NCBI RefSeq assembly: GCF_021375795.1
Contig: NZ_JAEIOI010000001.1
Location: 620,001 to 684,000, forward strand
Length of the DNA: 64,000 nucleotides
Source of the DNA: Pseudomonas anguilliseptica
GTDB taxonomy: Bacteria > Pseudomonadota > Gammaproteobacteria > Pseudomonadales > Pseudomonadaceae
Direction of reading: 5' to 3'
A program made the translations under genes and the position numbers. Positions 1-64,000 of the stretch are shown here, piece by piece. Each line of letters starts with the position of its first letter. Position 1 is the stretch's first letter. The notes under the pieces are model-generated. The model did no database searches, was not told the origin of the DNA, and saw nothing but the letters and a program-made list of their open reading frames with translations.

Positions 1-66
1 GTAGATGCGCTCGGCGAGATTCTCCGGGCGCTCTTTGCCGCTGCCTGGGGGGCCACTCAGCTGCAT
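1..66 (-). CDS. GntR-family transcriptional regulator, N-terminal fragment
   Basis: Only the first 22 codons are in the window; the gene continues past position 1. The ATG is at 64-66, four bases after the atzF stop, so it is cotranscribed with atzF. The visible peptide ends in ENLAERIY, which resembles the start of the winged-helix domain of FadR/VanR-type GntR regulators, in which a short leader precedes a 'LAE-I-YxxLKxDI' helix. In pseudomonads such a regulator commonly sits beside urea carboxylase/allophanate hydrolase genes. Assignment rests on a very short peptide plus context, so it is tentative. Confidence 0.5.
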   Translation of the reverse strand, partial: MQLSGPPGSGKERPENLAERIY

Positions 67-70
67 GGAC

Positions 71-1873
71 TCAGCCCTGTTGCTGGCTGGTGATAAAGGC
101 GCGCCAGCCGCCGAAGCTGGTGATGTCGCGCGCGCCATCCAGCGCGTAGGGCTCGCAGATAAAGCCCTTGACCCAGCGGCCGTCGACCAATTGCAGATTG
201 CCGATGCCCAGCGGTGCGGGAATCTCCGCGACGAATTCGCCGAAACGCGCCTGGGGGATATCCCACAGCTCGACGATGATCGCCGCACCATCGGCGGCTA
301 CCCGTGCCAGACCCGGTTTTGGCGGCACGGTGCCGGGTAGGGCATAAAGGCGGTAATGCGCGGAGCTAGTGGTCTGCTCCACCAGCACCGCATCGCGCGA
401 GGTGAGCTGGAAGTTCAGCGGCATACCGGTCAGGTGTGCGCCGACTACGGCCACGCGCACGCTGCCGGGGGCTGGCGTGTTGCTCGGCGGCTGCTCGGGC
501 AATGCTTTACCCGTGGCACCCAGCGGCAGATTGATTGCCTGCTGCCAGCGCTGACCGAAGGCGGCCAGTGCCTGGTCATGCCAGGCCGGGGCGAGCAGGG
601 TGATGCCGGCTGGCAGGCCGTCCTCGCGTAGGCCAGCCGGCACGGCCAGAGCAGACAGGTCGGCGAGGTTGGTGAAGTTGGTGTAGGTGCCGAACTGGCT
701 GTTGAACAGCACCGGTTCGGCTTCCATCTCGGCCAGGGTGCGGATGGTTGGAGAAGTCGGCACCGCCATGGCATCGAAGCCTGCCAGGATGTCATTGATC
801 TTGCGGCTCAGTGCGGCGCGAATGTACTCGGCCTTATAGGCATCGCAGGCGCTGTAGTTGTGGCCGTTTTCGACGATGCCGCGTACCACCGGGTTGATAT
901 GGTCGGGGTTGATGCCTTCCACCGCGACGGTACGTTCAGCGACCCAGCTGCCGTAATACAGCTGCTCGGCCAGTTGCTGGAAGGGCGCAAAGTCGATTTC
1001 CACCAGCTCCGCGCCCAGCTCGCGCAGTGTGCCCAGGGCCTGCTCAAACACCGCCTGGTTCTGCGTGTCCTCAAAGAACTCGGGGTTGCTCGGCACCGCC
1101 AGACGCGGCTTGGTCGGCATACCGACCTTGGCGCTATTGGGGTTCTTGCGGCTGTACGGGTCGGCTGCGTCATAGCCACCGGCGATCTGCGCCACGCTCA
1201 GGGCATCGCTGACGGTCAGGGCAAAGACCGAGATGCAATCCAGCGTTTTGCAGGCTGGCACCAGGCCGCTGTTGGACAGCCAGCCTTTGCTAGGTTTGAG
1301 TCCGACAATATTGTTGAAACCGGCCGGCACGCGCCCGGAACCGGCGGTGTCGGTGCCCAGGGCGAAGGGCACCAGGCCGCGCGCCACCACACTGGCCGAG
1401 CCGGAGCTGGAGCCGCCGCTGACGTAAGCAGGGTTGAAACTATTGGGCACCGCGCCATAGGGCGAGCGGGTGCCGACCAGGCCGGTGGCGAACTGGTCGA
1501 GATTGGTCTTGCCGATCAGGATGGCACCCGCAGCGCGCAGCTTCGCCACCACTGTGGCGTCGGCTTTGGCTGTGTAGGCGAATTCAGGGCAGGCCGCTGT
1601 AGTGGGCCAGCCGGCGGCGTCGATATTGTCCTTGATGGCAAAGGGCACGCCGTACAGCGGCAGCTTGCTCAGATCGCCGGCTGCACTTTCCAGCGCGCTG
1701 GCCAGGGCATCCAGTTGAGCATCGAGCTGGGTTTCGCTGGCCCGGGTGATCCAGGCGTTATCGTCGGTGTTTAGTTCCAGGCGCAGGGCGTGCAGCAGTT
1801 CGGCAGGGGATTGGCCGTCGCGGTAGGCCTGTTGCCATTGCGCGAGGGTGAAAGCGTTAGGTGCGTTGGACAT
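71..1873 (-). CDS. atzF: Allophanate hydrolase (amidase-signature family)
   Basis: Hydrolyses allophanate to ammonia and CO2, the second step of ATP-dependent urea degradation after urea carboxylase. About 600 residues, the usual size. The N-terminal amidase-signature domain shows the Ser-cisSer-Lys triad elements: Lys in FAIKDNID, the Ser-rich VSGGSSSGSA loop and GTDTAGSGRVPAG. A separate C-terminal domain from about residue 455 (VRVAVVGAHLTGMPLN onward) is the decarboxylation-linked domain of true allophanate hydrolases and separates it from plain amidases. I chose the start giving MSNAPNAF; an ATG 15 bases upstream (1886-1888) is possible but lies inside a palindrome. The next gene, four bases downstream, is a GntR-type regulator. 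Cytoplasmic. Confidence 0.9.
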   Translation of the reverse strand: MSNAPNAFTLAQWQQAYRDGQSPAELLHALRLELNTDDNAWITRASETQLDAQLDALASALESAAGDLSKLPLYGVPFAIKDNIDAAGWPTTAACPEFAYTAKADATVVAKLRAAGAILIGKTNLDQFATGLVGTRSPYGAVPNSFNPAYVSGGSSSGSASVVARGLVPFALGTDTAGSGRVPAGFNNIVGLKPSKGWLSNSGLVPACKTLDCISVFALTVSDALSVAQIAGGYDAADPYSRKNPNSAKVGMPTKPRLAVPSNPEFFEDTQNQAVFEQALGTLRELGAELVEIDFAPFQQLAEQLYYGSWVAERTVAVEGINPDHINPVVRGIVENGHNYSACDAYKAEYIRAALSRKINDILAGFDAMAVPTSPTIRTLAEMEAEPVLFNSQFGTYTNFTNLADLSALAVPAGLREDGLPAGITLLAPAWHDQALAAFGQRWQQAINLPLGATGKALPEQPPSNTPAPGSVRVAVVGAHLTGMPLNFQLTSRDAVLVEQTTSSAHYRLYALPGTVPPKPGLARVAADGAAIIVELWDIPQARFGEFVAEIPAPLGIGNLQLVDGRWVKGFICEPYALDGARDITSFGGWRAFITSQQQG

Positions 1874-1880
1874 GCTTCGA

Positions 1881-1908
1881 GATTCCATCTTGTATCCAAG
1901 TTGGAATC
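1881..1908 (-). promoter_or_regulatory. Palindromic operator candidate at the atzF start
   Basis: GATTCCA at 1881-1887 and TGGAATC at 1902-1908 form a perfect 7-bp inverted repeat. Nested inside is CTTGTATCCAAG (1889-1900), itself a near-palindrome resembling the TTGTATxCAA type of site bound by FadR/VanR-class GntR proteins. It overlaps the leader and alternative start of atzF, where a repressor would block expression. A GntR-type gene follows atzF, so autoregulation of the operon is a reasonable inference. Confidence 0.45.
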
Positions 1909-2062
1909 ACTAGAGCAATGAGGGTGCCAGTTTTTATAAATGCTTTTATTTCAAATGCTTAGTTTAATTTTTTGGCTGCGGAAGGCGGGGTGGGAGAGGT
2001 GTGCTGCACCGTGCTGGGGCCGCGCTGCAAGCGGATGGTGCAGCGGCGTAGCCCGGATGAAA

Positions 2063-2659
2063 TTACGGCACTAGGTAGTTCTTTACCCCGGTAAAGATGA
2101 TCTGCGCGGCTAGCGCGCAAACGAACAGGCCCATCAGGCGGCTGACGATCTGCAGCCCTTGATCGCCGAGCAGGCGTTCGAACTGGTTGGACAGGTACAG
2201 CACTACGCCTACCGTCAGGCTGGCCAGGGCGATGGCGAATACCGCAATCGCCTTGTCACTCCACTCCGGTTGGCTGGCGCCCATCAGCAGCAGCGCACCG
2301 ATGGTGCCGGGGCCGACGGTGAGCGGGATGGTCAACGGCACGATGGTCACGTCCTGCTGCACGTTATCGCTCTGCACCGCCGATTTGCCCTGGGCCATGC
2401 CGAGAGCCGAGATAAACAGCACGCTACCGGCACCGATGCGGAAGGCGTCGATGGTGATACCGAACAGGGTGAAGATGTGTTTGCCAAACAGGTACAGCAG
2501 CACGCTGGCAATCAGCACGCCTAGGGCGACTTTCCAGGCCAGGCGCTTGCGTTCCTTGACGGTGTAGCCACGGCTCAGGCCGATAAAGCACGACAGCACG
2601 AAGAACGGGCTATAGAGCACCAGCAGTTTCAGATATAGGCTGAACAGCGCGGACGCCAT
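2063..2659 (-). CDS. MarC family integral membrane protein
   Basis: 198-residue polytopic membrane protein of the MarC/YhgN (UPF0056) family, with about six predicted transmembrane segments. It opens with ASALFSLYLKLLVLYSPFFVLSCFIGLSRGYT and contains the family glycine/proline stretches GIT.DAFRIGAGSVLFISALGM and VPLTIPLTVGPGTIGALLLMG. The reading frame extends upstream to 2776, but that part overlaps retS and is not MarC-like, so the ATG at 2657-2659 is preferred. It lies 70 bases downstream of retS on the same strand and may be cotranscribed. The family has no firmly established substrate. Confidence 0.85.
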   Translation of the reverse strand: MASALFSLYLKLLVLYSPFFVLSCFIGLSRGYTVKERKRLAWKVALGVLIASVLLYLFGKHIFTLFGITIDAFRIGAGSVLFISALGMAQGKSAVQSDNVQQDVTIVPLTIPLTVGPGTIGALLLMGASQPEWSDKAIAVFAIALASLTVGVVLYLSNQFERLLGDQGLQIVSRLMGLFVCALAAQIIFTGVKNYLVP

Positions 2660-2729
2660 GGAAAGGACTCGTCTCGATAAAGAAGGGTGGCAGGGTAAGC
2701 GTGTAGCGGTTGCCGGGCAATCACCCTGC

Positions 2730-5510
2730 TCAGGACGGCAGGGCGTCGCGTTGGCGGCGAATTTCCCGTTCGGCAACCCAGTGTTCGATCAGTTCGCGCA
2801 GTTGCGACATTTCCACCGGCTTGGACATGTGTCCGTCCATACCGACCTGACGCGCGCGCTCTTTGTGCTCATTGAGGATATGCGCGGTAAGCGCCACCAC
2901 TGGGGTGCGTGAGCGCTGTTCGGCGGCTTCCCAGGCGCGCAGCTGCTCGGTAGCGGAGAACCCGTCGAGCACAGGCATTTCGCAGTCCATCAGCACCAGA
3001 TCGTACTGATGGGCTTTCATCGCGCTGAGGGCTTCCTCGCCATTGCTGGCGGTATCGGGCTGCAGGTTAAGCTTGCCGAGCATGCCGCGGATCACCTTGG
3101 TGGAGATGGTGTTGTCCTCGGCCACCAGAATGCGGAAATCGCCGGGCAGGTTCAGCGGTGTGCTGACCGGCGTCGGGCTGAACATCGGCGAATCGCCCTT
3201 GCCGCGCTGCGCCAGTTCATCGGCCAGGGTGGTCTTCAGGGTGTAGCCGGCCACCGGCTTGGCTAGGATGCGTTTGATCCCGGCGTTGCGCGCGATGATC
3301 TTGCTCGGCGCATTGCTGATGCCGGTGAGCATGATCACCAGAATATCGTGATTGAGGTTGGCGTCTTCCTTGATCCGTGCGGCCAGCTGCATGCCGGTCA
3401 TGCCGGGCATGTCCTGGTCGAGCAACACGGCATCGAAGTACTCACGCAGATGCGCCTTGGTGCGCAGCAGGGCCATGGCCTCTTTGCCCGACGGCACGGC
3501 GCTGACCTGCATGCCCCAGGCGCTGCATTGCTGTATCAGCACCTTGCGGCAGGTGTCGTTGTCGTCCACTACCAGCAGGCGTGCGCCCTGCAGCGAGGCG
3601 TCGAGGTCGGCGGTGGGCTGCTCCAGGCGTGTGGTATCCAGCGGCAGGGTCAGCCACAGGGTCGAACCCTGACTGCCACCGCTCTGGATACCAAACTCGC
3701 CTTCCATCAGGCGCACCAACTGGCGGGCGATGATCAGACCAAGGCGACCGCCGAGTTTGGTGGCGGCAAGGAAATCCTTGCTGTGCAGTTCGGCATTCAG
3801 CAGTGCATCGCGCTCGCTGGCGTCCAGTGGCTTGCCGCTGTCCTGCACGGCAATGCGCAGGCGCGGTTGCTCGGTGTTGGTGTCGAGGGCCACCACTAGA
3901 AGAATTTCGCCTTCGTCGGTCTGCTTGAAGGCATTGTCCAGCAGGCTCAGCAGGGTCTGGCGCAGGCGCGTGGGGTCGCCGCTGATCACCCGTGGCACTT
4001 GTGGCTGCATAAAACTGATCAGCTCGACTTTCTGCTGCTCGGCCTTGGCGCGGAAGATATCCAGGCAGTCTTCGATCAGCGCGTTGAGGTCAAACTGCAC
4101 GTCATCCAGCTCGATCTGCCCGGATTCGAGCTTGGAGATATCGAGGATTTCGTTGATCAGGGTGAGTAACTCGTTGCCCGAGCTGTGGATGGTCTGCACG
4201 TAGTCGCGCTGTTTGGCCGACAGCGGCGTGCCGAGCAGCAACTCGGTCATGCCCAGCACGCCATTCATTGGCGTGCGGATTTCGTGGCTGATCTTGGCGA
4301 GAAATTCCGCCTTGGCCTTCAGTTCGGCGGAGCTGGCCGCCAAGGCGCGGCTGGTGCTGAACTGGTCTTGCACGATGCGCCGTTGCCGCTCGCTCAGCGC
4401 CATGCTGAGGGTAAAGCCGCTGACAACGGTGATGGCGAGCAGGCCGTAGGCCATCCATTCGCTCTGCACTGCCCAGTAGCCGAACAGGATCGGCAGGGCA
4501 CAGACAAAGGCCGCGCAGAACAGCAGGACGGCCAGAGTGAACAGTCGTGCCGGTTGGTAGCCATGCCGCCAGTGCGTCAGCGATACCAGCAGGATGCTAA
4601 GACCGGCGACGGCGTTGAGCAGGTAGACCAACTGGTTGAATTGCAGGTTGGTGGCCACCAGCAGAACCACACAGACCAGGCTGATGACCACGACTTCGCC
4701 AGTCAGCAGGTGGTTCAGTGGCGTGCTAGGGCAGACCTTGCGAAAGAAGCTGGCGGTAAAGCACAGGGCGCAGAGCGCAGCCAGCAGCATCGACAGGTTG
4801 GCGATCTGCGGTTGCAGGCTTTGCCATTCGTCCAGCCAGGGCGTGCTGATACCGAGCAGGCTGATGACTGCGGCCAACTGGCAGAGCTGTGTGGCTGCCA
4901 GCCACAGGCCGCTGGCTGCACGGGTGTAGGCAAAACGCACCAGGTTGTAGGCCACCAGCATGCCGAGGCAGCCGAGCAGCAGGCCGAACAGCAGCGGGCG
5001 GTTGTCATCGGCGACCATCTGCTGTGCGCTTTGCAGGGTGATGCTGGGGCGCAGTGCGTGTTCGGAGGCCAGGCGCAGGTAGATATCCAGCGGTTGTTCG
5101 GCTTTGGGCAGCGGCAGGAGGAAATCACGGCTGGCCAGCGGGCGGCTGGAGAACGGCAGGTTGCTGCCGGTATGCGCCTGTTCGATCAGTTCATCGCCTT
5201 GCAGCACGTAGAGATCGAGGTAGGCCAGGTAGGGCGCGAACACCCGCAGCATCTGTGCGTCGGTGTTGCCCGGTAGACGGTGATGCAGCCACAGGGCGCT
5301 GGAGCCGCCAGGGGTGTAGAGCTGGGTCAGGTCGGTGGTGCGGAACTGCGCCTGTTGGGCGGGGCTGCGGATGTCATTGAATTGCAGTGCAGCGCTGGGG
5401 TCGATGAGGCGCGACCAGGAAGCCTGCGGCTCTGCCTGAGCTGACGCCAGGGTAAGCGTCATCAGCAGTGTGCTGAACAGCAGGTAGGTGGCAATCCTCA
5501 GCCGGCGCAC
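2730..5510 (-). CDS. retS: Hybrid sensor kinase RetS (7TMR-DISM, HisKA, two receivers)
   Basis: 926 residues, close to RetS. Order: signal peptide 1-26; periplasmic 7TMR-DISMED2 sensor about 30-170; seven-helix 7TMR block about 172-372; HisKA with KISHEIRTPMNG (His409); degenerate HATPase about 510-625; receiver 1 about 645-760 (Asp698 in LLDQDMPG); receiver 2 about 793-915 (Asp842 in LMDCEMP). Known role in P. aeruginosa: represses the GacS/GacA-Rsm pathway by binding GacS, favouring type III secretion and motility over biofilm. The position next to purD matches P. aeruginosa. The ATP-binding G1 region reads QDSGKPLD instead of DxGxG, as expected for RetS. The start is GTG at 5508-5510, preceded by AAGGGA about 8 bases upstream. 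Confidence 0.92.
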   Translation of the reverse strand: MRRLRIATYLLFSTLLMTLTLASAQAEPQASWSRLIDPSAALQFNDIRSPAQQAQFRTTDLTQLYTPGGSSALWLHHRLPGNTDAQMLRVFAPYLAYLDLYVLQGDELIEQAHTGSNLPFSSRPLASRDFLLPLPKAEQPLDIYLRLASEHALRPSITLQSAQQMVADDNRPLLFGLLLGCLGMLVAYNLVRFAYTRAASGLWLAATQLCQLAAVISLLGISTPWLDEWQSLQPQIANLSMLLAALCALCFTASFFRKVCPSTPLNHLLTGEVVVISLVCVVLLVATNLQFNQLVYLLNAVAGLSILLVSLTHWRHGYQPARLFTLAVLLFCAAFVCALPILFGYWAVQSEWMAYGLLAITVVSGFTLSMALSERQRRIVQDQFSTSRALAASSAELKAKAEFLAKISHEIRTPMNGVLGMTELLLGTPLSAKQRDYVQTIHSSGNELLTLINEILDISKLESGQIELDDVQFDLNALIEDCLDIFRAKAEQQKVELISFMQPQVPRVISGDPTRLRQTLLSLLDNAFKQTDEGEILLVVALDTNTEQPRLRIAVQDSGKPLDASERDALLNAELHSKDFLAATKLGGRLGLIIARQLVRLMEGEFGIQSGGSQGSTLWLTLPLDTTRLEQPTADLDASLQGARLLVVDDNDTCRKVLIQQCSAWGMQVSAVPSGKEAMALLRTKAHLREYFDAVLLDQDMPGMTGMQLAARIKEDANLNHDILVIMLTGISNAPSKIIARNAGIKRILAKPVAGYTLKTTLADELAQRGKGDSPMFSPTPVSTPLNLPGDFRILVAEDNTISTKVIRGMLGKLNLQPDTASNGEEALSAMKAHQYDLVLMDCEMPVLDGFSATEQLRAWEAAEQRSRTPVVALTAHILNEHKERARQVGMDGHMSKPVEMSQLRELIEHWVAEREIRRQRDALPS

Positions 5511-5540
5511 AGTGAAGTCCCTTCAAGAATAAGTGGTCGG

Positions 5541-5546
5541 ATTATA
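5541..5546 (-). promoter_or_regulatory. Candidate -10 element for retS
   Basis: On the minus strand this reads TATAAT, a perfect sigma-70 -10 hexamer, about 30 bases upstream of the retS GTG start. No good -35 hexamer is seen at 16-18 bases, so an activator or weak -35 is likely if the promoter is real. Confidence 0.4.
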
Positions 5547-5574
5547 GCCAAGCTGTTCGTGAGGGAAATATGAC

Positions 5575-5598
5575 AAAGGTGGCCAATTGGCCACCTTT
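5575..5598 (-). terminator. Perfect palindrome between purD and retS; purD terminator candidate
   Basis: A 24-base perfect palindrome (AAAGGTGGCC, AATT, GGCCACCTTT) begins 15 bases past the purD stop. It ends in TTT in both directions but lacks a long U tract, so it is a moderate intrinsic terminator for purD on the minus strand. It also insulates the retS promoter. Confidence 0.6.
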
Positions 5599-5612
5599 CT
5601 CGTTAATTACCT

Positions 5613-6902
5613 TCACTTATCCCCGCGTTCGCGGGCAATAGCGCGGTAGCCGATATCGTTGCGGTAGAAACTGCCGTTCCAGCGGATCTTCTCGGCCAGG
5701 CGGTAGGCCTGTTGCTGGGCTTCCTCAACTGTACGACCGATGGCCGTCGCGCAAAGTACGCGGCCGCCGGCGGTGACGATCTGGCCGTTTTTCAGTGCGG
5801 TACCGGCATGGAACACTTTGCCGTCCAGTTGTGCGGCGTCATCCAGACCTTCGATTACGTCACCCTTGGCGTAGTCGGCGGGGTAACCGCCCGCCGCGAT
5901 CACCACACCGACGGTCGGGCGCGGGTCCCAGGTGGCTTCGACCTTGTCCAGCGCCTTGGCTAGGGCAGCTTCGACCAGCAGCACTAGGGAGCTTTCCAGG
6001 CGGCACATGATCGGCTGGGTTTCCGGGTCGCCGAAGCGGCAGTTGAACTCGATGACTTTCGGCTTGCCGGCCTTGTCGATCATCAGGCCTGCATAGAGGA
6101 AGCCGGTGTAGACGTTGCCCTCGGCGGCCATGCCGCGCACGGTCGGATAGATCACCTCGTCCATTACACGCTTGTGCACCTCGGCGGTGACCACCGGCGC
6201 AGGCGAGTAGGCGCCCATGCCGCCGGTGTTCGGGCCGGTGTCGCCGTCGCCAACGCGCTTGTGGTCCTGGCTGGTGGCCATCGGCAGCACGTTCTCGCCG
6301 TCGACCATGACGATAAAGCTGGCTTCTTCGCCATCGAGGAACTCTTCGATTACTACACGCGAACCAGCGTCGCCGAAGGAATTGCCGGCGAGCATGTCGC
6401 GCACGGCGTCTTCGGCTTCCTGCAGGGTCATGGCGACGATCACGCCCTTGCCTGCGGCCAGGCCGTCGGCCTTGATCACGATCGGTGCGCCTTTCTCACG
6501 CAGGTAGGCCAGAGCCGGCTCGACTTCGGTGAAGTTCTGGTAGTCGGCGGTTGGGATGTTCTGGCGCGCGAGGAAGTCCTTGGTAAAGGCTTTGGAGCCT
6601 TCCAACTGGGCCGCTGCTGCTGTCGGGCCGAAAATATCCAGCTTGCGGGCGCGGAACAGGTCGACCACGCCTTTAACCAGCGGCGCTTCCGGGCCGACGA
6701 TGGTCAGTTGCACATTCTTTTCGGCGAAGTCGGCCAGCTGCTCGATGGCCAGCACGTCGATGGCGACGTTTTCGCACTTGGGCTCAACGGCGGTGCCGGC
6801 GTTGCCTGGGGCGACGAAAACTTTCTCGACGCGCTTGTCCTGCGCCACTTTCCAGGCCAGGGCGTGTTCACGACCGCCGCTGCCGATGATCAATACGTTC
6901 AT
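5613..6902 (-). CDS. purD: Phosphoribosylamine--glycine ligase
   Basis: GAR synthetase, second step of de novo purine synthesis: joins phosphoribosylamine and glycine using ATP. 429 residues, full length. It begins MNVLIIGSGGREHALAWK, the family's N-terminal phosphate-binding motif. The ATP-grasp region carries GLAAGKGV, and GDGDTGPNTGGMGAYSPAP and EFNCRFGDPETQ mark the GARS-A and C domains. It sits downstream of purH in the same direction, separated by a 217-base spacer, so it may have its own promoter. Cytoplasmic. Confidence 0.97.
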   Translation of the reverse strand: MNVLIIGSGGREHALAWKVAQDKRVEKVFVAPGNAGTAVEPKCENVAIDVLAIEQLADFAEKNVQLTIVGPEAPLVKGVVDLFRARKLDIFGPTAAAAQLEGSKAFTKDFLARQNIPTADYQNFTEVEPALAYLREKGAPIVIKADGLAAGKGVIVAMTLQEAEDAVRDMLAGNSFGDAGSRVVIEEFLDGEEASFIVMVDGENVLPMATSQDHKRVGDGDTGPNTGGMGAYSPAPVVTAEVHKRVMDEVIYPTVRGMAAEGNVYTGFLYAGLMIDKAGKPKVIEFNCRFGDPETQPIMCRLESSLVLLVEAALAKALDKVEATWDPRPTVGVVIAAGGYPADYAKGDVIEGLDDAAQLDGKVFHAGTALKNGQIVTAGGRVLCATAIGRTVEEAQQQAYRLAEKIRWNGSFYRNDIGYRAIARERGDK

Positions 6903-6921
6903 GTTTCTCTCCCAGTGGAGG

Positions 6922-6967
6922 CGGGCCGGAGGCCCGTTCGGTGGACGGCGTGGCCGACCACCCTACG
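6922..6967. repeat. Hairpin and GTAGGGTGG-type repeat fragment upstream of purD
   Basis: CGGGCC-GGA-GGCCCG (6922-6936) is a tight hairpin about 20 bases before the purD start. It is followed by a stretch reading GTAGGGTGGTCGGCC on the minus strand (ending at 6966), with CCACC near its other end. This resembles the GTAGGGTGG palindromic repeats scattered in pseudomonad intergenic DNA. The rest of the purH-purD spacer (6968-7119) holds nothing I can identify. Confidence 0.35.
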
Positions 6968-7119
6968 AAAATCTTGCTTCTAGCGTTCTATCGGGGCGCG
7001 ATGGAGCTGGTGGATGCTAGGCGCGGAGGGCTTCGATAAGCGCAGTTGCCGACTGGCAATGAGCATTAGCGAAGTCGTCCGCAACAACGCAGACGCCTGC
7101 TTCAGTGCGGCCGCGCCAC

Positions 7120-8727
7120 TTAGTGACGGAAGTGGCGCATGCCGGTGAACACCATGGCAATCCCGGCTTCGTCGGCGGCGGCAATCACTTCAGCATCGCG
7201 CATCGAACCACCCGGCTGAATCACGGCGGTAATGCCGTTGGCGGCTGCATTGTCCAGACCGTCGCGGAACGGGAAGAAGGCGTCGGACGCCATCACCGAG
7301 CCGGCGACCTGCAGGCCAGCGTGCTCGGCCTTGATCGCGGCGATACGCGCGGAGTTGACGCGCGACATCTGGCCGGCGCCGACGCCGATGGTCTGGCGGC
7401 CTTTGGCATAGACGATGGCGTTGGATTTAACGAACTTGGCCACTTTCCAGGCGAAGATCAGGTCATGGATTTCCTGCTCGCTCGGCGCACGCTTGGTGAC
7501 GATCTTCAGGTCTTCTGCCTTGATCATGCCGATATCGCGGCTCTGCACCAGCAGGCCACCGTTAACCCGCTTGAAGTCCCAACCCGAGCTGCGCTCGGCT
7601 GGCCATTCGCCGCATTCGAGCAGGCGCACATTGGCCTTGGCGGCGACCACTTCACGGGCGGCAGCGCTGATTTTTGGCGCGATGATCACTTCGACAAACT
7701 GACGATCAACGATGGCCTTGGCGGTTTCGCCGTCCAGCTCACGGTTGAAGGCGATAATGCCGCCGAAGGCCGACTCGGTGTCGGTGGCGTAAGCCAGTTC
7801 GTAGGCCTGGCGGATGCCACCTTCGCTGTCCAGGGCCACGGCAACGCCGCACGGGTTGGCGTGCTTGACGATCACGCAGGCCGGCTTGACGAAGCTCTTT
7901 ACGCACTCCAGCGCGGCGTCGGTGTCGGCGACGTTGTTGAACGACAGTTCCTTGCCCTGCAGCTGGATGGCGGTGGCGACGCTGGCCTCACCCTTCTGCG
8001 CTTCCACGTAGAACGCCGCGCTTTGGTGCGGGTTTTCGCCGTAGCGCATTTCCTGGGCCTTGATGAACTGGCTGTTGAAGGTGCGCGGGAAGGCGCCGCG
8101 TTCTTCGGTGGAGAGGGTGTCGCGGCTCTGGTCGATGGTGCCCAGGTAGTTGGCGATCATGCCGTCGTAGGCAGCGGTGTGCTCGAAGGCCTTCAGCGCC
8201 AGGTCGAAGCGCTGGGCGTAGCTCAGACCGCCGGCTTTCAGGCTCTCGACGATGTCGGCGTAGTCGCTGGCGTTGACCACGATGGCCACGTCTTTGTGGT
8301 TCTTCGCGGCAGAGCGGACCATGGTCGGGCCGCCGATGTCGATGTTCTCGATGGCGTCGGCCAGGTCACAGCCGGGCTTGGCCACGGTGGCGGCGAAGGG
8401 GTAGAGGTTGACTGCCACCAGGTCGATTGGCTTGATTCCGTGCTCGTCCATCACTGCGCCGTCGAGGGCGCGACGGCCGAGGATGCCGCCATGGATTTTC
8501 GGGTGCAGGGTCTTGACGCGACCGTCCATCATTTCCGGGAAGCCGGTGTAATCGGCCACTTCCACGGCGGCGATGTCGTTGTCCTTGAGCAGCTTGTAAG
8601 TGCCGCCGGTGGAGAGGATTTCCACATTCAGGGCGACGAGCTCGCGGGCAAACTCGAGGATGCCGGTCTTGTCAGAAACGCTGATCAAGGCGCGGCGAAC
8701 GGGGAGGCGGGTGGTCTGGTCGGTCAT
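7120..8727 (-). CDS. purH: Bifunctional AICAR transformylase / IMP cyclohydrolase
   Basis: Catalyses the last two steps of IMP synthesis. 535 residues, identical in length to the P. aeruginosa protein as I recall it. The N-terminal MGS-like IMP cyclohydrolase domain (about 1-150) has SVSDKTGIL and STGGTYKLL. The C-terminal transformylase domain has the catalytic Lys-His in KHANPCGVA and the ending [12 protein letters not shown] chose the start at [19 protein letters not shown]; an ATG four codons upstream (8739) has a poorer family fit. The gene follows fis, with a strong terminator between, and precedes purD. Confidence 0.97.
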
Positions 8728-8774
8728 TTCAGAGTCCATCAGGCGGAAGTTTTGGCAATCAAAGAGCTATCAGC

Positions 8775-8800
8775 AAAAAAGGCGGCTCATGTGGGCCGCC
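8775..8800 (-). terminator. Intrinsic terminator after fis
   Basis: On the minus strand GGCGGC, an 8-base loop, then GCCGCC is followed directly by TTTTTT. It starts 19 bases beyond the fis stop and separates dusB-fis from purH. Confidence 0.85.
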
Positions 8801-8818
8801 CTTTTCGGGAGTTCAGGG

Positions 8819-9139
8819 TTACAGCAGGTCGTACTGCTTGAGCTTCTTGCGCAGGGTGCCGCGATTCAGGCCGAGCAGTTCGGAGGCCTTGGTCTGGTTG
8901 CCCTTGACGTAATTCATCACGGTTTCCAGCAGCGGCGCTTCCACCTCGGTGAGCACCAGGTTGTAGACGTCACTGACGTCCGCGCCCTCAAGATGGGCGA
9001 AGTAGTTGTGCAGCGCCTTCTCGACGCTGCCGCGCAGGGTCTGGCCCTCTTCGCTTGGCGTGTTGAGATGCTGCTTCAAGCTGCTGTTGTCACTCACGGG
9101 AGCCATTTCACTTCCTAAAGTCTCAGTCAACATCGTCAT
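8819..9139 (-). CDS. fis: DNA-binding protein Fis
   Basis: Nucleoid-associated protein that bends DNA and controls growth-phase gene expression, rRNA promoters and recombination. 106 residues. The N-terminal half is the flexible beta-hairpin/dimer region. The C-terminal helix-turn-helix GNQTKASELLGLNRGTLRKK is almost invariant in the family. Its ATG overlaps the dusB stop by four bases, so it is translationally coupled in the classical dusB-fis operon. A clear terminator follows. Confidence 0.96.
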   Translation of the reverse strand: MTMLTETLGSEMAPVSDNSSLKQHLNTPSEEGQTLRGSVEKALHNYFAHLEGADVSDVYNLVLTEVEAPLLETVMNYVKGNQTKASELLGLNRGTLRKKLKQYDLL

Positions 9140-10134
9140 GCGGCCACCCCTTCTCCATTGTTATGCCGTTCGCTGAGAAACTCGCGAACGTTGGCGCACT
9201 GCGCGTCCGTACTGTCCAGACGATTGAATTGGGCGCGAAACTCCTTGGCGCCCGGCAAGGTTGCGAGATACCAGCTGACATGTTTGCGGGCAATCCGCAC
9301 GCCCATCACATCGCCGTAGAAGGCGTGCAGGGCTGTCAGATGTTCAAGCAGAATGCGTTCCACCTCGGCCAGACCCGGTGCCGGCAACTGCTCGCCGGTA
9401 CGCAGGTAGTGCTCGATTTCACGGAATATCCACGGCCGGCCCTGAGCTGCGCGGCCGATCAGCAGGCCGTCGGCACCAGTGGCGGCCAATACGGCTTTGG
9501 CCTTCTGCGGCGAGTCGATATCGCCGTTGGCCAGCACCGGAATCGATACCGCCTGTTTGATCGCGGCGATGGTCTCGTACTCGGCCTCGCCCATGTACAG
9601 GTCGGCGCGGGTGCGGCCATGTACGGCCAGGGCGACAATGCCGGCGTCTTCGGCGATTTTCGCCACGTTGATGCCGTTCTTGTTTTCGCGGTCCCAACCG
9701 GTGCGGATCTTCAGGGTCACCGGCACGTCCACCGCAGCGACCACGGCCTGAAGGATGTCACGCACCAGTTGTTCGTCTTTCAGCAGGGCGGAGCCGGCAG
9801 CCTTGTTGCAGACCTTCTTGGCCGGGCAGCCCATGTTGATGTCGATGATCTGCGCGCCCATCTCCACGTTGCGCCGCGCCGCTTCGGCGAGCATCTCGGG
9901 ATCACCACCGGCGATCTGTACCGAGCGGGGCTCGGGATCACCGTTGTGAATCATGCGTAGGCTCGACTTGCGGGTGTTCCACAGGCGCACATCGCTGGTG
10001 ACCATTTCCGACACCACCAGACCTGCGCCCATGCGCTTGCACAGCTGGCGAAACGGCTGGTCTGTGACGCCCGCCATGGGGGCGAGGATCAGCGAGTTTG
10101 GCAATGTGTAGGGGCCGATGCGTAGCGCCGACAT
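9136..10134 (-). CDS. dusB: tRNA-dihydrouridine synthase B
   Basis: FMN-dependent reductase making dihydrouridine in tRNA. 332 residues from the preferred start MSALRIGPYTLPN, which has AGGGA a suitable distance upstream; the longer frame to 10170 has no matching N-terminus. TIM-barrel motifs include LAPMAGVTDQPFRQL, the catalytic-Cys motif NMGCPAKKVCNKAAGSALL, LKIRTGWD, VHGRTR and ANGDIDSP. It overlaps fis by four bases; dusB-fis is a conserved operon in gammaproteobacteria. Confidence 0.95.
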   Translation of the reverse strand: MSALRIGPYTLPNSLILAPMAGVTDQPFRQLCKRMGAGLVVSEMVTSDVRLWNTRKSSLRMIHNGDPEPRSVQIAGGDPEMLAEAARRNVEMGAQIIDINMGCPAKKVCNKAAGSALLKDEQLVRDILQAVVAAVDVPVTLKIRTGWDRENKNGINVAKIAEDAGIVALAVHGRTRADLYMGEAEYETIAAIKQAVSIPVLANGDIDSPQKAKAVLAATGADGLLIGRAAQGRPWIFREIEHYLRTGEQLPAPGLAEVERILLEHLTALHAFYGDVMGVRIARKHVSWYLATLPGAKEFRAQFNRLDSTDAQCANVREFLSERHNNGEGVAA

Positions 10135-10313
10135 AGGGCTTCCCTGCTCAAGAGACCTGCTGTTGAACAAATAGGAGAGTGCGAAAAAGGGTGGGCATGA
10201 TACCCGCTCTGGATGACCGGAGAAAGGCTGTTTTGAACAAATTCTGAACAGCTGCGGGCTTATCGCGAAGGGTTTGGTTGTGGCGGATTTTCAAGCAATC
10301 CGCCGCGTGCAGG

Positions 10314-11669
10314 CTATTCCGGGGAGTGGAAGCTCAGGCTGTAGTTCACCGCCTGGGTGCCGGGGTCAAGGATGTCCAGGGATATGTGAATAGGCGTCTG
10401 CGGCGGCATTTCCGCGTTGCCGGCCAGCTCGCCAGCGAGGTATTCGCTGGGCTTGAAACGGCGGCTGGCGAGCAGTTGGCCGTTGATGTCGGCGAAGCGC
10501 ATTTCCAGCAGCGGGAAGGGCTGGGAGAACGCCGCGCGGTTGTAGAGGATGGCGTCAACCACCAGGGCGCCGCTGAATTCCGGGTGGCTGCGCACCACCA
10601 GGTTGCTGCTCTTGATCTGGGCGATATCGACCTTGGACGGCAGCTGGCAACCGACCGCCGGGCAGAGCTGTTCGAACCAGGGGCGGTACTGATCCTGGCG
10701 GGCCAGTTCGTCGAAGTGATACATCACGTACTGCCCGGCCAGGGCGCTGGCCCCAATCAGGTTCAACAGGCCCCAGCCGATCCAGCGGCCCCAGGGTTTC
10801 TGTGGTTGTTGCCAGGCCAGTTGCAACGGCTCGTCATCCAGCTCGAAGAGGTGGTCGTCGCGCAGCTCGGGTTCACTGCGCGCGGTCTTCTTCGTGGTGA
10901 TCGGTGCTGTCTCGTCGTCATCGTCACGCAGGGCGCTGAACGGTTTGCGCTCGGCGTGCAGCTCGATGTGTTCGATCTCCGGCTCGGGCGGCGCGGCGCG
11001 GCGGTCGGTGGCGCTGAGGTTGAGCGGCGGTTCGGTTGCCGGTAGCGAAAAGGCCTCGGGCGCTGCAGCAACCGGCTCAGCCGGGCTGGGCGCGCGTGCT
11101 GCTGCCGGTGAGATCCGGGGCGGGCGCTCGTCCTGCAAGGTCAGGCTGGCGGTGGGCTTGGGTTGCTCGTCCTGCAGCAGGGCTTCGGCCCAGCGCTCGT
11201 CGAGCGGGTCATGCTCGGCAGGTTCCGGAGTGAGGAAGGTTTCGCTGTATTTGGGCGCGTTATCAATCGCCAGAAACTGTTTCGACAGTTGCTGTTCCTG
11301 GGCTTCAAGCTTGGCCAGCTCCTCATCCAGGTCGAGGCTGTCGAGATCCAGGTCGTCGTGAATCCACAGGGTGTCGCTGGCTTTACTGCTGGCCGGCGCC
11401 GCCGGTATTGCGGGCGCGGTGCTGGGCATAACCGGGCGCGGCGCGGGCGGCACGGACGGTTTGCTCGGCTGTGGAGTCGGTGTTGGCGCGGCCACTGGCA
11501 TGGCGGTGGACGGCAGTTGCTGGCCCTGCTTGCGCAACTGCTGCGCGGCATTGAACACGTGCAGGCAGGCTCCGCAGCGCACGGCACCATGGGCGGCACC
11601 CAGCTGCGTGAGGTTCACGCGAAAGCTGGTGCGGCAATGGGGGCACTGGGTGACGAAGCTCTGGGTCAT
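10314..11669 (-). CDS. Zinc-ribbon (MJ0042) and DUF3426 membrane-anchored protein
   Basis: 451 residues, function unknown. The N-terminus holds an MJ0042-type zinc ribbon with CPHC (9-12) and CGAC (33-36). Then comes a long, low-complexity Pro/Ala/Glu-rich linker to about residue 285. One transmembrane segment (WIGWGLLNLIGASALAGQYV) follows, then a C-terminal DUF3426 domain, presumably periplasmic. It lies between dusB and prmA in the same place as in P. aeruginosa (PA4851, from memory). The spacing to prmA (75 bases) allows cotranscription. The linker is poorly conserved in the family, so its length is not diagnostic. Confidence 0.8.
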   Translation of the reverse strand: MTQSFVTQCPHCRTSFRVNLTQLGAAHGAVRCGACLHVFNAAQQLRKQGQQLPSTAMPVAAPTPTPQPSKPSVPPAPRPVMPSTAPAIPAAPASSKASDTLWIHDDLDLDSLDLDEELAKLEAQEQQLSKQFLAIDNAPKYSETFLTPEPAEHDPLDERWAEALLQDEQPKPTASLTLQDERPPRISPAAARAPSPAEPVAAAPEAFSLPATEPPLNLSATDRRAAPPEPEIEHIELHAERKPFSALRDDDDETAPITTKKTARSEPELRDDHLFELDDEPLQLAWQQPQKPWGRWIGWGLLNLIGASALAGQYVMYHFDELARQDQYRPWFEQLCPAVGCQLPSKVDIAQIKSSNLVVRSHPEFSGALVVDAILYNRAAFSQPFPLLEMRFADINGQLLASRRFKPSEYLAGELAGNAEMPPQTPIHISLDILDPGTQAVNYSLSFHSPE

Positions 11670-11744
11670 GCGGCGGTCCGGTTGAACAAGGCGGCTAGTC
11701 TAACGCAAGTGCTCGCTAATGCAGCAGCTGTGCGCGGTGGCCGG

Positions 11745-12623
11745 TTAGCGGCGTACGCCGCTGATGCGTACCCAGCCGTCTTTAACAGCGGTCGGGTCGA
11801 GGATAAAAGCGTCGTCGTAGGCAGCGCGCACCTCGTCAGCCTGTTCGGCCAGAATCCCCGACAGGGCCAGGCGGCCGCCGGGTTTGACCAAGGCGGTGAT
11901 CTGCGCAGCCAACGCCACCAGCGGGCCGGCGAGGATATTGGCAACCACCACGTCGGCCTGCTCCTGTGGCATATCGGCCGGCAGGAAGACCGGGAAGCGC
12001 GCTGGGTCGATACCGTTGCGCCCGGCGTTGTCGCGCGAGGCTTCCAGGGCTTGTGGGTCAATATCGGTGCCGACGGCAGTGGGGGCGCCGAGCAGCAGGG
12101 CGGCAATCGCCAGAATGCCCGAGCCGCAGCCGAAATCGATCACGCTGCAATCCTGCAGGTGCTGGCCATCCAGCCACTCCAGGCACAGCGCGGTGGTCGG
12201 GTGGGTGCCGGTGCCGAACGCCAGGCCCGGATCAAGCAGCAGGTTGACGGCGTCTGGCTCCGGTGCGGCGTGCCAGCTCGGCACGATCCACAGGCGCTGG
12301 CCGAAACGCATGGGTTGGAAACCGTCCATCCAGCTGCGTTCCCAGTCCTGGTCGGCGATCACTTCGGCCTGGTGCTCCGGCAGCTCAGTGCCGGTCAGCA
12401 GCTGCAGGTGGGCAAATACCGCATTGGCGTCGGTATCGGCTTCGAACAGGGCGAGCAGGTGGGTGTGTGACCACAGCGGTGTGGTGCCCAGGTCCGGCTC
12501 GAAAATCGGCTGGTCTTCGGCGTCCATAAAGGTCACCGAGACGGCGCCGACTTCCAGCAACGCATCTTCGTAGGTTTCCGCCTGCTCCGGGGTGATGGCG
12601 AGACGAACTTGTAACCAGGGCAT
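11745..12623 (-). CDS. prmA: Ribosomal protein L11 methyltransferase
   Basis: SAM-dependent trimethylation of ribosomal protein L11. 292 residues, the family length, from [16 protein letters not shown] with GAGG about 8 bases upstream; the longer frame to 12701 is not supported. The N-terminal substrate-recognition domain is followed by the Rossmann methyltransferase core with [28 protein letters not shown] (SAM binding) and [10 protein letters not shown]. It lies downstream of accC but is separated by 280 bases holding a terminator and a hairpin repeat, so it is probably transcribed separately. Confidence 0.95.
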
Positions 12624-12723
12624 GGGGAAACCTCGTGAACACTGTGGCAGGGCGCTGCAAATTGGCGCGCAGCTTACTTGAAGCGGTGGTGCGGCTGCCA
12701 CCGCTGACGGTCGACAGAAACGA

Positions 12724-12749
12724 CAAAGGCTGCCGAATGGCAGCCTTTG
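12724..12749. terminator. Hairpin terminator between accC and prmA
   Basis: CAAAGGCTGCC-GAAT-GGCAGCCTTTG is a perfect 11-bp stem with a 4-base loop. On the minus strand it follows accC, with TCGTTTCT after the stem; on the plus strand TTT follows. It lies between the accC stop and the prmA start and probably ends or attenuates the aroQ-accB-accC transcript. Confidence 0.6.
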
Positions 12750-12788
12750 TTTAGCATTTCAGTCATGACCGCGCGAGCTAGAGCGGGA

Positions 12789-12855
12789 CAAGGCAAAAAC
12801 GGCTGGGGAAGCGGAGTTTACGTCTGTAAATGAGCATTCCTCAGCCGTTTTTAAC
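12789..12855. repeat. Hairpin-forming repeat, copy 1 (core)
   Basis: The outer arms 12795-12810 and 12837-12852 match at 15 of 16 positions (AAAAACGGCTGrGGAA). An inner stem TTTAC-GTCT-GTAAA lies at 12817-12830. The sequence is clearly related to the reverse complement of 32820-32958: both carry CAAGGCAAAAA, GCGGAG and TGTAAAT in the same order. The full element probably extends from about 12765 to 12900, but its ends are degenerate here. With T runs on both sides it could also terminate transcription both ways. Confidence 0.7.
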
Positions 12856-12903
12856 ACCCCTTTCTTTTATCGAGATGGGCCGACGCGCAGCAGGTTATGG
12901 GGC

Positions 12904-14253
12904 TTAGTGCTTATCCATACCCAGTTTTTTCTCCAGGTAGTGGATATTCACACCGCCCTTGCAGAAGCCTTTGTCACGGACCAGATCGCGGTGCAGGGGC
13001 ACGTTGGTCTTGATGCCGTCGACCACGATTTCATCCAGCGCGTTGCGCATGCGGGCCATGGCCTCATCGCGGTCCTTGCCATAGGTGATGATCTTGCCGA
13101 TCAGCGAGTCGTAGTGCGGTGGCACGTTGTAGCCGCTGTACAGGTGCGAGTCCATCCGCACACCGTTGCCGCCTGGCGCGTGGAAGTGCTTTACCTTGCC
13201 AGGGCAGGGCATGAAGTTATCCGGGTCTTCGGCGTTGATTCGGCATTCCAGCGAGTGGCCGCGAATCACTACGTCACTCTGCTTGAACGACAGCTTGTTG
13301 CCTGCGGCGATGCTGAGCATCTCCTTGACGATGTCGATGCCGGTGACCATTTCCGAAACCGGGTGCTCAACCTGCACGCGGGTGTTCATCTCGATAAAAT
13401 AGAAGCGACCGTCTTCGTAGAGGAACTCGAAGGTGCCGGCACCGCGATAACCGATCTCGATGCAGGCATCGACGCAGCGTTGCAGCACTTCGGCGCGGGC
13501 TTTTTCATCGATGCCCGGAGCTGGCGCTTCTTCCAGCACCTTCTGGTGGCGGCGTTGCAGCGAGCAGTCGCGGTCACCCAGGTGGATGGCGTTGCCCTGG
13601 CCGTCGGAGATGACCTGGACTTCCACGTGGCGTGGGTTGCCGAGGAACTTCTCCAGATAGACCATCGGGTTGCCGAACACCGAACCGGCTTCGCTGCGGG
13701 TCAGCCTGGCCGATTTGATCAGGTCTTCTTCCTTGTACACCACGCGCATGCCGCGACCACCGCCGCCGCCAGCGGCTTTGATGATCACCGGGTAACCGAC
13801 TTCGCGGGCAATCTGCAGGGCGGTTTCTTCGTCTTCCGGCAGTGGGCCGTCGGAACCAGGCACTACCGGTACACCGGCGCGCTTCATGGCGTCCTTGGCT
13901 GAGACTTTGTCGCCCATCAGGCGGATGGTCTCGGCTTTCGGGCCGATAAAGGCGAAGCCGGAGTTTTCCACCTGTTCGGCGAAGTCGGCGTTTTCCGCGA
14001 GGAAGCCGTAGCCGGGGTGAATGGCGGTGGCGCCAGTGACTTCAGCGGCGCTGATGATCGCCGGAATATTCAGGTAGGACAGCGCGCCCGAGGCCGGGCC
14101 GATGCACACCGACTCGTCGGCCAGGCCCAAGTGCATCAGTTCGCGGTCAGCGGTGGAATGCACCGCGACGGTCTTGATGCCCAGCTCTTTACAGGCGCGC
14201 AAGACGCGCAGGGCAATCTCGCCGCGGTTGGCGATCAGAACTTTTTCCAACAT
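12904..14253 (-). CDS. accC: Acetyl-CoA carboxylase, biotin carboxylase subunit
   Basis: ATP-dependent carboxylation of the biotin on AccB, first half-reaction of fatty acid synthesis. 449 residues from [20 protein letters not shown]; an upstream ATG at 14274 overlaps accB and is not family-like. GGAG precedes the start. Motifs: the ATP-grasp glycine loop [49 protein letters not shown] (split across the ATP site) and [19 protein letters not shown]. It starts 17 bases after the accB stop, forming the aroQ-accB-accC operon. Confidence 0.97.
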
Positions 14254-14270
14254 CGCAGGCTCTCCGCGGA

Positions 14271-14732
14271 TCAAACGATGGTGAACAGAGGTTGATCGTA
14301 TTCCACCGGCTGGCCGTTCTCGCCCAGGATGGATTCGATCACGCCGCTGGTTTCGGCCTCGATATGGTTCATCATCTTCATCGCTTCAACGATGCAGAGA
14401 ATGTCGCCTTTCTTCACGCTCTGCCCGACTTCGACGAAGTTGGCCGCAGTTGGGCCTGAAGCGCGGTAGAAGGTGCCGACCATCGGCGAACGCACCACGG
14501 TGCCATTCAGTTTGGCAGCAGCCGGTGCGGCAGCTTCGGCAGCTACCGGGGCGGCAGCCACTGGCGCAGCGGCCGGGGCAGGGGCCTGGGCATACACCGG
14601 CTGTTGCATAAAGGCCGGTTGCTTGCTGTGGCGGCTGATGCGCACGGACTCTTCGCCTTCGCGAATCTCCAGCTCGTCGATACCGGATTCTTCCAGCAGC
14701 TCGATCAGTTTTTTGACTTTACGAATATCCAT
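14271..14732 (-). CDS. accB: Biotin carboxyl carrier protein of acetyl-CoA carboxylase
   Basis: Carries biotin between the carboxylase and carboxyltransferase. 153 residues. The N-terminal dimerisation segment [20 protein letters not shown] is followed by an Ala/Pro-rich flexible linker (about 45-72). The C-terminal biotinyl domain has the acceptor Lys119 in the invariant EAMKMMN. It lies 22 bases after aroQ and 17 before accC. Confidence 0.97.
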
Positions 14733-14754
14733 AGTGGTTCAACTCCCGGTGAGG

Positions 14755-15204
14755 TCAGGGACGCTTAAGTTCAAGTTGTTCGAGTGCAGCCTCCAGGGCC
14801 AGTCGGTAACCGCTGGCGCCAAGGCCGCAGATCACTCCCACCGCTACATCGGAAAAGTAGGAGTGATGGCGGAAAGCTTCGCGTTTGTGCACGTTGGACA
14901 AATGCACTTCGATGAATGGGATGCTCACTGCCAGCAATGCGTCACGTAATGCGACGCTGGTGTGAGTAAAAGCGGCAGGATTGATCAGGATAAAGTCGAC
15001 ACCTTCGCCTTTTGCGGCGTGAATACGGTCAATCAGCTCGTATTCGGCATTGCTCTGCAGGTACAGCAGGTGGTGGCCTGCTTCGCGTGCCCGGCGCTCC
15101 AGGTCGAGGTTGATCTGCTCCAGGGTTGTGGCGCCGTAGGTGCCCGGCTCACGGGTGCCGAGCAGGTTGAGGTTGGGGCCGTGCAATACCAGTAGGGTCG
15201 CCAT
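14755..15204 (-). CDS. aroQ: Type II 3-dehydroquinate dehydratase
   Basis: Third step of the shikimate pathway. 149 residues, a dodecameric flavodoxin-like enzyme. Diagnostic motifs: [19 protein letters not shown] (catalytic Tyr of the lid), [16 protein letters not shown] and [19 protein letters not shown] (catalytic His). First gene of the aroQ-accB-accC operon. The 120-base spacer to dsbD must hold its promoter, though no strong hexamers stand out. Confidence 0.97.
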
Positions 15205-15324
15205 GGCGGTGCTTCCTTGTTTTTCTACTGCGCAGGACTATGCCGCGACAGCACGGGGCTGTCCAGTTCTCAGCAATAGTCGACACGATGACCGCAGATT
15301 GCGGCAAATATATGACTCGGGGCG

Positions 15325-17091
15325 TTAAAAACGTTCCCGCGCCGTGTTCAGGCGTGCAGCAAAGGTCTCCGCATCCACCTCACCTACGACACGCAGATCC
15401 AGCCATTCGTCACCCTTGGCGTCGAACAGCAGAAGGGCTGGCGGGCCGAACAGCTGGTAGCGGTCGAGCAGGGCGCGCTGGGCGGGGGTGCTTTCGGTGA
15501 TGTCGAAACGCACCAGTTGATAGTCACCCAGTTGGCGGCCGACTTGCGGTGCGCTGAGCACTTCACGTTCGATTACTTTGCAGCTGATGCACCAGTCGGC
15601 ATACCAGTCGAGCAGCAGCGGTTTGCCGTTGTTTTGTGCCGTGAGCAAGGCTGCATCCAGCTCGGCGGGTGTACTGATGGTTTGCCACTGACCGGATTGC
15701 ACCTGAGTGGCTTCGGCGCTGCTGACCATGCGGCCGAGTGGCCGTAGCGGGTCGTCCTGGCCCTGCAGTGCGCCAACCCAGGCCACCAGTGCGTAGACCA
15801 GCAGGGGCAGGCCGAGCAGTTGCGCGAGTTTCTGGTGATGGGTCTTCGGCGTCAGTTCCAGTACGCCGAGCCACAGTGCGATGCCTGCGGCCAGCAAACC
15901 CCACAACGCCAGGCTGATTGGGCCGGGTACAACGCGCTCGAGCAGCCAGATGGCCACGGCCATCAGCAGTGCGCCGAACAGATTGCGCACGGTGAGCATC
16001 CAGGGGCCAGATTTCGGCAGCAATGCACCGCCACCGACGGCAAACAGCACCAGCGGCGCGCCCATACCCAGGCCTAGGGCCAGCAGTTTGAGACCGCCGC
16101 CCAAGGCATCGCCGCTAGCGCTGATATACAGCAGCGCGCCGGCCAGCGGCGCGGATACGCAGGGCGATACCAGTACGCTGGAGAGTACGCCCAGCGCTGC
16201 CGCGCTGAAAATCGTGCCGCCGTGTAGGCGTTGGCTCAGGCGCTGTAGTCGGCCGTCGATTGCTGCCGGCAGGCGTAGTTCAAGAAAGCCCAGGCTGGCC
16301 GCGCCGAACAGCGCGAAGAAGATCGCAAACGGCACTAACACCCAGGGCGATTGCAAGCGTGCCTGCAAGTTGAGTTCGGCGCCGAACAGGCCCATCAGTG
16401 CGCCAAGGATGGCAAAGCTCAGGGCCATCGGCAGCACGTAGGCCAGCGACAGCACCAGGCTGCGCATGCCGCCCGGCTGGCCGCGCAGTACCACGCCGGT
16501 GAGGATCGGCAGCATCGGCAGTACGCAGGGGGTGAAGGTCAGTGCCAGGCCGCCGAGGAAGAACAGCGCCAGGTCCGTCCAGCTCCACGGCTGGGCTGCA
16601 TCGGTTGCAGGATTGCCAGCACTTGCGCCGCCGCCAATCGCCAGTACTTCGGTCTCTGGGGGGTAGCACAGGCCTTTGTCGGCGCAGCCCTGGTAGCTGA
16701 CGCTGAGGGAGAAGGGGCGATTGTCCGGGTTGTTGACCGGCACCTCGACATCCAGCACTTCGTAATACACCTCGACATCGCCGAAGTACTCATCATGCTT
16801 GGCCTTCCCGGCCGGCAGCACGGCCTGACCCAAGTTTATAGCGGCCGGCTCGCTGCTAAAGCCGAAGCGGTGCTTATAGAGGTAGTAACCCTCAGCAGCG
16901 ACAAAGCGCAGCTTCACCGACTCACTGGAACTGCTGATCAGACTCAGCTTGAACGCCTCGCGCACCGGCAGGAAATCGGCGCTGTTGTTCAGTGGCGCAC
17001 CCAGTTGTGCGGGCACGGGCGGCTTGTCGAACAGGCCGGCACTGGCCGGCAGGACGACGAGAAGCAGAAGCAGACTGAGAAAACGGTGCAT
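15325..17091 (-). CDS. dsbD: Thiol:disulfide interchange protein DsbD
   Basis: Moves electrons from cytoplasmic thioredoxin to the periplasm. 588 residues from MHRFLSLLLLLVVLPASAG, a signal peptide; frames starting upstream at 17124 add a non-family leader. Order: N-terminal periplasmic domain with the CADKGLC cysteine pair; an eight-helix membrane domain with the redox cysteines in TFTPCVLPMLP and VSPCVSAPLAG; a C-terminal thioredoxin domain with WYADWCISCK. In P. aeruginosa the equivalent gene near aroQ is called dipZ (from memory). It is followed on the plus-strand side by a chemoreceptor gene. Confidence 0.95.
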   Translation of the reverse strand: MHRFLSLLLLLVVLPASAGLFDKPPVPAQLGAPLNNSADFLPVREAFKLSLISSSSESVKLRFVAAEGYYLYKHRFGFSSEPAAINLGQAVLPAGKAKHDEYFGDVEVYYEVLDVEVPVNNPDNRPFSLSVSYQGCADKGLCYPPETEVLAIGGGASAGNPATDAAQPWSWTDLALFFLGGLALTFTPCVLPMLPILTGVVLRGQPGGMRSLVLSLAYVLPMALSFAILGALMGLFGAELNLQARLQSPWVLVPFAIFFALFGAASLGFLELRLPAAIDGRLQRLSQRLHGGTIFSAAALGVLSSVLVSPCVSAPLAGALLYISASGDALGGGLKLLALGLGMGAPLVLFAVGGGALLPKSGPWMLTVRNLFGALLMAVAIWLLERVVPGPISLALWGLLAAGIALWLGVLELTPKTHHQKLAQLLGLPLLVYALVAWVGALQGQDDPLRPLGRMVSSAEATQVQSGQWQTISTPAELDAALLTAQNNGKPLLLDWYADWCISCKVIEREVLSAPQVGRQLGDYQLVRFDITESTPAQRALLDRYQLFGPPALLLFDAKGDEWLDLRVVGEVDAETFAARLNTARERF

Positions 17092-17189
17092 GGCAGGCTC
17101 GCGAAGCGGGAGTCGCCGCATCATAGCGGAGGCGTATAGCCCCGCGCATGCCCCAGCCTGTAAACGGTCTTGTCGAACGGCCGGATGGC

Positions 17190-17208
17190 GCGCGGCAGAT
17201 TGCCGCGC
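17190..17208 (-). terminator. GC-rich hairpin downstream of the chemoreceptor gene
   Basis: GCGCGGCA-GAT-TGCCGCGC forms a perfect 8-bp stem about 10 bases past the stop at 17219. No U tract follows on the minus strand, so it is a weak or factor-assisted terminator at best. Confidence 0.35.
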
Positions 17209-17218
17209 CTAAGTGTGT

Positions 17219-19183
17219 TCAGACACGAAAGGCTTGCACCGCCGTATGCAACTGGCCACCCAATTGCTGCAAATGTTCACCTTGTTGGCGGCCCTCGCCG
17301 ATGCGTTGCAGGTTGTCGCTGCCGAGGCTGTGGATGCGCTCGCTATGCCCGCGAATTTCGCTGACTGCGCCGCTCTGCTGGGCGGTGGCATCGGCGATGC
17401 GCTCGGCCATGCTGGCGATGGTGCGGATTGCCGCGACGATTTCATCCAGCGCGCCATCGGCGGCTTCGGCCTGGCTGGCGGTGGTTTCGGCGTGCTCGAC
17501 CTGAGTGCGCATGGCCTGTACCGATTGCAGCGCGGCCTGCTGCAGGCGGCCGATCAACTCTTGAATCTGTGCGGTGGCGCCGCTGGTGCGTTGCGACAGC
17601 GAGCGCACTTCATCGGCAACCACGGCAAAACCGCGGCCCAGTTCGCCGGCCCGCGCGGCTTCGATAGCGGCATTTAATGCGAGCAGATTGGTCTGTTCGG
17701 CGATGCCGCGAATCACCGTCAGCACATTGCCGATGGTCGCGGTTTCCTCGGCCAGGCGTTCGATGGCCTGGGCGTTGCCTTGCACCTCATCAACCAGCGC
17801 ATGCAGGCCGGTCAGGCTGTGGCCGATCACCTGTTGGCCCTGCTCCAGGGCACGGTTGGCATCGCGACTGGCGTCAGCGGCCTGGCTGGCATCGCCGGCC
17901 ACTTGTTGAATAGTGGTCTGCAACTCGCCGAGTGCATCGCGAATCTGCGCAGTATCGCCGGCCTGGCGTTCTGCGCCGTCGTGCAGGCCGCCACTGAGTT
18001 CGGCCAGGGTGCGGCTGGAGCCAACCACCTGTTCGGCATGCTGGCGAATGGTGCCGACCAGGTCCACCAGGTAGGCGCGCAGGCGGTTCAGGGACTCCTC
18101 GATATCACGCAGTTCGTGGGTGCGTGACTTGAGATGGATGTCATCGGCGAAGTCGCCGGCAGCCCAGGCGGATAGGGCTGGAACCAGGCGCTCAAGCACG
18201 CGGGTGAGGCGTCGCTGGATGGTGTCGATGATCAGTGCGATCAACAAGATCAGGCCGATCATCAGGCCGAGGATCAGCTGCACTTCGCCCTGGATGCGTC
18301 CGTGCTCGGCGCGTACCAGGGGCTCCAGCGCTGCCAGCGCCTGCTGCACCTGGTCGATCTGCGTGCGTGTGCTGCTGGCCAGTGCACTGCGTTGTTCGAT
18401 CAGACTGCGGGTGCGTTGCAGTTCGGCCGGGTAGCGGCTGGTCAGGCTGTTCAAGTCGCGTTTGAGAGCAACGCCACGGTCTTCAGCCTGGCTGTTCTCG
18501 CTGCCGGCATCCAGGCCCAGCAAATCGGCAAAGGCGTTGCCGGGTGTCGGGTTAGCGTCGGCTACGCCGAGTAGAGGAAGTTCGCTGAGCGTCTGAACCT
18601 GTTTGCCAAGGGCAGCCAGCTCACGTTCAACTTCACTGGCCAGCTCGCTGCGGCCACTGCGTACCAGCTTGTCGCGGGCATGCGCCAGGCGCGTCAGGTG
18701 GCGCGCGGCGTTGAACAGCGGGCGCCGATAGCTGGCCGCGGCGCTGGCCTCGCTGCTATCAGCGTATTGCGCCAGTTGCTCAAGGGTGGCGTCGATTTCT
18801 CGCTCGGCTTGCAAGAGCAGGCCTTGCGGGTCAGCGGAGAGCTTGCCGGCGGCCAGCAGCTCATTGGCACTGAACGCGCTGAGTGCGGCCAGGCTGGGGC
18901 GCAGGTCGCTGGCCAACTGGGCGGGCAGTTCATCCAGCGCGTGCTCAAGGTTGCCCAGCGCTTGCAGGGCGGCGCTATGACGCAAGGCGTCGCCGTTTTC
19001 CAGGTAGGCGTTGATGTTCTGTGCCACATCGTCCTGGAACTGCTGCGACAGGCTCAGGTAGCGCGCCATCAGCAGGTAGGGGCGCTCCAGGGCGCGCTGC
19101 GACCACCAGAGTGTGACGGCCAGGGCCACACAGACGGTGACCAGCAGCAGGGTGTTGAGGTTGGTAAGGGATTTCAGGCGCAT
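17219..19183 (-). CDS. ctpL: Methyl-accepting chemotaxis protein, CtpL-like
   Basis: 654-residue transmembrane chemoreceptor. TM1 lies about 11-28, a long all-helical periplasmic ligand domain about 30-300, TM2 301-322, and HAMP about 323-375. The signalling domain has the invariant hairpin tip [23 protein letters not shown]. It ends HTAVQAFRV, without a CheR-tethering pentapeptide. In P. aeruginosa the gene between dsbD and gcbA is CtpL, a receptor for phosphate (through PstS) and chlorinated compounds. Symbol transferred on synteny and architecture; ligand specificity cannot be read from the sequence. Confidence 0.75.
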
Positions 19184-19350
19184 GGGGCTCGACCGACAGC
19201 GAACGGTTCCAGCCGCGACGGATGCGTCAGGGCGGCTGCTAAGCCTCAGAATTTATTGCTTTTTCGTGACCGTAATATGACGCCGCCGACTGCGTCACAG
19301 TTCTCCGTCGATGGGAAGACGGATGGCGCGGCCAGGTGGCCGCGTCAGGC

Positions 19351-20970
19351 TCAGTCGCCTTGGTAGATGGCAACCTGATTACGTCCGCCGTGCTTGGCCA
19401 CATAGAGCGCCAGGTCGGCCTGCTGCGAGAGCAGCTTGCTATCGAGCTGCGGGGCCAGCTGGGCGATGCCGCAGCTGAAGGTGCAGGAGAGGTCGTGGGG
19501 TTGCGCGGAGAACTGGATTTCCGCGAAACGCTGGCGGATGTCATCCAGTACGCGGCGCGCCGAATCGGCGTCGGTGTCGGGCATGACCACCGCAAATTCT
19601 TCGCCGCCGTAACGGCCGATATGGTCACTCTTGCGCAGGCGCTGCTTGAGGAACAGCGCCAGGCTCTTGATCACCCGGTCGCCCATGGGGTGGCCGTAGG
19701 TGTCGTTGACCTTCTTGAAGAAGTCGATATCGATCATCGCAAAGCTCAGCGGCTGGCCGTCGCGCTCGGCGCGGAAGCGCGCATCCTCAAGCAGTTGCAG
19801 GGTGTGGGTGTGGTTGTAAAGACCGGTCAGGCTGTCACGCACCATACGCGCCTTGAGGCTGCGCGCGCGCGCGGCGCGGTTGCGCACGGTGGCGATCAGG
19901 TGACGCGGCTTGATTGGCTTGGTGAGGAAGTCGTCACCGCCTTCGCTCATGGCGTCGAGCTGTTTGTCCAGGTCGTCCTCGGCCGACAGGTAGATGATCG
20001 GCACGCTGACATAGCGGTCGTTGTGGCGGATGACCTGGGCCAGTTCCGGGCCGTTGCACTCGGGCATGTACATGTCGAGGATGATCAGATCCGGCTGGAA
20101 ATCGGCCAGATGGCTCATGGCCTGGATCGGCTCGATCAGGGTGCGGGTAACGATGCCGGCGCTGTTCAGCACGCGCTCGGTGTGCGTGGCCTGAGCCCGT
20201 GAATCATCGACAATCAGCACCTTGTAGGGCTCGTACTGGGAAACGTTGGTCAGCACTTCGATACGCTCGAACAGGTTCGACGCGTCGAGGCTGCCGGTGA
20301 AAAATTCGCGACCACCGGCGCGCACGGCGGCCAGGCGGGTCATGGTGTCGGTGTCTTCGGGGCTGAAGAACAGCAGCGGAATCTTGTGCTCCAGACCTTC
20401 CTGAACGCTCTGCGCCAGTTGCAGGCCGCAACCGGGGCCGGAGAAGTCGACTTCCATAATGATCGCCGCCGGGTGGCGCTCAAGGATCGCGTTACGGAAG
20501 GCATTGGCGCTGTCCAGGGCAATGGCGTTCATGCCAAAGAACTCCAGGCGCTGCACCAGCTGTTCGGCGCGCTCCATATGCTGCAGGGCCAGGTAGACCG
20601 GCTTGCGCAGCGGCGGCAGCATGGTTTGCTCGAAGCGGTCGCCGTGGCGCAGGCCGGTGCGTGACAGGCGTTGTAGCAACTGGTTGAGCTGACTGATCAG
20701 CTCGCTGTTGAGGCGCCCCCGGTTGTCGGCCACCAGTTGCAGGCAGTTGTCGATTTCCTGGGCCAACTGACTGTGTTCGGCCTGGTCGAAGCGCTCGGCA
20801 TAACGTTGCAGCAGCTGTGCGGCCTCGCGCAGCTCGCTCATGCCGGCTTCGCTCCATTCGCTGCGCTGCAGGCGTTGCCAGACTTCCAGCACCTGGCGCG
20901 CCTGATTGATCACGCGTTGGGCGAAGTGTTGCTTGAGGCGGTCGCGGCTGGGGTCTTCTTGCTCGGTCAT
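19351..20970 (-). CDS. gcbA: Diguanylate cyclase with receiver domains (GcbA/AdcA-like)
   Basis: Makes cyclic di-GMP from two GTP. 539 residues: a helical N-terminal region (1-115), a degenerate receiver-like domain (about 130-240), a full receiver (about 250-360, phospho-Asp299 in LIILDMYMPE) and GGDEF (about 380-535). The active site is GGEEF (455-459). An inhibitory I-site RKSD lies exactly five residues before it, so product inhibition is expected. In P. fluorescens and P. aeruginosa the orthologue promotes attachment and affects dispersal. No partner kinase lies beside it. A hairpin (19327-19344) follows the stop, without a T run. Confidence 0.88.
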   Translation of the reverse strand: MTEQEDPSRDRLKQHFAQRVINQARQVLEVWQRLQRSEWSEAGMSELREAAQLLQRYAERFDQAEHSQLAQEIDNCLQLVADNRGRLNSELISQLNQLLQRLSRTGLRHGDRFEQTMLPPLRKPVYLALQHMERAEQLVQRLEFFGMNAIALDSANAFRNAILERHPAAIIMEVDFSGPGCGLQLAQSVQEGLEHKIPLLFFSPEDTDTMTRLAAVRAGGREFFTGSLDASNLFERIEVLTNVSQYEPYKVLIVDDSRAQATHTERVLNSAGIVTRTLIEPIQAMSHLADFQPDLIILDMYMPECNGPELAQVIRHNDRYVSVPIIYLSAEDDLDKQLDAMSEGGDDFLTKPIKPRHLIATVRNRAARARSLKARMVRDSLTGLYNHTHTLQLLEDARFRAERDGQPLSFAMIDIDFFKKVNDTYGHPMGDRVIKSLALFLKQRLRKSDHIGRYGGEEFAVVMPDTDADSARRVLDDIRQRFAEIQFSAQPHDLSCTFSCGIAQLAPQLDSKLLSQQADLALYVAKHGGRNQVAIYQGD

Positions 20971-21277
20971 GGCCTGAGTTCAGTAAGTGCGGCGTATGCC
21001 AGCAGGTGATGGCTTAGTGCTAGCAATCCTAACACTGGGATTTTTTTTTGCGAGCACCGTCGATCTATTGGCGTCGGCCTTCTGTCTATGTGTTCACAGT
21101 TATTCGCATTCACTCAACCGGCGCTAAGTTTGCTGTTTGCCGCTGCGCTGCGGGCTGTGCATCCCTTATAGTGCAAGGCAGTTGCGCAACCCTGCGCGCA
21201 GGTTGTGGTCGAACGAGCAGCCCCGATTTGTGCAGTACGGTGGCGAGCTTGCTACTTGGGTCAAAAAGGACAACGCC
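20971..21277. other. Divergent spacer between gcbA and the DUF2333 gene
   Basis: 307 bases holding promoters for both directions. AGTGCTAG-CAATC-CTAACACT (about 21016-21036) forms an 8-bp stem with one mismatch, followed shortly by a run of nine T on the plus strand. It looks like a terminator, but no plus-strand gene precedes it. No confident sigma-70 hexamers or coding sequence are visible. Confidence 0.4.
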
Positions 21278-22351
21278 ATGTTGGATTGGAAGAATCGAAC
21301 GGCCGAAGCGCGTGATGGCGCGGCAGGCACCGCCAATACGTCATCGAGCCCATCCGCCGGCCGCCTGGCCGTGCGCAGCTTTGCCGGCCTGCTGGGGCTT
21401 TATCTGTTGGTGGCCCTGGTGGTGGGCTGGTACTGGAGTCAGGAGCCTGCGCAGTTCTCTGTGCAGCAGCGTGCCGAGGCCAGTGCCGAGTTGAATGGGC
21501 GCAAGCTGGTCAACGGTTACACCACCGTGGAAACCCTCAAGCAGGTGGCCGGTACGCTGCTCGACAAGCCGGGCGGCTACCTGTCAAACGATCTGGCGCC
21601 GCCGGGCTTGTGGCTCGACAACATGCCGAGTTGGGAGTTTGGCGTGCTGGTGCAGGTGCGTGACATGTCCCGCGCGCTGCGCAAGGACTTCACCCGTTCG
21701 CAGTCGCAGTCCACCGAGGACCCGGATCTGGCCAAAGCCGAGCCGCGTTTCCACTTCGACAACAAGAGCTGGGCGCTGCCGGCCTCGGAAGCCGAATACG
21801 CTGAAGGCATCAAATCGCTGGACCGTTACCTGGCGCGCTTGAGCGATCCGACCCAGGGCAATGCCCAGTTCTACACCCGTGCCGACAACCTGAATAACTG
21901 GTTGGGTGACGCCGCCACCCGCCTGGGTTCGCTGTCGCAGCGTCTGTCTGCCAGCGTTGGCCAGGTGCGCCTGAATACGGCAGTGGTTGATCCTGCGCCG
22001 GGCGAAGGCGTGGCGCAGCCGGATTTTGTCGAAGGGGTGAACTACGAAACGCCGTGGCTGCAGATCGACAACGTGTTCTACGAGGCGCGTGGCCAGGCCT
22101 GGGCGCTGGCGCATCTGCTGCGTGCCATTGAGGTGGATTTCGCCGATGTATTGGCGAAGAAGAATGCCACCGTCAGCGTGCGGCAGATCATCCGCGAGCT
22201 GGAAGCTGCGCAGGAAACCCTGTGGAGCCCGATGGTGCTCAACGGCAGCGGTTATGGCCTGCTGGCCAACCACTCGCTGGTAATGGCCAACTACATTTCC
22301 CGCGCCAATGCCGGGTTGATCGACCTGCGCCAGCTGCTGTCGCAGGGTTGA
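21278..22351 (+). CDS. DUF2333 family membrane protein
   Basis: 357 residues, function unknown. One N-terminal transmembrane segment (LAVRSFAGLLGLYLLVALVVGWYW, about 30-52, split here into its hydrophobic core) anchors a large, probably periplasmic domain with the family stretches VNGYTTVETLKQVA, KPGGYLSNDLAPPG and NMPSWEFGVLVQVRD. The start ATG at 21278 has AAGGA seven bases upstream; the frame extends to 21137 without support. A NUDIX gene follows three bases after the stop, so the two are cotranscribed. Same order as P. aeruginosa PA4842-PA4841, from memory. Confidence 0.8.
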   Translation: MLDWKNRTAEARDGAAGTANTSSSPSAGRLAVRSFAGLLGLYLLVALVVGWYWSQEPAQFSVQQRAEASAELNGRKLVNGYTTVETLKQVAGTLLDKPGGYLSNDLAPPGLWLDNMPSWEFGVLVQVRDMSRALRKDFTRSQSQSTEDPDLAKAEPRFHFDNKSWALPASEAEYAEGIKSLDRYLARLSDPTQGNAQFYTRADNLNNWLGDAATRLGSLSQRLSASVGQVRLNTAVVDPAPGEGVAQPDFVEGVNYETPWLQIDNVFYEARGQAWALAHLLRAIEVDFADVLAKKNATVSVRQIIRELEAAQETLWSPMVLNGSGYGLLANHSLVMANYISRANAGLIDLRQLLSQG

Positions 22352-22354
22352 GCT

Positions 22355-22891
22355 GTGGCCTGGTCCGAAGCCGAGGTGGCGCACCGCGCTGCCTCGGATG
22401 CCGAGCGCATCGCCTGGGTCGACGAGCACGATCGGCTGCTGGGCGGCGTATTGCGCAGTGAACTGCGCGAGCGGCACCTGATTGGCCGTGGCACCTACAT
22501 ACTGCTGTTCAACAGCGCCGGCCAGCTCTGTGTACACCGGCGCACCTTGAGCAAGGCGTTGTACCCCGGTTATTGGGATGTGGCCGCCGGCGGCATGGTG
22601 CTGGAGGGCGAGAGCTACGCCGAATCCGCTGCTCGTGAGCTAGCGGAAGAGCTGGGGATCGAGGATGCGGTCCTGGTCGAGCACGCGCATTTTCTCTATG
22701 ACGCGCCGGAAAGTCGCCTGTGGTGCATGGCCTATTCGGCGGTGTCCGATGCGCCGCTGCGCTTGCAGCCGGAAGAAGTGCTGGAGGCGCGCTTTATCTC
22801 CATCGACGACGCACTGGCGGAGACTCGGCACCTGCCGTATTGCCCTGACTCATTGGCCGCTTTAGAGCGCTATCTGGCCGCCATTGGCTAG
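22355..22891 (+). CDS. NUDIX hydrolase
   Basis: 178 residues. It carries a complete Nudix box: GGMVLEGESYAESAARELAEELGI fits G-x5-E-x7-REU-x-EE-x-GU (shown in two parts, GGMVLEGESY then AESAARELAEELGI). The N-terminal ERIAWVDEHDRLLGGVLRSEL resembles the YfcD/isopentenyl-diphosphate-isomerase-like branch, but the substrate is not known. Start is GTG at 22355, immediately after the DUF2333 stop, implying translational coupling. Confidence 0.85.
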   Translation: MAWSEAEVAHRAASDAERIAWVDEHDRLLGGVLRSELRERHLIGRGTYILLFNSAGQLCVHRRTLSKALYPGYWDVAAGGMVLEGESYAESAARELAEELGIEDAVLVEHAHFLYDAPESRLWCMAYSAVSDAPLRLQPEEVLEARFISIDDALAETRHLPYCPDSLAALERYLAAIG

Positions 22892-23161
22892 CCTCTTGAT
22901 CTCGCTAAACCCCGCGCCGCCCTTGGCGTTGTGCAGGATATTTGGACGTTTTGTTCGGCATCCCGCACGGCGTCGCTAATCCGCCGATTAATGGCGCATT
23001 TTTACACTTAGCAGCTGCGCTTTTTGCCGTTACACTGCGCCGCCTTCAAGCCCTGGCCGTGTATCGCCAGGGTGCGCTGCCCCTGCCTGAGTGGGGCTTC
23101 GCGGTCGATGCCGTCTACGGTGTTGACCAGTCGCTATCCTGACCCCTTCGAGGACCAACCG

Positions 23162-23533
23162 GTGGTCAAGAAAGCTTCCTCATTTGCCGCCCTCGGCGGC
23201 CTGGTGTATTCCACCGATAGCGGTCGGCATTGCCCGGACTGCAGCCAACCGGTGGACGCCTGCACCTGCAAACAGACCCTGATCCCCGAAGGTGATGGCA
23301 TCGCCCGCGTGCGCCGCGAAACCAAAGGTCGTGGCGGCAAGACGGTGACCACCATCAGCGGTGTACCGCTGGCCGTCGATGCCCTCCAGGAGCTCGCCAG
23401 TGCCCTGAAGAAACGCTGCGGCTGCGGCGGTTCGCTCAAGGACGGGGTGATCGAGATTCAGGGTGACCACGTCGAGCTGCTGCTCGCCGAATTGATCAAG
23501 CAAGGCTTCAAAGCCAAGAAGTCCGGCGGCTGA
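23162..23533 (+). CDS. SUI1/eIF1-like translation initiation factor family protein (YciH type)
   Basis: 123 residues from a GTG start (23162-23164) with GAGGA seven bases upstream; ATG starts farther upstream give a leader not seen in the family. The N-terminus has a possible metal-binding set CPDC...CTC. The C-terminal SUI1 fold contains VRRETKGRGGKTVTTISGVP, KKRCGCGGSLKDGVIEIQGDH and LIKQGFKAKKSGG. YciH-like proteins may affect start-site fidelity, but their bacterial role is not settled. Preceded by 270 bases with no other gene. Confidence 0.88.
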   Translation: MVKKASSFAALGGLVYSTDSGRHCPDCSQPVDACTCKQTLIPEGDGIARVRRETKGRGGKTVTTISGVPLAVDALQELASALKKRCGCGGSLKDGVIEIQGDHVELLLAELIKQGFKAKKSGG

Positions 23534-23656
23534 TCGCGTCTTTTCTAAACTTACTCGGCGGACCTTGGGTCACAGCTGAGGAATCGTCATTTTCCGACTT
23601 TACTCTGTAAGCGTCTTGGCACTGCCAAGGCCACCACGCCAGCAAGGGAGACTTCG

Positions 23657-25570
23657 ATGTCTGCACGACGCACACGCAAAGATGACGGCAGCCAGTGGAC
23701 CGTAGCGGACAGCCGCAGTGTCTATGGCATTCGCCATTGGGGCGCGGGTTATTTCGCGATCAATGACAAGGGCCGTGTCGAGGTGCGCCCGAATGGCCCG
23801 CAAAGTACGCCGATCGACCTCTACGAGCAGATCGACGAGCTGCGTTCCAGCGGTCTGTCGCTGCCCTTGCTGGTGCGTTTTCCGGACATTCTGCAAGATC
23901 GCGTACGCCAGCTGACCGGTGCGTTCGACGCCAACATTGCGCGCCTGGAGTACCAGAGCCGCTATACCGCGCTGTACCCGATCAAGGTCAATCAGCAGGA
24001 AGCGGTGGTGGAAAACATCATCGCCACGCAGAACGTCTCCATCGGCCTGGAAGCCGGCTCCAAGCCGGAGCTGATGGCCGTGCTGGCGCTGGCCCCGAAG
24101 GGCGGCACCATCGTCTGCAACGGTTACAAGGACCGCGAGTTCATCAAGTTGGCACTGATGGGGCAGAAGCTCGGTCACAACGTATTTATCGTCATCGAAA
24201 AAGAATCCGAAGTGCAGCTGGTGATCGAGGAGGCCGCCGAACTCAAGGTGGCACCGCAGGTCGGCCTGCGTGTGCGCCTGTCGTCGCTGGCCTCGAGCAA
24301 GTGGGCTGACACTGGCGGCGAGAAGTCCAAATTCGGTCTGTCGGCGGCGCAGCTGCTGTCGGTGGTCGAGCGCTTCCGTGCCGCAGGGCTGGATCAGGGC
24401 ATTCGCCTGCTGCACTTCCATATGGGCTCGCAGATCGCCAACCTGTCCGACTATCAGCACGGTTTCAAGGAAGCCATCCGTTACTACGGCGAACTGCGTG
24501 GCCTGGGCCTGCCGGTCGACCATATCGACGTCGGTGGTGGTCTGGGCGTGGATTACGACGGCACCCACTCGCGCAATGCCAGCTCGATCAACTACGACAT
24601 GGACGACTACGCCGGTGTCGTGGTCGGCATGCTCAAGGAATTCTGCGATGCACAGTCATTGCCACACCCGCATATCTTCTCGGAAAGCGGCCGCTCGCTG
24701 ACCGCGCACCACGCCATGCTGGTGGTGCAGGTTACCGACGTGGAAAAACACAACGACGAGATTCCGCGTATCGAGGATGTCACCAGCCTGCCGGAAACCG
24801 TGCGTTACTTGGTCGAGCTGCTCGGACCGACCGATATCGAAATGGTCACCGAGACCTACTGGCGCGCCACCCACTACATGAGCGATGTGGCCACTCAGTA
24901 CGCCGATGGCAAACTCAGCCTGACCGAGAAGGCCCTGGCCGAGCAGTGCTACTTCGCCGTGTGCCGCCGTTTGCACAACTCGCTCAAAGCCCGTCAGCGC
25001 TCGCACCGTCAGGTGCTCGATGAGCTGAACGATAAGCTGGCCGACAAGTACATCTGCAACTTCTCGGTATTCCAGAGCCTGCCGGACACCTGGGCCATCG
25101 GCCAGGTGCTGCCGATTCTGCCGCTCAACCGCCTTGACGAAGAGCCGCTGCGCCGCGCCGTGCTGCAGGACCTGACCTGCGACTCCGACGGCAAGATCCG
25201 CCAGTACGTTGATGAGCAGTCGATCGAGACCAGCCTGCCGGTGCACGAAGTGCGTGAAGGTGAGGACTACCTGCTGGGTATCTTCCTGGTCGGTGCCTAC
25301 CAAGAGATCTTGGGCGATATGCACAACCTGTTCGGTGACACCGACTCGGTGAACATCTACCAGAATGCCGATGGCAGCGTGTACCACGCCGGTATCGAGA
25401 CCCACGACACCATCGAGGACATGCTGCGCTACGTGCACTTGTCGCCCGAAGAGTTGATGACCCACTACCGCGACAAGGTCGCCAGCGCCAAGATCAGCCC
25501 GCGCGAACGTACCCAGTTCCTTGATGCGCTGCGTCTGGGATTGACCCGTTCCTCTTACCTATCCTCATAA
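23657..25570 (+). CDS. speA: Biosynthetic arginine decarboxylase
   Basis: PLP enzyme converting arginine to agmatine for polyamine synthesis. 637 residues, family length. The PLP lysine is Lys110 in LYPIKVNQQ. Other motifs: [32 protein letters not shown], the active-site Cys region AEQCYFAVC and the C-terminal [18 protein letters not shown] precedes the ATG. A strong terminator follows at once. Cytoplasmic or periplasm-associated in other bacteria; no signal peptide here. Confidence 0.97.
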
Positions 25571-25585
25571 GCTTGCGCTGAATGC

Positions 25586-25612
25586 AAAAGGCCCCGCACT
25601 GCGGGGCCTTTT
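25586..25612. terminator. Bidirectional terminator between speA and the SDR gene
   Basis: AAAAGGCCCCGC-ACT-GCGGGGCCTTTT is a perfect 12-bp stem with a three-base loop, flanked by A and T runs. It sits between the convergent speA and reductase genes and serves both. Confidence 0.9.
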
Positions 25613-25630
25613 GCTTTCTGCTGGCGGCGA

Positions 25631-26986
25631 TTAAGCCCCGAGCAGGCTTTGCCCGCAGACACGCAACACCTGCGCGGTGGCCGCGCCGGAACCCGGCTGG
25701 GCAAACCAGGCCACGGCTTCGGCGACGTCCTGCGGCAGGCCGCCCTGGCCCATGGAGTTCATCCGTCGACCGGCTTCGCGGATGGTCAGCGGGATGGCGG
25801 CGGTCATCTGGGTTTCGATAAAGCCGGGCGCTACCGCATTGATGCTGATGCCGCGTTTGCCCAGCGCCGGTGCCCAGGCCTGGGCCAGGCCGATCACGCC
25901 GGCCTTGCTCACTGCGTAGTTGGTCTGACCCAGATTGCCGGCGATGCCGCTGATCGAGGCGATCAGCACCACGCGGCCATTGTCGTGCAGCTTGCCGGCG
26001 TCCAGCAGGGCCTGGGTCAGCACCTGCGGGGCATTGAGGTTGACGTTGATCACCGAGTTCCAGAACGCATCGCTCATCTTCGCCAGGGTCTTGTCGCGGG
26101 TGATGCCGGCGTTGTGTACAACGATATCGATGCCGTCCGGCAGTGCTTCGACCAGCTGTGCGGCGGCATCATCGGCGCAGATGTCCAGGGCCAGGCCGCG
26201 CCCGCCCAGGCGTGCGGCCAGGGCATCGAGGGCGTCTTTGGCCGGCGGTACGTCCAGCAGCACCACCTCGGCGCCGTCGCGGGCCAGGGTTTCCGCGATG
26301 GCCGCACCGATGCCGCGCGAGGCGCCGGTGACCAGGGCCTTTTTGCCGGCCAGTGGGCGAGTCCAGTCCTTGACCTGTTCGCCGCAGGCGTTCAGGCGCA
26401 ACACCTGGCCGGACACGTACGCGCTTTTCGGCGAGAGGAAGAAGCGCAGCGCGCCTTCCAGCTGCGACTCGCCACCCTTGCCGACGTAGATCAGCTGTAC
26501 GTTGCCACCACGGCGGATTTCCTTGCCCAGCGAGCGGGTAAAACCTTCCAGGGAGCGCTGCACGCTGGCGGCAATCGGGTCTTTCAGTGACTCCGGCGCG
26601 CGGCCGAGGATTACCACGCGTGGGCATTTGTCTAGGCCCTTGAAGGTCGGCTGGAAGAAGTCGCGCAGCTCAATCAACTGCTCGAACCGGGTCAGGTGGC
26701 TGGCATCAAAGACCAGCGCCTTGAGTTTGGGGCCGTGTTCGGCGGTCCAGCGCGGCAGCTCGAACTGGCCTTCGCGGGCGGCGTACAGGGCGTCAGTCAG
26801 CTTGTGCGCGAAGGGCAGTACGGCGCTGGCCAGACTGCCTTCGCCACCCAGCAGCAGGGCGCCGTCCACTGGCCGGCTGCGTCCGGCCATCCAGCGTTCC
26901 AGCAGCAGCGGTGCGGGCAGGCCGAGCGCGCTGACCAGGCGGCGACCGGATGTGGAGTTGGCAAAGGCGAGATAACGGTCGGACAT
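25631..26986 (-). CDS. Two-domain short-chain dehydrogenase, 3-oxoacyl-ACP reductase-like
   Basis: 451 residues from MSDRYLAFANST, with AGGAG upstream. The C-terminal half (about 205-450) is a complete FabG-like SDR: GASRGIGAAIAE for NADP binding, VHNAGITRD, SISGIAGNLGQ and the YAVSK catalytic Tyr/Lys. The N-terminal ~200 residues look like a second, degenerate Rossmann domain without a glycine-rich loop or catalytic residues, as in high-molecular-weight FabG4-type enzymes. It is divergent from a thiolase gene; P. aeruginosa PA4786/PA4785 shows the same pair (from memory). Probably acts on beta-ketoacyl-CoA or -ACP. Confidence 0.82.
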   Translation of the reverse strand: MSDRYLAFANSTSGRRLVSALGLPAPLLLERWMAGRSRPVDGALLLGGEGSLASAVLPFAHKLTDALYAAREGQFELPRWTAEHGPKLKALVFDASHLTRFEQLIELRDFFQPTFKGLDKCPRVVILGRAPESLKDPIAASVQRSLEGFTRSLGKEIRRGGNVQLIYVGKGGESQLEGALRFFLSPKSAYVSGQVLRLNACGEQVKDWTRPLAGKKALVTGASRGIGAAIAETLARDGAEVVLLDVPPAKDALDALAARLGGRGLALDICADDAAAQLVEALPDGIDIVVHNAGITRDKTLAKMSDAFWNSVINVNLNAPQVLTQALLDAGKLHDNGRVVLIASISGIAGNLGQTNYAVSKAGVIGLAQAWAPALGKRGISINAVAPGFIETQMTAAIPLTIREAGRRMNSMGQGGLPQDVAEAVAWFAQPGSGAATAQVLRVCGQSLLGA

Positions 26987-27146
26987 GGAGCGGCTCCTGC
27001 GCATGGATCAAAAGTGCGCCCACTCTACGCAGCCCGCAGAAATGCGCAATTGACCGCATCCGCCTGCTGTGCCGGCAAGGCGGCCAATGCCACACTGCGG
27101 ACATAGGCTAGCCTGTCCCCCAATTATTTCAGCCAAGGATTTCTCC

Positions 27147-28427
27147 ATGACTCAGCCGCGCCGCGTCGCCATTGTCGGTGGTAACCGTATTCCGTTCGCC
27201 CGCTCCAATACCGTCTACGCCACCGCGAGCAACCAGGAGATGCTGACCAGCGCACTGGATGGTCTGGTCGAGCGCTTCAACCTGCATGGCGAACGCCTTG
27301 GCGAGGTGGTGGCGGGTGCGGTGCTCAAGCATTCGCGCGATTTCAACCTGACCCGCGAATGCGTGCTCGGCTCGCGCCTGGCCCCGGAAACCCCGGCCTA
27401 TGACCTGCAGCAGGCTTGCGGCACCGGTCTGGAAGCGGCGCTGCTGGTGGCCAACAAGATCGCTCTCGGGCAGATCGAATGCGGCATCGCCGGTGGCGTC
27501 GACACCACCTCGGACGCGCCAATCGGGGTCAACGAAGGGCTGCGCAAGATTCTTCTGCAAGCCAACCGTGGCAAGAGCACCGGCGAGAAGATCAAGAGCC
27601 TGCTGCAGATTCGCCCACGCCACCTGGCCCCGGCCATTCCGCGCAACGGCGAGCCGCGCACCGGGCTGTCGATGGGTGAGCATTGCGAGCTGATGGCACA
27701 GACCTGGGCCATCCCGCGCGATGAGCAAGACAAACTGGCCGTGGCCAGCCACCAGAAACTTGCCGCCGCCTATGCCGAAGGCTGGCACGACGACCTGCTG
27801 ACGCCGTTCCGTGGCCTGACCCGCGACCAGAACCTGCGCGCAGACATCAGCCTGGAAAAACTTGCCACCCTCAAACCCTGCTTCGAGCGCAGCCCACGCG
27901 GCACCATGACCGCCGCCAACTCGACGCCGCTGACCGATGGCGCGTCCCTGGTGCTGCTGGCCAGTGAAGAGTGGGCCAAGGCCCGTGGCCTGCCGATTCT
28001 GGCCTATTGGAAGGATGGTGAAGCCGCGGCTGTGGATTTTGTCGGTGCGGGCAAGGAAGGCCTGCTGATGGCGCCGGCCTACGCCGTACCGCGGCTGCTG
28101 GCGCGTAACAAGCTGACGCTGCAGGACTTCGACTACTACGAAATCCACGAAGCCTTCGCCGCCCAGGTGCTCTGCACCCTCAAGGCCTGGGAAGACGCCG
28201 ACTACTGCAAGACCCGCCTGGGCCTGGATGCGCCGCTGGGGGCCATCGACCGCAGCAAGATGAACGTCAAGGGCAGTTCGCTGGCCGCCGGCCATCCCTT
28301 TGCTGCCACCGGTGGGCGCATCGTCGCCAACCTGGCCAAGCTGCTCTCGGTGGCCCAGGAGGGCCGCGGGCTGATTTCGATCTGCGCGGCTGGTGGTCAA
28401 GGTGTGACTGCAATCCTGGAAAAGTAA
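27147..28427 (+). CDS. Acetyl-CoA C-acyltransferase (thiolase)
   Basis: 426 residues from MTQPRRVAIVGGNRIPFA, with AAGGA eight bases upstream; the frame extends to 27069 without support. Thiolase catalytic elements: nucleophilic Cys in LQQACGTGLEAALLV, His in AAGHPFAATGGR and the second Cys in SICAAGGQG. The length and sequence resemble FadI-like thiolases. Divergent from the two-domain SDR gene, suggesting that the two act in one beta-oxidation or acyl chain pathway; substrate chain length is not evident. Confidence 0.88.
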   Translation: MTQPRRVAIVGGNRIPFARSNTVYATASNQEMLTSALDGLVERFNLHGERLGEVVAGAVLKHSRDFNLTRECVLGSRLAPETPAYDLQQACGTGLEAALLVANKIALGQIECGIAGGVDTTSDAPIGVNEGLRKILLQANRGKSTGEKIKSLLQIRPRHLAPAIPRNGEPRTGLSMGEHCELMAQTWAIPRDEQDKLAVASHQKLAAAYAEGWHDDLLTPFRGLTRDQNLRADISLEKLATLKPCFERSPRGTMTAANSTPLTDGASLVLLASEEWAKARGLPILAYWKDGEAAAVDFVGAGKEGLLMAPAYAVPRLLARNKLTLQDFDYYEIHEAFAAQVLCTLKAWEDADYCKTRLGLDAPLGAIDRSKMNVKGSSLAAGHPFAATGGRIVANLAKLLSVAQEGRGLISICAAGGQGVTAILEK

Positions 28428-28484
28428 TCAAACAGCGGTATTCGCACGCGGTGCGGGTACTGATGTATGCAACTCCGTGATTTG

Positions 28485-28518
28485 GAGCGGCCCACGAAGG
28501 TGGTGCCGCTCTTTTTTT
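28485..28518 (+). terminator. Intrinsic terminator after the thiolase gene
   Basis: GAGCGGC plus CCAC, a GAAG loop, then GTGG, a bulged T and GCCGCTC make an 11-bp stem followed by seven T. A textbook Rho-independent terminator about 58 bases past the stop. Confidence 0.9.
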
Positions 28519-28536
28519 ATCTCAGCATTCGGACAA

Positions 28537-28622
28537 GTAGGTTGGTGTTGAGCGCAGCGAAGCCCAACAGATCGCTGCATATCTCGTTGGGTTTCGTCGC
28601 GATGCTCCTCAACCCAACCTAC
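28537..28622. repeat. GTAGGTTGG palindromic intergenic repeat
   Basis: An 86-base imperfect palindrome. The ends are GTAGGTTGG and CCAACCTAC, and the internal arms are GCAGCGAAGCCCAAC and GTTGGGTTTCG. This is a type of short mobile-looking repeat widely scattered in proteobacterial intergenic DNA. It ends five bases before the ada stop codon, so it may form the 3' end of the ada transcript. Confidence 0.75.
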
Positions 28623-28626
28623 GCAG

Positions 28627-29664
28627 TTATTGCGCCTGGGTATCGGCTTCACCCTTCAACAACGCCGCCTTGCGCGCCAGGCCCCAGCGGTAGCCGCTGA
28701 GGCTGCCGTTGCTGGCAATCACCCGGTGGCAGGGCACCAGCAGGCCCAGTGGGTTGCTGGCGCAGGCACGAGCAATGGCGCGTGGATGGCTGCCCAGTTG
28801 CGCGGCCAGTTCGGCGTAGTTGCGTGTCTGCCCGGCGGGGATCTGTTGCAGGGCACGCCACACCTGCTGTTGAAACGCAGTGCCGCGAATATCCAGCGGT
28901 AACTTGGCGGCGCGCTGTGGTTCGCTGATCTGTGCCAGCACCTGGCGCAAACTATCGCCCAGGCCGGCGTTATCCTGGTGCAGTTCGGCGGCGGCAAAGC
29001 GTTGCTGCAGCTCGCTTTGCAGTGCAGCCGGGGCGTCACCGAATAACAAGGCGCAGATGCCCCTGGTGCTGCTGGCCAGCAGTACGTGGCCGAGCGGGCA
29101 GGGCGCGATGCTGTAGCGCAGCTGTTCGCCTGCCCCTTGTTTGCGTCGTTGTGCCGGACTCAGGGGCGTCGGCTGCTGATACAGCGCACGGGTACCGGAG
29201 TAGCCGGCGCTGAGTGCGGCATCCAGCACGCTGTCTGCCGTCGGCAACTGTTGTTCCAGGCGCGCGCGGCGTTGCGCTGCCGTCCAGGCTTTAGGCGTCA
29301 GCCCGGTGCGAGCCTTGAAGGCCCGCGCCAGGTGCGAGGCGGACAGGCCGATGCGCGCGGCCAGTTGGGCGAGGGGCAGTGGCTGTTCACTGTTATCGAG
29401 CAGTTCACAGGCCGCCACGACTAACGCATCCAGTTGTTCGGCCTGGCTCTGCCCATGCGGCGAGCAGCGTTTGCATGGGCGAAAGCCAGCCGCTGCAGCG
29501 GCGTCAGCATCGGCGTGGAAACTCACGTTATCCCGCTTGGGTCGCCGCGCCGGGCAGCTGGGCCGGCAATAGATACCGGTGCTGCGCACGGCGAAGACGA
29601 AACGTCCATCCTGCGCGGCATCACGCGAGCAGACGGCCTGCCAGCAAAGGTCTGAATCGAGCAT
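28627..29664 (-). CDS. ada: Ada: methylphosphotriester / O6-alkylguanine-DNA methyltransferase and regulator
   Basis: Repairs alkylated DNA by irreversible methyl transfer to its own cysteines and activates the adaptive response. 345 residues from MLDSDLCWQAVC, with AAGGAGG upstream. N-terminal Zn/Cys4 domain: YCRPSC and FRPCKRC, the first Cys being the phosphotriester acceptor. A central AraC-type helix-turn-helix (about 90-180) contains LAARIGLSASHLARAFKA. The C-terminal methyltransferase domain has the active-site VPCHRVIASNG. The frame extends upstream to 30009, but that part is not Ada-like. All three domains look intact. Confidence 0.92.
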   Translation of the reverse strand: MLDSDLCWQAVCSRDAAQDGRFVFAVRSTGIYCRPSCPARRPKRDNVSFHADADAAAAAGFRPCKRCSPHGQSQAEQLDALVVAACELLDNSEQPLPLAQLAARIGLSASHLARAFKARTGLTPKAWTAAQRRARLEQQLPTADSVLDAALSAGYSGTRALYQQPTPLSPAQRRKQGAGEQLRYSIAPCPLGHVLLASSTRGICALLFGDAPAALQSELQQRFAAAELHQDNAGLGDSLRQVLAQISEPQRAAKLPLDIRGTAFQQQVWRALQQIPAGQTRNYAELAAQLGSHPRAIARACASNPLGLLVPCHRVIASNGSLSGYRWGLARKAALLKGEADTQAQ

Positions 29665-29942
29665 GGGCGCCTCCTTGATTCTGAACCGATTGTCGGCTGC
29701 GCCCGACGGGCTGCCAATCCATATCTGACTTTCAAATCGCCGGTAATGCTTGCGAGGCACGGGCGAGCGGTCACGGCCAGCGCGTCGGCCACCCCGATGA
29801 TTCCAGTCTGGCGCCCCGCGTCGCTCGGCGGCAGCACCTGCTGATGCGCTGATAGCCGCCCCAGGGTGGGCGCTCGGCGCAGATTGCCGTATAACGGGCG
29901 GCAGAGTCGACTTGGGCAACACAGGACCCCTGATTAAAGCTG

Positions 29943-30830
29943 ATGAAGACGCCAAAACGTATTGAGCCGCTGGTTGAGGCCGGGCTGGTCGATGAAGTGG
30001 TGCGGCCACTGATGAGTGGCAAGGAGGCCGCCGTCTATGTGGTGCGCTGTGGTGATGAGCTGCGTTGTGCCAAGGTCTACAAGGAAGCCAACAAGCGCGG
30101 TTTCCGCCAGGCTGCCGAATATCAGGAGGGCCGCAAAACGCGTAACAGCCGTGACGCCCGCGCCATGGCCAAGGGCAGCAAGTACGGGCGTAAGGAGCAG
30201 GAAGAGGCCTGGCAGAACGCCGAAGTGGCGGCGCTGTTCCGCCTGGCCAATGCCGGTGTGCGCGTGCCCAAGCCTTATGACTTTCTTGAGGGCGTCTTGT
30301 TGATGGAGATGATCGATGACGGCGAGGGCGATGCAGCTCCGCGCCTCAATGATGTCGATCTGCACCCGGACGACGCCCGCGAATTCCACGCCTTTATGAT
30401 TCGTGAAGTGGTGAAAATGCTTTGCGCGGGTCTGGTGCATGGCGACCTGTCGGAATTCAACGTACTGCTTGATCCAAGTGGCCCGGTGATCATCGACCTA
30501 CCGCAGGCGGTGGATGCGGCGGGCAACAACCATGCGTTCAAGATGCTGGAGCGCGATGTGCGCAACATGGCCGAATACTTTGGTCAGTTTGCCCCGGAAT
30601 TGAAGTTCACCAAGTACGCCAAGGAAATGTGGGCGCTGTATGAAGCCGGTGAGCTGACCCCGGAAAGCCCGCTGACCGGTGAGTTCGACGACCCGGAAGA
30701 GCAAGCCGATATCGACGCAGTGATGCGCGAAATCAAGGCCGCCCTGGCCGACGAAGCACGCCGTCAGGCGCTACTGAATGCCGAGGACGAACCCAAGGGT
30801 GAGGAACCACCGCCGCCGTGGGCGCAATAG
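29943..30830 (+). CDS. RIO1-like serine protein kinase
   Basis: 295 residues. RIO-type kinase fold: the Lys-containing strand ELRCAKVYKEANKRGFRQ, hinge VLLMEMIDD, catalytic loop LVHGDLSEFNVLL (His-Gly-Asp-Leu-Ser-x-x-Asn) and metal-binding VIIDLPQAVD (Ile-Asp-Leu-Pro-Gln). The C-terminal 60 residues are acidic and end in a Pro-rich tail. Bacterial RIO kinases are poorly characterised; substrates are unknown. It is divergent from ada across 278 bases, and a strong terminator follows. Confidence 0.85.
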   Translation: MKTPKRIEPLVEAGLVDEVVRPLMSGKEAAVYVVRCGDELRCAKVYKEANKRGFRQAAEYQEGRKTRNSRDARAMAKGSKYGRKEQEEAWQNAEVAALFRLANAGVRVPKPYDFLEGVLLMEMIDDGEGDAAPRLNDVDLHPDDAREFHAFMIREVVKMLCAGLVHGDLSEFNVLLDPSGPVIIDLPQAVDAAGNNHAFKMLERDVRNMAEYFGQFAPELKFTKYAKEMWALYEAGELTPESPLTGEFDDPEEQADIDAVMREIKAALADEARRQALLNAEDEPKGEEPPPPWAQ

Positions 30831-30851
30831 GCCAGAGCGCTGCTAAGAAAG

Positions 30852-30887
30852 ATGCCGCTTACCTGATCAGGTAAGCGGCATTTTTTT
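30852..30887 (+). terminator. Strong terminator after the RIO kinase gene
   Basis: A perfect palindrome of 30 bases (arms ATGCCGCTTACCTGA and TCAGGTAAGCGGCAT) is followed by a T run to 30887. On the minus strand it also lies just after the zinc protease gene, so it can work for both convergent genes. Confidence 0.92.
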
Positions 30888-30916
30888 GCGCTGAATAGCT
30901 TGGGCGTTTGTCTCGC

Positions 30917-31783
30917 TTACAGCCGTGCGGCCTTGAAGGTATCGCAGCGACCGACATCGCCCCCGGCGAAACCGGTCTTGAACCAGCGTACGCGCTGCTC
31001 CGAGGTGCCGTGGGTGAAGGAGTCCGGCACCACCTGGCCGCGGGCCTGCTTCTGCAAGCGGTCATCACCGATAGCGTTGGCGGCGTTCAGTGCTTCTTCG
31101 ATATCGCCGGGCTCCAGCCAGTCATGGCGGCGCTGGCCGTGGTAGGCCCATACCCCGGCCAGGCAATCGGCCTGCAATTCCTGGCGCACCAGCAAACCGT
31201 TGGCACCTTCCACCCGCTCGCCACGTTGACGCGCAGCATTGACCTTGGCCGAGACGCCCAGCAGGGTCTGCACGTGGTGGCCGACTTCATGGGCAATCAC
31301 GTAGGCCTGGGCAAAGTCGCCGGCCGCGCCAAAACGCTGTTCCAGCTCGCGGAAGAACGCCAGGTCGATATACACCCGCTGATCGCCGGGGCAGTAGAAG
31401 GGGCCGACCGCCGAGTTGGCGAAGCCGCAGGCGGAGTTCACCCCGCCGCGAAACAGCACCAGGGTCGGGTCGCGATACTGGCGGTTGGCGCCCTGGAAGA
31501 TGTCGCGCCAGGTGTCCTCGGTATCGCCGAGAACGGCGCGGACAAAGTCGGCCTGCTCGTCATTGCCGGCCGGTGCCTGTTGCGGTGCACTGACGCTGCC
31601 GCCCTGCAAGGCCTGGCCGGCCAACTGGCCGAGGATCTGCATCGGGTCCTGGCCGCTGAGCAGGCCGACGATCACCACGATGGCCACACCACCGAGGGTC
31701 AATCCCTTGCCGCCGCCCATGCGGGAGCCGCTGCCGCGTGCATCCACCACGTTGTCACTGCGTCTTGCCCGTTTCCAGCGCAT
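30917..31783 (-). CDS. YpfJ-type neutral zinc metallopeptidase, membrane anchored
   Basis: 288 residues from MRWKRARRSDNVVDARG, with GAGGA upstream. A basic N-terminus and a glycine-rich stretch precede one transmembrane segment (LTLGGVAIVVIVGLLSG). The zinc protease motif is HEVGH in YVIAHEVGHHVQTLLG. CPGDQRVYIDLAFF and QADCLAGVWA are further family signatures. The substrate is unknown. It is followed convergently by the RIO kinase terminator. Confidence 0.85.
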   Translation of the reverse strand: MRWKRARRSDNVVDARGSGSRMGGGKGLTLGGVAIVVIVGLLSGQDPMQILGQLAGQALQGGSVSAPQQAPAGNDEQADFVRAVLGDTEDTWRDIFQGANRQYRDPTLVLFRGGVNSACGFANSAVGPFYCPGDQRVYIDLAFFRELEQRFGAAGDFAQAYVIAHEVGHHVQTLLGVSAKVNAARQRGERVEGANGLLVRQELQADCLAGVWAYHGQRRHDWLEPGDIEEALNAANAIGDDRLQKQARGQVVPDSFTHGTSEQRVRWFKTGFAGGDVGRCDTFKAARL

Positions 31784-31857
31784 TGCTGCCGTCCTCTGTG
31801 TGCCGATCCTGAGTGTTGACTCTGGTTGCGGGTCTGGCCAGCCCAACCGTCAGCCGT

Positions 31858-32295
31858 TCAGTTGGCGGAGTATTGATTGATCACCCGCTCTGCGCCTTGC
31901 TTGTCCAGGCCGATGACCTGGTAAGCATCGCGAACATTGCCGTACTCCATGCCCGGCGAGCCGGCGGGCATGCCCGGTACCGCCGCACCAATCAGATCGG
32001 GTTGCTGGCGCAGTTTGAGGATGTCGGCGGCCGGGACATGGCCTTCGACAAACTGACCGTTGATCACACCGGTATGGCAGGACGCCAGGCGCGGCGGCAC
32101 GCCGAGGCGCTGTTTGACCGCACTCATATCGGCCTCCACGTGGTCATTAACGGTAAATCCGTTGTCCTGCAGGTGGCTGATCCAGGCCTTGCAGCAGCCG
32201 CAGTTGGCATCGCGGTGTACATCGATGGTCAAAGGTTCGGCGGCGAAACTCAGGTTACTGAGCAGCAGCGCGGCAAGCACAAACAGCTGGCGCAT
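31858..32295 (-). CDS. DUF411 periplasmic metal-binding protein
   Basis: 145 residues from MRQLFVLAALLLSNLSFAAEP, a clear signal peptide, with AGGAG seven bases upstream. The mature protein carries the family motif DANCGCCKAWISHLQ, later SCHTGVINGQFVEGHVP, and an MPAGSPGMEYG stretch rich in Met. DUF411 proteins are associated with copper and other metal handling, which the Cys and Met residues support. No copper pump lies beside it here. It is followed by the YpfJ-type protease gene 74 bases away. Confidence 0.82.
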   Translation of the reverse strand: MRQLFVLAALLLSNLSFAAEPLTIDVHRDANCGCCKAWISHLQDNGFTVNDHVEADMSAVKQRLGVPPRLASCHTGVINGQFVEGHVPAADILKLRQQPDLIGAAVPGMPAGSPGMEYGNVRDAYQVIGLDKQGAERVINQYSAN

Positions 32296-32434
32296 GGGGG
32301 GACTCCTGGCAGGTAAAGGTTGAGCATAGCGCCCGGTGCCCTCGGGCAACCACTGACGATTTCCGAATCAGGCCGGCGCGGCTTATGCTGCGTGCGATTT
32401 ACGGGCTTTCGACTTGCAAGAAAAGGATGGGTTC

Positions 32435-32830
32435 ATGTTGCTCGCACGCGTTGTACTGCTGATTCAACTGCTGGCGTTGGCTGGGCTGGGGCTGGCCTAC
32501 TTTATTCAGCCCCATGAAATGACCAACCTCAGTGGCATGTTGCTTATGTCGCCGGCCGCTGCCACGGACGTGCGCGCCTACTATGGTGGCTTGCAACTGG
32601 GCCTGGCGGCGTTTATCGGCCTGTCGCTGAGTCGGTTGGAGCTCACCCGCGCCGCGCTGACCCTGCTGGTGCTGCTCTACAGCGCCCTGGCGTTGGCACG
32701 TATTGGTGGGCTGTGGCTCGATGGCGGTGCGCAGCAGACCTTCAATCTCTACGCGCTGCTGCTGGAAGTGGTCTCGGCGGGGCTGTGCTACTGGGCGCTG
32801 CGAGGGCTGCAGCGCCTATCAGGCTGTTGA
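32435..32830 (+). CDS. DUF4345-like small membrane protein; C-terminus formed by a repeat element
   Basis: 131 residues from MLLARVVLLIQLLALAG, with AAAAGGA upstream. Four hydrophobic segments (about 3-24, 44-68, 72-90, 103-122) and VRAYYGGLQLGLAAF are typical of DUF4345. The final codons (Ser-Gly-Cys-stop) are read from the left terminal repeat of the MITE at 32820, so the natural C-terminus was altered or trimmed at insertion. Probably still functional because the last helix is complete. Function unknown. Confidence 0.7.
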   Translation: MLLARVVLLIQLLALAGLGLAYFIQPHEMTNLSGMLLMSPAAATDVRAYYGGLQLGLAAFIGLSLSRLELTRAALTLLVLLYSALALARIGGLWLDGGAQQTFNLYALLLEVVSAGLCYWALRGLQRLSGC

Positions 32831-32958
32831 AAAACTACCTGCGTTGCCTTGCGGCGTTAAAGACAGGCTCAAAATGCTGATTTACAGCCCGTAAGCTCCG
32901 CTTTTTCGCCTATTTTTGCCTTGCACTGGCTGCCTCGCCAACGGTTTTCAACAGCCTG
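32820..32958. mobile_element. MITE-like element, copy 2 of the hairpin repeat
   Basis: 139 bases bounded by perfect 14-bp inverted repeats CAGGCTGTTGAAAA (32820-32833) and TTTTCAACAGCCTG (32945-32958). It has no coding capacity. The interior holds the GTAA/TTAC stem (32881-32895) and, on the minus strand, CAAGGCAAAAA, GCGGAG and TGTAAAT in the same order as 12789-12855. It lies between a DUF4345 gene, whose stop it supplies, and trmA, whose stop is nine bases away. No obvious target duplication is seen. Confidence 0.8.
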
Positions 32959-32966
32959 CTGCAGGT

Positions 32967-34055
32967 TTAGCGGCGCTCCAGCAGCACACCCGACTCCATA
33001 TGGTGGGTGTAGGGGAACTGGTCGAACAGCGCGCAGCGCGTCACCTTGTGAGTGTCGCTGAGCTGGGCGATGTTGGCGGCCAGGGTCTCCGGGTTGCAGG
33101 AGATGTACAGGATGCGCTCGAAGCGGCGGGTCAGCTCGCAGGTATCCGGGTCCATGCCGGCCCGTGGTGGGTCGACGAAGACGCAGCCGAAGTCGTAACT
33201 CTTCAGGTCGATATCGGCCAGGCGACGGAACGGCCGCACCTCGTTCAGCGCCTCGGTCAGCTCTTCGGCGGACAGGCGCACCAGGCTGACGTTATCCACG
33301 CCGTTGTCGGTCAGGTTGGCCAGGGCGGCATTCACCGAGGACTTGCTGATCTCGGTGGCCAGCACCTTGCGCACGCGGGTGGCCAGCGGCAGGGTGAAGT
33401 TGCCATTGCCGCAGTACAGTTCCAGCAGATCATCCTGGCGTTCGCCCAGCACTTCATAAGCCCAGCTGAGCATCTTCTGGTTCACTTCGCCGTTGGGCTG
33501 GGTAAATGCGCCCTCCGGTTGGCGATAGCTGAAGGTGCGCCCGGCGACCTGCAGTTTTTCCTCTACGTAGTCCTTGCCGATGACGATGCGTTTGCCCTTG
33601 GAGCGGCCAATGATGCTGACCTGCAACTCGGCCGCGAGATGTTCGGCGGCGACCTGCCAGGCGGCGTCCAGCGGGCGGTGGTAGCACAGGGTAATCAGTG
33701 CATCACCGGCCAGGGTGGTGAGGAACTCGACCTGAAACAGCTTGAAGCTCAGGGCGCTACTGGCTTGCCAGGCGGCCTTCAGACGTGGCATCAGGGCGTT
33801 GATCTGCGCGCTGGCGATGGGGAATTCTTCGAAGAAGATTGGTGTGTACTTGTCGCCGGCTTCGAACATCGCGTAGTGGCGATCCTCGCCTTCACGCCAC
33901 AGGCGGAATTCGGCGCGCAGGCGATAGTGCTCGCGCGGCGACTCGAATACCTCGGGGACGGGCGCATCGAAGGGGGCCAACAGCTCGATCAGGCGCTGCT
34001 GCTTCTCCGCAAGTTGGGCGGCGTAGTTGGCGGGATCGAACTGGGAACGGCTCAT
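32967..34055 (-). CDS. trmA: tRNA (uracil(54)-C5)-methyltransferase
   Basis: Makes ribothymidine at position 54 of tRNA. 362 residues, family length. Motifs: the substrate region [13 protein letters not shown], the SAM site [24 protein letters not shown], and the nucleophilic Cys in [13 protein letters not shown]. It ends [10 protein letters not shown], typical of TrmA. It lacks the iron-sulfur cysteines of RlmC/RlmD. A MITE lies just past the stop. Confidence 0.95.
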
Positions 34056-34122
34056 GGATTACTCGCTAATCAGCGCTGGAGGCGCCCGCCTGCATAGCTG
34101 CTGGCGGGCGGTGTGAACGGGC

Positions 34123-35415
34123 TTAAGAGAACAGGCCGAGCTTGACCACGCAGAAGCCGGCAAGGATCACCAGCATCAGGTTCAGCTCGCGCCAGCGGCC
34201 GGCCAGGGTCTTGGCGGCGACCCAGGCGATAAAGCCGAAGGCGATGCCGGAGGCGATGGAGAAGGTCAGCGGCATGGCCAGGGCGGTGATCAGCACCGGT
34301 GCAGCGACGGTGATGTCTTCCCAGTCGATTTCGGCCATCCCGGCGGTCATCAGTACTGCGACGAACAGCAACGCTGGCGCAGTGGCGAAGGCCGGCACGC
34401 TGCCCGCCAGCGGGGCAAAGAACAGCGCCAACAGAAACAGCACGGCGACCACGCAGGCCGTCAGGCCGGTACGCCCGCCGGCGCTGACCCCAGCGGCCGA
34501 TTCGATATAGCTGGTGGTGGTCGAGGTGCCCAGCAACGAGCCCCCCATGGCTGCAGTGCTGTCGGCGATCAGCGCGCGGCCCATCTTCGGCATATGGCCG
34601 TCCTTGCGCATCAGCCCGGCCTTTTTGGCGACGGCGATCAGGGTGCCGGAGTTGTCGAACAGGTCGACGAACAGAAAGGCGAAGATCACGCTGATCAAGC
34701 CAATGTCCAGCGCGCCCATGATGTCCAGTTGCAGGAAGGTCGGGGCCAGCGACGGCGGCATCGAGACCACGCCGCCAAACTGCGAAATGCCCAGCGCCAT
34801 GCTGATCAGGGTAATCAGCAGAATGCCGATCAGCACCGCGCCGGTGACCTTGCGCGCCTCCAGACCGACGATCACGAAGAAACCGAGAATGGCCAGCAGT
34901 GCCTGGGGCTTGCTGAGGTCGCCCATGCCCACCAGCGTGGCCGGGTGGTCGACCACGATGCCGGCACTTTGCAGAGCGATCAGGGCGAGGAACAGGCCGA
35001 TACCGGCGGCAATCGCCGAGCGCAGCTCCAGGGGGATGCTGTTGATGATCCATTCGCGGATCTTGAAGATCGACAGCAGCAGGAACAGGCAGGCTGAGAG
35101 GAATACTGCGCCCAGCGCCACCTGCCAGGTGTGGCCCATGCCCAGCACCACGGTGTAGGTAAAGAAGGCGTTGAGGCCCATGCCTGGTGCCAGGGCGATT
35201 GGGTAGTTGGCGATCAGGCCCATGATGGCCGAGCCGATGGCGGCGGCCAGGCAGGTGGCGACAAAGATTGCGCCCTTGTCCATGCCGGTTTCACCGAGGA
35301 TGCTCGGGTTGACGAAGAGAATGTAGGCCATAGTCAGGAAGGTGGTCAGCCCTGCCAGACACTCGGTGCGCACCGTGGTGTTGTGGGCTTTGAGTTGGAA
35401 CAGTCTTTCCAGCAT
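34123..35415 (-). CDS. NCS2 family purine permease (AzgA/guanine-hypoxanthine type)
   Basis: 430 residues, a 14-helix transporter of the AzgA branch. Signatures: FLTMAYILFVNPSIL, the pore motif LAPGMGLNAFFTYTVV, FLFVDLFDNSGTLIAVA and GTSTTTSYIESAAGVSAGGRTGLTA (shown as the conserved TTTSYIESAAG core). Relatives move adenine, guanine or hypoxanthine by proton symport. Downstream, 67 bases separate it from trmA; a GC-rich hairpin (34083-34110) without a T run lies between. A TATGAT at 35522-35527 (minus) is a candidate -10. A small hairpin in its leader is too simple for a purine riboswitch. Confidence 0.88.
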   Translation of the reverse strand: MLERLFQLKAHNTTVRTECLAGLTTFLTMAYILFVNPSILGETGMDKGAIFVATCLAAAIGSAIMGLIANYPIALAPGMGLNAFFTYTVVLGMGHTWQVALGAVFLSACLFLLLSIFKIREWIINSIPLELRSAIAAGIGLFLALIALQSAGIVVDHPATLVGMGDLSKPQALLAILGFFVIVGLEARKVTGAVLIGILLITLISMALGISQFGGVVSMPPSLAPTFLQLDIMGALDIGLISVIFAFLFVDLFDNSGTLIAVAKKAGLMRKDGHMPKMGRALIADSTAAMGGSLLGTSTTTSYIESAAGVSAGGRTGLTACVVAVLFLLALFFAPLAGSVPAFATAPALLFVAVLMTAGMAEIDWEDITVAAPVLITALAMPLTFSIASGIAFGFIAWVAAKTLAGRWRELNLMLVILAGFCVVKLGLFS

Positions 35416-35597
35416 GTGGCACTCCCCGTAACGGCGTTTTTGCCGTGTTTATGCAAACCGAAAGCAAAGCACATTCACGCGTGGGTGCATGTTTTTACTG
35501 GCGATCTGGAAAAAGGCGCGCATCATATCAGCTCGTCTGGAAGGGGTGAATTTATGACCGCTCGGACAGTTTATGTACCTGATTTGCAAGGAGCGAA

Positions 35598-36155
35598 ATG
35601 ATGACTGCACGGGCCCTTATCAGCGTCGCCGATGGTGTTGAAGACCTCGAGTGCGTAACCCTGATTGATGTACTGCGGCGTGCCGAGGTTGAAGTGGTAG
35701 TGGCCAGCATCGAGAGCCGGCGGATGATCACCTGCGCCCGGGGCACGCGCCTGACCGCCGACACCATGCTGGTGGATGTGCTGGCTCAGCCCTTCGACCT
35801 GATCGTGCTGCCCGGCGGCATGCCGGGCGCACAACACCTTGCTGAGCACGAGCCGTTGGCCGAGCGGGTGCGCGAGCAGGCCAAGGCCGGCAAGCTGTTT
35901 GCCGCCATTTGCGCGGCCCCCGCGCTGGCCTTGCAGCAATACGGCGTGCTCCGGCAGCGGCGCATGACCTGCTACCCCGCGTTCAGTGATCGCCTTAGCG
36001 GTTGCGTGTTTGTCGATCAGCCGGTGGTGGTCGATGGCAATTGCATCACCAGTCAGGGCCCCGGCACTGCTCTGGCGTTTGCCCTGACCCTGGTTGAGCA
36101 GCTGTGTGGCAAAGCCGCGCGCAAGCATGTCGCCGAGGCCATGCTGGTCAGCTAG
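35598..36155 (+). CDS. DJ-1/PfpI family protein (YajL-like)
   Basis: 185 residues. It has the family start ARALISVADGVEDLECVTLIDVLRRA, the Glu of the active site (GVEDLE), VLPGGMPGAQHL and the nucleophilic Cys in FAAICAAPALAL, with SQGPGTALAFALTLVEQL near the end. Members are stress-linked chaperone/deglycase-type proteins; the exact activity is debated. AAGGAG precedes two tandem ATG codons (35598 and 35601); either could be used. It converges with the MFS gene, their stop codons overlapping by four bases. Confidence 0.88.
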   Translation: MMTARALISVADGVEDLECVTLIDVLRRAEVEVVVASIESRRMITCARGTRLTADTMLVDVLAQPFDLIVLPGGMPGAQHLAEHEPLAERVREQAKAGKLFAAICAAPALALQQYGVLRQRRMTCYPAFSDRLSGCVFVDQPVVVDGNCITSQGPGTALAFALTLVEQLCGKAARKHVAEAMLVS

Positions 36156-37378
36156 TCGTTACTTCGCTCAGGGCCTTGCGGGTGCAGATGATCGCGCTTG
36201 GCCAACTCGGGGAACAAGCGGATCCACAGGCCGGTGACCAGAATGGCGCCGACGCCGCCGATCAGCACCGCCGGCACCGTGCCGAACCAGGCGGCGCTGA
36301 CCCCGGCGCGGAAATCCCCCAGCTGATTGGATGCGCCGATAAACAGGCCGTTGACCGCGCCAACGCGGCCGCGCATCTCGTCCGGGGTTTGCAGTTGCAC
36401 GAAGGCGCCGCGGATCACCATGCTGATCATGTCCGCCGCGCCCAGCACCACCAGCGCTGCCAGGCTGAACCACAGCGAGGTGGACAGGCCGAAGCCGATG
36501 GTCGCCACGCCGAAGATTGCCACTGAGGTAAACATCACCGGGCCGACCCGCCGCTCGATGGGAAAGCGCGCCAGCCACAGTGACATCAGCAGCGCGCCAA
36601 CCGCCGGCGCCGAGCGCAGCAGGCCGAGGCCCCAAGGGCCGGTGAGCAGAATGTCCTTGGCAAACACCGGCAGCAGCGCGGTGGCGCCACTGAGCAGCAC
36701 CGCCAGCATGTCCATCGACACCGCGCCGAACACGGCAGGGCGGCTGCGGATAAAGCGAAAGCCGGCCAGCAACGAATCCAGCGAGACCTTCTGTTTCAAC
36801 GGCAGCTGACGTGCCGGCAAGCTCAGCATAAGACTTAGGGCGCAGCCATACAGCAGCAGGGCCGGGCCATAGACCCAGTGTGTGCCGAGCGCATAGAGCA
36901 AGCCGCCCAGCGCCGGCGCGACGATGGTGGCGGCCTGCATGGCCGAAGCCGACGCGGCTACAGCAGCGGGGAACAGCCCCGGTGGCACGATATTCGGCAG
37001 CAGGGCCTGTGTTGTCGGCATCTCGAACGCCCGGGCGGTGCCGAGCAGAAAGGCGATCAGGAAGATCATTTCGCGGCTGATGCTGCCGGCGCTGCTGCCC
37101 AGCAGCAGGCCCAGGGCAATCAGCCCCTGCGCGCCCTGGCAGAGTGCCGCCACCTTGCGCCGGTCGAAGCGGTCGGCGACATGCCCGGTGAGCAGGATAA
37201 ACAGGATCTTCGGCAGGAACTCGATCAGCCCGACCAGGCCGAGGTCGAGCACGTTGCCTGTCAGTGCATACATCTGCCAGCCAATCGCCACGGTAATCAT
37301 CTGGAAGCCGCTGGCGGTGAATACCCGGGCGAACCAGAAGGCCAGAAATGGGCGCTGGTGACGTAAAAGCTGAGACAT
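36152..37378 (-). CDS. MFS transporter, EntS-like efflux branch
   Basis: 408 residues with about 12 transmembrane helices. The MFS A-motif variant GHVADRFDRRKVAAL lies between helices 2 and 3, and TPDEMRGRVGAVNGLFIGASNQLGDF is typical of the EntS/MFS_3 group that exports siderophores or drugs. No siderophore genes are nearby, so the substrate cannot be inferred. Convergent with the DJ-1 gene and divergent from the molybdenum hydroxylase cluster. Confidence 0.82.
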   Translation of the reverse strand: MSQLLRHQRPFLAFWFARVFTASGFQMITVAIGWQMYALTGNVLDLGLVGLIEFLPKILFILLTGHVADRFDRRKVAALCQGAQGLIALGLLLGSSAGSISREMIFLIAFLLGTARAFEMPTTQALLPNIVPPGLFPAAVAASASAMQAATIVAPALGGLLYALGTHWVYGPALLLYGCALSLMLSLPARQLPLKQKVSLDSLLAGFRFIRSRPAVFGAVSMDMLAVLLSGATALLPVFAKDILLTGPWGLGLLRSAPAVGALLMSLWLARFPIERRVGPVMFTSVAIFGVATIGFGLSTSLWFSLAALVVLGAADMISMVIRGAFVQLQTPDEMRGRVGAVNGLFIGASNQLGDFRAGVSAAWFGTVPAVLIGGVGAILVTGLWIRLFPELAKRDHLHPQGPERSND

Positions 37379-37516
37379 GGCCGAACAACTCGCACGGCTG
37401 GCGGGAGGCGCAGCCTAGCATGCGTCGGTGTGGGCGGCATGCTGAGGCGCCGTTTTAGAGGCGCTGCTGTGTATTTATCTGACTTTAAAGGCAGGTTTTT
37501 ATTCTGTTGTGGCAAT

Positions 37517-37544
37517 GACTTGAGTAGAATCTGACTCTCAGGTC
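37517..37544. promoter_or_regulatory. Inverted repeat upstream of the molybdenum hydroxylase genes
   Basis: GACTTGAG and CTCAGGTC form 8-base arms (7 of 8 matching) separated by 12 bases, in the 273-base divergent spacer between the MFS gene and the molybdenum subunit gene. It could be an operator, or a TTGAGT -35 with a poor -10. No regulator gene is adjacent. Confidence 0.3.
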
Positions 37545-37651
37545 AATAAATCTGTCGTCTACGCTGATTCTGCTCCGTGCTTGTAAGCGGCGCGCCTGTC
37601 TCTCTTTTGTTCACGCAAATGGCCAGGCTGCTCTGGCCCCGAGGAACGGAC

Positions 37652-40480
37652 ATGTCCACTCCTGAGTTGTCCCGCCGCGCCTTTCTGCAAGGCAGCGTCA
37701 TCGCCGGTATCGGCATCAGTTTCGCCCCACTGGGCAGCAAGGCGTTTGCCGCCTTGTTCGAGGAACGTGTAACCGCCATGCCGCAGCCCTGGTACAACGC
37801 CAGTGGCAAGGCTGTGGCGCGTATCGATGGGGTCTCCAAGGTGGTCGGTGGCAAGGTGTTTGCCCGCGATATCCGCGCCAAGGACATGCCCGGCTGGCCG
37901 CAGCAGCAAGGCCATGCGCTGTTGCTCAAGGCCACGCGCACCGAGCAGCTGTACCAGGGTTTCGACCTGTCGGTGCTGCCGGCCGCGTTGCAGCCGCAAC
38001 GTGTAGTGACCGCCAGTGACCTGGTTAAAGACGGCATCAGCTTTCCGGATGGCCACAACCTTGATCCGCTGCTGCCCGAAGGCCAGGTGCCGATGTTTAT
38101 CGGCCACCCGGTGGCACTGCTGATTTGGCATGACTTCGAGCGCTATCGTCAGGCCAAGAACATCCTCAAGTTCAATGACAAGGTGATCCGCTACGGCGAG
38201 CAGGCGCCGGCGTTCCAGAGCGACCCTTATGGCAGTTTCCGCTTCGTGCGCGTCGGCGGCAGCACGCCGTTCGAGCCGGACACCTTCTCCAGCCTCAAGG
38301 ACAGCATGCTGTTCCCGCTGATCCACAACCGCAAGCCGGCCTGGGGCGAGGGCAAGGTCAGTGGCGACCTGACCCAACAGGGCCTGTACCACGCCGAACA
38401 GATGCTCAACCAGCTGCAGACCCCGCCGAGCGACTGGCTGGTGTTCGATGAGCGCTTCACTACCCAGTCCATCGAGCCGGCTGCGCTGGAAGCCGACAAC
38501 GGCAACGGCTGGTTTGACCCGGCCAGTGGCACCCTGCATTTCGTGGTCGCCACCCAGTGCCCGTTTGAAGTGGCCGAGCAGACCGCGCATATGCTCGCGC
38601 CCTCCCGGTTCGCTGTGAAAAAGCTCAGCATGCACCCTGGCTACACCGTCGGTTACGGCTCCAAGGACAACAACATCCATGTGTTCTATGCTGCCCTGGC
38701 CGCGATCTACGGCGACGGCGTGCCGGTGCGTCTGGCCAATGATCGCTACGAGCAGTTCCAGAGCGGGATCAAGCGTCACCCCTTCGACATGCATTACCAG
38801 TTGGCAGTGAACAAGCAGGATCACAGCTTCCAGATCTTCCGCGCGCACATGGATGTCGACGGCGGCGGTCGCGCCAACTACAGCTCCTCGGTGGCCGCAG
38901 TCGGCGCCACGGCGGCGCAATCGATCTACTACCTGCCGCGCAGCGATCTGGCGGCCACCGCCTATTACTCGCGTGGCGTGGAAGCCGGTTCGATGCGCGG
39001 TTACGGCACCCTGCAGACCATGGCCGCCACCGAGATGATGGTGGACGAAGTAGCCGAGCGGCTGAATCTCGATGCCATCGAACTGCGCAAGAAGAACGTG
39101 TTCCAGTCCGGTATGAAGAACACCCAGGGCGCGATCCCGGCGGGTGCTCTGCGCCTCGATGAAATCCTCGACAAGGCCGCGCAGCACGAAATCTGGAAGA
39201 ACCGCGTTGAGCGCAAGCAGCGCTTCGATGCCGAAGACCCGGACAACCTCTACGGCGTTGGCTTTGCCATCTGCCAGAAGGACTTCGGCACCGGCTCCGA
39301 AGCGCCGATGGCCAGCCTGGAGTTCAGCGCAGACGGCCGCGTCAGCCTGCGCCAGATTGCTATCGACATGGGCACCGGCATGGCCACCTCGCAGGCCCTG
39401 TTGGTCGCTGATTACCTTGGTCAGCCCGCCGATGAAATCAAGACCGGCGAAACCGAGTGGAGCGAACTGGCCCTGACCACCAGCGGCAATCCCTACATCA
39501 TCAGCCAGGCCGAGCAGGACGCCGCGCTGCGCAATCCGCGCTGGGTCGGCAAACTGGCCTCGCCGTCGTCGGCAACCAACTCCTCCTACTACACCGGACA
39601 CTCCACCCGTGAAGCCGCGCGCCTGCTGTTTATCCATGGCCTGTGGCCGGCGGCCCTGGCCATCTGGGGCCGGGGTGAGCACGGCGGTCTGGCCAACCCT
39701 TATGTGGTGCGCCGCGAGAACGCGCACTGGGTCGACGGCAAACTGACCGCCGACGGCATGCCGCCGATCCCGTTCAAACTGCTGGCGCACAAGGCCCATG
39801 AGCTGGGGCTGGTCACCGGCATCAGCGTGCACGGCTTCAACCGCTGGAGCTGGGCTGAGGGCGAGTTCGAGATCAACGGCCAGCGCGAGCGCGTGCCGCT
39901 GGATGCGCTGGCGGTGAAATACGGCGACGGCGCAAGCGCCGCGCAGAAAGCGCAGATGAACCGCAAGGGTTTCCACCTGCTCGATCGCATCAGCATCAAG
40001 TACCCGGTGACTCAGCTGAACAACGCCATGGTTACCTACTACAGCCCGGTGGCCACCCTGGTCGAGGTCAAGGTCAACAAGGGCAGCGGCGAGGCGCGGG
40101 TGATCAACCATCACTCCTGGCTCGAATGCGGCCGGGTGATCGTCGAAGAACTGGTGCTGGGGCAGCTCGAAGGCGGTATCGCCATGGGCATCGGCCATGC
40201 GCTGCTGGAAGAAATGCCGCTGTATGAAGGCGGCCCCGGCGACGGCACCTGGAACTTCAACCGCTATCAACTGCCGCGCGCCAAGGACTGCGCGGTGTGG
40301 TCGCAAAGCGCGGAGATTCTGCCGCCGCTGTCGCCCAGTGACCCGGCCAAGGGCATCGCCGAAGTGGTGATGATTCCGGTGGTCGGCGCCATCGTCAACG
40401 CCGTGGCCCACGCCACCGGCAAGCGCCTGCGCGACCTTCCCCTGACTCCGGCCCGCATCAAGGAGGCCCTCCATGGCTAA
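37652..40480 (+). CDS. Molybdenum hydroxylase large (molybdopterin-binding) subunit, Tat-exported
   Basis: 942 residues, xanthine oxidase family, isoquinoline 1-oxidoreductase beta/IorB-like branch. It begins MSTPELSRRAFLQGSVIAGIGISF, a twin-arginine signal (SRRAFLQ), so the folded holoenzyme is exported to the periplasm; GAGGAACGGA lies upstream. Two molybdopterin-binding (Ald_Xan_dh_C2) regions follow, with GYGSKDNNIHVFYAALAA, GSMRGYGTLQTMA and the C-terminal KGIAEVVMIPVVGAIVNA, where the Glu is the likely catalytic base. First gene of a five-gene operon with the 2Fe-2S subunit, cytochrome c, XdhC-like and MocA-like proteins. The substrate (aldehyde or N-heterocycle) is unknown. Confidence 0.88.
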   Translation: MSTPELSRRAFLQGSVIAGIGISFAPLGSKAFAALFEERVTAMPQPWYNASGKAVARIDGVSKVVGGKVFARDIRAKDMPGWPQQQGHALLLKATRTEQLYQGFDLSVLPAALQPQRVVTASDLVKDGISFPDGHNLDPLLPEGQVPMFIGHPVALLIWHDFERYRQAKNILKFNDKVIRYGEQAPAFQSDPYGSFRFVRVGGSTPFEPDTFSSLKDSMLFPLIHNRKPAWGEGKVSGDLTQQGLYHAEQMLNQLQTPPSDWLVFDERFTTQSIEPAALEADNGNGWFDPASGTLHFVVATQCPFEVAEQTAHMLAPSRFAVKKLSMHPGYTVGYGSKDNNIHVFYAALAAIYGDGVPVRLANDRYEQFQSGIKRHPFDMHYQLAVNKQDHSFQIFRAHMDVDGGGRANYSSSVAAVGATAAQSIYYLPRSDLAATAYYSRGVEAGSMRGYGTLQTMAATEMMVDEVAERLNLDAIELRKKNVFQSGMKNTQGAIPAGALRLDEILDKAAQHEIWKNRVERKQRFDAEDPDNLYGVGFAICQKDFGTGSEAPMASLEFSADGRVSLRQIAIDMGTGMATSQALLVADYLGQPADEIKTGETEWSELALTTSGNPYIISQAEQDAALRNPRWVGKLASPSSATNSSYYTGHSTREAARLLFIHGLWPAALAIWGRGEHGGLANPYVVRRENAHWVDGKLTADGMPPIPFKLLAHKAHELGLVTGISVHGFNRWSWAEGEFEINGQRERVPLDALAVKYGDGASAAQKAQMNRKGFHLLDRISIKYPVTQLNNAMVTYYSPVATLVEVKVNKGSGEARVINHHSWLECGRVIVEELVLGQLEGGIAMGIGHALLEEMPLYEGGPGDGTWNFNRYQLPRAKDCAVWSQSAEILPPLSPSDPAKGIAEVVMIPVVGAIVNAVAHATGKRLRDLPLTPARIKEALHG

Positions 40481-41012
40481 GCGCCTGCTCAGCATGATTA
40501 TCAACAGCCAGGCGGTCGGCCCGATGGAAGTGGCCGACGACCTGATGATGATCGACTTTCTCCACGAATACCTGAACCTCACCGGTTCGCGCCTGGGCTG
40601 CGGCCAGGGTGTGTGCCACGCCTGTGTGGCGATCCTCGACAAGCCCGACGGCACCAGCGAAGAAATCCGCACCTGCATCACCGGCGCACATTTCTTCGAC
40701 GGCAAGCGCATCCGCACCATCGAGGGCCACGCCAAGCGGGATGCCCAGGGTGAGGTCAGCCAGCTCAACCCGATTCAGCAGCAGTTTGTCGACCAATTTG
40801 CCTTCCAGTGCAGCTACTGCACGCCGGGCTACGTCAACGCCGCCACCGTGCTGGTGGAAAAACTCCAGCGCCAGCCGGTCAAGCGCAGCGAGCTGGAAGG
40901 CGAGATCGAAGACGCCCTGGGTAAGCACATCTGCCGTTGCACCGGCTACGTGCGCTACTACAGCGCCGCGCGCGATGTGGTCGAGTCTCTCGGCCTGGTC
41001 AAGGAAGGTTAA
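40473..41012 (+). CDS. Molybdenum hydroxylase small subunit with two 2Fe-2S clusters
   Basis: 179 residues, overlapping the large-subunit gene by eight bases. The N-terminal plant-type 2Fe-2S site is GSRLGCGQGVCHACVAIL plus a later Cys in IRTCITG. The C-terminal helical 2Fe-2S domain has FQCSYCTPGYVNAA and HICRCTGYVRYY. It passes electrons from the molybdenum centre to the cytochrome encoded next. It has no signal peptide and is presumably co-exported with the Tat-tagged large subunit. Confidence 0.92.
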   Translation: MAKRLLSMIINSQAVGPMEVADDLMMIDFLHEYLNLTGSRLGCGQGVCHACVAILDKPDGTSEEIRTCITGAHFFDGKRIRTIEGHAKRDAQGEVSQLNPIQQQFVDQFAFQCSYCTPGYVNAATVLVEKLQRQPVKRSELEGEIEDALGKHICRCTGYVRYYSAARDVVESLGLVKEG

Positions 41013-41014
41013 GC

Positions 41015-42223
41015 ATGAAGAACATTCTGATTGCTGCCGCCCTGTTGTTGCCGTTGGCCGCCCAGGCGGCGGATAAGCAACTGATTGAGCGCGGCAAGTA
41101 CCTGGCGCGCGCCGCCGACTGTGTGGCCTGCCACAGCGTCGAAGGCGGTGCCGAATACGCCGGCGGCCTGCCGCTGGAGTCGCCGTTCGGCACCATCTAC
41201 GGCACCAACATCACCCCGGACAAGCAGTACGGCATCGGCGAGTACAGCGCCGATGACTTCTACCGCGCGGTGGCCGAAGGCGAGCGGCGGGATGGCAGCA
41301 AACTCTATCCGGCGATGCCGTACACCTCCTATCACCTGCTCAAGCGCGAAGATTCAGACGCCATCTACGCCTACCTGATGAGCCTGGAACCGATCGCCAA
41401 ACCCAGCCCGCAAACCAGCCTGAGCTTCCCGTTCAATGTGCGCTTCGGCCTGGGCTTCTGGAACATGCTCTACAAGAACCGCGTGCAACTGCTGCCGGCT
41501 GAAGGCAAAAGCGAGACCTGGCAGCGCGGTCAGTACCTGGTCGAGGCCCTGGGCCACTGCGGCGAGTGCCACACACCGCGCAATGCCCTTGGTGCGTTGC
41601 AACAGGATCAGCGTTTGCAGGGCGGCGTGCTGCTCGGTTACGAGGCACCCAGCCTGCTCGCCGAGGACCTGGCCGAGCGCGGCTGGAGCACCGACGACCT
41701 GGCGACCTTCCTCAAGCACGGCATCAGCGCCCAGGGTTCGATGTTCAACGAGATGTACCCGGTGCTGCACCACAGCACCCAGTACCTGCCGCTGGACGAC
41801 CACAAGGCCATGGCCACCTACCTGCTTGGCGATCAACCGCCGGCGCCGCGCAAGGTCAGCGCGGTGGCCTTCGAACAGCTTGATGCCAGCGCGCAGCAGG
41901 GTCGTCAGCATTACCTCAACCTCTGCGCCGGGTGCCATGGCGTGGTAGGTGAGGGCGTGCCGCATGTGGCGGTGGCGATGGACGGCAACACCACCCTGCG
42001 CCTGAACGATGCGCGTAACCTGTTGCGGGTGATCGATGACGGCATCAAGGAGCAGCAGTTCACCGGTTTCGAGCGTATGCAACCGATGCCGGGCTTCAGC
42101 GACAAGCTGGATGACGGGCAGCTGCGCGACCTGCTGCATTACCTGCGGCAGACCTGGGGCGGCCAGGCAGCTGAGCTGAGCCCGCAGCAGGTCAGTCAGT
42201 TGCGCAGCGAGAAAGGCCATTGA
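41015..42223 (+). CDS. Tri-haem periplasmic cytochrome c (dehydrogenase subunit)
   Basis: 402 residues from MKNILIAAALLLPLAAQAADK, a Sec signal peptide, with AAGGAAGG upstream. Three c-type haem sites: CVACHS, CGECHT and CAGCHG. The arrangement matches the cytochrome subunit of membrane-linked alcohol/aldehyde dehydrogenases and of IorAB-type hydroxylases. It accepts electrons from the 2Fe-2S subunit two bases upstream and hands them to the respiratory chain, so this hydroxylase does not use NAD or oxygen directly. Confidence 0.9.
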   Translation: MKNILIAAALLLPLAAQAADKQLIERGKYLARAADCVACHSVEGGAEYAGGLPLESPFGTIYGTNITPDKQYGIGEYSADDFYRAVAEGERRDGSKLYPAMPYTSYHLLKREDSDAIYAYLMSLEPIAKPSPQTSLSFPFNVRFGLGFWNMLYKNRVQLLPAEGKSETWQRGQYLVEALGHCGECHTPRNALGALQQDQRLQGGVLLGYEAPSLLAEDLAERGWSTDDLATFLKHGISAQGSMFNEMYPVLHHSTQYLPLDDHKAMATYLLGDQPPAPRKVSAVAFEQLDASAQQGRQHYLNLCAGCHGVVGEGVPHVAVAMDGNTTLRLNDARNLLRVIDDGIKEQQFTGFERMQPMPGFSDKLDDGQLRDLLHYLRQTWGGQAAELSPQQVSQLRSEKGH

Positions 42224-42239
42224 GGCCGGGTGAAGCCTG

Positions 42240-43211
42240 ATGCAGCACCTTGATCTGCTGGTCGTCCGCCAGGCGCTGCAGTGGTCCGCTGCAGGACGGC
42301 GCGTGTGGCTGTGTACGGTGCTGAGCACCTACGGCTCGGCGCCGCGCGCGCCGGGTTCGCTGCTGGCTGCCACGGCGCAGGGCGAATGGATCGGCTCGTT
42401 GTCCGGGGGTTGCGTCGAGGATGAGTTTCTCGAGCGCCTGGCCGCAGGTGCCTTTCCTGAACCTGTGCACCTGGTGCGCTATGGCGATGGCAGCGACCCG
42501 CACTCGCAGATCAGCCTGCCCTGCGGCGGTGTGCTGGACGTGCTGGTGGAAAACCTGCCGGCCGACTGCGCAGTGCAGGCGCATCTGCGTGAGCTGGAAA
42601 GCGCCTTGGCGGGCCAGCGCCGGCTGATCCGCGACGTGGCGCTGCCCAGCGGTGAGCGCCGCTTGCTGGCGGACAACACGCAGGGGCCAAGAGTTGAGCG
42701 TCAGTCGAATCGGCTGCGTGTGCGCGTCGGGGCGGCTCAGCGTTTGTTGTTGGCGGGCTACTCCTCAGTGGCACAGGTCTGCGCGCAGTTTGCTCAAGGT
42801 TTGGGCTTCGAGGTGGTGCTGTGCGATCCGCGCGAGGAGGTGCTGCAAGGCGTCGACTTGCCAGGGGTGGAGATCCGCCGTGAGCTGCCGTCCGAGGTTA
42901 TCCGTCTGGGTGGCTGCCATGCCGACACCGCCGTGGTGGCGCTGACCCATGACCCGCGTATCGATGATCTGGCGATGATCGAAGCGGTGCGCACCGAGGC
43001 TTTTTATATCGGTGTGATGGGCTCGCGACTGACCAGCGCCAAACGCTTCGAGCGCCTGCGCCGCGTTGGCGGCCTGGATGATGCTGCGCTGGCGCGGATC
43101 ATCGCGCCAATCGGGCTGAACCTGGGCAGCAAGACCCCGGCGGAAATCGCCCTGGCGGTACTCGCCGACATCCTGCGGGTGCGCAACGGCCTGGCGCGGG
43201 ATGCGCTCTAG
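42240..43211 (+). CDS. XdhC/CoxI family molybdenum cofactor insertion protein
   Basis: 323 residues. The N-terminal XdhC domain has the start RVWLCTVLSTYGSAPRAPGSLLAA and GSLSGGCVEDEFLERLAAG. The C-terminal Rossmann domain has PREEVLQGVDLPGVE, VALTHDPRIDDLAMIEAV and FYIGVMGSRLTSAKR. Proteins of this family bind and modify (sulfurate) the molybdenum cofactor and load it into the partner hydroxylase. In the same operon as the three structural subunits, like PaoD in the E. coli PaoABCD system. Confidence 0.88.
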   Translation: MQHLDLLVVRQALQWSAAGRRVWLCTVLSTYGSAPRAPGSLLAATAQGEWIGSLSGGCVEDEFLERLAAGAFPEPVHLVRYGDGSDPHSQISLPCGGVLDVLVENLPADCAVQAHLRELESALAGQRRLIRDVALPSGERRLLADNTQGPRVERQSNRLRVRVGAAQRLLLAGYSSVAQVCAQFAQGLGFEVVLCDPREEVLQGVDLPGVEIRRELPSEVIRLGGCHADTAVVALTHDPRIDDLAMIEAVRTEAFYIGVMGSRLTSAKRFERLRRVGGLDDAALARIIAPIGLNLGSKTPAEIALAVLADILRVRNGLARDAL

Positions 43212-43212
43212 C

Positions 43213-43785
43213 ATGCCGCGCGTTGTGGCCCTGTTGCTGGCGGCCGGGCGAGGTCGGCGCTTTGGCAGTGACAAGCGCCTGGCCCGTTTGCCGGACGGTC
43301 GCGGCCTGCTGGCGGCCAGTGCCGAGCGGGCCCTGCAGGTGTTCGCTGAAGTGCATGTGTTGCTGCGCGACGAGGACGATGTGCAGGCCTTGGGGTTACC
43401 GGATGCGTGCCGGATTATCCGTTGCCCTGACGCCGATCAGGGCATGGGCCACAGCCTGGCGGCTGGGGTGCGGGGCTTGGCCGGTTGCGAGGCCGACGCC
43501 ATCGCCGTGCTGCTCGGCGATATGCCCTGGGTGGCCGCCGACAGCCTGTGGCAGCTGTGTCAGCAGGCCGCAGCCGAGCGCATCGTCTATCCGCTGTATG
43601 AGGGTCAACGCGGGCATCCGGTGTTGTTTGGTCGCGCCTTCTGGCCACAACTGCAAGCCTTACGCGGTGATGAAGGTGCGCGCGTGTTGCTGCAGTCGCA
43701 GGCGGCAGCGTGCCAGGGCGTCGCGCTGGCTGATCCGGGTGTGCTGCGCGATGTTGACCGGCCGCAGGCGCTGTTGACCGACTAG
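43213..43785 (+). CDS. MocA-like molybdenum cofactor nucleotidyltransferase
   Basis: 190 residues. NTP-transferase fold with the signature VALLLAAGRGRRFGSDKRLA, VLLGDMPWVAADSLWQL (metal-binding Asp) and GHPVLFGRAFWPQL. MocA adds CMP to molybdenum cofactor, making the MCD form that xanthine-oxidase family enzymes of bacteria use. I prefer the ATG at 43213, just after the XdhC stop (43209-43211); the ATG at 43201 would overlap it. Last gene of the hydroxylase operon. Confidence 0.82.
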   Translation: MPRVVALLLAAGRGRRFGSDKRLARLPDGRGLLAASAERALQVFAEVHVLLRDEDDVQALGLPDACRIIRCPDADQGMGHSLAAGVRGLAGCEADAIAVLLGDMPWVAADSLWQLCQQAAAERIVYPLYEGQRGHPVLFGRAFWPQLQALRGDEGARVLLQSQAAACQGVALADPGVLRDVDRPQALLTD

Positions 43786-43874
43786 GCGGCCCGCCTTGGC
43801 GGTGTGGCAGCCCGTCGCGTGACAATCGACCACAGCCGAACTTGACGCGCCAGGCGCTACTCTCTGTACATCTC

Positions 43875-43888
43875 TTGACCCGCATCAA
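43875..43888 (+). promoter_or_regulatory. ANR/FNR-type box upstream of cioA
   Basis: TTGAC-CCGC-ATCAA is a full match to the TTGAY-N4-ATCAA form recognised by ANR/Dnr/FNR. It lies 142 bases before the cioA start. ANR represses cioAB under low oxygen in P. aeruginosa, so a repressor role fits. No clean -10 is seen 41 bases downstream, which also argues against activation. Confidence 0.65.
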
Positions 43889-44029
43889 TACTGATCGTGC
43901 GTGATTATGCAGGGCCGTTGGCCCTGTGCGATGGCTAGTCAACCCAGAACAATAATCCCCCGACTGATTGCTTGTGACTGGCATGCGCGCCCGTGGCCGT
44001 GCCCCGTATCACCTGACTGAGGAAACGCC

Positions 44030-45469
44030 ATGTTTGGATTGGAGGCTCTCGACCTCGCTCGAATCCAGTTCGCTTTCACCATCTCCTTTCACATCATTTT
44101 TCCGGCCATCACCATCGGCCTGGCCAGTTACCTGGCGGTGCTTGAAGGGCTGTGGTTGAAGACGGGCGAGGAGGTGTACCGCGACCTGTACCACTTCTGG
44201 GCGAAGATCTTTGCGGTCAACTTCGGCATGGGCGTGGTCTCCGGCCTGGTCATGGCCTATCAGTTCGGCACCAACTGGAGCGCGTTTTCCGACTTTGCCG
44301 GGGCGGTCACCGGGCCGCTGCTGACCTATGAAGTGCTGACCGCGTTCTTCCTTGAGGCGGGTTTTCTTGGCGTCATGCTGTTCGGCTGGAACCGCGTCGG
44401 CCCGGGCCTGCACTTCTTCTCCACGGTGATGGTGGCGGTCGGCACGCTGATCTCGACCTTCTGGATTCTCGCCTCCAACAGCTGGATGCACACCCCGCAG
44501 GGCTTCGAGATCATCGACGGGCGGGTGATTCCGGTGGACTGGTTCGCCGTGGTGTTCAACCCCTCGTTCCCGTATCGCCTGCTGCATATGGCTACAGCGG
44601 CGTTCCTTGCCACGGCGTTCTTCGTTGGCGCGTCGGCGGCCTGGCACCTGCTGCGCGGTCGCGACAACCCGGCGATCCGCAAGATGCTCTCGATGGCCAT
44701 GTGGATGGCGTTGATTGTTGCGCCGATCCAGGCGGTGATTGGCGACTTCCATGGCCTGAATACTCTCAAGTATCAGCCGGCGAAGATCGCCGCCATCGAA
44801 GGCCACTGGGAAAACCACGGCGATGAACCGACCCCGCTGATTCTGTTCGGCTGGCCGGATATGGAAGCCGAAGAAACCCGCTTCAAGATCGAGATTCCCG
44901 CGCTTGGCAGCCTGATCCTGACCCACAGCCTGGACAAGCAGGTGCCGGCGCTCAAAGAGTTCGCCAAGGAAGACCGGCCCAACTCGACCATCGTGTTCTG
45001 GACCTTCCGGATCATGGTCGGCATCGGCATGCTGATGATCCTTACCGGTCTCTGGGGGCTGTGGCTGCGTACGCGTGGCAGGTTGTTCGAGAGCCGGCCG
45101 TTCCTGCATCTGGCGGTGTGGATGGGCCCGTCGGGGGTTATTGCCATCCTTGCCGGCTGGTACACCACTGAGATCGGCCGTCAACCCTGGATCATCCAGG
45201 GGCTGATGCGCACCGCGGATGCCTCGTCCGGGCACAGTTTTGCGCACATGAGCCTGACCCTGATTCTGTTTGTGGTGGTGTATTTCGCCCTGTTCGGCGC
45301 CGGCATCAGCTACATGATGCGCCTGGTGCGCAAGGGCCCGATCACCGACGAAGGCAAGGAAACCGCCGAGGGCGGCCCAGGCCAGAAACGCACGCCGTCG
45401 CGTCCGCTGTCCGCACCCGAAGAGGGGCTGGAAGAGGGCGAAACCGACTCACTGGCTGAGAGGAATTGA
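44030..45469 (+). CDS. cioA: Cyanide-insensitive quinol oxidase (bd-type), subunit I
   Basis: Haem-bearing subunit of the CIO terminal oxidase, reducing oxygen with quinol. 479 residues, about nine helices. Haem ligand candidates: His21 (TISFHIIFP) and the His in PYRLLHMATAAFL. GRQPWIIQGLMRTADA is the conserved GRQPW region. The quinol loop between helices 6 and 7 is short, as in CIO rather than E. coli CydA. The charged C-terminal tail (about 445-479) is variable. The AGGAAACGCC Shine-Dalgarno region precedes ATG. Followed by cioB and a DUF2474 gene. Confidence 0.93.
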   Translation: MFGLEALDLARIQFAFTISFHIIFPAITIGLASYLAVLEGLWLKTGEEVYRDLYHFWAKIFAVNFGMGVVSGLVMAYQFGTNWSAFSDFAGAVTGPLLTYEVLTAFFLEAGFLGVMLFGWNRVGPGLHFFSTVMVAVGTLISTFWILASNSWMHTPQGFEIIDGRVIPVDWFAVVFNPSFPYRLLHMATAAFLATAFFVGASAAWHLLRGRDNPAIRKMLSMAMWMALIVAPIQAVIGDFHGLNTLKYQPAKIAAIEGHWENHGDEPTPLILFGWPDMEAEETRFKIEIPALGSLILTHSLDKQVPALKEFAKEDRPNSTIVFWTFRIMVGIGMLMILTGLWGLWLRTRGRLFESRPFLHLAVWMGPSGVIAILAGWYTTEIGRQPWIIQGLMRTADASSGHSFAHMSLTLILFVVVYFALFGAGISYMMRLVRKGPITDEGKETAEGGPGQKRTPSRPLSAPEEGLEEGETDSLAERN

Positions 45470-45471
45470 AT

Positions 45472-46479
45472 ATGGGCATTGATCTCTCGCTGATCTGGGC
45501 CGTGATCATCGCCTTCGGCGTGATGATGTACGTGGTCATGGATGGCTTCGACCTGGGCATTGGCATCCTCTTCCCCTTCGTCAAAAGCGAAGGCGAGCGC
45601 GATGTCATGATGAACACCGTGGCGCCGGTCTGGGACGGTAACGAAACCTGGCTGGTGCTCGGCGGTGCGGCGCTGTTCGGCGCTTTCCCGCTGGCCTACG
45701 CGGTGGTGCTCAGCGCGCTGTACCTGCCGCTGATCTTTATGCTGCTGGGGCTGATCTTCCGTGGCGTGGCCTTCGAGTTCCGCTTCAAGGCCAAGGCTGC
45801 CAAACGCCACCTCTGGGACAAGGCATTTATCGGCGGCTCACTGACCGCGACCTTCTTCCAGGGCGTGGCGCTGGGGGCGTATATCGATGGCTTTGAGGTG
45901 GTCGACCGGGTCTATGCCGGTGGCGCCCTGGACTGGCTGACGCCGTTTTCGCTGTTCTGCGGCCTGGCGCTGATTGCCGCCTACGCCTTGCTCGGCTGCA
46001 CCTGGCTGATCATGAAAACCGAAGGCCGCCTGCAACAGCAGATGCACGACCTTGCTCGGCCGCTGGTGTTCGTCCTGCTTGGCGTCACTGGCATCGTCAG
46101 CCTGTGGACGCCGCTGGCACATGCCGAGATCGCCGAGCGCTGGTTCAGCCTGCCGAATATCTTCTGGTTTATGCCGGTGCCGCTGCTGGTGCTGCTGTGC
46201 ACCTGGGCGCTGCTGCGCGCAGTGGCACGCAACGCCAACTACTCACCGTTTCTGCTGACCCTGACGCTGATCTTCCTCGGCTACAGCGGCCTGGGCATCA
46301 GCCTGTGGCCGAATATCATCCCGCCGTCGATCAGCATCTGGGACGCCGCCGCACCGCCGCAGAGCCAGGGCTTTATCCTGGTCGGGGCGTTGTTCATCAT
46401 CCCGTTCATCCTGATGTACACCGCCTGGAGCTATTACGTGTTCCGCGGCAAGGTTACTGAAGAAGATGGCTACCACTAA
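45472..46479 (+). CDS. cioB: Cyanide-insensitive quinol oxidase (bd-type), subunit II
   Basis: 335 residues from MGIDLSLIWAVIIAFGVMMY, with GAGAGGA eight bases upstream and two bases after the cioA stop. CydB family: MDGFDLGIGILFP, NTVAPVWDGNETWLVLGGAALFGAFP (shown as the WDGNETWLVLGGA core) and FKAKAAKRHLWDKAF. Holds no haem but is needed for the active complex. Inner membrane. Confidence 0.94.
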   Translation: MGIDLSLIWAVIIAFGVMMYVVMDGFDLGIGILFPFVKSEGERDVMMNTVAPVWDGNETWLVLGGAALFGAFPLAYAVVLSALYLPLIFMLLGLIFRGVAFEFRFKAKAAKRHLWDKAFIGGSLTATFFQGVALGAYIDGFEVVDRVYAGGALDWLTPFSLFCGLALIAAYALLGCTWLIMKTEGRLQQQMHDLARPLVFVLLGVTGIVSLWTPLAHAEIAERWFSLPNIFWFMPVPLLVLLCTWALLRAVARNANYSPFLLTLTLIFLGYSGLGISLWPNIIPPSISIWDAAAPPQSQGFILVGALFIIPFILMYTAWSYYVFRGKVTEEDGYH

Positions 46480-46489
46480 GGTGCGAGTG

Positions 46490-46633
46490 ATGAGCGATAT
46501 CGAAGAGAAAAAGCCGCTGTGGCAGCGGCTCGGCTGGCTGGTGCTGATCTGGGCTGGCAGCGTGCTGGCCCTGGGCGCGGTGTCCTATCTGCTGCGGCTG
46601 TTTATGCAGGCGGCAGGGATGGGCACGCCGTAA
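46490..46633 (+). CDS. DUF2474 small membrane protein of the CIO operon
   Basis: 47 residues, beginning MSDIEEKKPLWQRLGWL and followed by one transmembrane helix (about 15-40: LVLIWAGSVLALGAVSYLLRLF). Conserved small proteins of this type follow cioB/cydB and are compared with the CydX-like accessory subunits of bd oxidases. AAGGTG lies six bases before the ATG; an in-frame GTG at 46481 is an alternative start. It starts ten bases after the cioB stop, so it is surely cotranscribed. Confidence 0.82.
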   Translation: MSDIEEKKPLWQRLGWLVLIWAGSVLALGAVSYLLRLFMQAAGMGTP

Positions 46634-46651
46634 GCGCGATAGTGGTGATCG

Positions 46652-46716
46652 CTGTAGGAGGCGCTTTAGCGGCGAGCTTTTGCTGATGGCCTATCGCGGC
46701 TAAAGCCCCTCCCACC
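46652..46716. repeat. TGTAGGAG...CTCCCACC palindromic repeat (REP-like)
   Basis: CTGTAGGAGGCGCTTTAGC and CGGCTAAAGCCCCTCCCAC form an imperfect inverted repeat with about 25 bases between the arms. This is the common Pseudomonas intergenic REP-like type (TGTAGGAGCGGCTTTAGC). It lies between the convergent DUF2474 and rlmG genes and may act as transcript end or stabiliser. Confidence 0.75.
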
Positions 46717-46731
46717 GGGCTTGCAGCGCGC

Positions 46732-47856
46732 TTATTTGATCGCTTTAAGCACCACAAACTTCGGCGTTGCCGCCACCTGTTCGACGCCACGGAACAGCCG
46801 TTTCAGTTTGGCGTGGTAGCCCAGGTGGCGGTTGCCGACGATCCACAGTTCGCCGCCGGTTACCAAGGCTGCGCGGGCCTGTTGGAACATACGCCAGGCG
46901 AGAAAGTCGCCAACCACCTGTTGCTGGTGGAACGGCGGATTGCACAGCACCAGGTCCAACGAGTCAGCCGTCTGCTCGGCCAGGCCGTCGCCGGCGCGAA
47001 TCTCGACCGGGCGCTGCCCCAGCGCCGTGCGCCAGTTGTCCTCGGCCGATTGCACCGCCATATAGGACTCATCCACCAGCGTCAGCTCGGCCTGCGGGCT
47101 GCCCAGCGCATAGGCAATGCCGAGTACGCCGTTGCCGCAGCCGAGGTCAGCCACGCGCACGCGGCTGAGGTGTTTGGGCAGGTGCGGGAGGAAGGCGCGA
47201 GTGCCGATATCCAGGTCTTCACGGCAGAACACATTGGCGTGGTTAAGCAGCTCGATAGTCGGCTTATCCAGGCGATAACGCGTCGGATAGGGCGATACAG
47301 GCGCAGGCTTGGCTTCTGGGGAGGCAAACAGCAAGCGGGCTTTTTTCACCGCCAGCGAGGCCTGCACCGTGCCGATATATTTCTCCAGCAGATCACCGGC
47401 AGCACGCGGCAGGTGCTTGACCATCGCTGCGGCAATCACCTGCGCGTTTGGCTCGAGCTGGCCGTGCAGGCGAATCAGTTGCTCCTCCAGCAGCGCCAGG
47501 GTCTTGGGGACGCGAATCAGCACCACGTCAAACGGCCCCTGAGCGACTGCACTGGCCGGCACAAACGTCACAGCATCCACCGGTAGCTGATTGCGCTGCA
47601 GGTTGATCTGCAAACCCTGGTGGCCGAGGTGCGAGTCGCCGCTGCTGGTCACGTGCGTCTGGCCCGCCAGGCTGATGGCCAGAGCGCCGAAACTGTCATT
47701 CAGCACCAATACCCGCGCGCCGTCCGAGAGCCCGTATTCATGCAGATGGTTGAGCAGGTATTCGTCGGCGGCATCGAAGGCCTGCAGCGGCTCGTTGGGC
47801 TGGTCGGGTTGGCGAAGCAGGTCGAGCTGGGCAAACGGGGTGCTGAGCAGGGGCAT
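46732..47856 (-). CDS. rlmG: 23S rRNA (guanine(1835)-N2)-methyltransferase
   Basis: SAM-dependent rRNA methylation. 374 residues. Two methyltransferase-like domains: an N-terminal degenerate one (LNDSFGALAISLAG, DVVLIRVPKTLALLEEQL) and a C-terminal active one with VADLGCGNGVLGIAYA, the substrate motif LCNPPFHQQQVVGD and LWIVGNRHLGYHAKLKRLF. It ends PKFVVLKAIK as in RlmG; RsmC is similar but lacks this ending and has other N-terminal sequence. Confidence 0.92.
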   Translation of the reverse strand: MPLLSTPFAQLDLLRQPDQPNEPLQAFDAADEYLLNHLHEYGLSDGARVLVLNDSFGALAISLAGQTHVTSSGDSHLGHQGLQINLQRNQLPVDAVTFVPASAVAQGPFDVVLIRVPKTLALLEEQLIRLHGQLEPNAQVIAAAMVKHLPRAAGDLLEKYIGTVQASLAVKKARLLFASPEAKPAPVSPYPTRYRLDKPTIELLNHANVFCREDLDIGTRAFLPHLPKHLSRVRVADLGCGNGVLGIAYALGSPQAELTLVDESYMAVQSAEDNWRTALGQRPVEIRAGDGLAEQTADSLDLVLCNPPFHQQQVVGDFLAWRMFQQARAALVTGGELWIVGNRHLGYHAKLKRLFRGVEQVAATPKFVVLKAIK

Positions 47857-48234
47857 GGATAACTCGGGTAGCAGGCCGCAAGGGCGCGATAGAAAGTGCA
47901 GTTGGTCGCTATTGTCGGTGCAAGGCGCAGAAAAGTCTCGAAACTGAGAGCTGGTTCAGCAAATCACGGTTGTGCCGCGCGCGGCTTTGCCGAAGAATGC
48001 CGCCCCCTTGCGGATCTGCTCAGTCGTGTCTGATACCCGTCAGTCAGCAAGGTCGGCATTCAAATAATAACCAGGCCCCGAGCATTACGCCCGGCTGCGA
48101 TCTGGTAGCGCCTGATGATCAGTCGCGTACAGGTGTTCTGTCACGTGGTCTGCGTTCATAGCCCACATTCCCAAACTCTCAATGAGGCCTGCCCATGCAG
48201 GCTTCACGGCGTTCTATTTGCAAAAGGTATGTTC
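47857..48234. other. Divergent spacer between rlmG and dctP
   Basis: 378 bases without a gene. It contains a perfect small hairpin GCCTGC-CCAT-GCAGGC at 48187-48202, 33 bases before the dctP start, and an AT-rich patch (CAAATAATAACC, about 48061-48072). I looked for a sigma-54 promoter (GG-N10-GC), as expected for dctP in P. aeruginosa, and found no convincing match. Confidence 0.5.
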
Positions 48235-49230
48235 ATGTTCAAGTCCCTGCTGTCCTTAACCTTCAGCGCATTGCTGGTCGCGGCAAGCCCGGCCCTGGCC
48301 GAAGGCACGGCGCCCATCGTGATCAAGTTCTCCCATGTGGTGGCCGAAGACACCCCTAAGGGTAAGGGCGCGCTGCTGTTCAAGAAGCTGGTGGAAGAGC
48401 GTCTGGCCGGGCAGGTGGCGGTTGAGGTTTACCCGAACTCGACGCTGTTCGGTGATGGTGAGGAGATCAACGCCCTGCGCGAGGGCAAGGTGCAGATGCT
48501 GGCCCCTTCGCTGTCCAAGTTCGAGGCTTACACCAAGCAGTTGCAGGTATTCGACCTGCCGTTTCTGTTCGATGACCTGGAGGCGGTCAAACGTTTCCAG
48601 AAGCGTGACAAGAGCCGCGAGTTGCTACACGCCATGTCCAACCAGGGCATCTACGGCCTGGCCTACTGGAACAACGGCATGAAGCAGCTGACCTCCAGTC
48701 GCGAGCTGCGCAAGCCCGAGGATGCCAAGGATCTGGCCTTCCGTATCCAGCCCTCGTCGGTGTTGCAGGCACAGTTTGGCCAGCTCGGCGCCAAGACCGT
48801 GAAGATGCCGTTCGCCGAGGCGTTCAAGGCGCTGCAGGCTGGCACCATCCAGGGCACCGAAGGCCCTTGGTCGAACATTGCCAGCCAGAAGGTCGACACG
48901 GTGCAGCCGTTTATCAGCGAGCTCAACCACGGCTCGCTGAGTTATATGCTGATCAGCAGCAAGGAGTTCTGGACCAGCATTCCCTACAAAACCCGCACCG
49001 AGCTGGAAGCGATCATCGATGAAGTGTCCTTCGCGGTGAACAAGGATGCCGAAACGCTGAACAACAATGATCGCGCGCGCATCATCGCCGCCGGCAATGC
49101 CAAAGTGGTCACCTTGACCGACGATGAACGTGCCGCCTGGCGCGCCGCATTGAGCCCGATGTGGAAGACCTACGAAGCGGAAATCGGTGCTGATGTGTTG
49201 CGTGCCGCGCAGGCCGTCAACCGCCGCTAA
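48235..49230 (+). CDS. dctP: TRAP transporter solute-binding protein, DctP type
   Basis: 331 residues, identical in length to the C4-dicarboxylate binding protein I remember from P. aeruginosa. It starts MFKSLLSLTFSALLVAASPALA, a signal peptide; AAAGG is eight bases upstream, favouring this ATG over the one at 48229. Family motifs: IKFSHVVAEDTPKGKGA, VEVYPNSTLFGDGEEI, GLAYWNNGMKQLTS, FRIQPSSVLQAQF and AGTIQGTEGPWSNI. The conserved Arg of FRIQ binds the carboxylate. The dctQ and dctM membrane genes are missing: the next gene is a flavin reductase, so it is an orphan here. Confidence 0.88.
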   Translation: MFKSLLSLTFSALLVAASPALAEGTAPIVIKFSHVVAEDTPKGKGALLFKKLVEERLAGQVAVEVYPNSTLFGDGEEINALREGKVQMLAPSLSKFEAYTKQLQVFDLPFLFDDLEAVKRFQKRDKSRELLHAMSNQGIYGLAYWNNGMKQLTSSRELRKPEDAKDLAFRIQPSSVLQAQFGQLGAKTVKMPFAEAFKALQAGTIQGTEGPWSNIASQKVDTVQPFISELNHGSLSYMLISSKEFWTSIPYKTRTELEAIIDEVSFAVNKDAETLNNNDRARIIAAGNAKVVTLTDDERAAWRAALSPMWKTYEAEIGADVLRAAQAVNRR

Positions 49231-49339
49231 GACCGGGCTCTAAGGCGCAAGGCCAAGAACCCCCAGATTTTGCCGGTGTTTGTCCGCCCGGCGTTGCGCC
49301 ACACTGGGCCTGTGCAATCTGCATAGGCCCGGTATTCGT

Positions 49340-50113
49340 ATGACCAGTGACGACAAGTACACGCGGCAAACGCTTACTTCTATTCAGGTCTGGTCGCCCA
49401 GCCTGTTCAGCCTGCGCTGTACGCGTGATGCGGGCTTTCGCTTCAGGGCCGGGCAGTTTGCCCGTCTCGGCGTCGCCAAGGCCGATGGCTCGGTGGTCTG
49501 GCGTGCCTATTCGATGGCTTCGGCGCCGCATGATGAGTTTCTCGAATTCTTCTCTATCGTCGTGCCGGGCGGTGAGTTCACCTCCGAGCTGAGTCGGCTG
49601 CAGGTCGGCGACAGCCTGCTGGTCGAGAAGCAGGCGCTGGGCTTTCTTACCCTCGATCGTTTTACCGATGGCCGTGACCTCTGGCTGCTGGCCAGTGGCA
49701 CCGGGCTCGCGCCGTTTTTGTCGATTCTGCAGGGCCTGGAGGTGTGGCAGCGCTTTGCCCGGGTGGTGCTGGTGTACAGCGCGCGCACGGCCCGCGAACT
49801 GGCGTATCAGCCGCTGATTCACGGGTTGATGCAGCAGGAGCATCTGCAGGAATACGCCGAGCGGTTTGTCTATCTGCCGCTGGTCACCCGTGAGCAGGTG
49901 CCCGGCTGTTTGCATGGGCGCATCACCACCTTGCTGGACAATGGCAAGTTGGAGCGGGCGGCGAGGCTGAGCCTGGAACCAGAGCATTCGCGGCTGATGA
50001 TCTGCGGCAACCCGCAGATGATCGACGACACCCGCGCGCTGCTGAAACAGCGCGACCTGCAGCTCAGCCTGACCCGGCGGCCGGGGCAGGTGGCGGTGGA
50101 GAACTACTGGTAG
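49340..50113 (+). CDS. Ferredoxin/flavodoxin--NADP(+) reductase
   Basis: 257 residues. FAD-binding domain with FRAGQFARLG, WRAYSMASAPHDEFLEFF (RxYS motif) and GEFTSELSRLQVGD. NADP domain with LLASGTGLAPFLSILQ and LMICGNPQMIDD. It ends VENYW, an aromatic C-terminus of the subclass related to FprB-type rather than the FprA/AvFPR ending. Start at MTSDDKYTRQTL; the Shine-Dalgarno sequence is weak and the frame extends to 49280. The oxidative-stress regulator usually next to fprA is absent. Confidence 0.85.
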   Translation: MTSDDKYTRQTLTSIQVWSPSLFSLRCTRDAGFRFRAGQFARLGVAKADGSVVWRAYSMASAPHDEFLEFFSIVVPGGEFTSELSRLQVGDSLLVEKQALGFLTLDRFTDGRDLWLLASGTGLAPFLSILQGLEVWQRFARVVLVYSARTARELAYQPLIHGLMQQEHLQEYAERFVYLPLVTREQVPGCLHGRITTLLDNGKLERAARLSLEPEHSRLMICGNPQMIDDTRALLKQRDLQLSLTRRPGQVAVENYW

Positions 50114-50116
50114 CGC

Positions 50117-51142
50117 TTATTCCTCGCGGATGGCCTTGATCCGGTGTTCCCAGCGGCGCTTGGCGAAGCGGCGCATGTTCGGGATGTCGTCGGTTTCGTC
50201 GAGGATCGGCTTGCCGATGATGGTTTCCATGATGTCCTCCATGGTCACCAGGCCGCGCCAGCTGCCGAACTCGTCATACACCAGGCACATGTGCTGACGC
50301 TCATGCATCATCTGCGTCATCAGGTTTTCGACGTTCATGCTGTCGGAAACCACCTTGAGCGGTTTGAGGATGCTGGACACCGGCGCTTCATCTTCATCGG
50401 CGCCCAGGGCGTCATAACGGAACACCACGCCCAGTGGCGCTTCATCCTCACCGATAACCGGGTAGCGGGAAAATTGGCTCTCTTTCACGCGCGCTTTGAA
50501 TGCGGCGAGGGTGTCATCAGGCGCGGCAAACTCGCAGACAATCCGTGGCGTCATGATGTCGCGCAGCTTGATTTCATGCAGGTCGAGGATGTTGCTGATG
50601 ACCCGTTGTTCGTCTTCATCGAGCTTGCCCACCTCGCGGCCGAGCAGGGTCAAGGCTTTGATCTCCTGACGGATATCGTGCTCAGGCTCTTTGCCGCCAA
50701 ACAGTCGCATGATCATGTCGGACATGAAGATAAACGGCTTGAGCAGCAGGATCATGCCGCCCAGCAGGCTCGGCAGGAAGGGCGCCAGGGTTGGCCAGTA
50801 ACGCGCACCAATGGTCTTGGGCAGGATTTCCGAGAGGACCAGAATCAGCAGCGTCATCACAGCCGAGGCAATGCCCAGGTAGCCATCGCCAAATACGATG
50901 GTGACCTGCGCGCCCACGCCGGTGGCGCCAACCGTGTGAGCCACGGTGTTAAGCGTAAGAATGGCGGCCAGAGGCTGGTCGATCTTGTCTTTCAGTTCTT
51001 TCAAGCGCTCGTAGAGCTTGGGCTTGGCGGCCTTCTGCTGAGCGATATAGCTGGGCGTCAGGGACAGCAACGCTGCTTCAAGAATGGAACAGATAAAGGA
51101 GACGAGGATGGATAGAACTGCAAACGCAATCAGGAGGGGCAT
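50117..51142 (-). CDS. CNNM/CBS-domain membrane protein (HlyC/CorC family), short form
   Basis: 341 residues. N-terminal CNNM (DUF21) domain with three or four helices: FICSILEAALLSLTPSYIAQ, NTVAHTVGATGVGAQ, VLSEILPKTIGARYWP. Two CBS domains follow (about 195-305; IMTPRIVCEFAAPDDTLAAF, YDEFGSWRGLVTMEDIMETIIG). It stops soon after the CBS pair and lacks the usual C-terminal transporter-associated (CorC_HlyC) domain. Linked to Mg2+/Co2+ efflux in the family. Its stop lies three bases from the convergent reductase gene. Confidence 0.85.
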   Translation of the reverse strand: MPLLIAFAVLSILVSFICSILEAALLSLTPSYIAQQKAAKPKLYERLKELKDKIDQPLAAILTLNTVAHTVGATGVGAQVTIVFGDGYLGIASAVMTLLILVLSEILPKTIGARYWPTLAPFLPSLLGGMILLLKPFIFMSDMIMRLFGGKEPEHDIRQEIKALTLLGREVGKLDEDEQRVISNILDLHEIKLRDIMTPRIVCEFAAPDDTLAAFKARVKESQFSRYPVIGEDEAPLGVVFRYDALGADEDEAPVSSILKPLKVVSDSMNVENLMTQMMHERQHMCLVYDEFGSWRGLVTMEDIMETIIGKPILDETDDIPNMRRFAKRRWEHRIKAIREE

Positions 51143-51225
51143 TGAGGGGGAAAAGTAGCCAAGGGACAGCCAATTTACACCAGCGTTCGGTAAGCGACTG
51201 AACTGTCCTGCAACAAATCATGTCG

Positions 51226-51246
51226 GGAGGGCGCTTGTGGCCCTCC
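51226..51246 (-). terminator. Hairpin downstream of mscL
   Basis: GGAGGGC and GCCCTCC flank a seven-base loop, 12 bases past the mscL stop on the minus strand. There is no U tract afterwards, so termination strength is doubtful. Confidence 0.4.
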
Positions 51247-51258
51247 GCACAGGGGAAG

Positions 51259-51672
51259 TCAGTCGCGGTTTTGCTGCGCCTTGAGCAGGTCGCGGATCTC
51301 GCTGAGCAGCTCCTGATCCTTGGTCGGCGGGGCCGGTGCTGCGGGCGCCGCTTCTTCTTCGCGCTTGAGTTTGTTGAGCACCTTGATGCCCATGAAGATG
51401 GCGAAAGCGACGATCAGGAAGTCGAGCACGGTCTGGATAAATTTGCCGTAGGCCAGCACCACAGCAGGCAAATCGCCTTCGGCAGCCTTCAGGGTGATGG
51501 CCAGGTCAGTGAAATCCACGCCGCCAATCAGCACGCCCAGCGGTGGCATGACCACGTCACCGACAAAGGACGAGACGATCTTGCCGAAGGCCGCGCCGAT
51601 GATGATCCCGACGGCCATATCGACCACGTTGCCCTTGACGGCAAAGGCTTTGAATTCACTGATTATGCTCAT
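51259..51672 (-). CDS. mscL: Large-conductance mechanosensitive channel
   Basis: 137 residues. Homopentameric inner-membrane channel that opens at high membrane tension to release solutes. N-terminal amphipathic helix [22 protein letters not shown] leads into TM1 ([20 protein letters not shown]). A periplasmic loop follows, then TM2 ([18 protein letters not shown]) and an Ala/Pro linker before the C-terminal helical bundle ([16 protein letters not shown]). Complete. Confidence 0.96.
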
Positions 51673-51739
51673 GCTGCGTTCCCTGTTAGGTGAGGTTGGC
51701 CTGAGTGTAATCCAGCGCGCGTTGCTTGCCAGCTACTTC

Positions 51740-52486
51740 TCAGCCCGGCAGGTGCACTGCGGGCAGGGCTTCGAATGCTGGCTTGGCCAGCAGGTACCCC
51801 TGGAACAGCTCCACGCCCATGTCGCGCAATGCCTGCAGCTCACCCAGGCTTTCAATGCCTTCGGCGATCACCCGGATATTCAGCTTGCGGCACATCTGCA
51901 GAGCGGCTTCGACCAGAATCTGCCGCACGCTGTCCTGATCGATGTCACGGATCAGCTGCATGTCCAGCTTGATCAGATCCGGCTGAAAGTCGGCCAGCAG
52001 GTTGAGCCCGGCATAGCCTGCGCCGAAGTCATCGATGGCGGTCATAAAGCCCTGCTTGCGGTACGCGCGCAGGATGCCGGTGAGGTGATCGACATCCAGC
52101 ACCTGCTCCTGTTCGGTGACTTCGAAGATGATCCGCTGCAGCGGAAAGTTGAAGCGCTTGGCCGCCTCCAGCGTGGCGCGGATGCAGGTCTCGGCCTTGT
52201 ACACCGCGTTGGGCATAAAGTTGATCGAGACCATGGCTGGCACTTGCAGCTTGGCCGCCCATTCCAGGGCGGTAATCCGGCAGGCCTGGTCGAAGGAGTA
52301 GAGGTTGTCCTTGTTGAGCTTGCTTAGCAGGCTGCCAGCGGACTCGCCGGCACTGCCACGCACCAGAGCTTCATGGGCAAAGATGGCCCCGGTGCTGAGG
52401 TTGACGATGGGTTGAAATGCCATGCTGATGGGAAAATCCAGCGCCTGTCCGTCACGGCAGGCCACACATCCCGTTTTGGTATTCAT
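51740..52486 (-). CDS. Stand-alone EAL-domain cyclic-di-GMP phosphodiesterase
   Basis: 248 residues from MNTKTGCVACRDGQALDFP. The EAL domain fills almost the entire protein and keeps the catalytic set: Glu in HEALVRG, Asn in INFMPN, Glu in FEVTE, Asp-Asp in AIDDFGAGYAGLN, Lys in LIKLDMQ, Glu in AEGIES and Gln in FQGYLLAKP. It should hydrolyse cyclic di-GMP. There is no sensory domain beyond a short N-terminus with a CVAC pair, a possible metal or redox site. The frame extends to 52618 without support. Divergent from a DUF465 gene. Confidence 0.85.
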   Translation of the reverse strand: MNTKTGCVACRDGQALDFPISMAFQPIVNLSTGAIFAHEALVRGSAGESAGSLLSKLNKDNLYSFDQACRITALEWAAKLQVPAMVSINFMPNAVYKAETCIRATLEAAKRFNFPLQRIIFEVTEQEQVLDVDHLTGILRAYRKQGFMTAIDDFGAGYAGLNLLADFQPDLIKLDMQLIRDIDQDSVRQILVEAALQMCRKLNIRVIAEGIESLGELQALRDMGVELFQGYLLAKPAFEALPAVHLPG

Positions 52487-52619
52487 AGCCCTGTCTCTGG
52501 TGTTTGCAGTCGAATGCCACGATAGCAGAAGTGGCAACGTGCTCATCAACTCCAGGCGAGGCAGCAGAGCCGGCGTGCGTGGGCTAGTCTCAAGCGAGAA
52601 CCGCCATGAGGATGTCACT

Positions 52620-52862
52620 ATGCCATTGGAACATCACCCGCTCAGCCGCGAGTTTCCTGAATTCCAGACGCAGTTGCGTAGCCTGCTGGCCAGCGACGGG
52701 CACTTTGCCCGGCTGGTTGAGGAATACGATGAACTCGACAAGCGCATCTACGAAGTGGAAAGCGGGCGTGTTGCCATGGATGAAATCCTCCTGCTGGGTC
52801 TGAAAATGCAGCGCGTCAGCCTCAAGGACGAGCTGGCTGACGCTCTGCGCAAGGCACCATAG
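52620..52862 (+). CDS. DUF465 (YdcH-type) small protein, copy 1
   Basis: 80 residues from MPLEHHPLSREFPEFQ, with GAGGA eight bases upstream. DUF465 proteins are short two-helix coiled coils; here HHPLSREFPE and YDELDKRIYEVESGR are the conserved blocks, and KMQRVSLKDELADALR the second helix. Function unknown. The next gene is a paralogue about 84 bases downstream, behind its own ANR-like promoter. Confidence 0.82.
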   Translation: MPLEHHPLSREFPEFQTQLRSLLASDGHFARLVEEYDELDKRIYEVESGRVAMDEILLLGLKMQRVSLKDELADALRKAP

Positions 52863-52872
52863 CGTTGCTGGC

Positions 52873-52914
52873 TTGATCCGGGTCAAGTGCCGGACCCGGC
52901 GCAGGGGATAGTCT
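52873..52914 (+). promoter_or_regulatory. ANR-type class II promoter of the second DUF465 gene
   Basis: TTGAT-CCGG-GTCAA (52873-52886) matches the ANR/FNR box with one change. TAGTCT (52909-52914) is a candidate -10 whose expected start near 52921 is 41-42 bases from the box centre, the usual spacing for activation. The gene starts at 52947 with AAGGAG upstream. Low-oxygen induction is the inference. Confidence 0.65.
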
Positions 52915-52946
52915 GCAGGCAGTGACTATCCCCAAGGAGTGCCAGC

Positions 52947-53231
52947 ATGCACGTTGAACACCATCCGCTGATCAAGGACTTCCCCGAACTGCGCAGCGCG
53001 CTGCATGACCTGCGCATCAGCGACGCCGATTTCGCCCGCCTGGCCGACACTTACGAAACCTTGGACAAGCGTATTTGCCGCATCGAAGCCGGCAATGAAG
53101 TGCTGGCTGATGACGCCCTGTTGTCGCTCAAGCAGGAGCGCGTCGGCCTCAAGGATGACCTCGCGCGCCGACTAAAGCGTGCTGCCGGGCAGTGCTGTGG
53201 CTGCGGTAATGGCTGCAAGGGACAGCGGTAA
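52947..53231 (+). CDS. DUF465 small protein with Cys-rich tail, copy 2
   Basis: 94 residues; MHVEHHPLIKDFPELRSALH and ETLDKRICRIEAGNE align with copy 1. The difference is the C-terminus: after LKDDLARRLKRA it ends GQCCGCGNGCKGQR, with four Cys in a short Gly-rich tail that could bind a metal or sense redox. AAGGAG lies seven bases before ATG. It is preceded by an ANR-like promoter and followed by radA 62 bases on. Confidence 0.82.
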   Translation: MHVEHHPLIKDFPELRSALHDLRISDADFARLADTYETLDKRICRIEAGNEVLADDALLSLKQERVGLKDDLARRLKRAAGQCCGCGNGCKGQR

Positions 53232-53293
53232 AGGGCTGTAAATATATCCAGCTATTTCGTATGATCCGGGCTCAGTTTGCAGAGGAGTCCGGC

Positions 53294-54658
53294 ATGGCCA
53301 AGGCCAAGCGCATGTATGGCTGCACCGAATGCGGTGCGACCTTTCCCAAATGGGCCGGCCAGTGCGGCGAATGCGGCGCCTGGAATACCCTGGTAGAAAC
53401 CCTGCTTGAAGCCAATGCAGCCACCCCCAGTGGCCGCGCGGGTTGGGCGGGCGAACAAGCGCAGCTCAAGACCTTGGCCGAAGTCAGCGTCGAGGAAGTG
53501 CCGCGCTTTTCCACGGCCTCTGGCGAGCTGGATCGCGTGCTCGGTGGCGGTCTGGTGGACGGCTCGGTGGTGCTGATCGGCGGCGACCCCGGTATCGGCA
53601 AGTCGACCATTCTCCTGCAGACCCTGTGCAACATTGCCACGCGCTTTCCCGCGTTGTACGTCACCGGTGAGGAATCGCAGCAGCAGGTAGCCATGCGCGC
53701 CCGCCGCCTGGGTTTGCCGGAAGACAAGCTCAAGGTGATGACCGAAACCTGCATCGAAAGCATCATCGCCACCGCGCGCCTGGAAAAGCCCAAGGTAATG
53801 GTGATCGACTCGATCCAGACCATCTTTACCGAGCAGCTGCAGTCCGCTCCCGGCGGTGTGGCCCAGGTGCGCGAAAGTGCGGCGCTACTGGTGCGCTTTG
53901 CCAAACAGAGCGGCACGGCGATCTTCCTGGTCGGCCATGTGACCAAAGAGGGCGCGCTGGCCGGGCCGCGGGTGCTTGAGCATATGGTCGACACCGTGCT
54001 GTATTTCGAGGGCGAGTCCGATGGTCGCCTGCGCCTGCTGCGCGCGGTGAAGAATCGTTTTGGCGCGATCAATGAACTGGGCGTGTTCGGCATGACCGAC
54101 AAGGGCCTTAAAGAAGTCACCAACCCCTCGGCAATCTTTCTCACCCGCGCCCAGGAAGAAGTCCCCGGCAGTATCGTCATGGCCACCTGGGAAGGCACTC
54201 GGCCAATGCTGGTGGAGGTGCAGGCATTGGTCGACACCAGCCATATGGCCAACCCGCGTCGCGTCACCCTGGGCCTGGATCAGAACCGTCTGGCCATGCT
54301 GCTGGCTGTGCTGCACCGGCATGGTGGTATCCCGACCTACGATCAGGACGTGTTCCTCAACGTAGTCGGTGGGGTCAAGGTGCTGGAAACCGCCTCGGAC
54401 CTGGCGCTGATGGCGGCAGTGATTTCCAGCCTGCGCAACAAGCCGCTGCCGCATGACCTGCTGGTGTTCGGTGAGGTGGGGCTGTCCGGCGAGATCCGCC
54501 CGGTGCCGAGCGGTCAGGAGCGCTTGAAGGAGGCTGCCAAGCATGGCTTCAAACGCGCCATCGTGCCCAAGGGCAATGCGCCGAAAGATCCGCCCGCGGG
54601 CTTGCAGGTGATTGCCGTAACGCGCCTGGAGCAAGCGCTGGATGCGTTGTTCGAATAG
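53294..54658 (+). CDS. radA: DNA repair protein RadA
   Basis: Branch-migration ATPase in homologous recombination. 454 residues from MAKAKRMYGCTECGATF, with GAGGAG six bases upstream. N-terminal Cys4 zinc finger (CTEC, CGEC). RecA-like ATPase with Walker A GGDPGIGKST and the RadA-specific KNRFG motif. The C-terminal Lon-like domain has HDLLVFGEVGLSGEIRPVP and RAIVPKGNAP. The following mapZ-radA convergence matches P. aeruginosa. A strong terminator follows. Confidence 0.96.
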   Translation: MAKAKRMYGCTECGATFPKWAGQCGECGAWNTLVETLLEANAATPSGRAGWAGEQAQLKTLAEVSVEEVPRFSTASGELDRVLGGGLVDGSVVLIGGDPGIGKSTILLQTLCNIATRFPALYVTGEESQQQVAMRARRLGLPEDKLKVMTETCIESIIATARLEKPKVMVIDSIQTIFTEQLQSAPGGVAQVRESAALLVRFAKQSGTAIFLVGHVTKEGALAGPRVLEHMVDTVLYFEGESDGRLRLLRAVKNRFGAINELGVFGMTDKGLKEVTNPSAIFLTRAQEEVPGSIVMATWEGTRPMLVEVQALVDTSHMANPRRVTLGLDQNRLAMLLAVLHRHGGIPTYDQDVFLNVVGGVKVLETASDLALMAAVISSLRNKPLPHDLLVFGEVGLSGEIRPVPSGQERLKEAAKHGFKRAIVPKGNAPKDPPAGLQVIAVTRLEQALDALFE

Positions 54659-54674
54659 CCGAACCGCAAGTATG

Positions 54675-54702
54675 AAAAAAGGAGGCCGAGGCCTCCTTTT
54701 TT
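54675..54702. terminator. Bidirectional terminator between radA and mapZ
   Basis: AAAAAAGGAGGCC-GA-GGCCTCCTTTTTT is a perfect 13-bp arm palindrome with two unpaired bases. It ends both convergent genes; the mapZ stop codon lies in its T run. Confidence 0.92.
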
Positions 54703-55072
54703 ATTCGTCTTCGCCGAGGGCGGCGAGTTCGCGTTCCAGCAGGCTGTCATCGCCGAGGTTGAGTTCCACCAGCCGGCGCAGGTGGCTGATCGAGTCCAGG
54801 TCGATATGCCGGCAGACAAACCCGAGCAGGTCATCCTGGGTGCGGGTCAGCACCACTTCCATGCGCACGCGAGTGTCGTCAGCCAGCTGGAGATTGGCTT
54901 CGAACGGTTGGTTGGGGTCGCCGTTCCAGGCGGCGGGGCGCTTGATCAGCAGGCCTTTGAGGGAGACGTCATGCAGCTCAACTGTCCAGCGTCGCTCGCC
55001 TTGCACTATCTCGGTCGGTGCGTCGAAAGCGATGCGTTGAAAGCGCCGACGCTCATTGGCTGTTTCGCTCAT
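54701..55072 (-). CDS. mapZ: PilZ-domain cyclic-di-GMP receptor MapZ
   Basis: 123 residues from [19 protein letters not shown], with AGGAG upstream. Cyclic-di-GMP-binding motifs are RRRFQR (RxxxR) near the N-terminus and DVSLKG (DxSxxG). The C-terminal [23 protein letters not shown] is nearly identical to what I recall of PA4608, the P. aeruginosa MapZ that binds the methyltransferase CheR1 and alters chemotaxis and flagellar switching. The chemoreceptor and cyclase genes of this window lie in the same regulatory field. Frame extends to 55123 without support. Confidence 0.88.
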
Positions 55073-55164
55073 GCAAAGAAACTCCTGCGAGGTTTTATCC
55101 ACTATAGCCAAGGCCGTCGCCAATGGCTTGGTTTTATCTGTATTGAGGCCTGCGCGGCAGGTAT

Positions 55165-55192
55165 AAAAAAGCCCGCCAAGAGGCGGGCTTTT
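55165..55192 (-). terminator. Intrinsic terminator after glyA
   Basis: On the minus strand AAAAGCCCGCC, a four-base loop and GGCGGGCTTTTTT form a strong stem with U tract, 15 bases past the glyA stop. Confidence 0.9.
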
Positions 55193-55207
55193 CCGTGCGG
55201 GTAATGC

Positions 55208-56461
55208 TTAGTTGCCGTAAACCGGGAACTTGGCGCAAACCGCTTTAACCTGCTCACGTACGCGCGCTTCGACCGCTTCGTCGCCCAGGTTGGCGAGGAT
55301 TTCGCAGATCCAGCCAGCCAGTGCACGGCACTCGTCTTCCTTGAAGCCGCGGGTGGTCACGGCTGGGGTGCCGATCCGCAGGCCGGAGGTGACGAACGGC
55401 GAACGTGGGTCGTTCGGTACGCTGTTCTTGTTCACGGTGATGAACGCGCGGCCCAGGGCGGCGTCAGCGTCTTTACCGGTGATGTCCTGCTTGATCAGGC
55501 TAAGCAGGAACAGGTGGTTCTCGGTGCCGCCGGAAACCACGTCGTAGCCGTTTTCGATAAACACGCTGGCCATGGCCTGGGCGTTCTTGATCACTTGCTG
55601 CTGGTAGGCCTTGAACTCAGGCTGCAGGGCTTCCTTGAAGCACACGGCCTTGGCGGCGATCACGTGCTCCAGCGGGCCGCCTTGGCCGCCTGGGAAAACT
55701 GCGGAGTTGAATTTCTTCTCCAGTGCTTCGTTGGCACGGGCGAGGATCAGGCCGCCGCGCGGGCCGCGCAGGGTTTTGTGCGTGGTGGTGGTGACCACGT
55801 CGGCGAACGGCACCGGGTTCGGGTATACGCCAGCAGCGACCAGACCGGCCACGTGGGCCATGTCGACGAACAGGTAAGCACCGACCTTGTCGGCGATGGC
55901 GCGGAAGCGTGGGAAGTCCAGCACCTGCGAGTAGGCGCTGAAGCCGGCGATGATCATCTTCGGCTTGTGCTCAACAGCCAGGCGCTCGACTTCGTCGTAG
56001 TCGATCAGACCAGCATCGGTGATGCCGTACTGCACGGCGTTGTAGATCTTGCCGGAGAAGCTGACGCTTGCGCCGTGGGTCAGGTGGCCGCCATGGGCCA
56101 GGCTCATGCCCAGTACGGTGTCGCCGGCTTCCAGCAGGGCCATGTACACCGCTGCGTTAGCCTGGCTGCCGGAGTGCGGCTGGACGTTGGCGTAGTCGGC
56201 GCCGAACAGCTCCTTGGCGCGGTCGATGGCCAGTTGCTCAACGATATCGACGTATTCGCAACCGCCGTAGTAACGCTTGCCTGGGTAGCCTTCGGCGTAC
56301 TTGTTGGTCAGCACCGAACCCTGGGCTTCCATCACCGCTGGGCTGGTGTAGTTTTCCGAGGCGATCAGCTCGATGTGATGTTCCTGGCGTTGGGCTTCTT
56401 GCTCCATCGCGGCAAACAATTCGGCGTCATAACGGGCAAGAGTCAAATCACGGCTGAACAT
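55208..56461 (-). CDS. glyA: Serine hydroxymethyltransferase
   Basis: PLP enzyme interconverting serine and glycine with tetrahydrofolate, the main source of one-carbon units, also feeding purine synthesis (purH). 417 residues. Motifs: [35 protein letters not shown] (quoted by its cores IASENY and [15 protein letters not shown]), [16 protein letters not shown] and the PLP-lysine [15 protein letters not shown]. aeruginosa has several glyA copies; this one sits where PA4602 (glyA3) does, between mapZ and morA, from memory. Confidence 0.96.
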
Positions 56462-56586
56462 GGCATTCCCCTGAGAAAAATCAGCTGGGCGGTAGAAAGA
56501 GGGGGCGAATTCTAACCCATACGGCGCGATCAGGCATATGAAGCTTGATCATCTGGCGGACAAGTGGGGCTCATCCAGGCGTGTTG

Positions 56587-59500
56587 TCAGCTCAGCATAA
56601 ACAGCGCGGTGCCGGTAAACAGTGCGGTGAACTGGTGGGCCGGCATGGGGCGACCGAGCAGGAAGCCCTGCACCTCGTCGCAGTCGTGGCCGCGCAGGAA
56701 GTCCAGCTGGGCCAGGGTTTCCACGCCTTCCGCGATCACTGTGAGGTTGAGGCTGTGGGCCATGGCGATGATCGCCCGGGCAATCTGCCCGTCCTGTTCG
56801 CCGTGGGGCAGGCCGTCGACGAAGCTGCGGTCGATCTTCAGCACGTCGATGGGGAACTGCTTGAGGTAGTTCAGTGAGCTGTAACCGGTGCCGAAGTCGT
56901 CGATGGCGATAAACACCCCGAGCTTCTTCAGGCTGGTCAGGGTCTGCATGGCATTGGCCACGTCTTCCATCAGGATACTTTCGGTCAGCTCCAGTTCCAG
57001 GCAGCCGGCAGGGATTGCGCTGTGCTGGAGGATCTCGGCGATGCGCTGATTGAGGTCGCCTTCAGCAAACTGCCGGGCTGAGAGGTTGACGGAAATCTTC
57101 GGCACACGGATTTTCGCCTGATGCCATTCGGCCAGCTGACGGCAGGCCTCGCGCAGCACCCAGTCACCGACCTGCACCACCAGACCGAGTTCTTCCAGCA
57201 CCGGAATGAATTCGCTCGGTGGCACCAGGCCGCGCTGCGGGTGCTGCCAACGCAGCAGCGCTTCGGCACCGGTCAGGCGTTTGCCATCACTGGAGAACTG
57301 CGGCTGGTAATACAGGCGGAACTCGCCCTGTTCGAGGGCGTGGCGCAGGTCGCTTTCCAGTTCCAGACGCTGCAAGGCGCTGGCGTTCATGTCGGCCTGG
57401 TAGAACTGGAAGTTGTTCTTGCCGCGTTCCTTGGCGTGGTACATCGCCGTGTCGGCGTTCTTCATCAGCTGGCTCAGCTCGTTGCCGTCCTGCGGGCTGA
57501 GGGCGATACCGATACTGGCAGTGACGAAGAACTCGCGGCCTTCGAGGATAAACGGCTGCGCCAGGCTGGCGAGAATCTGCTCGCCGACATGGATGGCGCG
57601 GGTCATGGCGCTGTCACGCTGGGGCTGGGAGTGCAGCAGCAGGGTGAATTCGTCGCCGCCCATGCGCGCCACAGTGTCGTCGCTGTCCACGCAGGCGCTC
57701 AGGCGCACGGCCACATCCTTGAGCATGCGGTCGCCGGCGGCGTGGCCGAGGGAGTCGTTGATCGGCTTGAAACGGTCGAGGTCAAGGAACATCAGCACCA
57801 CCCATTCCTGGTGCCGTTCGCCGTGCTGCAGCGCGCTGTGCAGGCGGTCCTGGAACAGTGTGCGGTTGGGCAGCTGAGTCAGGGCGTCGTAATAGGCCAG
57901 GCGATGGATGCGCTGTTCGCTGGCCTTGCGCTCGCTGATATCGCTGAAGAAACACACGTAGCTGACCAGGTCGCCTTCATCATCCCGGACCGCTGTGATG
58001 CCGACCCAGGCCGGGAATTTCTCGCCGCTCTTGCGCTTGAGCCACACCTCACCCTCCCAGCTACCCTGCTGGTTGAGCTGTTTGATCACATAGGCCAGGT
58101 GGCTGGCCTGTTGAGTGTCTGCCGTCAGCACGCTGGGCAGTTGATCGAGAATCTGCTGCGAGCTGTAGCCGCTGACCCGGCTGAACGCGTTGTTGACCTG
58201 AACGATATAACCGGCCGGGTCGGTGACCAGAATCGCCGCCGTGGAGTGTTCGAATACCGTGGCGGCCATGCGCAGGTCTTTTTCTGCGCGGCGTTGCAGG
58301 CTGATGTCGCGGCCCACGCCGAGCAGGCCCTCGAAGCGCCCGCTGTCATCCCACATTGGCACCAGGCGCAGTTCCACCGGGATTTTCTGGCCGTCGGCGC
58401 GCAGCGCATCGAAGACGAACAGCTGCGGCAGGAACTGCGCGCGCAGTTCAGCCAGGCGCTGTGGGTCGCCCAGGGCGTTGCGCACGCGGTCGAGCAGGGC
58501 GTAGAAGCCAATCAGCTGGCGCGGGTTGGTGGCCAGGCTCTGGAAGCCGTTGGTCAGCGCCCATTCGCTGTCATAGCCGAGCACCGGTTTGACCGACGGG
58601 CTGACGTAGTTGAGTTGCAGGTGACTGTCGGTTGAGAAGATCACGTCGCTGATGCTTTCCGCCAGCAGGCGATAGCGCTGCTCACTGGTGCGCAGCGATT
58701 CGCTGTGGGTGATCTGCTCGGTGATGTCCTTGGCCACGCCGATCAGTCGGCTGACCCGGCCGTGTTCATCGCGGGCCAGGGCCTGTTCGCGGATATCGAA
58801 CCAGTGCCAGCTGCCGTCGCGGTGTCGCCAGCGCAGCTCGAACTGCATCAGCAGGCCGTTGCCGACCACCTGCTGGATATTGCGCATGCGCTGGTACAGC
58901 TCGACGTCATCGGGGTGCAGGATCTTTTCCCACAGGCGATCGCCGAGCTGATGAATCTCGGCCTTGCTGTAACCCAGTTGCGGGCCGAGGTGGTTGTTGC
59001 TGTACATCACCCGCTTGCTGCACATGTCGTGCACATAGATAGTGTCCGGCACGGCCTTGACCACATCAGACCAGAAGCGCTCGCGCTCGATCAGCGAGGT
59101 TTCGATGCGCTTGCGGTTGGTGATGTCACTGATGCTCAGGGTGACCGCTTGCAGGTCATCGACGCTGTCTGGCAGGCGCAGCAGCAGCCACAGGTGGCGC
59201 TCATGGCCCTGCGGGGTGCGGATCTGTCGCTCCATTTCCAGCTGGCCGCTGCCGTTGATCAAGGCGTTGAGCAACTGCATGCGGAAACCATCCGGGCGCA
59301 GCGGGCCGCTGTTGAACAGGTGCTGCCACGCCTGCTGGTTAGTCTCCACACCGAGCAGTTGCAGGGCCACCTGGTTGGTCTCGGTGAGGCGCAGGCGCTG
59401 GCACAGCTCCGTGTGTCGCTGTGGCTCGCTGTCTAGCCAGTGCTGCAATTGCGCCGGGCTGTGCAGCTGATGCTGTTGCAGATAATGGTGCAATTCGGTG

Positions 59501-60774
59501 AGGTCGAGCACGCAAAGGGCGGTGCCGGTGCCGTCGAAAATATCCTGGTAACGTCGACGGGTTTCCTGCAGCACGTGGGAAGCGTGCTGTTCTTCGGTGA
59601 CATCGCGTAGCACCCAGACAAAGCCGGCGCGTCGGCTGTCTTCATTGAAGTCGCTGCGGCTGATATCGAACAGGTGGGTGCGACCGTCCTGTTGGATCTC
59701 CACCAGGTCGGGACCAAGGTCGTTGTGCAGTGCAGTGTCATGCAGCAGCAGTGGGTCGAGGCGCGGCAACAGCTTGAGCAGGTGCCAGTGCTGAGCTTCC
59801 TCGCTGCGCAGGCCGAACATCGCCTCGGCTTGCGGGTTGAGGTACTGCAACTGGCCTTTGCTGTCGGTGACCAGTACGCGCTCCTCGATCGCCCCGAGCA
59901 CGCTGGCAGCCTGTTGCAACGAACGCCGTGAGGCGGTGTTGAGCGCGTGCAGGGTGCGCTGTTCATGCAGCAAGCGATACAGCGCGAGCAGCGTCAGGCT
60001 GGCGCAGAGAATGAACAGCAGCAGTTTGCTGGCCTGTTGCGGCAGTTGCTGGGCGCGTACCTTGCGTTCGTTGAACAGCGCGCGCAGCTGCCAGTCGCTG
60101 CCCTTGAGCGGGGTTTCCAACATGCTCTGGTCAAGGTTCTCTGCGGTCACTGGTGGCGCTACGGCGGCGCTGTCGGTGGCCGGCGAGACATTGCTGGCAA
60201 TCACCCGCTGCACGTTGCGATCTTCCAGCAGCCACTGGTGCGGGCTCTGGTGGTGCTCATGTAGCCAGCTGCTCAGGGCGCGATTGGTCAGGCGCAGCAC
60301 CCAGAAACCGCTGGCCGGGCTGTCGGGGTTGTGTCGCAACAGCAGGTAGATGCGGCCCTTGTCGTTGGCACTGAAGGTATAGAAGAAGCTTTCACCACGA
60401 CCACGCTGCACCAGCTCATCCAGGTACAGGCGGTCTTCGGTCGGCGCATGGCTGTCGGCGATCACTTCGCCACGGGCATTCAGCCAGGCCAGGCTGCGCA
60501 GGGTCGGGAACACGCCGCGCAGAGTTTGCAGCAGCTCCTCCAGCTCGTCAGGGCTGCTTGGTGGCAGCACATGGCCTTGCAGCAGGGCCTGGCCAGCGCT
60601 GGCCTTGAGGTCCATGTTCAGGCTCAGGTGGTTGGCCAGTTGCGAGCTGTAGGCCAGGCCCAGCTGGCGCTGGTTGTCGAGCAGTTGCTGGGACTCCTGA
60701 CGCAGTTGCCAGAGCAGTAACACCAGCATGCACAGCACCAGAACCACCAGCGCGCCACGGGTCGGCCCACGCAT
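56587..60774 (-). CDS. morA: MorA: membrane multi-PAS, GGDEF and EAL motility regulator
   Basis: About 1395 residues from the ATG at 60774, just before TM1 (GALVVLVLCMLVLLLWQL). A periplasmic domain follows, then TM2 (LLLFILCASLTLLALYRLL), then several PAS/PAC repeats, GGDEF (ARMGGDEF intact; the I-site position reads DSDD, without Arg) and a complete EAL domain (AEALLRWQHP, VNLSARQF, ELTESILME, IDDFGTGYSSL, EGVET). In Pseudomonas MorA links cyclic di-GMP to flagellar timing, motility and biofilm; it is mainly a phosphodiesterase in P. aeruginosa. Start uncertain: the ATG has a poor Shine-Dalgarno spacing, and an in-frame TTG at 60834 (AGGA upstream, 1415 residues) is possible. Confidence 0.9.
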   Translation of the reverse strand: MRGPTRGALVVLVLCMLVLLLWQLRQESQQLLDNQRQLGLAYSSQLANHLSLNMDLKASAGQALLQGHVLPPSSPDELEELLQTLRGVFPTLRSLAWLNARGEVIADSHAPTEDRLYLDELVQRGRGESFFYTFSANDKGRIYLLLRHNPDSPASGFWVLRLTNRALSSWLHEHHQSPHQWLLEDRNVQRVIASNVSPATDSAAVAPPVTAENLDQSMLETPLKGSDWQLRALFNERKVRAQQLPQQASKLLLFILCASLTLLALYRLLHEQRTLHALNTASRRSLQQAASVLGAIEERVLVTDSKGQLQYLNPQAEAMFGLRSEEAQHWHLLKLLPRLDPLLLHDTALHNDLGPDLVEIQQDGRTHLFDISRSDFNEDSRRAGFVWVLRDVTEEQHASHVLQETRRRYQDIFDGTGTALCVLDLTELHHYLQQHQLHSPAQLQHWLDSEPQRHTELCQRLRLTETNQVALQLLGVETNQQAWQHLFNSGPLRPDGFRMQLLNALINGSGQLEMERQIRTPQGHERHLWLLLRLPDSVDDLQAVTLSISDITNRKRIETSLIERERFWSDVVKAVPDTIYVHDMCSKRVMYSNNHLGPQLGYSKAEIHQLGDRLWEKILHPDDVELYQRMRNIQQVVGNGLLMQFELRWRHRDGSWHWFDIREQALARDEHGRVSRLIGVAKDITEQITHSESLRTSEQRYRLLAESISDVIFSTDSHLQLNYVSPSVKPVLGYDSEWALTNGFQSLATNPRQLIGFYALLDRVRNALGDPQRLAELRAQFLPQLFVFDALRADGQKIPVELRLVPMWDDSGRFEGLLGVGRDISLQRRAEKDLRMAATVFEHSTAAILVTDPAGYIVQVNNAFSRVSGYSSQQILDQLPSVLTADTQQASHLAYVIKQLNQQGSWEGEVWLKRKSGEKFPAWVGITAVRDDEGDLVSYVCFFSDISERKASEQRIHRLAYYDALTQLPNRTLFQDRLHSALQHGERHQEWVVLMFLDLDRFKPINDSLGHAAGDRMLKDVAVRLSACVDSDDTVARMGGDEFTLLLHSQPQRDSAMTRAIHVGEQILASLAQPFILEGREFFVTASIGIALSPQDGNELSQLMKNADTAMYHAKERGKNNFQFYQADMNASALQRLELESDLRHALEQGEFRLYYQPQFSSDGKRLTGAEALLRWQHPQRGLVPPSEFIPVLEELGLVVQVGDWVLREACRQLAEWHQAKIRVPKISVNLSARQFAEGDLNQRIAEILQHSAIPAGCLELELTESILMEDVANAMQTLTSLKKLGVFIAIDDFGTGYSSLNYLKQFPIDVLKIDRSFVDGLPHGEQDGQIARAIIAMAHSLNLTVIAEGVETLAQLDFLRGHDCDEVQGFLLGRPMPAHQFTALFTGTALFMLS

Positions 60775-61137
60775 CGCCTCAGCCGGCGGAGCGCCAGGTG
60801 TACGCGGTGGAGGTGTGGGCGTGACTGTTGGCAAAGAGGTGCATCCTGGGGCTGGGGGCTTTCGGCGAGTCCCTGGGTGGTGCGCGCTCGGAGCGGCAGG
60901 CAGGGGGCGGCTAGCATGCCATAACCGTGGCAAAGTGCCAGCGCTGCCGACGAGCGTTGTTTGCCCTGTCTCGCGCATTCCGGTAGCTTTGCCGCACGCG
61001 CGCGCGACTGTGCAAAGCCCGAGGCTACACGCCTGCGTTGGCATCGTCTGGCGGCTCCGCCCCGCCGTGCAGCTTTAGCCAGCATGCACGCATTTGTTGG
61101 CGGCTCTCTTTCGTTTCAACCCAGAACCAAGGTCACC
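60775..61137. other. Divergent spacer between morA and ettA
   Basis: 363 bases, part of which could be morA leader if a TTG start is used. GCTTTGC (60986-60992) and GCAAAGC (61012-61018) form an inverted repeat around a GC-alternating CGCGCGCG stretch. No clear sigma-70 hexamers were found. Nothing coding is supported. Confidence 0.4.
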
Positions 61138-62805
61138 ATGGCTCAATACGTTTACACCATGCATCGGCTCGGCAAAGTTGTGCCGCCGAAGCGGGAAATC
61201 CTCAAGAACATCTCCCTGTCGTTCTTCCCGGGCGCCAAGATTGGCGTGCTCGGCCTCAACGGCTCGGGTAAATCCACTCTGCTGAAAATCATGGCGGGCG
61301 TCGACACCGAGTTCGACGGTGAAGCGCGGCCGATGCCGGGGCTGAATGTCGGTTACCTGCCGCAGGAGCCGCAGCTCGACCCGAGCAAGACCGTGCGTGA
61401 AGTGGTGGAGGAGGCAGTCAGCCAGATCAAGGACGCCCAGGCGCGTCTGGACGAGGTGTACGCCGCCTACGCCGAGCCGGATGCCGACTTCGACAAGCTG
61501 GCCGCCGAGCAGGCCAAGCTGGAAGCCATCCTGCAGACCAGCGACGGCCACAATCTCGAGCGTCAGCTGGAAGTCGCCGCCGACGCCCTGCGCCTGCCGG
61601 CCTGGGATGCCAAGGTCGAGCACCTCTCCGGTGGTGAGAAGCGCCGTGTCGCGCTTTGCCGTCTGCTGCTGTCGGCCCCGGACATGCTGCTGCTGGACGA
61701 ACCCACCAACCACCTGGACGCTGATTCGGTAGCCTGGCTGGAGCACTTCCTGCACGACTTCCAGGGCACCGTCGTGGCGATTACCCACGACCGTTACTTC
61801 CTGGATAACGTCGCCGGCTGGATTCTTGAACTCGACCGCGGTGCGGGCATCCCTTATGAGGGCAACTACTCCGGCTGGCTGGAAGCCAAATCGGAGCGTC
61901 TGGCCCAGGAATCCAAGCAGCAGTCGGCCCATGAAAAGGCCATGAAGGAAGAACTGGAGTGGGTGCGCAAAGGCGCGAAAGCCCGCCAGTCCAAGTCCAA
62001 GGCGCGCTTGCAGCGCTTCGAGGAAATGCAGTCGCAGGAATTCCAGAAGCGCAGCGAAACCAACGAGATCTATATCCCGGTCGGCCCGCGTCTGGGCGAC
62101 AAGGTCATCGACTTCGTTAACGTCAGTAAGGGTTACGGCGACCGCATGCTGATCGACAACCTGTCGTTCAGCATGCCCAAAGGTGCCATCGTCGGCGTGA
62201 TCGGCGGTAACGGTGCCGGTAAGTCGACCCTGTTCCGCATGCTGATGGGCAAAGAGCAGCCGGACTCCGGCAGCATCGAGATCGGCGACACCGTGCAGAT
62301 GGCTTGCGTGGATCAGAGCCGCGACGACCTCGACGGTGGCAAGACCGTGTGGGAAGCCGTGTCCGATGGCTTCGACATGATCAAGGTCGGCAACTACGAG
62401 ATGCCGTCGCGTGGTTACGTCGGTCGCTTCAACTTCAAGGGCGCGGACCAGCAGAAGTTCGTCAAGGACCTCTCTGGTGGTGAGCGTGGCCGGCTGCACC
62501 TGGCCCTGACCCTGAAAGAGGGCGCCAACGTGCTGCTGCTGGACGAACCGTCCAACGACCTCGACGTGGAAACCCTGCGTTCGCTGGAAGAGGCACTGCT
62601 CGACTTCCCTGGCGCCGCCATTGTGATCTCTCACGATCGCTGGTTCCTGGACCGCGTGGCGACCCACATCCTGGCGTATGAAGATGACTCGCATATCGAG
62701 TTCTTCGAGGGTAACTACACCGAGTACGAAGCCGACCGCAAAAAACGCCTGGGTGATGCTGCCGCGCAGCCGCACCGCGTGCGCTACAAGAAGCTGGCTC
62801 AGTAA
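61138..62805 (+). CDS. ettA: Energy-dependent translational throttle protein EttA (ABC-F)
   Basis: Soluble ABC-F ATPase that binds the ribosomal E site and gates the first elongation step according to energy charge. 555 residues from MAQYVYTMHRLGKVVPPKR, with AAGG upstream; the frame extends to 60961. Two ABC domains: Walker A GLNGSGKST and GGNGAGKST, signatures LSGGEKRRV and LSGGERGRL, Walker B LLLDEPTNHLD and LLLDEPSNDLD. The charged inter-domain linker (about 245-310) and the arm region match EttA rather than Uup or ABCF3. A terminator follows. Confidence 0.96.
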   Translation: MAQYVYTMHRLGKVVPPKREILKNISLSFFPGAKIGVLGLNGSGKSTLLKIMAGVDTEFDGEARPMPGLNVGYLPQEPQLDPSKTVREVVEEAVSQIKDAQARLDEVYAAYAEPDADFDKLAAEQAKLEAILQTSDGHNLERQLEVAADALRLPAWDAKVEHLSGGEKRRVALCRLLLSAPDMLLLDEPTNHLDADSVAWLEHFLHDFQGTVVAITHDRYFLDNVAGWILELDRGAGIPYEGNYSGWLEAKSERLAQESKQQSAHEKAMKEELEWVRKGAKARQSKSKARLQRFEEMQSQEFQKRSETNEIYIPVGPRLGDKVIDFVNVSKGYGDRMLIDNLSFSMPKGAIVGVIGGNGAGKSTLFRMLMGKEQPDSGSIEIGDTVQMACVDQSRDDLDGGKTVWEAVSDGFDMIKVGNYEMPSRGYVGRFNFKGADQQKFVKDLSGGERGRLHLALTLKEGANVLLLDEPSNDLDVETLRSLEEALLDFPGAAIVISHDRWFLDRVATHILAYEDDSHIEFFEGNYTEYEADRKKRLGDAAAQPHRVRYKKLAQ

Positions 62806-62822
62806 GCCAGGTCGTCAACAGG

Positions 62823-62847
62823 AACGGAGCCGCAAGGCTCCGTTTTT
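62823..62847 (+). terminator. Intrinsic terminator after ettA
   Basis: AACGGAGCC-GCAA-GGCTCCGTT followed by TTTT; nine-bp stem with GCAA loop, 17 bases past the ettA stop. It lies between ettA and the convergent MgtE-like gene. Confidence 0.9.
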
Positions 62848-62855
62848 GTTTGGCA

Positions 62856-63836
62856 TTACAGCAGCCAGGTGGCCAGGCTGAAATAGAACAGCAGGGTGCA
62901 GAGGTCGGCCAGAGCCAGCGTCACCGGGCCGGCGGCAATCTTCGGGTCCAGTTTCAGGGCGTGCAGCAGGGTGGGAATGCTCAGGCCGATCAGGCTGGCG
63001 GCGCACAGTGAAAGCACGATGCTGCTGCCGATGACCAATCCGGCAAAGGCTTCGCCGCGCCACAGCCAGACGATCAGCGCAACCACACTGCCGCAGGCGC
63101 TGCCGAGCAGAAGGGCGGTGCTCAGCTCCTGGCGCAGGTTGTGCGCATACCCGTGCAAAGTCGGTCTTACGCTGCGCAGGGCCTGGATAGTCAGCGACAT
63201 CGACTGGATGCTCACGCTTTCGCCCAAACCCAGTACCAGAGTGAGAAAAAAGGCCAGCACCAGGCTGTTGGCCAGGGTCAGTTCATAGAAACTGGCGAGA
63301 ATGGCGCACAAGGTGCCGCTGGCAATGGTTGCCATCAGCCACGGTACGCGCAGGTGAAAGGCGCGCAGCGGCGATGCGCTGCCCAGTTGCGCCATATGAA
63401 AACCCAGGGTTTCAAACAGCGCATCGGCCTGATCGCGTTGGCGTAGGTCATAGCTCTCGTCATGCAGCAGGGCGATGTCGACCAGGCCGCAGATGCGCTG
63501 CTGGGCATCCACCACGGGCAGCGCCAGGTACTTGTGTTGGGTCAGCAGCTGGCAGGCCTGGAGGATGCTGGCGTCGTCTCGCAGGCTGACCACGGCGGTG
63601 TCCATCAGCTCGTTCAGGCGCGTATCCAGTGGCGCGGTCAGCAGGCGACGGCTGGGCAATACACCGAGTAGCACCTGCTGGTCGTCGACCACATAGAAAT
63701 AGATGATGCGCTCGCCCAAGCCTTGCTGGCGGATATCCTCCAGTGCTTCGCGCACGCTGAGGCGGTGCGACAGGGCGGCGAAGTCATGCCGCGCCACATG
63801 CAGGACGGGCAAGTGCAGGTGCTGCTGAGTAGGCAT
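62856..63836 (-). CDS. CBS-domain/MgtE-like divalent cation transporter, short form
   Basis: 326 residues. Two CBS motifs (about 25-130; YFYVVDDQQVLLGVLPSRRLL and YLALPVVDAQQRICGLVDIALL) precede an MgtE-type membrane domain with five helices (VPWLMATIASGTLCAILASFYEL, LGLGESVSIQSMSLTIQALR, GSACGSVVALIVW, AGPVTLALADLCTLLFYFSL). DPKIAAGPVTLALADL matches the Mg2+-pore region of MgtE. The N-terminal regulatory N-domain of full MgtE (about 450 residues) is missing, so gating may differ. Convergent with ettA. Confidence 0.8.
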   Translation of the reverse strand: MPTQQHLHLPVLHVARHDFAALSHRLSVREALEDIRQQGLGERIIYFYVVDDQQVLLGVLPSRRLLTAPLDTRLNELMDTAVVSLRDDASILQACQLLTQHKYLALPVVDAQQRICGLVDIALLHDESYDLRQRDQADALFETLGFHMAQLGSASPLRAFHLRVPWLMATIASGTLCAILASFYELTLANSLVLAFFLTLVLGLGESVSIQSMSLTIQALRSVRPTLHGYAHNLRQELSTALLLGSACGSVVALIVWLWRGEAFAGLVIGSSIVLSLCAASLIGLSIPTLLHALKLDPKIAAGPVTLALADLCTLLFYFSLATWLL

Positions 63837-64000
63837 GGCGGTTTATCCGTGACACAGGTTCTAGCGCGCAGGGTACACCACCGTTGCGTCCAGGCTTTTG
63901 TGCTGAATCAATCCTTGATCGCGGCCGTGGCGCTGGCCCAGAATCAGGGCATCTTTGCGGCTAGAGCCGCCCGATGTAAGGATTCATCATGCCCAAGCCC
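63837..64000 (+). other. Spacer and possible start of the next gene at 63989
   Basis: ATG at 63989-63991 (reading Met-Pro-Lys-Pro at the window edge) has AAGGA six bases upstream, so a plus-strand gene may begin here; it is too short to identify. ATCAA-TCC-TTGAT (63907-63919) is an inverted repeat that might be an operator. Not an ANR box: the half sites are reversed. Confidence 0.4.

Follow-up and report, generated by a model that had tools for sequence, protein, structure and literature searches.

A putative ANR-controlled DUF465 protein with a cysteine-rich tail in Pseudomonas anguilliseptica and its relatives

Proteins of the DUF465/YdcH family (PF04325) fold as a two-helix hairpin. Among the papers listed by searches of the open-access literature, none was found that gives a function for DUF465 or describes a DUF465 protein controlled by FNR or ANR, although regulon tables may list such genes. 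DUF465 is placed under 'electron transport chain' in an assignment list, along with numerically neighboring DUFs, and a second mention is a genome-context remark. Two better described systems bear a likeness to the locus reported here. SlyD-type metallochaperones consist of a folded part followed by a C terminus rich in metal ligands, and the tail of Escherichia coli SlyD is rich in cysteine. Nickel binding is described for a C-terminal domain of the E. coli protein (PMC11198818), and slyD belongs to a predicted core Anr set (PMC6588701). For Pseudomonas aeruginosa, Table 1 of PMC8575079 gives PA4610 as a 'copper transporter' that is upregulated by Anr and under low oxygen, citing Trunk et al. 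2010 and Tribelli et al. 2019; PA4610 is not named in the main text of Tribelli et al. (PMC6588701). Other papers call PA4610 a probable copper export protein (PMC7035377) or a copper transporter (PMC8151288), and both PA4610 and PA4611 are among the thermoregulated anaerobiosis genes tabulated in PMC13086522, the Discussion of which describes many of these genes as Anr regulated.

The window analyzed here, a 64,000-nucleotide stretch of P. anguilliseptica DNA, carries two adjoining DUF465 genes, which are flanked by an EAL-domain gene and radA and are the only two places detected by a DUF465 search of the genome at E values of ≤1. The first gene (52620 to 52862, plus strand), here termed a type, encodes 80 amino acids without a cysteine tail and has no box, its best upstream site having 4 mismatches. 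The second gene (52947 to 53231, plus strand), termed b type, has an ATG preceded by AAGGAG and encodes a 94-amino-acid protein scoring 42.1 bits against PF04325 (cut-off, 25). This protein ends in the tail GQCCGCGNGCKGQR (residues 81 to 94 of the translation; 53187 to 53228, plus strand), with cysteines at positions 83, 84, 86, and 90, and a fifth cysteine, Cys44, lies in the motif DKRICRIE (codon at 53076 to 53078, plus strand). The b gene is, as the original prediction had it, a paralog of the adjacent DUF465 gene with a tail absent from the first copy, and its description there as uncharacterized agrees with the literature searches.

In length, helical hairpin, and a score over the Pfam cut-off, the window protein resembles the DUF465/YdcH family, from which its gene differs by the ANR box and the cysteine tail. 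It falls below the cut-off of the equivalog model NF008505 (28.2 versus 91 bits), which we take to be the E. coli YdcH-type model. AlphaFold2, run on 74 alignment rows, predicted helices at residues 8 to 11, 13 to 25, 27 to 47, and 55 to 80 (mean pLDDT, 80.0), which form the hairpin characteristic of PF04325; the final two blocks, tail included, had pLDDT values of 57 and 47 and are of low confidence. Among solved structures, none of 42 Foldseek matches by fold had an E value of ≤0.001, and the two weak matches by sequence (best E value, 0.0084) were not counted as relatives. Unlike SlyD, the window protein has no recognizable FKBP domain, as no Pfam domain besides PF04325 was found at E values of ≤0.1, and the SlyD-like protein of the window genome (L276) ends in histidine residues, not cysteines.

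Upstream of the b gene lies the ANR/FNR-type box TTGATCCGGGTCAA (52873 to 52886, plus strand; center, 52879.5), which has 1 mismatch to TTGATNNNNATCAA and is followed after 22 nt by the −10 element TAGTCT (52909 to 52914, plus strand). With a start predicted from the sequence at 7 nt after the −10 element, near 52921, the box is centered at −41.5, which is the class II arrangement, and the ANR-type box with TAGTCT at activation spacing proposed in the original prediction is confirmed in this geometry. A perfect 10-bp inverted repeat, GGGGATAGTC-N10-GACTATCCCC (52904 to 52933), spans the −10 element and extends up to the ribosome site; since exact repeats of at least 8 bp in the same stretch were present in only 5 of the 80 relatives described below, 3 of these with an overlapping arm, the repeat is probably incidental. 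In total, the window contains 4 sites with ≤1 mismatch, compared with 0.70 expected, and none of 100 shuffles gave as many. The 4.04-Mb genome contains 14 TTGAYNNNNRTCAA sites, including TTGATCCGGGTCAA, versus 4 for a reversed-pattern control. Some of the 14 sites fall within open frames and may have no function, and the genes 3′ of some others encode products that we recognize, presumably, as CioA, CcoN, and a universal stress protein. The ANR-type box of the CioA gene, TTGACCCGCATCAA, is located at 43875 to 43888 of the window, 148 nt upstream of this plus-strand gene, which begins at about 44030 and whose product we take from its sequence to be the cytochrome bd-type oxidase subunit. Elsewhere, on contig C21, two boxes (L185, 91481 to 91494; L187, 604675 to 604688) each lie 67 nt upstream of similar genes for 82-amino-acid membrane proteins with histidine-rich ends (MDHSHHPG... 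and MDHTHHSS...), which to our eye resemble DUF2933-type metal-island proteins.

The window genome also encodes an FNR-like protein of 244 amino acids with an N-terminal cysteine cluster (L165), identified by an HTH_Crp_2 match and by reading its sequence, which we take as the likely ANR of this genome, the cluster supplying the putative iron-sulfur cysteines. There is a further strong HTH_Crp_2 match (L166), and PMC6588701 describes the Anr and Dnr consensus sequences as indistinguishable, both of which would suit use of the site by DNR or another CRP/FNR member responding to nitric oxide. However, the genome has no nosZ match, which makes a response to nitrogen oxides less expected, and we consider it very unlikely that such a regulator, and not ANR, uses the site.

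The conservation of box and tail was analyzed in 80 relatives, which are the top-ranking ones of 87 matches to one protein query of genome contigs and represent 71 distinct proteins. Within 120 nt, the closest site to the box consensus had 0 mismatches in 24 relatives, 1 in 51, and 2 in 5 (23, 43, and 5, respectively, of the distinct proteins), whereas ≤1 mismatch occurred in 3 of 1,600 shuffles; here, as for the other families below, the shuffles preserve base composition only. In 75 of the 80, a TA...T −10 element is spaced from the box by exactly 22 nt, as it is in the window. The CC-containing tail was present in 79 relatives, 24, 51, and 4 of which had boxes with 0, 1, and 2 mismatches, so that tail and box were found jointly in 75 of 80 loci at ≤1 mismatch and in 79 at ≤2. 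The sole tail-less relative (L081), a Cellvibrionales metagenome-assembled genome (MAG), has a box with 2 mismatches. With these counts and an FNR-like protein in the genome, the ANR-type promoter of the original prediction is well supported by sequence, and on these sequence grounds we regard ANR-type control as strongly supported.

The a-type genes served as a control. They comprised 60 distinct genes, among them that of the window, and none encodes a CC tail. A site with ≤2 mismatches was found in 12 of them, which are exactly those divergent to a tailed b gene, and in none of the other 48. At these loci (L035, L038, L039, L045, L127, and seven others), the two divergent genes share the box, and the a gene may there be under ANR control as well.

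A profile of the b type matched 148 of 198 Pseudomonadaceae genomes, a count that includes a-type genes, which the profile also detects. Forty Pseudomonadaceae regions were hand-picked from the match lists; most of them scored highly, the genera were varied, and some regions share a genus. Seventeen b genes (L119 to L125, L127, L130 to L133, L141, L142, L151, L152, and L154) have the tail and a box with ≤1 mismatch, and two (L126 and L150) have the tail and a box with 2 mismatches. In genus g9, four b genes (L139 and L143 to L145) have a box without the tail, one at 1 mismatch and three at 2, with TAGGCT at 22 nt in all four. In genus g17, four b genes (L115 to L118) have neither, the best site having 5 mismatches. 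Neither feature is found in three g6 genes (L147 to L149) and the second gene of L133, all of which we judge to be a-position genes. In the six loci of genus g12, the N-terminal two thirds of the protein is barely recognizable as the domain, and both tail and box are kept; the boxes have ≤1 mismatch in five loci and 2 in one, and the tails read GQCCNCGGGCRG in four loci, GQCCNCGGGCGG in L141, and GCCGCGRACKG in L150. A third, YdcH-like DUF465 protein in g9 has a cysteine-rich end, e.g., CCGGCGG (4 of 4 read; L135 to L138). These loci have no box with ≤1 mismatch, and a conserved putative TGATCTNCCTCAA site, which has 2 mismatches, is located 62 nt ahead of the likely start of the gene.

A DNA pattern encoding CCGCGxxC has a single match in the window genome, at the tail of the b gene. 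In a 20-row alignment of tailed proteins, the consensus frequency was 0.72 for residues 83 to 90 versus 0.61 for residues 1 to 80; the rows were picked for having the tail, and the invariance of the cysteines there is partly due to this choice. A conserved cluster of close cysteines, as in cysteine-rich metal-binding proteins, is thus found in 79 of the 80 relatives and is lost or absent in other lineages. The cluster varies among the relatives, with CCGCGNGC, CCGGCCG, and CCGKCSC all represented, and for such variability loose chelation is no worse an explanation than a defined disulfide. If the tail were a thiol switch, it would not be a metal site; instead, disulfides or a reaction with NO or sulfide species would alter the hairpin oligomer or its partner when oxygen returns or during nitrogen-oxide respiration. 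The vicinal cysteines are in line with such a role, as is Cys44, which is kept in 80 of 80 relatives (and also in the tail-less L189 and L190), and ANR timing would suit a protein that is made reduced and oxidized on re-aeration. However, Cys44 is missing from the g12 rows, which keep the tail, so a Cys44-tail disulfide cannot be general, and we consider the thiol switch unlikely.

The box was also found beyond the Pseudomonadaceae. In 40 loci of other Pseudomonadales families, hand-picked from the match list (mostly high scorers, some from the same genus), the DUF465 genes all lack the cysteine tail; a box with ≤1 mismatch precedes 21 of them (in 5 cases a perfect one), and a box with ≤2 mismatches precedes 32, compared with 15 and 131, respectively, of 2,000 shuffles. 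For the rest of the class and for other classes, 5 of 29 and 2 of 12 matches had a box with ≤1 mismatch (8 of 2,050 shuffles), and none of these 41 class- and phylum-level matches has the tail; most of the matches from outside the Pseudomonadales are thus without the box. The neighboring genes in 18 larger other-family regions, compared by eye, mostly vary between loci with few repeats, and therefore the box seems to go along with the DUF465 gene itself. Judged from this distribution, the oxygen switch appears to predate the tail and to occur more widely. The tail is dispensable, because it is absent from the order-, class-, and phylum-level matches and from the g9 and g17 b genes. The original prediction could be refuted by orthologs lacking the box or the cysteines, and it proposed that the two be traced together across genomes; they do go together in 79 of 80 relatives at ≤2 mismatches, but elsewhere the box also occurs independently of the cysteines and fares better than they do, as in the 21 of 40 boxed tail-less genes and the four of g9.

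The same boxed tail-less genes, the 21 of other families and the 4 of g9 (1 to 2 mismatches), favor an explanation in which the hairpin is the functional part and the tail a minor tuning or partner-binding tag, with the b protein joining or replacing the a protein when oxygen is low, e.g., through mixed a-b dimers that act on a respiratory or membrane target. In the phylogenetic tree, the Pseudomonadaceae a and b genes group together (97/97), separate from the outgroup, which also favors this explanation. The tree was built from 74 short rows and came with a warning of too few columns, and L258 and L211 are mislabeled as a type and L146 as outgroup. It draws the a genes inside the b genes; because the forks that place them (81/90, 91/88, and 89/86) are unstarred, the tree gives no more than a suggestion that the a gene arose by duplication of the b gene. 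Furthermore, His6, His20, and His28 are invariant in 16 outgroup rows (alignment A4, from L189 to L227, part of them boxed), where they could form a metal or haem site. In g12, however, the hairpin has decayed while tail and box are kept, which suggests that selection acts on the tail in this genus. We regard a functional hairpin with a minor tail as somewhat unlikely.

In 25 of the 80 relatives, a convergent gene encoding a CopD-family membrane protein lies between the b gene and radA, and two of these neighbors that were tested scored 38.3 and 37.5 bits against PF05425 (cut-off, 32.1). Among the 24 loci with readable upstream DNA (that of L033 was unreadable), the CopD gene has a box with 1 mismatch, centered 62 to 65 nt before the ATG, in 22 and a box with 2 mismatches at 57 nt in 2. 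A GNAT gene takes the place of CopD in 21 of the 80 relatives; it was rejected as a co-regulated partner because no box was found in the 19 loci read (best, 3 mismatches). The remaining 34 loci match neither the CopD nor the GNAT motif, and some of them hold GNAT-like genes, as these neighbor counts are based on short motifs that missed some GNAT genes. In the window, neither a CopD nor a GNAT gene is found beside the b gene, and the only CopD match over the cut-off in the window genome (L083) has no box nearby. NosZ matches were found in 69 of 198 Pseudomonadaceae genomes, 2 of them of the window's genus, and not in the window genome. Co-occurrence with NosZ was rejected as a sign of copper, since many of these genomes belong to g15, the genus of most of the CopD loci fetched, and lineage alone can explain it.

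A P. aeruginosa-type genome (G126) connects these loci with PA4610. At locus L155 of this genome, the gene order is PilZ, radA, CopD, and a-type DUF465, with no b type, and the a type is the single family match of the genome. The PilZ protein is identical to PA4608 at 124 of 125 residues, and therefore we infer by gene order that the CopD gene corresponds to PA4610 and the a type to PA4611; PA4611 was accordingly rejected as an ortholog of the b gene. The L155 CopD gene has a box, TTGATTCCGATCAG, beside radA. PA4610-type CopD is thus similar to the window gene in being boxed and located in a locus beside radA, and it differs in being a membrane protein of an unrelated family that is absent beside the window gene. 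PA4611 is included in the anaerobiosis table of PMC13086522, yet no box lies close enough upstream of the corresponding L155 gene; transcription running on from the convergent CopD gene could be a cause.

The neighborhood of the b gene also bears on whether the box mainly serves radA by read-through, with the small ORF as a passenger. In the window, radA (53294 to 54658, plus strand) begins 62 nt past the ORF on the same strand, and read-through from the b gene promoter is possible. Moreover, Tribelli et al. 2019 report that radA is preceded by an Anr box in both PAO1 and P. syringae (PMC6588701). The box near radA in L155, however, is the one shared with CopD and is equally placed for that divergent gene. 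In addition, many relatives have other, often convergent, genes between the ORF and radA and still keep box and tail, and the DUF465 genes of other families mostly have different neighbors (the 18 regions compared by eye). That the box is mainly for radA is, on this evidence, highly improbable.

The explanation that we tentatively favor, as quite possible though short of probable, is that the b gene encodes an ANR-activated helical hairpin whose flexible cysteine tail binds a soft metal. When oxygen falls, ANR would bind the box at 52873 to 52886 and activate transcription from the class II position at −41.5. The product would be a 94-residue cytosolic DUF465 hairpin that probably forms an oligomer and ends in a flexible four-cysteine tail. 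This hairpin would be an old low-oxygen protein to which the CC-containing tail was added in the Pseudomonadaceae. In the reduced cytosol, the tail would most likely bind Cu(I) or Zn(II), and the metal would be buffered or passed on during low-oxygen growth; in some relatives, the gene of the b protein lies beside an ANR-boxed gene for a CopD-type membrane protein. The metal chemistry is put forward as a hypothesis on the basis of the cysteine pattern, its loose spacing, the persistence of the tail where the domain has decayed, and the boxed CopD gene in some relatives. It is weakened by the dispensability of the tail in some lineages, the absence of a CopD partner from the window, and the unclear link with NosZ.

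In a wider sense, the DUF465 small protein may be a widespread, unrecognized low-oxygen component of FNR/ANR regulation in the Pseudomonadales, with boxes also occurring here and there in other proteobacteria. Within the Pseudomonadaceae it would be a cysteine-tailed metal carrier, with the tail as the selected part in some lineages, working with the ANR-boxed CopD protein in low-oxygen copper handling. We consider this whole proposal doubtful at present; if true, it would give a reason for the listing of the CopD-like PA4610 under Anr. The conservation of the box across families is a strong hint of when the DUF465 protein is needed, and the tail provides a chemical hypothesis for it. An oxygen switch that appears older and wider than the tail makes the DUF465 protein a good target for experiments.
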